Below are positions 1 to 21,611 of a stretch of 21,611 nucleotides of DNA, one piece after another. This DNA comes from a virus: the IMG/VR virus record IMGVR_UViG_3300025771_000231, positions 1 through 21,611 of that record; one strand, written 5' to 3'. Position numbers and translations under genes: made by a program. The notes below the pieces were generated by a model that made no database searches, was not told where the DNA came from, and was given only the letters and a program-made list of their open reading frames with translations. Positions within the stretch are counted from its first letter, which is position 1, and every line of letters starts with the position of its first letter.

Positions 1-723
1 ACGCTGGATTGGATCCAGTGTTACGCCGGGGCGCAGTATGTTTATGTGCAAGACGGCAAGCCGGTCTGGCCTGAGTACAGTGACAGCGTTATGTCTGGTG
101 ACGCTGAGATTGAGCCGGGATGGCCGGTGCATATCGGGCTTGACTTTGGTTTGACCCCTGCGGCGGTGTTTGGGCAGAAAATGCAGAACGGCAGGTGGAA
201 TGTCGTGCATGAGCTTGTTGCTTTTGATATGGGGCTTGAGCGGTTTTGTCATCATCTTCTGGCTGACATACAAAGTATGTTTCCGAAATGTGACGTGCTG
301 GTTTGGGGTGACCCGGCGGGCGTCAAGCGGGATGAGATCTTTGAGGTGACCGCGTTTGATCATTTAAAAACGATGGGGCTTCATGCCCGGCCAACTAGCA
401 CCAACGATTTTAAGGTGCGGCGTGAGGCTGGCGCTATGCCAATGAACCGCATGATCGACGGCAAGGCTGGCTTGGTGGTTAGCAGCAAATGCACCCGCAC
501 CCGCAAATCGCTGGCTGGTGGGTATCACTTTAGGCGCGTGGCGGTTGGTGCTGGCTATGAGCGGTTTCGCGATGCGCCAAATAAAAATGAGCATTCGCAC
601 GTCGGTGATGCGTTTGGGTATTTGATGCTTGGTGCCGGTGAGGTGCGAAACATTACGCGCAATAGCCAGTTTAGCAAACAGTTTAAGCAGCTAACAGCAG
701 ATGCAGACTTTAGCATATTCTAA
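1..723 (+). CDS. terL: Terminase large subunit, C-terminal nuclease part (5' end cut by window)
   Basis: The frame is open from base 1, so the gene starts upstream; 240 residues are visible. This is the RNase H-like nuclease half of the packaging motor that cuts concatemeric DNA and docks on the portal. Three acidic residues fit the metal-binding set of this fold: D48 in IGLDFGLTP (GAC 142-144), D104 in WGDPAG (310-312) and D203 in HVGDAFGYL (607-609). The ATPase half is not in the window. The GTG at 46 is an internal Val codon and not the start. Unlike T7, where the large terminase (gene 19) lies near the end of the late region, this gene sits just upstream of the portal module. The family call is secure; the packaging strategy (cos, pac or terminal repeats) cannot be told from here. 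Confidence 0.93.
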   Translation, partial: TLDWIQCYAGAQYVYVQDGKPVWPEYSDSVMSGDAEIEPGWPVHIGLDFGLTPAAVFGQKMQNGRWNVVHELVAFDMGLERFCHHLLADIQSMFPKCDVLVWGDPAGVKRDEIFEVTAFDHLKTMGLHARPTSTNDFKVRREAGAMPMNRMIDGKAGLVVSSKCTRTRKSLAGGYHFRRVAVGAGYERFRDAPNKNEHSHVGDAFGYLMLGAGEVRNITRNSQFSKQFKQLTADADFSIF

Positions 724-751
724 TTGGCGTCAATCGCTTTGCGGCAATAGC

Positions 752-755
752 GAGG
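752..755 (+). promoter_or_regulatory. Ribosome binding site favouring a GTG start at 764
   Basis: GAGG lies 8 bases before the GTG at 764. The more distal in-frame ATG at 701 has no purine-rich sequence before it and would overlap the terminase gene by 23 bases. This decides the start chosen for the next gene, although ATG 791 (GGGG 9 bases upstream) remains possible. Confidence 0.5.
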
Positions 756-763
756 TATCTATT

Positions 764-1198
764 GTGCCGTTTTACTGGGGTCATGCCTATATGGCAGAAT
801 TAAGGCCGATGGATGCCCAGTTTTTAAAACTTGTGCCTGATTACAAAGAGGCGTTGCAGGGAGCAAGCGCCACTGGCCTTGCCTGCACGGCGTTATTGCG
901 CGGCAAGATTGCTTGCTGTTTTGGTGTTAATAAGTTATGGCCGGGCGTCGCCGAGGGCTGGATGCTGACAACAGACCACGTTGCTACCGCGCCGGTATCG
1001 CTTACTAGGGGGGCATACCGCTATTTCAACCTGATCGCTACCGAGATGGTACTGAAGCGGTTGCAGTTAACCGTAAATATGCAGAATGACCTTGCTGTCA
1101 GGTGGGCTGATGCGTTACAATTCACGCCAGAGGGGCTGTTAAAAAACTACGGCCCTGACGGCGCTGATTATCGAATGTATGCGAGGTATTATAAATGA
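764..1198 (+). CDS. T7 gp13-like (DUF2833-type) GNAT-fold phage protein
   Basis: About 144 residues from the preferred GTG start. The N-terminal motif HAYMAELRPMDAQ resembles the opening 'h-A-x-x-l-a-x-n-l-R-x-x-D' of phage gp13/DUF2833 proteins, which have an acetyltransferase-like fold. A middle strand-rich part (ALLRGKIACCFGV) and the segment EGWMLTTDHV fit the acceptor and beta-strand part of such domains, and a helix with an R/K-rich end (ATEMVLKRLQLTVN) follows. The role in T7 is assembly-linked and poorly defined; enzymatic acetyl transfer is not shown by the sequence. The next gene starts inside this stop codon region (ATGA). A start at 701 would add 21 residues; a start at 791 would remove the conserved HAY segment, so it is less likely. 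Confidence 0.72.
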   Translation: MPFYWGHAYMAELRPMDAQFLKLVPDYKEALQGASATGLACTALLRGKIACCFGVNKLWPGVAEGWMLTTDHVATAPVSLTRGAYRYFNLIATEMVLKRLQLTVNMQNDLAVRWADALQFTPEGLLKNYGPDGADYRMYARYYK

Positions 1199-1419
1199 GC
1201 GGATTATTTGGCGGTAGTTCAAAACCACAAGAACCGGATCCAGAACTGGTAGCCGCTCAGAAGCGCCAAGAGCAACAGGTCGAGGCTGAGGCGCGTGATA
1301 AGCGCATGAAGCTAGCAGCACAACGCCGCGCTCGGTATGTTGGCGGTCAGCGTATGTTGTTATCTAAAACCCGCCAAGATGCAGAGCAAGGCATTACAGA
1401 AACATTAGGGCCGGTGTAA
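1195..1419 (+). CDS. Small charged phage protein of unknown function
   Basis: 74 residues. It starts with MSGLFGGSSKPQEPDPELV, a Gly/Pro-rich opening, followed by a helix of alternating Glu, Arg, Lys and Gln (about residues 18-50) that could be a coiled coil. There is no signal peptide or membrane segment. The ATG overlaps the stop of the gp13-like gene (ATGA), and GAGG at 1183-1186 lies 8 bases upstream, so expression is probably coupled. Short proteins with a similar 'GLFGGSSKP' start and a charged helix occur in late regions of many podophages and are usually left as hypothetical or minor virion proteins. I do not assign a function. Confidence 0.75.
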   Translation: MSGLFGGSSKPQEPDPELVAAQKRQEQQVEAEARDKRMKLAAQRRARYVGGQRMLLSKTRQDAEQGITETLGPV

Positions 1420-1422
1420 GAT

Positions 1423-2304
1423 ATGGCAAAAAGAAACCCACCAAGCAGAACCACTATTAGAGGCCAGCGGCATTTGTTGGCTTATATCACGCCAGCCGAG
1501 GCTGAACTTTTGAAATCACGCGGTGGCACTGGTGAGTTCCACAAAGGCGTTCCATCGTACCCACCGGGGTTTGGTGGCGAAAGATCTGGCTTTGGGTCAG
1601 AGAGATCGGGCGGCGCGGCTGGTGGTCGTTCTGGCGCTGGTTCATCTTCTAGCAGTCGCGGCGGCGGCGGGCCATCTTCTAGCGGTCGCGGTGGCGGGCG
1701 TTCTAGCGCTGGTATGGGTGGCGGCAGAGATGACGGCGGTCGCAATTATTCCGGGCCAGATCGTGGTGGCGCTGAAACACGCCCCGGATCAAAGACGCCA
1801 GAGGGCAAAAAGAACACAGCCCAAAAGCAGCTAGACAAGCAAATCGCGCTTGGAAAAACAAATATAGAAAAGATGACCACAAGCGATAAACTTATGGCTG
1901 CATTCTTTCCGGGGGCTGGTATTAATGTAGCGCAAAATTATGCTGCTCAGTTTATGGGTAATCGCATGAAGGATGTGTTAAGCAAACCGGGTTCAAGAGC
2001 GGTTTATGATAAGCGCACCGGCAGAGTAAGCGGCGTCTATGATAGTCTTGGCAGGCTGACTGGCCGTGACCCAGAAGCTGAAGAGCGTGAGGCAAGGGCA
2101 AATATTGGCAGTAATGATGGGCCGCGCATTATTCCTAAGGAAGAGGAAGAGGAAGAGGAAGAGCAGGCAACACTCGGCAAAAAAGTTATCCGCTCAGATC
2201 TTGCAAAAGAGATTGAGGCCGAGCGCTTGCGTCGCAGCGCCGCCGGGATGAGGCAGCTTGGCAACCGTACTTTGTTATCATCCAACTCAACATTGGGGGC
2301 ATAA
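1423..2304 (+). CDS. Gly/Ser/Arg-rich low-complexity protein, unknown function
   Basis: 293 residues. The N-terminal 45 residues look ordered. Residues about 48-125 are a Gly/Ser/Arg-rich disordered stretch containing a 10-residue tandem repeat (SSSSSRGGGG then PSSSGRGGGR). Residues about 126-200 are a more regular, hydrophobic part (KLMAAFFPGAGINVAQNYAAQF). A run of eight glutamates (about residues 240-247) precedes a basic C-terminus. The start lies 3 bases after the previous stop with only a distant AGGG, so translation probably depends on coupling. The position between packaging and portal genes suggests a minor virion or assembly role, but nothing in the sequence proves it. The +1-frame ORF inside 1523-1834 is a shadow of the GC-rich repeat. 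Confidence 0.72.
   Translation: MAKRNPPSRTTIRGQRHLLAYITPAEAELLKSRGGTGEFHKGVPSYPPGFGGERSGFGSERSGGAAGGRSGAGSSSSSRGGGGPSSSGRGGGRSSAGMGGGRDDGGRNYSGPDRGGAETRPGSKTPEGKKNTAQKQLDKQIALGKTNIEKMTTSDKLMAAFFPGAGINVAQNYAAQFMGNRMKDVLSKPGSRAVYDKRTGRVSGVYDSLGRLTGRDPEAEEREARANIGSNDGPRIIPKEEEEEEEEQATLGKKVIRSDLAKEIEAERLRRSAAGMRQLGNRTLLSSNSTLGA
1641..1700 (+). repeat. 30-base tandem direct repeat (two copies) in the Gly-rich gene
   Basis: Bases 1641-1670 and 1671-1700 are near-identical head-to-tail copies sharing CATCTTCTAGC and GTCGCGG blocks and differing at a handful of positions. Each encodes ten residues of the Ser/Gly/Arg-rich linker, so a change in copy number would preserve frame. Confidence 0.8.
2139..2163 (+). 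repeat. Hexanucleotide microsatellite (GGAAGA)n encoding poly-Glu
   Basis: A 25-base pure GGAAGA repeat of about four units encodes most of eight consecutive Glu codons (GAA/GAG alternating). The repeat unit is six bases, so slippage would alter the length of the acidic run without changing frame. Confidence 0.85.
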
Positions 2305-2460
2305 ATGCCAAAAGTAGTTTCTAAAGATGGTAAGACCCGGCACTTTGCATATAGCAAGGCTGGTATGAAAGCGGCTAAAGAGTACGCCCGGCAGACTGGT
2401 GGCCGGGTAACTGAGGCCAACATGAAAACCAAAATGGCAAAAAGGAAAGATTATGCCTAA
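2305..2460 (+). CDS. Small basic phage protein (51 residues), 'HFAYSKAGM' type
   Basis: 51 residues, rich in Lys and Arg: it begins MPKVVSKDGKTRHFAYSKAG and ends in a Lys-rich segment. The ATG follows the previous stop directly, and GGGG at 2295-2299 provides a ribosome site about 5 bases upstream. The motif 'HFAYSKAGMKAAKEYARQTG' recalls a family of very short basic proteins found between terminase and portal genes of marine podophages. No function is known to me; charge alone would allow nucleic-acid or scaffold binding. The following 11-codon ORF starts inside this gene's last three codons. Confidence 0.78.
   Translation: MPKVVSKDGKTRHFAYSKAGMKAAKEYARQTGGRVTEANMKTKMAKRKDYA
2442..2446 (+). 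promoter_or_regulatory. Strong ribosome binding site for the 11-codon ORF
   Basis: AAGGA sits 6 bases before the ATG at 2453, at optimal spacing and inside the end of the preceding gene. It is one of the better Shine-Dalgarno sequences in this gene cluster, which is the main reason for taking the tiny ORF seriously. Confidence 0.55.
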
Positions 2461-2488
2461 GAAAAAAGGTAAGGGTTACGGCAAATGA
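2453..2488 (+). CDS. Putative 11-residue basic peptide (MPKKKGKGYGK)
   Basis: ATG 2453 to TGA 2486-2488 encodes MPKKKGKGYGK, five Lys and three Gly in 11 residues. Three things argue that it is translated: a well-placed AAGGA, an 8-base overlap with the previous gene, and a stop that overlaps the next start (ATGA at 2485-2488). Without it, 24 bases between the two neighbours would be untranslated in a region where genes otherwise touch. It could be a genuine basic micropeptide, or merely a coupling cistron that delivers ribosomes to the next gene. Short Lys/Gly-rich peptides of this kind are easily missed by gene callers. Confidence 0.5.
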   Translation: MPKKKGKGYGK

Positions 2489-2640
2489 CCAAACAAGTTT
2501 GGGATAAAAAGCGGCCAAAGGATTTAGGCGCACCAAAGGCATTGAGTTCTGCAAAGAAACGCGCCGCTATGCGGGCTGCCAAAAAAGCCGGTCGTCCATA
2601 CCCAAACCTGATTGATAATATGAGGGCGGCGCGTGGCTAG
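2485..2640 (+). CDS. Small basic phage protein (51 residues), unknown function
   Basis: 51 residues, starting MTKQVWDKKRPKDLG and ending NLIDNMRAARG, with a central Ala/Lys/Arg-rich helix (SSAKKRAAMRAAKKAGRPYP). The GRPYPNLIDN segment looks like the conserved core. The start codon overlaps the TGA of the 11-codon ORF (ATGA), and AAGGG at 2471-2475 lies 9 bases upstream. The stop overlaps the GTG start of the next gene. It has no membrane segment. I recognise the general type from marine podophage genomes but know no function; the strong basic charge suggests nucleic-acid contact. Confidence 0.75.
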   Translation: MTKQVWDKKRPKDLGAPKALSSAKKRAAMRAAKKAGRPYPNLIDNMRAARG

Positions 2641-2929
2641 CCCAGCTTGGACACGCAAGGCGGGCAAGAACCCCAAGGGCGGTTTGAATGAGGCCGGTCG
2701 TCGTTCTGCTAAGGCGCAAGGCATGAACCTAAAAGCGCCGGTCAAGTCGGGCGACAATCCGCGCCGCGCATCGTTCTTGGCTAGAATGGGCGGTATGCCG
2801 GGGCCAGAATATAAGGACGGCGAACCCACACGTCTGCTGTTATCGCTACGCGCTTGGGGCGCTAGCTCAAAAGCAGACGCCAAGAAAAAAGCGGCAGCTA
2901 TAAGCAAAAGGAACCAAGCCAGTGCATAG
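2633..2929 (+). CDS. DUF6321-like small basic protein
   Basis: 98 residues from a GTG start that overlaps the previous stop by 8 bases. The motifs SPAWTRKAGKNPKGGLNE, RRSAKAQGMNLKAPV, KSGDNPRRASFLARMGGMPG and SLRAWGASSKADAKKKA follow in that order and match what I remember of the DUF6321 family of phage and cyanophage proteins. The family is highly conserved, basic and of unknown function. Its place directly before the portal gene, overlapping it by 8 bases, suggests a role in head assembly or packaging, which is inference. The reverse-strand ORF over 2524-2907 is a shadow. Confidence 0.82.
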   Translation: MASPAWTRKAGKNPKGGLNEAGRRSAKAQGMNLKAPVKSGDNPRRASFLARMGGMPGPEYKDGEPTRLLLSLRAWGASSKADAKKKAAAISKRNQASA

Positions 2930-4487
2930 TGTTGAAGATATCCTAAAGCGTCACGACGTGGCGCAGCGCCGCAAAGATAACTGGCGGCAAATCTATGAAG
3001 ACTGCTATGAGTTTGGCTTGCCGCAGCGCAATCTTTATGATGGCTATTACGAGGGCGGTGGCTCTCCGGGGCAAAACAAAATGGTGCGCGTGTTTGATAG
3101 CACGGCCATCAATGCGACACAGCGATTTGCGAACCGCATCCAGTCAGGCTTGTTTCCACCTTATGCGCCTTGGTGCCGATTAGAGCCGGGGCCAGATATC
3201 CCAGAGGAGCGCCGCTTAGAGGCGCAAACCGCGCTGGATATGTACAGCGATATTATGTTTAGCTTGCTGCGCCAATCTAATTTTGATTTGGCTATGGGTG
3301 AGTTTTTGCTTGACCTAGCTGTTGGCACTGCCGTCATGCTAGTACAGCCCGGTGACGACATGACGCCAATTCGCTTCACTGCTGTGCCGCAGTATCTGGT
3401 CAGCATTGAAGAGGGCGCACACGGCAAGGTCGATAATGTGTACCGCCGGATGCGATTGAAAGGCGAGGCCATCAAGCAGCATTGGCAAGACGCCGAAATC
3501 CCAGAGCGCTTGCAGCGCATGATTGACGACAAGCCTACGCAAGAAATCGAACTTGTCGAGGCTACGTTGTATGACCCAGACAAAGGCGATTTCTGTTATC
3601 ACGTCATTTGGGCTGAGGGCAAAGCCGGTCTGCTTATGCGCCGTATGAAATCATCGCCTTGGATCGTGGCGCGGTATATGAAAGTGGCGGGCGAGGTTTA
3701 CGGTCGCGGGCCTTTGGTCACTGCAATCCCTGACATTAAAACGCTAAACAAGACGCTGGAGTTGCTGTTAAAGAATGCCAGCTTGTCAATTGCGGGCGTT
3801 TACACTGCGGCTGATGATGGCGTATTAAACCCGCAAAACATCCGCATCCAGCCGGGCGCTATCATCCCGGTTGCGCGTAACGGTGGCCCGCAGGGTGAGA
3901 GCTTGCGACAGATGCCACGCTCTGGTGATTTCAATGTGTCGCAGATCGTGATCAATGACCTACGCATGAACGTCAAAAAAATCTTGCTTGATGACACACT
4001 GCCGCCCGACAACATGTCAGCCCGGTCTGCTACAGAGATCTCAGAAAGGATGCGTGAGTTATCAACTAATTTGGGAAGTGCCTTTGGTCGGTTAATCACA
4101 GAAACTATGGTGCCGCTGGTTGCGCGTATCCTGTATGTGATGGATGAGCGCGGATTGATTGAGATGCCGTTGCGCGTCAATGGGCTAGAGGTAAAGGTCA
4201 CGCCTGTCAGCCCTATTGCACAAGCGCAGAATATGGGTGATATTGAGAAGATTATGCAGTGGGTTCAAATGTCATCAGCCCTTGGCCCGGAAGGTCAAAT
4301 GGCGGTGAAGATGGGCAGCATTGCTGACTATGTTGCTGATAAACTAGGTGTGCCAGCGGAACTACGCACGACGCCGCAAGAACGTCAGGAGATGATGCAA
4401 CAGGCCGCGCAAATGATGCAGGCTCAAGCGCAAGCAGAGGGTGGTGCGCCAGTTGAAGGCGAGGCACCACCAGAAGGGATGATCTAA
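2922..4487 (+). CDS. Portal protein (T7 gp8-like head-to-tail connector)
   Basis: 521 residues, close to T7 gp8 (536). It forms the twelve-subunit ring at the unique head vertex through which DNA is packaged and ejected. The sequence has the family's N-terminal helix (residues 4-37, VEDILKRHDVAQRRKDNW...), the early NATQRFANRIQSGLFPP segment, a YLVSIEEG beta region and the typical late helix 'SARSATEISERMRE' (residues 366-379) followed by a long amphipathic helix. It ends in a Gln/Met/Ala-rich tail (about 486-521), a likely disordered or interior extension. GTG start with AAAGGAA upstream (2907-2913), overlapping the DUF6321-like gene by 8 bases. The match is to the Head-tail_con family (PF12236) by memory. 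Confidence 0.95.
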   Translation: MHSVEDILKRHDVAQRRKDNWRQIYEDCYEFGLPQRNLYDGYYEGGGSPGQNKMVRVFDSTAINATQRFANRIQSGLFPPYAPWCRLEPGPDIPEERRLEAQTALDMYSDIMFSLLRQSNFDLAMGEFLLDLAVGTAVMLVQPGDDMTPIRFTAVPQYLVSIEEGAHGKVDNVYRRMRLKGEAIKQHWQDAEIPERLQRMIDDKPTQEIELVEATLYDPDKGDFCYHVIWAEGKAGLLMRRMKSSPWIVARYMKVAGEVYGRGPLVTAIPDIKTLNKTLELLLKNASLSIAGVYTAADDGVLNPQNIRIQPGAIIPVARNGGPQGESLRQMPRSGDFNVSQIVINDLRMNVKKILLDDTLPPDNMSARSATEISERMRELSTNLGSAFGRLITETMVPLVARILYVMDERGLIEMPLRVNGLEVKVTPVSPIAQAQNMGDIEKIMQWVQMSSALGPEGQMAVKMGSIADYVADKLGVPAELRTTPQERQEMMQQAAQMMQAQAQAEGGAPVEGEAPPEGMI

Positions 4488-4756
4488 TGAACCCGGACGG
4501 TTGGGAGGGGTTGCAAACCGTAGACCCCGAAATAGCAGAAAAACAGCAAGTAGATAAAGATGACATTGATCGTCTTTATCTTCGCGTGTTCGCCAGCGAT
4601 GATGGGGCAAAGCTGCTCACCCATCTAAGGTCGCTGACGATTGAGCAGCCTAGCTGGTATCCCGGTGAGGACGCCAGTCACGGTTATGCTCGCGAAGGCC
4701 AGAATAGTCTGGTCAGGGAAATTGAGCGGCGCATGAAAAGAGCGAGATCACTATGA
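4487..4756 (+). CDS. Bbp19-like small head protein
   Basis: 89 residues. Two motifs fit the Bbp19-type phage domain: VFASDDGAKLLTHLR (residues 34-48) and YAREGQNSLVREIERRM (67-83). Related proteins sit between portal and scaffold or capsid in many podophages. The function is not settled. The start overlaps the portal stop (TAATG) with AAGGGA at 4474-4479, 7 bases upstream, and the end overlaps the scaffold start (ATGA), so it is wedged into a coupled portal-Bbp19-scaffold unit. No membrane segment. Confidence 0.8.
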   Translation: MNPDGWEGLQTVDPEIAEKQQVDKDDIDRLYLRVFASDDGAKLLTHLRSLTIEQPSWYPGEDASHGYAREGQNSLVREIERRMKRARSL

Positions 4757-5556
4757 ATGATACAGATGGACTGTTGGCCGAAGCCCAAGTTGAGGGCGAC
4801 GATAACCAGCAGAAGGCTGAAGAGACATCAATTCCACACCAATTGCCTGACAACGAGCCGTCACTTGATAGCGTAACCGTTGCCAAAGAAGGTGAGGAGA
4901 TAGAGCTTGAAAGGCCAGAATGGTATCCAGAAAAGTTTTGGAAGGACGACGACGGCCCGGATCTGGAAAATCTTGTTAAGTCGTATAATGAACTGCAAAA
5001 AAAGTTTAGTCAGGGAAAGCATAAAGCCCCTGAGAAATACGATACAGCAATTTTTGAAGAGGCTGGCATTGGTGACGATGACCCGCTTTATAGCGTTTAT
5101 AAAGATTGGGCAAAAGAAAATGGTGTTAGTCAAGCGGCCTTTGAGCAATTAGCTGGCACATTTATCGAAATGGCTAAAGGCGAAAGTCAGCAAGCCGAGA
5201 TCTCATACAAAGAGGAATACGAAAAGCTCGGCCCAAATGCTGACGTTGCAATCAAGTCAATGACTGACTGGGCGTCTAGCCTAGTTCGCAAAGGCGTTTG
5301 GTCTGATGCTGACTTTGAAGAGTTTAAAATTATGGGTGGCACCGCGCAGGGCTTACGCGCTTTGCAAAAGATCCGCTCATATTATGGCGATAAACCAGTG
5401 CCAATTGACGTGTCGCCAATGACCGACGCGCCATCTAAAGAAGAGCTAATGGCAATGGTTGGCAAGCCCGAATATCAAAGCGACCCAGCCTACCGGGCGA
5501 AGGTCGAAAAGATGTTTGAAAACGTCTATGGCAAGCAAGAATATAGTGCCATTTAA
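4753..5556 (+). CDS. Capsid scaffolding (assembly) protein, T7 gp9-like
   Basis: 267 residues, very acidic, with a low-complexity N-terminus (1-53). PEWYPEKFW (55-63), a helix LENLVKSYNELQKKF (71-85) and KAPEKYD (91-97) form a pattern common to scaffold proteins of marine podophages. The rest is predominantly helical and charged, and the C-terminus (about 228-267) carries KEELMAMVGKPEY and a basic/acidic helix that could bind the coat protein. Position between portal and capsid is the same as T7 gene 9. Scaffolds direct procapsid assembly and leave before maturation. Size is a little shorter than T7 gp9 (307). No catalytic protease motif is visible. Confidence 0.88.
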   Translation: MNDTDGLLAEAQVEGDDNQQKAEETSIPHQLPDNEPSLDSVTVAKEGEEIELERPEWYPEKFWKDDDGPDLENLVKSYNELQKKFSQGKHKAPEKYDTAIFEEAGIGDDDPLYSVYKDWAKENGVSQAAFEQLAGTFIEMAKGESQQAEISYKEEYEKLGPNADVAIKSMTDWASSLVRKGVWSDADFEEFKIMGGTAQGLRALQKIRSYYGDKPVPIDVSPMTDAPSKEELMAMVGKPEYQSDPAYRAKVEKMFENVYGKQEYSAI

Positions 5557-5562
5557 TGCAAG

Positions 5563-5594
5563 CGCGGCAGTTGTTTACAATTGCCGCGTTTTTC
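5563..5594 (+). terminator. Intrinsic terminator after the scaffold gene
   Basis: An 11-base-pair stem (5563-5573 with 5578-5588, one G-U pair) closes a 4-base TTTA loop and is followed by TTTTTC (5589-5594). It lies 7 bases after the scaffold stop, so it would end or attenuate transcription from upstream before the capsid gene. Confidence 0.88.
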
Positions 5595-5607
5595 TATAAA
5601 ATCACCC

Positions 5608-5636
5608 TTGACAGACAATCACACCTGACCTGTCGC
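5608..5636 (+). promoter_or_regulatory. Possible promoter upstream of the capsid gene (perfect -35, weak -10)
   Basis: TTGACA at 5608-5613 is a perfect sigma-70 -35 hexamer immediately after the terminator. The hexamer 17 bases further on (TGTCGC, 5631-5636) is a poor -10, so a host promoter is only tentative. GACAG (5610-5614) and CTGTC (5630-5634) are inverted, so the same bases could be an operator or the first hairpin of a leader RNA. A phage RNA polymerase promoter cannot be excluded. Confidence 0.35.
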
Positions 5637-5640
5637 AAAC

Positions 5641-5701
5641 GCTTGGGGGCGTAGCGTATATGCCCAAGCCGCAGCCCGGAAAGGATACCTGCTAGGCGCT
5701 A
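5641..5701 (+). promoter_or_regulatory. Structured 5' leader of the capsid mRNA (hairpin with possible pseudoknot)
   Basis: GCTTGGG (5641-5647) pairs with CCCAAGC (5663-5669), and CGTA with TATG inside it, giving a bulged stem. Its loop side, TAGCG (5652-5656), is complementary to CGCTA at 5697-5701, which could form a pseudoknot. A weaker GCAG/CTGC hairpin (5671-5692) lies between. The remaining 33 bases to the ATG are A/T-rich with the ribosome site AAAGGAA at 5721-5727. It may control stability or translation of a very abundant mRNA. Found by eye; no folding energy was computed. Confidence 0.45.
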
Positions 5702-5734
5702 ATCGTGTTTTAACTTTTACAAAGGAATAGGAAA

Positions 5735-6568
5735 ATGGCTGTAGGCATTTCCAACGCTTTTGTGCAGTTGTTCGATGCGGAAGTGAAGCAGGCCTATCAA
5801 GCATCACGTGCTTTGGCTGGCGTTACTCGCGAAAGAACAAGTGTCGAAGGCAATCAGGTGAAGTTCCCGAAAATCGGGAAAGGCACCGCAACAGTCCGCG
5901 TACCGCAGACTGACGTTACCCCTCTCAACGTGACTTACTCGCAAGTCACAGCAACAATGTCCGACTATATCGCTGCTGAATACAGCGACATTTTCTCACA
6001 GCAGAAGGTCAATTTTGACGAGAGACGCGAGCTTGTCGCTGTTGTGGGGGCTGCTATCGGGCGTCGTATGGACCAGCTTGTTATTGACGCGCTCAATGCA
6101 GCTTCCTCGCCATCGACTGTGGCAACATCTGTTGGTGGCGCAGCATCCAATATGAACCTTGCAAAGCTGCTTGCAGCTAAAAAGGCTCTGGATGTGAAGA
6201 ACGTACCGGCAGAAGGTCGCTGCATGATCATTCACGCAAACGGCTTGTCAGCATTGCTGGACGAGACTGAACTGACCAGCAGCGATTTCGCTACTGTCAA
6301 GGCTCTCTCAACTGGTGAGATCGACACCTTCCTTGGCTTTAAGTTCATTACCCTTGGTGACCGTGATGAAGGTGGCTTGCCGCTTCCATCAACCCGCACT
6401 TGCTTTGCGTTCCATCGCGATGCAATCGGTATGGGCATTGGCATGAACCAAAAGTCTGAAATCAACTACGTTCCTGAGAAAACGTCGTTCCTAGTTTCCT
6501 CAATGTTCTCCGCTGGTGCGGTTGCCATTGATGACGATGGTATCGTCAAAATCTCAGCGACTGAATAG
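5735..6568 (+). CDS. Major capsid protein (HK97-fold type)
   Basis: 277 residues, shorter than T7 gp10A (345). It has the layout of HK97-fold coat proteins: an N-terminal arm, an extended region with SDYIAAEYSDIFSQQ (about 76-90), a long spine-like helix FDERRELVAVVGAAIGRRMD (94-113), and a P-domain strand with NVPAEGRCMIIHANGLSALL (156-175) followed by GFKFITLGDR (201-210). AAAGGAA (5721-5727) gives a strong ribosome site with 8-base spacing, fitting very high expression. It is preceded by a terminator and a structured leader. No T7-type slippery heptamer was found near the end, so a 10B-like frameshift product is not expected. Its closest relatives are likely marine podophage coat proteins (memory-based). 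Confidence 0.92.
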   Translation: MAVGISNAFVQLFDAEVKQAYQASRALAGVTRERTSVEGNQVKFPKIGKGTATVRVPQTDVTPLNVTYSQVTATMSDYIAAEYSDIFSQQKVNFDERRELVAVVGAAIGRRMDQLVIDALNAASSPSTVATSVGGAASNMNLAKLLAAKKALDVKNVPAEGRCMIIHANGLSALLDETELTSSDFATVKALSTGEIDTFLGFKFITLGDRDEGGLPLPSTRTCFAFHRDAIGMGIGMNQKSEINYVPEKTSFLVSSMFSAGAVAIDDDGIVKISATE

Positions 6569-6582
6569 AGAGGAGCTAACTG

Positions 6583-6867
6583 ATGGCATACGCACAAGCT
6601 GGCTTCGGCCCATTAGGTGGACAATCTCTAGCTGGTAACGCCCCGGCCTTGTATGTGTACACGACTGCTGATGCACATACAGACGTTGACGGTTCTGGCT
6701 ACTTTAATGATCTTGCCGACACACTGAAAGTTGGTGACATGATTATTGTTCACGGTTCAACTGGCGGCACTCGCACAGTAACTATGCACATTGTAGTATC
6801 AAACGCCTCTGGCGTGGTTGATTGCTCAAATGGCACAGTTATCGGCGTAGTAACCGACAGCGACTAA
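6583..6867 (+). CDS. Small beta-rich protein next to capsid gene, possible decoration protein
   Basis: 94 residues, rich in Gly, Thr, Val and Asp and with alternating hydrophobic residues, typical of a small beta-sandwich. The opening AGFGPLGGQSLAGNAPALYVY and the middle GYFNDLADTLKVGDMIIVHG resemble small proteins encoded just downstream of coat genes in marine and other podophages. AGGAG (6571-6575) sits 7 bases before the ATG, so strong co-expression with the capsid gene is likely. A terminator follows 6 bases after the stop, so capsid and this gene form their own transcription unit. Capsid decoration or head-surface protein is inferred from position and fold type, not from a recognised motif. 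Confidence 0.8.
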   Translation: MAYAQAGFGPLGGQSLAGNAPALYVYTTADAHTDVDGSGYFNDLADTLKVGDMIIVHGSTGGTRTVTMHIVVSNASGVVDCSNGTVIGVVTDSD

Positions 6868-6873
6868 TCTAAG

Positions 6874-6898
6874 TGGGGCCGGGCAACCGGCCCCATTT
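6874..6898 (+). terminator. Intrinsic terminator after the capsid unit
   Basis: A 9-base-pair stem (6874-6882 with 6887-6895) with a GCAA loop, which is a GNRA tetraloop, is followed by TTTCCCTATTTT. The T-run is broken, so termination may be partial. It matches the position of the T-phi terminator of T7, between the coat gene and tail tubular A. Confidence 0.8.
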
Positions 6899-6918
6899 CC
6901 CTATTTTGGAGTAGCGTA

Positions 6919-7533
6919 ATGGCGCAGGGCGATACCAAACTATCAATATGTTCCGAGGCTCTGATTATGCTGGGCGCTGCTCCGCTCTCATCATTTGCCA
7001 CTGGCACAGATGAAGCGCAAGTCGCTGATCGTCTTTACGACGATATCCGCGACACTATTATAATGCAGTATCCTTTTAGCTGGTCGATCAAAAAAGTAAA
7101 GCTGGCTAGATTAGCTAGCACCCCTGTCAATGAGTGGAAATATACCTATGCGCTGCCGGGCGATATCCTTGGCAACCCAAAAGCTGTATTTAATGTTGGC
7201 GCTGTTGGAGCGCTGCCAGTGCGAGATTTTGAGATCTACAATCTTGGCCTTTACACAAATTACGAAGAGGTTTGGATTGATTACCAGTTCCGACCAACAG
7301 AGGCCGTCTTCCCACCTTACTTTGTGCGCTTGTTAAAGACAGCGCTAGCGGCTGACTTTGCCGAGCCGGTAACCGACCAGCTTACTAAGGGGGATTATTA
7401 TCACCAAAAGGCATACGGTGCGCCATCAGAAAATATGCGTGGCGGGCTGTTGCGTGTTGCTATTAACATTGACGGCGCTGACCGCCCGGCTCAGACAATA
7501 CAAGAGTTTCCTATTTCCGATATAAGGTTCTAG
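6919..7533 (+). CDS. Tail tubular protein A (gatekeeper, T7 gp11-like)
   Basis: 204 residues (T7 gp11 is 196). It starts with a helical segment TKLSICSEALIMLGAAPLSSF, then the motif EAQVADRLYDDIRDTIIMQYPFSWSIKK common to tail tubular A proteins, followed by YTYALPGDILGNPKAVF and the DYQFRPTEAVFPPYFVRLL helix region. It forms the ring that links portal to nozzle. GGAG at 6908-6911, 7 bases before the ATG, supports the start. It follows the capsid terminator and is separated by one base from the nozzle gene. Confidence 0.92.
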   Translation: MAQGDTKLSICSEALIMLGAAPLSSFATGTDEAQVADRLYDDIRDTIIMQYPFSWSIKKVKLARLASTPVNEWKYTYALPGDILGNPKAVFNVGAVGALPVRDFEIYNLGLYTNYEEVWIDYQFRPTEAVFPPYFVRLLKTALAADFAEPVTDQLTKGDYYHQKAYGAPSENMRGGLLRVAINIDGADRPAQTIQEFPISDIRF

Positions 7534-7534
7534 C

Positions 7535-9739
7535 ATGAGCCGGATTATTCAGATCCAAAACGATTTTACCAGCGGCGAGCTAGACCCAAAGCTACGCGCT
7601 AGGACTGATATTGACCAGTATAGCTCTGGCCTGACCACTGCGCGTAATGTTAGCATTCAGCCGCAAGGCGGCGCGAAACGCCGCGACGGCACCAAATTTA
7701 TCGCTACATTAGATAGCGGTGCTGGCACGGCTGTGCGTATGGTGCCTTTTGAGTTCAGCGTTTCAGATAGCTATATGCTGGTGTTCACGCCCGGCAAAAT
7801 GTATGTTTTTAAAAATGGCGCACAAATTACGGCCATTAATGGCGGCGGCAATTTTTTAACTGTGGCTAGCTTAACATCCGCAATCCTGCCGGAAATGAAC
7901 TGGGTGCAATCTGCTGACACGGTAATTTTGGTGCATGAGGATCTAGCGCCGATAAAAATTGTGCGCGGCGCTACAGACGCAGACTGGACAGCTAGCACGA
8001 TTGACTTTGATCACATCCCAAAATATGCGTTTGAGTTTGATGTTCACAGCCCACAGTTTACGATCACACCATCAAGCACCGTTGGCAATATTACGCTAAC
8101 TGCTAGTGCAGCCACCACTGAAACCGGCACGGCGCAGGGTGGTGGCGCAAACACTATAACACTAAAATCTGCTAGCAGCTTTACCTTAGACGATGAGCCT
8201 AATGGTATGTTTATCGAAATTACGGCTGGTACTGGGTCAGGCCAAAAGCGCCACGTTGAGGATTATGTGGCGTCTACTAAACTACTTACAGTTTATCCGG
8301 CGTGGGCTACAGCGCCAGATGGCACGTCACACTATAAGATAACTCCATTCAGCACGGCGGCAGTTGGCGAGTACGCTGTGGCTGATAATGGTTTTGGTCG
8401 AGTGCGTTACGTTGAGTATGTCAGTGACACAATAATGAAAGCTTACGTTGAGGTGCCTTTCTTTGACACTAGCGGAATTACAAAAGGTAACTGGAACAGT
8501 GAACACGGTTACGAAGAGGTTTGGTCAGCCACGCGGGGCTGGCCTCGCAGCGCGACGTTCCACGAAGGCCGCCTTTATTTTGGCGGCAGCAAAGGACGCC
8601 CATCAACAATATGGGGAAGCCGGGTATCTGACTTTTTTAACTTTGACCCCGGCGAAGCGCTTGACGACGCAGGCGTTGAAGCCACGCTGGACACCGGCAC
8701 ATTTAACGCAGTCGTTGATATTTATTCTGGCCGTCACTTGCAAGTATTTACGACCGGCGCTGAGTTCTATGTGCCGCAAGCGCTAGATGAGCCAATCACG
8801 CCGACAAACATGATTGTTAAGCAACAGACAGGCTTTGGCATGAAGCCGGGCATCAGGTTGCAAAACGTAGACGGCTCAACGCTGTTTATCCAGCGGCAAG
8901 GAAAAGCGCTGCAAGAATTTATTTATAGTGACACAGTGCAGGCTTACACATCTGCCAAGATATCATTGTTATCGTCGCATCTATTAAAGTCGCCCGGCGA
9001 GATGGCTGTGCGTAAAGCAGCAGGCACCGACGAGGGCGACCGCTTGCTGATTGTGAATGATGATGATGGTAGCATTGCTTGTTATACATTGCTACGCAGT
9101 CAGAATGTTATCGCACCGTCTGAATGGACAACTGATGGCAGTTTTTTAAATATCGGCGTTGATGTTGATGACATTTATACTGTAGTCAAACGCACAATAA
9201 ATAGCAGTGATGTTTATTATGTCGAACTGTTTGACGCTGACGCATTACTTGATTGCTCTAAAACTGGCGGTGCCGCATCCAGCGTGACTATGGATCACCT
9301 TGAAGGCGAAACCGTAAAAATTATTCGCGACGGCGTTATTGAGCCGGATCAGGTTGTACCCGCCACGCCTTTTACGGTGACGTTTGGAACGGCGGCAACC
9401 ACAAGCCATCAAGTTGGCATCAACTTTACGCCAGAGGTAAAAACATTGCCGGTTGAGCCTCGCTTGTCTAGCGGGTCTTTGAAGGGGTTTAAGAAGCGCA
9501 TTTTTGAGGTAAATGCAGAATTATTTGAAACACAATCGCTGACCATCGACGGCAAGCTGGTTCCTTTTAGGCGATTTGGTTCCGGCGTTCTTGGCGGCGC
9601 TGTACCTGAGTACACTGGTATCAAAACGCTACATTCTATGTTAGGTTATACATACGATGGTCAAATCACAATTGGTCAAGAGGTGCCGTTAAAAATGACG
9701 CTGCTTGGCATTGATTACAAAGTGAGTGCAGGGCAATGA
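7535..9739 (+). CDS. Tail tubular protein B (tail nozzle, T7 gp12-like)
   Basis: 734 residues (T7 gp12 is 794). The N-terminus has the usual IQNDFTSGELDPKLRARTDI and the ARNVSIQPQGGAKRRDGTKF segment of podophage nozzle proteins. A beta-rich module with GTGSGQKRHVEDY (residues 232-244) and SHYKIT (265-270) is inserted at about residues 193-270; it looks like a module also found in other phage tail proteins. The segment ATRGWPRSATFHEGRLYFGG and VSDFFNFDPGEALDDAG belong to the conserved nozzle core. The start lies one base after the gatekeeper stop, and the end overlaps the next gene by 4 (ATGA). The protein forms the tube through which DNA exits. Confidence 0.92.
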   Translation: MSRIIQIQNDFTSGELDPKLRARTDIDQYSSGLTTARNVSIQPQGGAKRRDGTKFIATLDSGAGTAVRMVPFEFSVSDSYMLVFTPGKMYVFKNGAQITAINGGGNFLTVASLTSAILPEMNWVQSADTVILVHEDLAPIKIVRGATDADWTASTIDFDHIPKYAFEFDVHSPQFTITPSSTVGNITLTASAATTETGTAQGGGANTITLKSASSFTLDDEPNGMFIEITAGTGSGQKRHVEDYVASTKLLTVYPAWATAPDGTSHYKITPFSTAAVGEYAVADNGFGRVRYVEYVSDTIMKAYVEVPFFDTSGITKGNWNSEHGYEEVWSATRGWPRSATFHEGRLYFGGSKGRPSTIWGSRVSDFFNFDPGEALDDAGVEATLDTGTFNAVVDIYSGRHLQVFTTGAEFYVPQALDEPITPTNMIVKQQTGFGMKPGIRLQNVDGSTLFIQRQGKALQEFIYSDTVQAYTSAKISLLSSHLLKSPGEMAVRKAAGTDEGDRLLIVNDDDGSIACYTLLRSQNVIAPSEWTTDGSFLNIGVDVDDIYTVVKRTINSSDVYYVELFDADALLDCSKTGGAASSVTMDHLEGETVKIIRDGVIEPDQVVPATPFTVTFGTAATTSHQVGINFTPEVKTLPVEPRLSSGSLKGFKKRIFEVNAELFETQSLTIDGKLVPFRRFGSGVLGGAVPEYTGIKTLHSMLGYTYDGQITIGQEVPLKMTLLGIDYKVSAGQ

Positions 9740-10164
9740 GTGGTGGTGGTTTAGGATTAGCGCTTGCTGGTGCCAGCGCTTTTATGCAGTACAGAGCCGG
9801 GCAGACGCAGTCTGCTGCTTTGCAAGCACAAGCTGGCTACACGCGGCTACAAGCCCAACAAGAGGCATTAAAGCAAAAACAGCAGGCTGTTGCGGTAATG
9901 GATAACATGATAGCCACAGCAGCGACGATTAACGCTTATGGCGGTATTGGGCTTGGCAATGTGGACAACCTAAAGAAAGCAGCGCGGGCAAAGGGCGTTA
10001 AAGAATTATACACCGTTAAGAACAATGAGATTATCGCTTTGCGTGGCGGTTATATGCAGGCTGATCAATATATGTTGCAAGCCAGCGCCGCCAGACAAGC
10101 TGGCTTTGCCGCTGCTATCGGCACATTTGGGTCTGGGTTAATGATGAAAACGAGTATTGGCTAA
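9736..10164 (+). CDS. Internal virion protein, T7 gp14-like
   Basis: 142 residues (T7 gp14 is 196). An Ala/Gly-rich hydrophobic N-terminus (MSGGGLGLALAGASAFMQY) is followed by a Gln/Ala-rich helix (QAGYTRLQAQQEALKQKQQ) and a second Ala-rich helical stretch (QASAARQAGFAAAIGTFGSG). This layout and its position directly after the nozzle gene fit the gp14-type core protein that is ejected first and inserts into the outer membrane. There is no cleaved signal peptide. ATGA overlap with the nozzle gene and TAATG overlap with the next gene point to coupling. Direct sequence similarity to T7 gp14 is probably low. Confidence 0.78.
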   Translation: MSGGGLGLALAGASAFMQYRAGQTQSAALQAQAGYTRLQAQQEALKQKQQAVAVMDNMIATAATINAYGGIGLGNVDNLKKAARAKGVKELYTVKNNEIIALRGGYMQADQYMLQASAARQAGFAAAIGTFGSGLMMKTSIG

Positions 10165-11906
10165 TGGCTAGGTCACTAGAATATAGGCCGCTTGGCGTTG
10201 GGATTGCATCGCTGCCCGGCGTTAACTTTGTTGCCACTGGAACGGCGCAAGCTAGGGTGGCAAGCACAATCGCGCAATCGCTTGACCAAATGTCGCGGTT
10301 TGCTTTCCAACAGTACGAGATACAAGCAAAAATCGAGGGTGCTGAATTTGGCGCAGCTAACGCGCCCAGCGTTGTGGATCTTATTAAAGCTGAGGACGCT
10401 GAGGCTAGAAAAGCATTGCTGCCCGGCAGCACTGAAACTGTGCGCGGCAGGGCAGAGCGCCAAGCGGCGTTAAACACTGTTGCGGCTAATCTTGAAATAA
10501 CAGCGCGTGATGCAATCAATCAAATAGCTGTTGAGGGTCATGTAAATTTTACAAATGTTGTTGATCTCCAAAGGCAGATTGACGGCGTTATTAATGGCTT
10601 TAGTGGCGCAATGACCGATGTTGACCCAGCGACAGGCGCTAAACTGCGCCTTGGATTGTCAACCATTGGCAATACCGCTTACACAACCCACGTCAAGATG
10701 ATGGCTGAAAAAGCCGAAAAGCAAACTCAATATATTGCCGAAAAAGGCGTAGATCAAATTATTGACCAGATAGGGCCAATGCTTATTACTAGGGCAGCGA
10801 AAAGCCCAGATGAGATGTTCGGTATTATTACCGCTGAAAAGAAAAAGCTGTTTGCTCTTGCAGACGCAACTGAAGACGCGGCGTTTTTAACAAGCTCTAT
10901 TGCAAACTTTGACAAGGCTGTTAGTGACGCAAAAATAAACGCTGTGGCCGAATATGTTTTGCGTGATCCTCTTAAGAATAGCCAAGAGATTTTAGATACA
11001 TTAAACACCGGCAAGATGAAAATTACAGATAACGCCGTTGCAAATATTGCTATATCTCTTAACCCGGAAGAGCGTCTTGAAGCTTTTAAAAGGGCAAACA
11101 CAGCGGTTAACGAGATATATGCAAGAGAGGCGCAGCGAGAAGCCAAAATTGAGCGTGAAAGAAAAAATCAAGCAAGAGATCTAGAGACTGAGCTTGCTGG
11201 GTTTTTAATTGACGGTGGCGTTGATGATGATGTTGTCCGAGCAAAGATAGTTGAGTTGCGCGGGTTAGACCCGGAAAAGGCGTCAAAATATAATGATGCG
11301 TATTTTGTTAAAGGCGGCAATGACGACTTAGATACAATCTTAATCCTAGACCAAAAGGGTATGGATAAATTTCTGACTGTTGAAGATGTTTTGGACGCAA
11401 GAGCAAATAGAAAAATTACGCTAGAGAGCGCGAGAAAATATTTAACTGTAATAAAATCTAACAGAGACACCTTTAGAACGCAGGCTATTAACAAGATTAA
11501 AAGTGCGCTTGGCGTTCCTGATATTGGAATGTTGACGCTTGATGCGTCAGGCGAAAGAAGCGAGGCCGCAAAATTTGTGATGCAGGGTATGGTTGAATTA
11601 GACGCGGCTATTTTGCAAAACCCAAATCTAGATCGGATCAAATGGGCTGATGGCTTTATTGAGCGCGGCAACGTAAAAAAGCGTTTGAAGGATGAGCTAT
11701 CGTCAGCGCTAAGTGTTGTTAGCATAATTAAGCGCGAGCAACTAGGTATGGGCAGCGCGAAGGTAGACACAGACGAAGACCTTGACGCAATCATATTAAG
11801 ATCATCAGGCGTCTTGGAAGATAGCCCAAGGCATCAGGATAACCACAACAAATTGTTAGATGCAATTAGCATTGTTAAACGCAGCCGGGCGGCACTTGAA
11901 CAATGA
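10164..11906 (+). CDS. Internal virion protein, T7 gp15-like
   Basis: 580 residues, shorter than T7 gp15 (747). It starts with a short basic region and a SLPGVNFVATGTAQARV segment, then is almost wholly helical with many Lys, Glu and Ala, as in the core proteins that build the periplasmic tunnel. It sits second in the gp14-gp15-gp16 order. Recognisable repeats, signal peptides and transmembrane segments are absent. Antisense ORFs across 10754-11146 and 11168-11794 are shadows of its codon bias. The call rests on order and composition more than on motifs. Confidence 0.75.
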   Translation: MARSLEYRPLGVGIASLPGVNFVATGTAQARVASTIAQSLDQMSRFAFQQYEIQAKIEGAEFGAANAPSVVDLIKAEDAEARKALLPGSTETVRGRAERQAALNTVAANLEITARDAINQIAVEGHVNFTNVVDLQRQIDGVINGFSGAMTDVDPATGAKLRLGLSTIGNTAYTTHVKMMAEKAEKQTQYIAEKGVDQIIDQIGPMLITRAAKSPDEMFGIITAEKKKLFALADATEDAAFLTSSIANFDKAVSDAKINAVAEYVLRDPLKNSQEILDTLNTGKMKITDNAVANIAISLNPEERLEAFKRANTAVNEIYAREAQREAKIERERKNQARDLETELAGFLIDGGVDDDVVRAKIVELRGLDPEKASKYNDAYFVKGGNDDLDTILILDQKGMDKFLTVEDVLDARANRKITLESARKYLTVIKSNRDTFRTQAINKIKSALGVPDIGMLTLDASGERSEAAKFVMQGMVELDAAILQNPNLDRIKWADGFIERGNVKKRLKDELSSALSVVSIIKREQLGMGSAKVDTDEDLDAIILRSSGVLEDSPRHQDNHNKLLDAISIVKRSRAALEQ

Positions 11907-14584
11907 CAGATATAGCACAAGAAATGATGAATACTATGATAGCGGCTGACAGCGGTGGCAAGCTAGAGACTGTTCGCGACGACGGTGGCAATTATCGTAT
12001 GCGCCGTGTCTATGACAAGGCTATGTCTATGGAGAAAACGCAGGCGCTTGGCGTTGGTGACGTTTTTGGTGGGGGCGCAAGGCCAGATATTTATTCGCTA
12101 GCTCAAGCATCCGACGCGCCAATTACTGAGGCTGAGGTTAGCGGTACGCAGCTTGGCGCTTTTGTGGGCGTTCCCTCTGCTGTAGTAACAGGGGTGCCAG
12201 ATCTTTTTGCTTTGGGCCTTGGCGGCTTAAAAGCAGCTTTGGCAGAAAAGGGTCAGGGGTGGGATGAGTTCCAAAAAGGATGGAGCGCCATATCCGGCAC
12301 ACTTGGCTCTGAAAAAGCCGGTGAATTGTTTGATGGGTTTGTTGAGGGCTTGGATATTAGCCCTGAGTTTAAGCAAAGTTTAAAGCAGGGATACCTAGCT
12401 GGCGAGTTTGCGTCGATGGGGCTTGTCGCACCACAAGCCGCTAAGGCCGGGGCTGGCGCTGTTGCTGATTATGCAGCAGGCGCACCAGCCCACCTAGAAG
12501 ACGCCAAGAGCGGCGTCACGCTTGGTATGAATGTAGACCCTACCCAGATCGTTGATGAGGCTATTGTGGGCGCTCAGAAGCCGATGGGTAAAAAGCCGCA
12601 AGAAACACAAGCGGCAAAGTCAGCCGCGCCGTCTATTGGGGATTTAGAGGCTGCGACAATCGCAGAAAAAGCAACGAACACCGAACAAGCAACCGCAGCA
12701 GCAGCAGAGGCTGAAAGAGTTATAAATCGTTTCCCAGAAAGCGACGGTTGGGTAAAGCCGCAAGTTATGACTGAAAGCAAAACCCCACCATTTGAAGTTA
12801 AAAAAGACGGCACAATTGATGTTAACTTTAAGAAAATACCTTACGCGTATCATATCCCGCCAGAAGGATTAACCTTAGATCAACATAAAACAAATCTTGT
12901 CGGGAAAATGGTTGATGATGTGCAGGCGTTGGTCAACCGGGCAAAGTCAGGCGATAAAGCGGCAAAAGCTATTTTGAAAGAAGCAAGTTGGTACCGCAAT
13001 ATGCGCACAAGGTTGCGGCAAGAATATGGCGGTTTAGGAGATATGTTTGCTGACTTGCTTGGAGCGACATCCGCAAACACCGGCGTTCAAATAAATTATG
13101 AAAACGCACTAACCATAATGCGTAAATTTTCGCGCGGCGATTATGACAAAGCCATTAAACTTTACCAAGACAGAATTGATGCTGGGTTAAGTGTGTCTGG
13201 CAAAGATATAACAGCATTGCATAAAGACCCTAAAAACCCATTCCACTTAATTACTAAAGACAATGAAAAATTATTTGGCGCAAACAGCCCCGCCGCTACA
13301 TCAGCTTTGCTTGATATGTTTAGGCAAGTGAAAGGCGGTAAAGCGCCAAAAACTGTGAACTTTACCGGCAACTTAATCGGGTATGGTTTTGATGCAACAA
13401 TTGATGTTTGGGCGGCCAGATATCTTAGAGATGCGGCTGGGTTACCACGCATTCCGACCGTAGCCGAGCAAGGTGTAACAGGAACACACGGCGCAAAAAG
13501 CACACTGGATGCGCCGGTTGTTGGCGGTGAATTTGGTTTTGGGCAACAAGTTTTTGCAGACGCTCGCGATGCGATAAATCAATTAGGCGTAATTAAAAAT
13601 TATGACGAAAAACTTGGTGACCTCGGCGCTGATGATTTGCAAGCCGTTATTTGGTTTGCTGAAAAAGAAAAATGGACTAACAAGGGCTGGACATCAAAGG
13701 CTGGTGAGGGCGGGTCTTTTGATTATGAAGCTGGTCTAGCCGGGTCTCCAGATCCAGAGCGTGTAAAAGAATTACGGTCTATTATTGGGTCAATAAACAC
13801 AACAGCGGCACAGAAAAAACAAGCCCGCGAAGAATTAAAAACACTTGCTGGCTCTGCCGAAAGATACAGCGCCGGGGTCTCAATGGAACGTCCGGAGCAG
13901 GTGCCTACCAACGTGCAACAGGCGCAATTAGCTGAAGAGATTACGGCACCATTAAAAGCAGATGACACTGTGCTTGGTTATCAGGCGAACAATAGCCTTG
14001 GCGAATTTGCCGGGGAAACTGAACGCGCATTAAATTATGAGATTGTTGCGCGTAGCAATTTTAACCCGGAGCCAGCAACAAAAGCCCTTGTTGAGGCTGG
14101 GCGCAAATACGATCAGGACGCTGTGTTTATGTCGAAAGTGGTTAAAGCCGGTACGCCAAACGCACGGCCCGGCATCGAGGTTTATTTTGTTAAAAAACAA
14201 GATGAGGCGTTTACTCAAAAAATTACAGAGATATTGCGTAAATATGGAATTGATGGCTTTACGTTTGTAACCGACAACAGGGTTGCAGATAAGCCAGCGG
14301 CTCAAATAGAAACTGGCGCAAAAACTGCTGGCCTTACTGGTGTAAGAATGCAATATGTGCCTGAGTTTGATGATGCGTTTGATGCAACAAATGCAGATCA
14401 AATTTACAAGCAAAAAGCAAAACAGTATCGTAAAGCAATGCGTGACATATTAAAGCTACAGGATATTAGTTATGCGGATGTTACTTACTATGATACAAAG
14501 GTTTACAAAAACACCGACAGACCGGGTGCGGAATGGATAAACGGAGGCATTAGTTATGATGAGTACCTTGCAGGAAATCCTTGA
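11903..14584 (+). CDS. Large virion protein with DUF7178-like / glycosylase-like signature (gp16 region)
   Basis: 893 residues, at the place of T7 gp16. The N-terminal third is Gly/Ala-rich and helical (about 60-190), then an Ala/Glu linker (about 220-275). A central region holds LGATSANTG (386-394), KTVNFTGNLIG (483-493), TIDVWAAR (499-506, D501) and LGDLGADDLQAVIWFAEKEK (571-590). These resemble, from memory, a phage domain (DUF7178 type) with the pattern K-x-x-x-F-x-x-N-l ... D-x-W-x-x-R seen in helix-hairpin-helix glycosylase-like proteins. The C-terminal part (about 690-840) includes RPGIEVYFV and GIDGFTFVTDNR, of a type met in polyvalent phage proteins. No SLT lytic transglycosylase motif is seen. 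ATGA overlap with the gp15-like gene. Confidence 0.7.
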   Translation: MTDIAQEMMNTMIAADSGGKLETVRDDGGNYRMRRVYDKAMSMEKTQALGVGDVFGGGARPDIYSLAQASDAPITEAEVSGTQLGAFVGVPSAVVTGVPDLFALGLGGLKAALAEKGQGWDEFQKGWSAISGTLGSEKAGELFDGFVEGLDISPEFKQSLKQGYLAGEFASMGLVAPQAAKAGAGAVADYAAGAPAHLEDAKSGVTLGMNVDPTQIVDEAIVGAQKPMGKKPQETQAAKSAAPSIGDLEAATIAEKATNTEQATAAAAEAERVINRFPESDGWVKPQVMTESKTPPFEVKKDGTIDVNFKKIPYAYHIPPEGLTLDQHKTNLVGKMVDDVQALVNRAKSGDKAAKAILKEASWYRNMRTRLRQEYGGLGDMFADLLGATSANTGVQINYENALTIMRKFSRGDYDKAIKLYQDRIDAGLSVSGKDITALHKDPKNPFHLITKDNEKLFGANSPAATSALLDMFRQVKGGKAPKTVNFTGNLIGYGFDATIDVWAARYLRDAAGLPRIPTVAEQGVTGTHGAKSTLDAPVVGGEFGFGQQVFADARDAINQLGVIKNYDEKLGDLGADDLQAVIWFAEKEKWTNKGWTSKAGEGGSFDYEAGLAGSPDPERVKELRSIIGSINTTAAQKKQAREELKTLAGSAERYSAGVSMERPEQVPTNVQQAQLAEEITAPLKADDTVLGYQANNSLGEFAGETERALNYEIVARSNFNPEPATKALVEAGRKYDQDAVFMSKVVKAGTPNARPGIEVYFVKKQDEAFTQKITEILRKYGIDGFTFVTDNRVADKPAAQIETGAKTAGLTGVRMQYVPEFDDAFDATNADQIYKQKAKQYRKAMRDILKLQDISYADVTYYDTKVYKNTDRPGAEWINGGISYDEYLAGNP
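14543..14547 (+). promoter_or_regulatory. Ribosome binding site for the 52-residue ORF
   Basis: GGAGG lies 8 bases before ATG 14556 and inside the coding end of the 893-residue protein. It supports translation of a gene that overlaps that end by 29 bases. Confidence 0.6.
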
Positions 14585-14714
14585 AGAGGAACTAGCTGAC
14601 GGCGCAACAGATGATGATCCTGTTGTGCAACAATTGCGGCGGCAGATTGCCGCTGAAGAAAACGGAAAAACGTCAGAGGAATTGTATATCACAGGCTCTG
14701 TGAAAAAAGGATAA
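14556..14714 (+). CDS. Small acidic protein overlapping the 893-residue virion protein
   Basis: 52 residues, MMSTLQEILEEELADG then DDDPVVQQLRRQIAAEENG, ending in SVKKG. It begins 29 bases inside the end of the preceding gene in a different frame, and ends 3 bases before the next start. GGAGG 8 bases upstream and the complete filling of the 133-base gap between the two large genes are the evidence. Either of the two consecutive ATGs (14556 and 14559) could be used. It is acidic with an amphipathic helix; there is no membrane segment. It may be a small partner or chaperone of the ejection proteins, which is inference from position only. Confidence 0.72.
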   Translation: MMSTLQEILEEELADGATDDDPVVQQLRRQIAAEENGKTSEELYITGSVKKG

Positions 14715-14717
14715 ACT

Positions 14718-17585
14718 ATGGCGCGTGATCTCAGCGAAGAAATGGATGAAATGGCAAAGGCTCAACAGATGGAAGCAATTTCATTTGCTGCGCCTGATGA
14801 GGTCACGACCGAGCAGCAGGATTTAGCGCCTGTCACGCCAGAAGAGATTATACAGCTTAACAACCCAGTATCATTGCCAGATGAGCCGGTGCAAGTTGCT
14901 AGCTTATTTGACGATGCGGTTACTGGCGCGGCTGCATTTATTAAGCGCAGAACTGCTGAGGCTGAAAAGCGTGTCACTGCAAAGATCCCAGAAAAAGATG
15001 TGCAAGTAATCGGCGGCAGCACAGTTATACGTCAAGCCAACCAAGAAGATATTGACGCGCTTGAGGGCGTTCTGAATATCACTTTTGAAAAGGGCTTGAA
15101 CCTTCCAGCAATTATGAATGCGTCTGGCGATTTTGACCTTGCCGGTTATATGGCGAATGTCAAAGAGCTAAACAAAGATTTGTTTGAACGCGCTCGACGC
15201 GGCACGATAAATTATAACTCAATGCTAGAACTGGCAGAGCAGCAAGGCGCAGATCAGGTGCTGAAGAAATGGCTCACACGTCAGCCCGGCAGGGGCGATG
15301 TGGCTGAGGACGTTCTGGCCGGTTTGATATTGGCGCGAGATCTAACGCGCAAAACGCAAGAGGCTTTTGAGTTCGCTGCTGATGCAACTGATCCAGAGAT
15401 GCGCCGAAAATTATTTGCTGATGCCGCCCAGTACCTCACAATGGAATTTGCGATGTACTCAAACCTATCAGGCGCTGTTAGTGAAAGCGCCAGATTGATG
15501 CGGGCGATGCAGCAAGCGCAAACAGTGGGCATTGATTTGCGCCGCGCTGATGAGCTGCTAAACATATTAGAAAACGAAGGCGTTAATATTGAGCATCTTG
15601 GCAGCTTGTATTTGTCACTGCCAAACCCAGCCGCAAAAACAAAGCTAGTTAGAGGCATTATGCAACGTGGCGGCGATGTCCTGACTGAGATATTTATCAA
15701 TTCAATTTTGTCGAACCCAGTCACACACGCCGTAAACATTGCTGGCAACTCAGTGTTTATGATCAGCAAGGGCGTTGAAGAAATGGTTGCCGGGGCTATT
15801 GGCAGCACTGGCGTAAATAGAATTAGGCCCGGCGGCGTTGACCCAAGAGATAGAGCCTATGCGCGTGATGGCCTGATTAGGCTTGAAACAATTGGCACTA
15901 GCTTTATTGACGCACTTGTTGTATCAGGTAAGGCTTTTATAAAAGAAGAGGCTAGTGACTTTACTAGCAAAATTGATGTTAAGAATAAACGCGCTATTGG
16001 CGACACTGGTGACGTGGTCGAGATCTACAAGCAGATCAAAGACGGCAATGTTATGGCTGGGGCTTTAAACACTTTTGGAACCTACATTCGTATGTCTGGC
16101 CGGTTTATGCTGGCAGAGGATGAGTTTTTTAAAGCAATGGCCTACCGCACGTCAATTAAGCAGCAAGCCCGCCAGCGCCAGTATGATTTTTACGACCGGC
16201 TGGTGGAAGGCGGCACACCTAAATCCGAGGCGTCAGACTTGGCTGCTGCTGAGTACGTTAGAGCGCTTGAAAACCCAGACCAAAAAGCAATGGAAACAGC
16301 GCGTGATGCAGCAAAAGTATTGACATTCCAAGGCGATTTGGGCGGCTTTGCTGGTGAGATGCAGGGCTTTATGTCGCATCCCGCTGTTAAATTGTTTGGT
16401 GCGCCGTTCTTTAAAACGCCGGTCAATGTTATGAACGCCGTTGCAGAAAGATCACCCTTAGCGCTTTTATACCCCGATATCCGCAGGTCATTACTTGCTG
16501 GTGGCCGTGAAGCCGACACAGCCTTAGCAAAGATTATGACTGGGTCTGCTCTAATGGTTGGCTTTGCGTGGATGGGCGGCGGGCTGCACACGCCTGACAA
16601 CAACATAATTATTATGGGGGCTGGCCCGACAAACCCCCAAGCGCGTCAGGCTATGGAGCGCCTTCGCCTCTATCCACACACTGTTAATTTTAAAATGGAT
16701 GATGGCACATATCGCGGCGTAACTTACTCGCGCCTCGACCCGCTATCAGGCTTGCTGGCTATGTCGGCTGACTATGCGTATTACGCGCAGTATGAGGATG
16801 ATAACGGCACACTAGAAAATTTAACAACAGCCGCCGCGCTTGGTTTGTATAACTACGCAATGCAGCAGCCATTCTTGGATGGCGTGTCAGACCTAGCCCG
16901 GATCTTAAATAACGCAGATCCTAAGTTGGCTTTTGAAGAGGCGCAGTCGTTCTTTGCTGAAAGAGCGACCACAGCCGGGCTGCAAATTATCCCAACTGTA
17001 TCAGCTTTGGGGGCTGGCGTTGAGCGTGTTATGGATCCAACGGCATCAAGCACACTGTTGCCGGGCGAGGGGTTCTTTGGTGAAGACCCAACATTGCTCA
17101 ACCCTGCGGCTAGGGGCTTTTACACAGCAATCCAAAAAGCCAAGGCGCGGCATCCTATGTTTAGTGCAGATGTACCGCCATCCCTAAATTTATGGGGCGA
17201 GGTTCGCACACAAGGTAACGGCGCTGGCTGGGAAATGTGGTCGCCTATCAGGATTATGGACGCAAAATATGAAGGGCTTGACCGGGAAATGATGGAGCTT
17301 GGTGATGGCTTGTCGATGCCGAGCAAGCGCATCAGTGGTGTTATTCTTAATAACGAGCAATACAATTCGTTGATCTACGCGCTGAACCAGCCAGATCCTT
17401 CATTGCCTATGTTAAAAGACGCGCTGTCAGATTTGTTGTATTCGCCAATTTATGACCAGCTAGAAACTAAAGAGGACAAGCTAGACGCGATGAAAGCAAT
17501 TTATAACAAGTATTCCAGCGCGGCTCGCAAGATCATAATGGTTCAATACCCAGAACTGCGAGAGCGGGTAGCGGAAAATCAGTAA
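14718..17585 (+). CDS. Large internal virion (DNA ejection) protein, T7 gp16-like
   Basis: 955 residues, smaller than T7 gp16 (1318). Acidic N-terminus (1-60), then helical core. The motif IFINSILSNPVTHAVNIAGN (325-344) matches a segment widely present in C-terminal parts of large podophage ejection proteins, and a hydrophobic stretch IMTGSALMVGFAWMGGGL (606-623) could enter a membrane during ejection. The PTNPQARQAMERL and KMDDGTYRGVTYSRLDPLSGLL segments that follow are also typical. No N-terminal transglycosylase (E-S-x-x-x-P-x-A and GLMQ) is visible. It ends the gp14-gp16 block; 36 bases separate it from the tail fibre gene. The reverse ORF at 15281-15808 is a shadow. Confidence 0.82.
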   Translation: MARDLSEEMDEMAKAQQMEAISFAAPDEVTTEQQDLAPVTPEEIIQLNNPVSLPDEPVQVASLFDDAVTGAAAFIKRRTAEAEKRVTAKIPEKDVQVIGGSTVIRQANQEDIDALEGVLNITFEKGLNLPAIMNASGDFDLAGYMANVKELNKDLFERARRGTINYNSMLELAEQQGADQVLKKWLTRQPGRGDVAEDVLAGLILARDLTRKTQEAFEFAADATDPEMRRKLFADAAQYLTMEFAMYSNLSGAVSESARLMRAMQQAQTVGIDLRRADELLNILENEGVNIEHLGSLYLSLPNPAAKTKLVRGIMQRGGDVLTEIFINSILSNPVTHAVNIAGNSVFMISKGVEEMVAGAIGSTGVNRIRPGGVDPRDRAYARDGLIRLETIGTSFIDALVVSGKAFIKEEASDFTSKIDVKNKRAIGDTGDVVEIYKQIKDGNVMAGALNTFGTYIRMSGRFMLAEDEFFKAMAYRTSIKQQARQRQYDFYDRLVEGGTPKSEASDLAAAEYVRALENPDQKAMETARDAAKVLTFQGDLGGFAGEMQGFMSHPAVKLFGAPFFKTPVNVMNAVAERSPLALLYPDIRRSLLAGGREADTALAKIMTGSALMVGFAWMGGGLHTPDNNIIIMGAGPTNPQARQAMERLRLYPHTVNFKMDDGTYRGVTYSRLDPLSGLLAMSADYAYYAQYEDDNGTLENLTTAAALGLYNYAMQQPFLDGVSDLARILNNADPKLAFEEAQSFFAERATTAGLQIIPTVSALGAGVERVMDPTASSTLLPGEGFFGEDPTLLNPAARGFYTAIQKAKARHPMFSADVPPSLNLWGEVRTQGNGAGWEMWSPIRIMDAKYEGLDREMMELGDGLSMPSKRISGVILNNEQYNSLIYALNQPDPSLPMLKDALSDLLYSPIYDQLETKEDKLDAMKAIYNKYSSAARKIIMVQYPELRERVAENQ

Positions 17586-17621
17586 ATGGTGTATTATTCA
17601 CGGCAGAATGTGAGGCATTAA

Positions 17622-19775
17622 ATGGCAGATTACAATATCAACGCAATTACACGACGTGTCGTGTTTACCGGGTCAGCGGGTGTTGGGCCGTATGCCTTTT
17701 CGTTTGAGGTGCTTGATCAAAACGATGTAGCCGTTTATTTCAACACCACATCGCTGACACTAACAACAGACTACACCGTGACCATCAACGCCAATGGCAC
17801 TGGATCAGTCACCCTTGTAACTGGGTCGGGTGTTCCGACAACACCAACGGCATCAGACACTGTTATTATTATCGGTGCCAGAGACATTGAGCGCGTCACA
17901 GACTTTGTTACAGCCGGTGACTTGCTTGCGTCTAGCCTTAATGAACAGCTTGATGCTTTGACAATTATTAACCAGCAGTTAGCCGAAGAAGGTCAGCGCT
18001 CAATGCGAGCGCCTGTTTATGACCCGGCACTGGTGGCTGACGGCGGCACACTTGACATGACCTTGCCCGCCAAGGCTGATCGCGTTGACGCGGTTCTGGC
18101 ATTTGACACTGATGGCAACCCGACCAAAGGGCCAACGGTGTCTGGAATTACAACTGTGACAGACTTGGCCGCTGACATTGCTACACTGGCTGACATTGAA
18201 GATGGCACTGTAGCCACTGACGCTATTAGCAATACAGCCGCTATTGCTTCTGATGTGACGACTGTTGGCGGTATTGCGTCTAACGTAACCACAGTAGCAG
18301 GGATTTCTGCTGACGTTACTACTGTTGCTAATAATGTTTCAGGCGTTAATTCGTTTGCTCAAAAGTATCGCATTGGAGCATCAGACCCAACAACAAGCCT
18401 TGATGAAGGTGATTTGTTTTACAATACCACATCAGACGAATTAAAGGTTTACAACGGAACGGCTTGGGAAACAGGAGTGCAAGGTGCTTCTGGATTATTG
18501 TCTTTAACTGGCGGCACGATGACAGGAAACATTGCTTTTTCTGGAAGTCAAACCTTTGATGGTCGTGATCTTTCGGCAGACGGTACTAAATTGGACGGTA
18601 TCGAAAGCAATGCGACTGCCGATCAAACTGGTGCAGAAATTAAAGCTCTCTATGAAACAGAAGCTAATGCTTTTACCGATGCACAATTTACCAAACTGGC
18701 CGGAATTGAAACGTCAGCAACAGCAGACCAAACAGCATCAGAAATTCGTGCATTGGTTGAAAGTGCAAGTGATAGCAACGTGTTCACTGATGCTGACCAT
18801 ACTAAGCTAAACGGCATTGCTACTGGGGCGACAGTTTACAGCGATAACAATGTTGACGCTCATTTAAACACATCAACAGCGTCAGCAAGTGAAGTTCTTA
18901 GTTGGAATGGGTCTGACTATGACTGGATTAGCTCTGGAACTAAACTTTTTGACGAAAGTTATGATGGTACTTCAACACTTCCATCCGCAACAGGTACAAA
19001 TTCTGTCGCCGTTGGGGTTGAGGCAGAAGCCGATAGTTTACAAGCATCAGCTTTTGGGTTTGGGGCATTAGCAAAAGGTAGTTATTCTTTAGCCCTTGGT
19101 ACATCTTATGCTGGTGGCGCAAACAGCGTTGCAATAGGAATTGGAGATAATAACGCGGCTTGGGGGGCGGAGGACACTGCACAATACGGTATCGCTATTG
19201 GTTGGCGAGCTTATAGTAAAGCTTATAATAGTATTTCGATTGGTAGCGACTCAAGGGCATCTGGAAATAATAGCATCTCCCTAGGAACAAGTGCAGACGC
19301 ACAAAAGAGTGCATCTGTCGCAATTGGTCATTCAGCAGATGCTGATGTTGTTGGAAAGTTTGCTTATTCTAATCGTTCTAACACTTCATCTAATCGTGCT
19401 CAAGGTGGTTATTATATTTTAGACAAAACTACCACTGACGCAACACCTACTCTCATCCCCAACGCTCCTTCAGTGCTGTTAAATTCTGCGACAAGTTTCT
19501 CTGGTACAATTATCGCTAGAGAAAGCGCGGCGGCTGGTAGCGATTATGCTAGTTGGGAAATTAAAGGCGCAATGTTGAAAAATGGTGCAGGAACTTGTGT
19601 TCTAGGCAACGGCATTGTTAATAAAATTTACGCAACATCAGGTGCGTCTACTTGGGCAGTTTCTCTTTCGGCGGATGCTTATGGGTCAAATTTAAAAATA
19701 CAGGTTACTGGACAAGCCAGCACTAACATACTCTGGGTTGCAACCGTTAACACATCGGAGGTTACATACGCGTAA
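17622..19775 (+). CDS. Tail fibre protein with T7 gp17-like N-terminus and YadA-head-like repeats
   Basis: 717 residues. Residues 1-135 match the T7 gp17 N-terminal attachment domain (RRVVFTGSAGVGPYAFSFEV, DYTVTINANGTGSVTLV, IGARDIERVTDF, SLNEQLDALTIINQQLAEE), which anchors the fibre to the gatekeeper/nozzle. A Thr/Ala/Asp-rich rod follows (about 165-245), then GDLFYNTTSDELKVYNGTAWE, KLDGIE/KLAGIE repeats (312-406), an SWNGSDYDW segment and eight S-x-A-x-G or S-I-S-x-G units (461-575) like the YadA head. The end (about 600-717) is a small beta domain, AGSDYASWEIKGAML... The YadA-like part probably forms a trimeric beta-roll. GTGAGG is present just upstream of the ATG. Stop overlaps the next start (TAATG). 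Confidence 0.88.
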   Translation: MADYNINAITRRVVFTGSAGVGPYAFSFEVLDQNDVAVYFNTTSLTLTTDYTVTINANGTGSVTLVTGSGVPTTPTASDTVIIIGARDIERVTDFVTAGDLLASSLNEQLDALTIINQQLAEEGQRSMRAPVYDPALVADGGTLDMTLPAKADRVDAVLAFDTDGNPTKGPTVSGITTVTDLAADIATLADIEDGTVATDAISNTAAIASDVTTVGGIASNVTTVAGISADVTTVANNVSGVNSFAQKYRIGASDPTTSLDEGDLFYNTTSDELKVYNGTAWETGVQGASGLLSLTGGTMTGNIAFSGSQTFDGRDLSADGTKLDGIESNATADQTGAEIKALYETEANAFTDAQFTKLAGIETSATADQTASEIRALVESASDSNVFTDADHTKLNGIATGATVYSDNNVDAHLNTSTASASEVLSWNGSDYDWISSGTKLFDESYDGTSTLPSATGTNSVAVGVEAEADSLQASAFGFGALAKGSYSLALGTSYAGGANSVAIGIGDNNAAWGAEDTAQYGIAIGWRAYSKAYNSISIGSDSRASGNNSISLGTSADAQKSASVAIGHSADADVVGKFAYSNRSNTSSNRAQGGYYILDKTTTDATPTLIPNAPSVLLNSATSFSGTIIARESAAAGSDYASWEIKGAMLKNGAGTCVLGNGIVNKIYATSGASTWAVSLSADAYGSNLKIQVTGQASTNILWVATVNTSEVTYA
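18555..18840 (+). repeat. KLDGIE-type repeat region, copy in fibre gene 1
   Basis: Encodes FDGRDLSADGTKLDGIESNA, then ADQTGAEIKALYE, FTDAQFTKLAGIE, ADQTASEIRALVE and FTDADHTKLNGIATGAT: a roughly 30-residue unit repeated with decay. A clearly related block lies at 20078-20362 in the next gene. Confidence 0.85.
19002..19346 (+). repeat. YadA-head-like 14-16-residue repeats (eight units)
   Basis: Units begin SVAVG, ASAFG, SLALG, SVAIG, GIAIG, SISIG, SISLG and SVAIG. The pattern small-hydrophobic-A/S-hydrophobic-G is that of the left-handed trimeric beta-roll of bacterial trimeric adhesin heads. Confidence 0.75.
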
Positions 19776-21025
19776 TGGGAAAAATTGAACTAGACCACAC
19801 AGGCTCCGGCAGCGGTGTTACGTTAAGCTCTGACGGTACTAACTTATTATTAGATGGCTCTGCTATTGGCGGTGCTGGTGGCGGCGGTGATTTGCTGGCT
19901 GCCAACAATTTATCTGATTTAGATAATGCAGCAACAGCAAGAACCAATTTAGGACTAGGCACTGCGGCAACAACCGCAGCTTCGGCCTACGCCACGGCGG
20001 CTCAAGGAGCAACGGCTGATGCTGCGTTGCCACGCACTGGCGGTGCAATGACTGGTGCTATTACTACAAACAGCACTTTTGATGGTCGTGATGTGGCTAC
20101 AGATGGTGCCAAGCTCGATGGCATAGAAGCCGGAGCTACTGCTGACCAAACTGGCGCAGAAATCAAGACTGCTTATGAAGCAGAAGCAAATGCGTTTACA
20201 GATGCACAGTTTACCAAACTAGCTGGCATTGAGGCTGGAGCGACTGCTGATCAAAGTGATGCTGAAATCAAAACCGCTTATGAAAATAACAGCAACACTA
20301 ACGCCTTTACAGATGCAGACCATACAAAGCTCGATGGCATTGCAGCAGGCGCAAATAACTATGTCCACCCAAACCACACTGGCGAAGTCACCAGCACAGC
20401 CGATGGCGCAACGGTTATTGCTGATAATGTTGTTGATGAAGCTAATCTCAAAGTATCTAATGCCCCAACCAATGGTTACTTTTTATCAGCGCAATCTGGT
20501 GCGGCTGGTGGTTTAACGTGGGCTGCTGTATCTGGCGGCGGCGGTGCTTGGAATTTAATCAGCACAACAACAGTTACAAGCACTGTAAGCACAGTGGATT
20601 TTACATCAATCGGTTCATATAATAAATATGTTCTGAAATGGGATTGCACGATGAACGCCACTGCCATTGTAAAAATACAGATTTATGACAATGGCACTCT
20701 TGTAACGTCAAGCGATTATGTAATGCTTCGCGGTGCGTTTGCTTCATACTTGGCGGTTCAAACAACCTTTTCTGGAATACTCACAAGTGCTGGATTAAAC
20801 AAACAAATTGGTCAGCTAGAAATCAGCGCAGTAGAACCTCGATTGCCTTTTAAAATGGAGACTGCTGGCATTTCAGGGACAGGCGACAATGGCGAAAGAA
20901 CTTTCACGGCGGGCGCATTGAAATCGACATATTCATTGACTTCTTTTACGGGTCTAAGGTTTGGAACCACTGGTAGCAATAATATTGATACTGGTCGATT
21001 TTCTTTGTACGGCTTGAGCCAGTAG
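19775..21025 (+). CDS. Second tail-fibre/receptor-binding protein
   Basis: 416 residues. There is no T7 gp17-type anchor; it opens with MGKIELDHTGSGSGVTLSSD and a Gly-rich linker, then the phage-fibre motif NLSDLDNAATARTNLGLG (46-63) and GGAMTG, and the KLDGIE repeats (102-196) shared with fibre 1. After NYVHPNHTGEVTS (195-207) and an Asn/Ala-rich strand it ends in a distinct C-terminal domain (about 255-416) opening with AWNLISTTTVTSTV and closing with NIDTGRFSLYGLSQ, as in other phage receptor-binding tips. It may attach to fibre 1 or be a distal tip subunit. Start overlaps the previous stop (TAATG). Its receptor is unknown. Confidence 0.85.
   Translation: MGKIELDHTGSGSGVTLSSDGTNLLLDGSAIGGAGGGGDLLAANNLSDLDNAATARTNLGLGTAATTAASAYATAAQGATADAALPRTGGAMTGAITTNSTFDGRDVATDGAKLDGIEAGATADQTGAEIKTAYEAEANAFTDAQFTKLAGIEAGATADQSDAEIKTAYENNSNTNAFTDADHTKLDGIAAGANNYVHPNHTGEVTSTADGATVIADNVVDEANLKVSNAPTNGYFLSAQSGAAGGLTWAAVSGGGGAWNLISTTTVTSTVSTVDFTSIGSYNKYVLKWDCTMNATAIVKIQIYDNGTLVTSSDYVMLRGAFASYLAVQTTFSGILTSAGLNKQIGQLEISAVEPRLPFKMETAGISGTGDNGERTFTAGALKSTYSLTSFTGLRFGTTGSNNIDTGRFSLYGLSQ
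20078..20362 (+). repeat. KLDGIE-type repeat region, copy in fibre gene 2
   Basis: Encodes FDGRDVATDGAKLDGIEAGA, then ADQTGAEIKTAYE, FTDAQFTKLAGIEAGATADQ, AEIKTAYENN, and FTDADHTKLDGIAAGAN. It is similar in order and at the DNA level to 18555-18840, with long identical runs such as GATGGTCGTGAT, so the two genes share homology that recombination could use. Confidence 0.85.
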
Positions 21026-21035
21026 GGGTTTTGAT

Positions 21036-21302
21036 ATGAATAAAATGGTTAATGGCGTTCTTGTTGAGATGACCGATGCAGAAATTGCAACGGCAAATGC
21101 TGAACGAGATGATTACATAAACAATCTGTTGCCAATTGATGTTCGTAACCAGCGTGACAGGTTACTTGCTGAGACAGACTGGATGGCTTTGAGTGATGTT
21201 ACTATGTCTAATGCTTGGACTGCCTATCGACAAGCATTGCGTGATATTCCAGCACAAGCTGGGTTTCCTTTTAGCGTAACTTGGCCGACTAAGCCGGAGT
21301 AA
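21036..21302 (+). CDS. Tail-fibre assembly chaperone-like protein
   Basis: 88 residues. The segment VRNQRDRLLAETDWMALSDV (36-55) followed by WTAYRQALRDIPAQAGFP (61-78) and VTWPTKPE is the recurring C-terminal motif of phage tail-assembly chaperone proteins (APC type, by memory PF16778). It sits immediately after the fibre genes, as these chaperones usually do. AGGGG at 21024-21028 lies 7 bases before the ATG. It would help fold or attach the fibres and is not expected in the virion. The motif is so typical that the domain is quite sure; the fibre it serves is inferred from position. Confidence 0.85.
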   Translation: MNKMVNGVLVEMTDAEIATANAERDDYINNLLPIDVRNQRDRLLAETDWMALSDVTMSNAWTAYRQALRDIPAQAGFPFSVTWPTKPE

Positions 21303-21306
21303 AACT

Positions 21307-21483
21307 ATGAACGAAGAAAACAAAGTCATTCTGGATGTTGCTGCTGGCACCGGCACGTTTGCGGCCTATATGGCTATGGTGCCGGATTTTGTGGCTTTGT
21401 TTACCGGGATTTGGGTCTTGATACGCATCATTGAAACCGATAGCGTCAAAGTCATAATCAAAAAGCTACAAGGTCGTGTTTAA
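21307..21483 (+). CDS. Putative class II holin (58 residues)
   Basis: 58 residues. A hydrophobic stretch from residue 7 to 43 (VILDVAAGTGTFAAYMAMV then PDFVALFTGIWVLIRIIE) is broken by a Pro-Asp turn, giving two short membrane helices, and a basic tail follows (VKVIIKKLQGRV). Size, two-helix layout and position right after the tail-fibre genes match T7 gp17.5. The start is 4 bases after the previous stop, with no clear Shine-Dalgarno, so it probably relies on coupling. No endolysin is seen in the window. It could also be another small membrane protein; function as a holin is inferred. Confidence 0.7.
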   Translation: MNEENKVILDVAAGTGTFAAYMAMVPDFVALFTGIWVLIRIIETDSVKVIIKKLQGRV

Positions 21484-21611
21484 AGCAATCGTACTTGCTT
21501 GCTCTTTAAGCGCCCCACAAAACTGCATTGAGCTACATGATTTTCGCGGGCCTTGGCCGTCCTATGAGGCTTGTGTCGAGCGAGTGTATGAGATGGCAGA
21601 GGACGTTGGTA
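21476..21611 (+). CDS. Small Cys-containing protein with hydrophobic N-terminus (3' end cut by window)
   Basis: GTG 21476 opens a frame that stays open to the window end (45 residues). The N-terminus MFKAIVLACSLSA is hydrophobic and could be a short export signal; then comes CIELHDFRGPWPSYEACVER with a pair of Cys and a YEMAEDVG end. It resembles a family of short exported proteins with conserved Cys and 'D-x-R-G-P-x-x-x-Y/E-x-C' that I remember from marine phages and bacteria. It overlaps the holin stop by 8 bases. A start upstream is not possible beyond 21458 (TAA at 21455-21457). Being next to a holin, a spanin or lysis role is possible but not shown. Confidence 0.55.
   Translation, partial: MFKAIVLACSLSAPQNCIELHDFRGPWPSYEACVERVYEMAEDVG

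What the first reader, a model, noticed from the sequence alone, without database searches (positions are those of the whole stretch)
19002..19346. YadA-head-like beta-roll repeats in a T7-type tail fibre
Eight short units with S/A-x-A/S-x-G signatures, the pattern of bacterial trimeric autotransporter adhesin heads, lie in the distal half of a fibre with a T7 gp17 anchor. A trimeric left-handed beta-roll shaft or head would be an adhesin-derived part in a podophage fibre and may determine receptor contact.
Basis: partly seen in the sequence, partly recalled or inferred. Interest (0 to 1): 0.55.

Follow-up and report, generated by a model that had tools for sequence, protein, structure and literature searches.

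The report
YadA-type head in podophage tail fibre
A marine short-tailed phage's tail fibre really does contain the beta-roll head found in bacterial adhesins such as YadA, which was already reported for such phages; the newer point is that the head sits on a phage-only end domain inherited as one block with the start of the next fibre gene.

Summary
Trimerisation could not be tested.

The anchor is podophage-type but does not match T7 gp17's Pfam family.

YadA-type heads in marine podophage fibres are in print (PMC3909814), so the head itself is not new.

New, as far as I searched: after the roll comes a ~135-aa "cap" without a Pfam match, encoded by 395 viral contigs. Its predicted fold resembles phage tail proteins, best T4 gp9 (Z 11.7). 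Heads vary while caps stay conserved. Cap, TAATG overlap and the first ~33 codons of the next fibre gene form one conserved ~400-bp block (461 of 465 pairs). All 70 contigs found by that N-terminus alone carry the cap just upstream.

I propose, unproven, that the cap docks the next fibre.

The parts
17622..19775 (+). fibre 1, 717 aa
   Evidence: ORF; PHROG tail fibre families; tail-protein neighbours and Phage_T7_Capsid scaffold at 4753-5556
17622..18110 (+). N-terminal virion anchor (residues 1-163), podophage-type, not the Pfam T7 gp17 family
18579..18977 (+). shaft repeat region (residues 320-452), shared with fibre 2 and cyanophage fibres
   Evidence: phrog_21412; P-SCSP1u fibre 8i4m E 2.9e-10; 69.5% DNA identity of 18552-18820 to 20075-20343
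18984..19412 (+).
   Evidence: Pfam PF05658, profile, AlphaFold2, structure comparison
19485..19766 (+). C-terminal beta-sandwich cap (residues 622-715; conserved module from about 19371)
   Evidence: alignment A2, AlphaFold2, T4 gp9 Z 11.7 and other phage tail proteins; no Pfam family matched by the window's copy
19491..19885 (+). conserved junction block: 3' part of the cap, TAATG stop/start overlap, first ~33-38 codons of fibre 2
   Evidence: in the ten window pairs printed, 68-73% DNA identity from -281/-272 to +101..+119 around base 19772
19775..21025 (+). fibre 2, 416 aa; N-terminus 19775-19873 is of the MGK..DHTGSG type; its own C-terminus is neither head nor cap
21036..21302 (+). tail assembly chaperone, PF16778 Phage_tail_APC
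   Evidence: E 7.2e-23

Best explanation
This is a modular tail fibre of a T7-like podophage, most probably a homotrimer: virion anchor, repetitive shaft, a YadA-type parallel beta-roll head of about 8-10 turns, and a phage-specific C-terminal beta-sandwich cap. Shown: the repeat family, the predicted roll and cap folds, the nearly fixed head+cap pairing, the free variation of heads under conserved caps, and the co-conserved cap / next-gene N-terminus. Inferred: the head's exposed sides touch the host surface, and the cap is a constant trimer-closing part that may also hold the next fibre protein.
For: Head: (51 of 56 relatives hit YadA_head). Cap; in the cap-only scan 120 of 124 nonredundant cap ORFs carry heads (122 counting a looser motif). 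Head identity stays about 44-47% whatever the cap identity (rho 0.02, 1,540 pairs). Modularity: among 44 distinct fibre ends on anchors 74-100% identical to this one, one (the window's own) has head+cap; L119 shares the anchor at 97% aa but then diverges; L003 has an 86% anchor and an internal virion protein only 23% identical, yet its DNA is identical from window 18232 to 21561. Receptor role, from print: a YadA-domain cyanophage structural protein gained mutations when the phage was grown on poorer hosts (PMC6224464, passages), and the YadA end of a pelagiphage fibre under-recruits metagenome reads (PMC3909814).
Against: No trimer was predicted, no host is known and no receptor test exists. 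Sequence variety in the head could reflect weak constraint on a solenoid surface rather than receptor selection. The loci were chosen by patterns that included cap peptides, which inflates the absolute cap identity, though not its lack of correlation with head identity. L003 and L001 could be assembly chimeras.
Confidence: 0.78

Rival explanations
1. The roll is only a stiff spacer; the distal cap is the receptor-binding tip, as in T7 gp17 (recalled).
For: The cap is at the C-terminus, where T7-type fibres bind, and its fold resembles C-terminal domains of phage fibres and tailspikes (Kp9 gp42 Z 10.2, Fri1 gp49 Z 9.0).
Against: The cap is the conserved part in relatives on many backbones (cap/head comparison; 16 N-terminal clusters), the reverse of what a specificity tip usually shows; cap subtype follows the next gene.
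Confidence: 0.3
2. The cap and the next gene's N-terminus are conserved together only because they are neighbours: a recombination landing pad that lets heads and fibre-2 bodies be swapped, with no protein contact.
For: The block is contiguous DNA with sharp edges (461 of 465 pairs); 15 of 407 pairs have at least 90% identity at fourfold sites in the cap although heads differ; L004/L017 share a 98.3% block of 412 nt amid DNA that does not align collinearly.
Against: Median fourfold-site identity in the cap is only 0.63 with 89% aa identity, so most of the conservation is protein-level constraint; the block ends at domain boundaries on both sides; in the pattern scan the N-terminus is never seen without a cap before it (70 of 70 contigs).
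Confidence: 0.45
3. The cap is a folding or trimerisation chaperone domain, removed or inert in the mature fibre.
For: C-terminal position and constancy; intramolecular chaperone domains of phage receptor-binding proteins are known (PMC10579305, abstract).
Against: No protease or S74-type family is detected; a separate tail assembly chaperone lies downstream.
Confidence: 0.3

Closest known systems
Pelagiphage T7-like tail fibre with C-terminal YadA domain (Mizuno et al. 2014, PMC3909814, Fig. 3C)
   Same: Podophage fibre, repeats then a YadA-like domain towards the C-terminus; variable end (section 12 read)
   Different: They report a T7-type Pfam domain at the N-terminus; this anchor does not match PF03906. 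I saw no mention of the cap or of the next-gene junction in that section.
Heads of trimeric autotransporter adhesins (BpaC 7o23, BoaA 3s6l, YadA 1p9h)
   Same: Repeat family, predicted fold and repeat length
   Different: None of the outer-membrane export parts of these adhesins matched; the head sits between a virion anchor and a phage cap.
C-terminal beta-sandwich of T4 gp9 and of Klebsiella and Acinetobacter phage fibres and spikes
   Same: Predicted fold of the cap (Z 11.7, 10.2, 9.7, 9.0, 8.7)
   Different: Sequence identity only 5-11% in those alignments; the profile search finds no solved relative at E<0.03.
YadA-domain structural proteins of cyanomyoviruses (S-TIM4, S-SZBM1)
   Same: YadA domain in a virion protein; in S-SZBM1 found by mass spectrometry (PMC9146016, PMC6224464; passages)
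   Different: Other phage type (T4-like); cap not checked there.
Methylophilales phage MEP301
   Same: Closest isolate: portal 67% identical, fibre anchor 58%; short tail in electron microscopy (PMC8024684, passages)
   Different: Its fibre shows no YadA head in Pfam.

Membership tests
YadA-type head repeat (Pfam PF05658) | Profile match above the curated cut-off | tested here: met
   32.2 bits against 25; 4 places in the record
YadA-type head repeat (Pfam PF05658) | Parallel beta-roll, one turn per ~14 residues | tested here: met
   Predicted model only: EE/EEE per turn, Z 21.5 over 134 residues to BpaC
YadA-type head repeat (Pfam PF05658) | Homotrimer | not testable with these tools
   Only single chains can be predicted here
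Trimeric autotransporter adhesin (whole protein) | C-terminal outer-membrane anchor and other known adhesin domains | tested here: not met
   YadA_head is the only Pfam family in the 717 aa at E<=1
T7 gp17 tail fibre | N-terminal PF03906 | tested here: not met
   No match at E<=1; positive control T7 gp17 E 2.6e-74; hhalign 0.8%. A distant common origin is not excluded
T7 gp17 tail fibre | C-terminal gp37_trimer and gp37_C | tested here: not met
   Absent; present in T7 gp17
Podophage fibre/tailspike N-terminal anchor | Sequence relation to virion-anchoring N-termini | tested here: met
   phrog_1640 E 2e-11 and matched by 24 of 24 anchor rows; 28lx E 8e-6, 9efk E 1e-4, both at their N-termini
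T4 gp9-like C-terminal beta-sandwich | Same fold | tested here: inconclusive
   Predicted cap: Z 11.7, rmsd 2.8, 113 residues, 5% identity; Foldseek E 0.0099, best hit Kp9 gp42 E 7e-4. Fold similarity without sequence evidence of kinship

The most novel reading that the evidence does not exclude
Marine phages build jointed or branched fibres from interchangeable YadA-head proteins joined by a connector code: each protein's C-terminal cap specifically holds the N-terminal ~33 residues of the product of the next gene. Head sequences are then free to vary or be swapped while cap/N-terminus pairs are inherited as one block.
Probability: 0.4. Interest if true: 0.75.

Novelty: new variant of a known kind. 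Interest (0 to 1): 0.5.

Why it matters
It gives a concrete structure for host-recognition parts that under-recruit in marine viromes, and separates the constant part (cap plus next N-terminus) from the variable part (head). If the docking reading holds, the order and make-up of fibres in uncultured marine phages could be read from sequence, and the head would be the segment to assay for host specificity.

Tried and rejected
T7 gp17 membership of the anchor: rejected on Pfam and hhalign. The two weak pairwise stretches (hhalign 23-54 to 19-53, E 0.074; BLASTP 90-125 to 83-114, E 0.29) are collinear, so a very distant link is possible; no structure was predicted for the anchor because both AlphaFold jobs went to head+cap and to the cap alone.

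Bacterial origin of the cap: the genome scan gave 2 loci. L057 is phage-like DNA in a bacterial MAG by my reading of its ORFs; L058 was not read. Heads of bacterial plasmid adhesins match at up to about 42% in the rows listed, which does not show the direction of transfer.

Cap families: PHROG 5449 'virion structural protein' matches 19 of 47 cap rows (best E 2.7e-6) but not the window's, so 'no family at all' would be too strong. Cap profile against PDB: best E 0.036, triosephosphate isomerase, taken as chance. In the first structure comparison the cap was barely tested, so it was predicted alone. Listings of lectin, TNF-like and capsid folds at Z under 6 were set aside.

Isolates: tblastn of the window's head+cap found 1 weak record and of a relative 2 of 50,697 phage records; this is BLAST sensitivity only. 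Paper searches (PMC open licences only) listed no paper whose listing showed the cap or the junction block; most listed papers were not opened.

Biases and dropped rows. In one search, 127 nonredundant cap ORFs were used; 11 had no next start and 14 fell in 'other' (at least 8 of these look like the end-of-chain type missed by my pattern), leaving 102; the classes were drawn up. Left edges of the ungapped profile are affected by head length differences; (gapped) replaces it. The four cap ORFs without an HMM head include two that show the motif. The DNA pattern is exact and misses other serine codons.

Full report
What was checked. The window is a 21,611-base virus record with podophage morphogenesis genes: portal/head-tail connector PF12236, T7-type capsid assembly protein PF05396 at 4753-5556, capsid PF19821, a tail protein matching phrog_376 and an internal virion protein. 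The closest isolate by portal is Methylophilales phage MEP301 (67% over 93%), which has a short tail (PMC8024684, passages). The finding lies in the 717-aa fibre gene 17622-19775.

The repeats are real. The core pattern occurs 9 times (strict form 7) in residues 451-580, against maxima of 7 and 3 in 10,000 shuffles. A two-unit profile from other phages scores 50.6 bits against a maximum of 11.4 in shuffles. Pfam YadA_head is above its cut-off. 51 of 56 aligned sequences (the window among them) hit it. The family profile finds solved adhesin heads: BpaC 6.7e-25, YadA 2.1e-14, CbpF 2.2e-12, BoaA 3.1e-12.

Fold. AlphaFold2 on 56 aligned sequences gives pLDDT 86.6, with about ten short turns over residues 455-597 and then a sandwich of long strands at 622-715; the linker around residues 601-620 is weak (pLDDT 57-58). 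The roll matches adhesin heads at Z 21.5 (BpaC, 134 residues, 2.3 A), 20.3 (BoaA) and 19.4 (YadA). The pTM of 0.63 says the placing of roll against cap is uncertain. A trimer could not be modelled.

The anchor. The anchor family (24 sequences) matches N-termini of other phage tail proteins (phrog_1640; 28lx, 9efk). It is common in marine viral contigs (443) and found in 1 of 50,697 phage records by tblastn.

The cap. The 135 residues after the roll form a conserved domain. The window's copy has no Pfam or PHROG match; 19 of 47 aligned caps hit phrog_5449 'virion structural protein'. A scan for it found 395 viral contigs, against 2 contigs in the genome collection. Predicted alone (pLDDT 81), its seven best structural matches are all phage tail proteins, led by T4 gp9 (Z 11.7) and Klebsiella phage Kp9 fibre gp42 (Z 10.2). 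In the 80 loci kept from the cap-only scan, 120 of 124 nonredundant cap ORFs with at least 150 residues upstream carry head repeats. Cap ORFs with a complete start (119) fall in 16 N-terminal clusters, so head+cap rides on many different bases; 57 of 80 loci carry two to five such genes.

Variable head, constant cap. Over 1,540 pairs, head identity does not follow cap identity (rho 0.02); pairs with at least 95% identical caps have heads 47% identical, like all others. Among 31 close relatives (window included) the median is 44% for heads and 91% for caps. The absolute cap figure is inflated by how loci were found; the lack of correlation is not.

Exchange. 74 of 88 anchor-bearing ORFs are complete at the 3' end and give 45 distinct ends in 19 families; one of the 44 on closely related anchors is the head+cap end. 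L119 has the same anchor (97% aa) and then a different fibre. L003 has an anchor like that of L127 (90-100% DNA per 50 bases), then switches to DNA identical to the window from base 18232 to 21561, although its internal virion protein is only 23% identical. This looks like a recent exchange of the whole distal fibre plus fibre 2; an assembly chimera is not excluded.

The junction. In 461 of 465 pairs of 31 loci a collinear conserved block spans the fibre stop codon, with median edges at -315 and +109 bases: the cap, the TAATG overlap, and the first ~33-36 codons of the next fibre gene (31 of 31 next genes start MGK). The window shows it too (68-73% DNA in the ten pairs printed). Fourfold-site identity in the cap (median 0.63) points mainly to protein-level constraint, with 15 of 407 pairs at 0.9 or more as candidates for recent exchange. 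Cap subtype goes with the N-terminal type of the following gene: the nearest cap below 95% identity has the same next-gene class in 98 of 102 cases, against 39 of 51 for the gene's own N-terminus. As a separate test I searched all viral contigs for the DHTGSG-type N-terminus alone: 70 contigs, 48 nonredundant. All 64 with at least 400 nt upstream have the cap there, and so do the 6 shorter ones; among 332 other ORF starts in the same loci, 57 do.

How it most likely works. Shown: repeat family, predicted folds, modularity, co-conservation. Inferred: a trimeric roll displays variable side surfaces to the host, the constant cap closes the trimer, and it may hold fibre 2. The last step is the most novel one; simple linkage of neighbours at a recombination site remains a full rival.

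Known or new. A YadA domain in a marine podophage fibre was reported in 2014 (PMC3909814, section 12 read), and YadA-domain proteins are known in cyanophages and other phages (PMC9146016, PMC6224464, PMC7029224, PMC3728262; passages). Sharing of fibre modules between distant marine phages is also in print (PMC10579305, abstract). So the head is a new member of a known kind; the head+cap+next-N-terminus arrangement is a variant that I did not find described in searches.

Noticed in passing
window 19775-21025 and 17622-19775: Fibre 1 and fibre 2 share a shaft-repeat stretch at 69.5% DNA identity (18552-18820 and 20075-20343), a possible site of exchange within the genome.
   Followed up: partly
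L001 against window 12591-21611: All 251 mismatches lie at or before 13952; the 7.66 kb after it is identical, and upstream of 12591 the records do not align without gaps: another sharp mosaic border or a strain-level assembly switch.
   Followed up: partly
alignment A1, around window 19125-19175: Relatives share a 'NNTSSYGATG' insert in the roll (Tyr, Gly, Ala nearly invariant); the window has NNAAWGAE there. It may be a phage-specific turn or side loop.
   Followed up: no
L045, L048 and other loci: Up to five genes per contig end in the same kind of cap, most with their own head.
   Followed up: partly
L057 (MAG Porticoccaceae contig NYWV01000005.1): A contig in a bacterial MAG encodes a 1,020-aa fibre with several head blocks and the cap among phage-like genes: prophage or binning error.
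   Followed up: partly
window 11903-14584: 893-aa protein without a Pfam or PADLOC match; PHROGs not searched; its relative in L001 is 84% identical.
   Followed up: no
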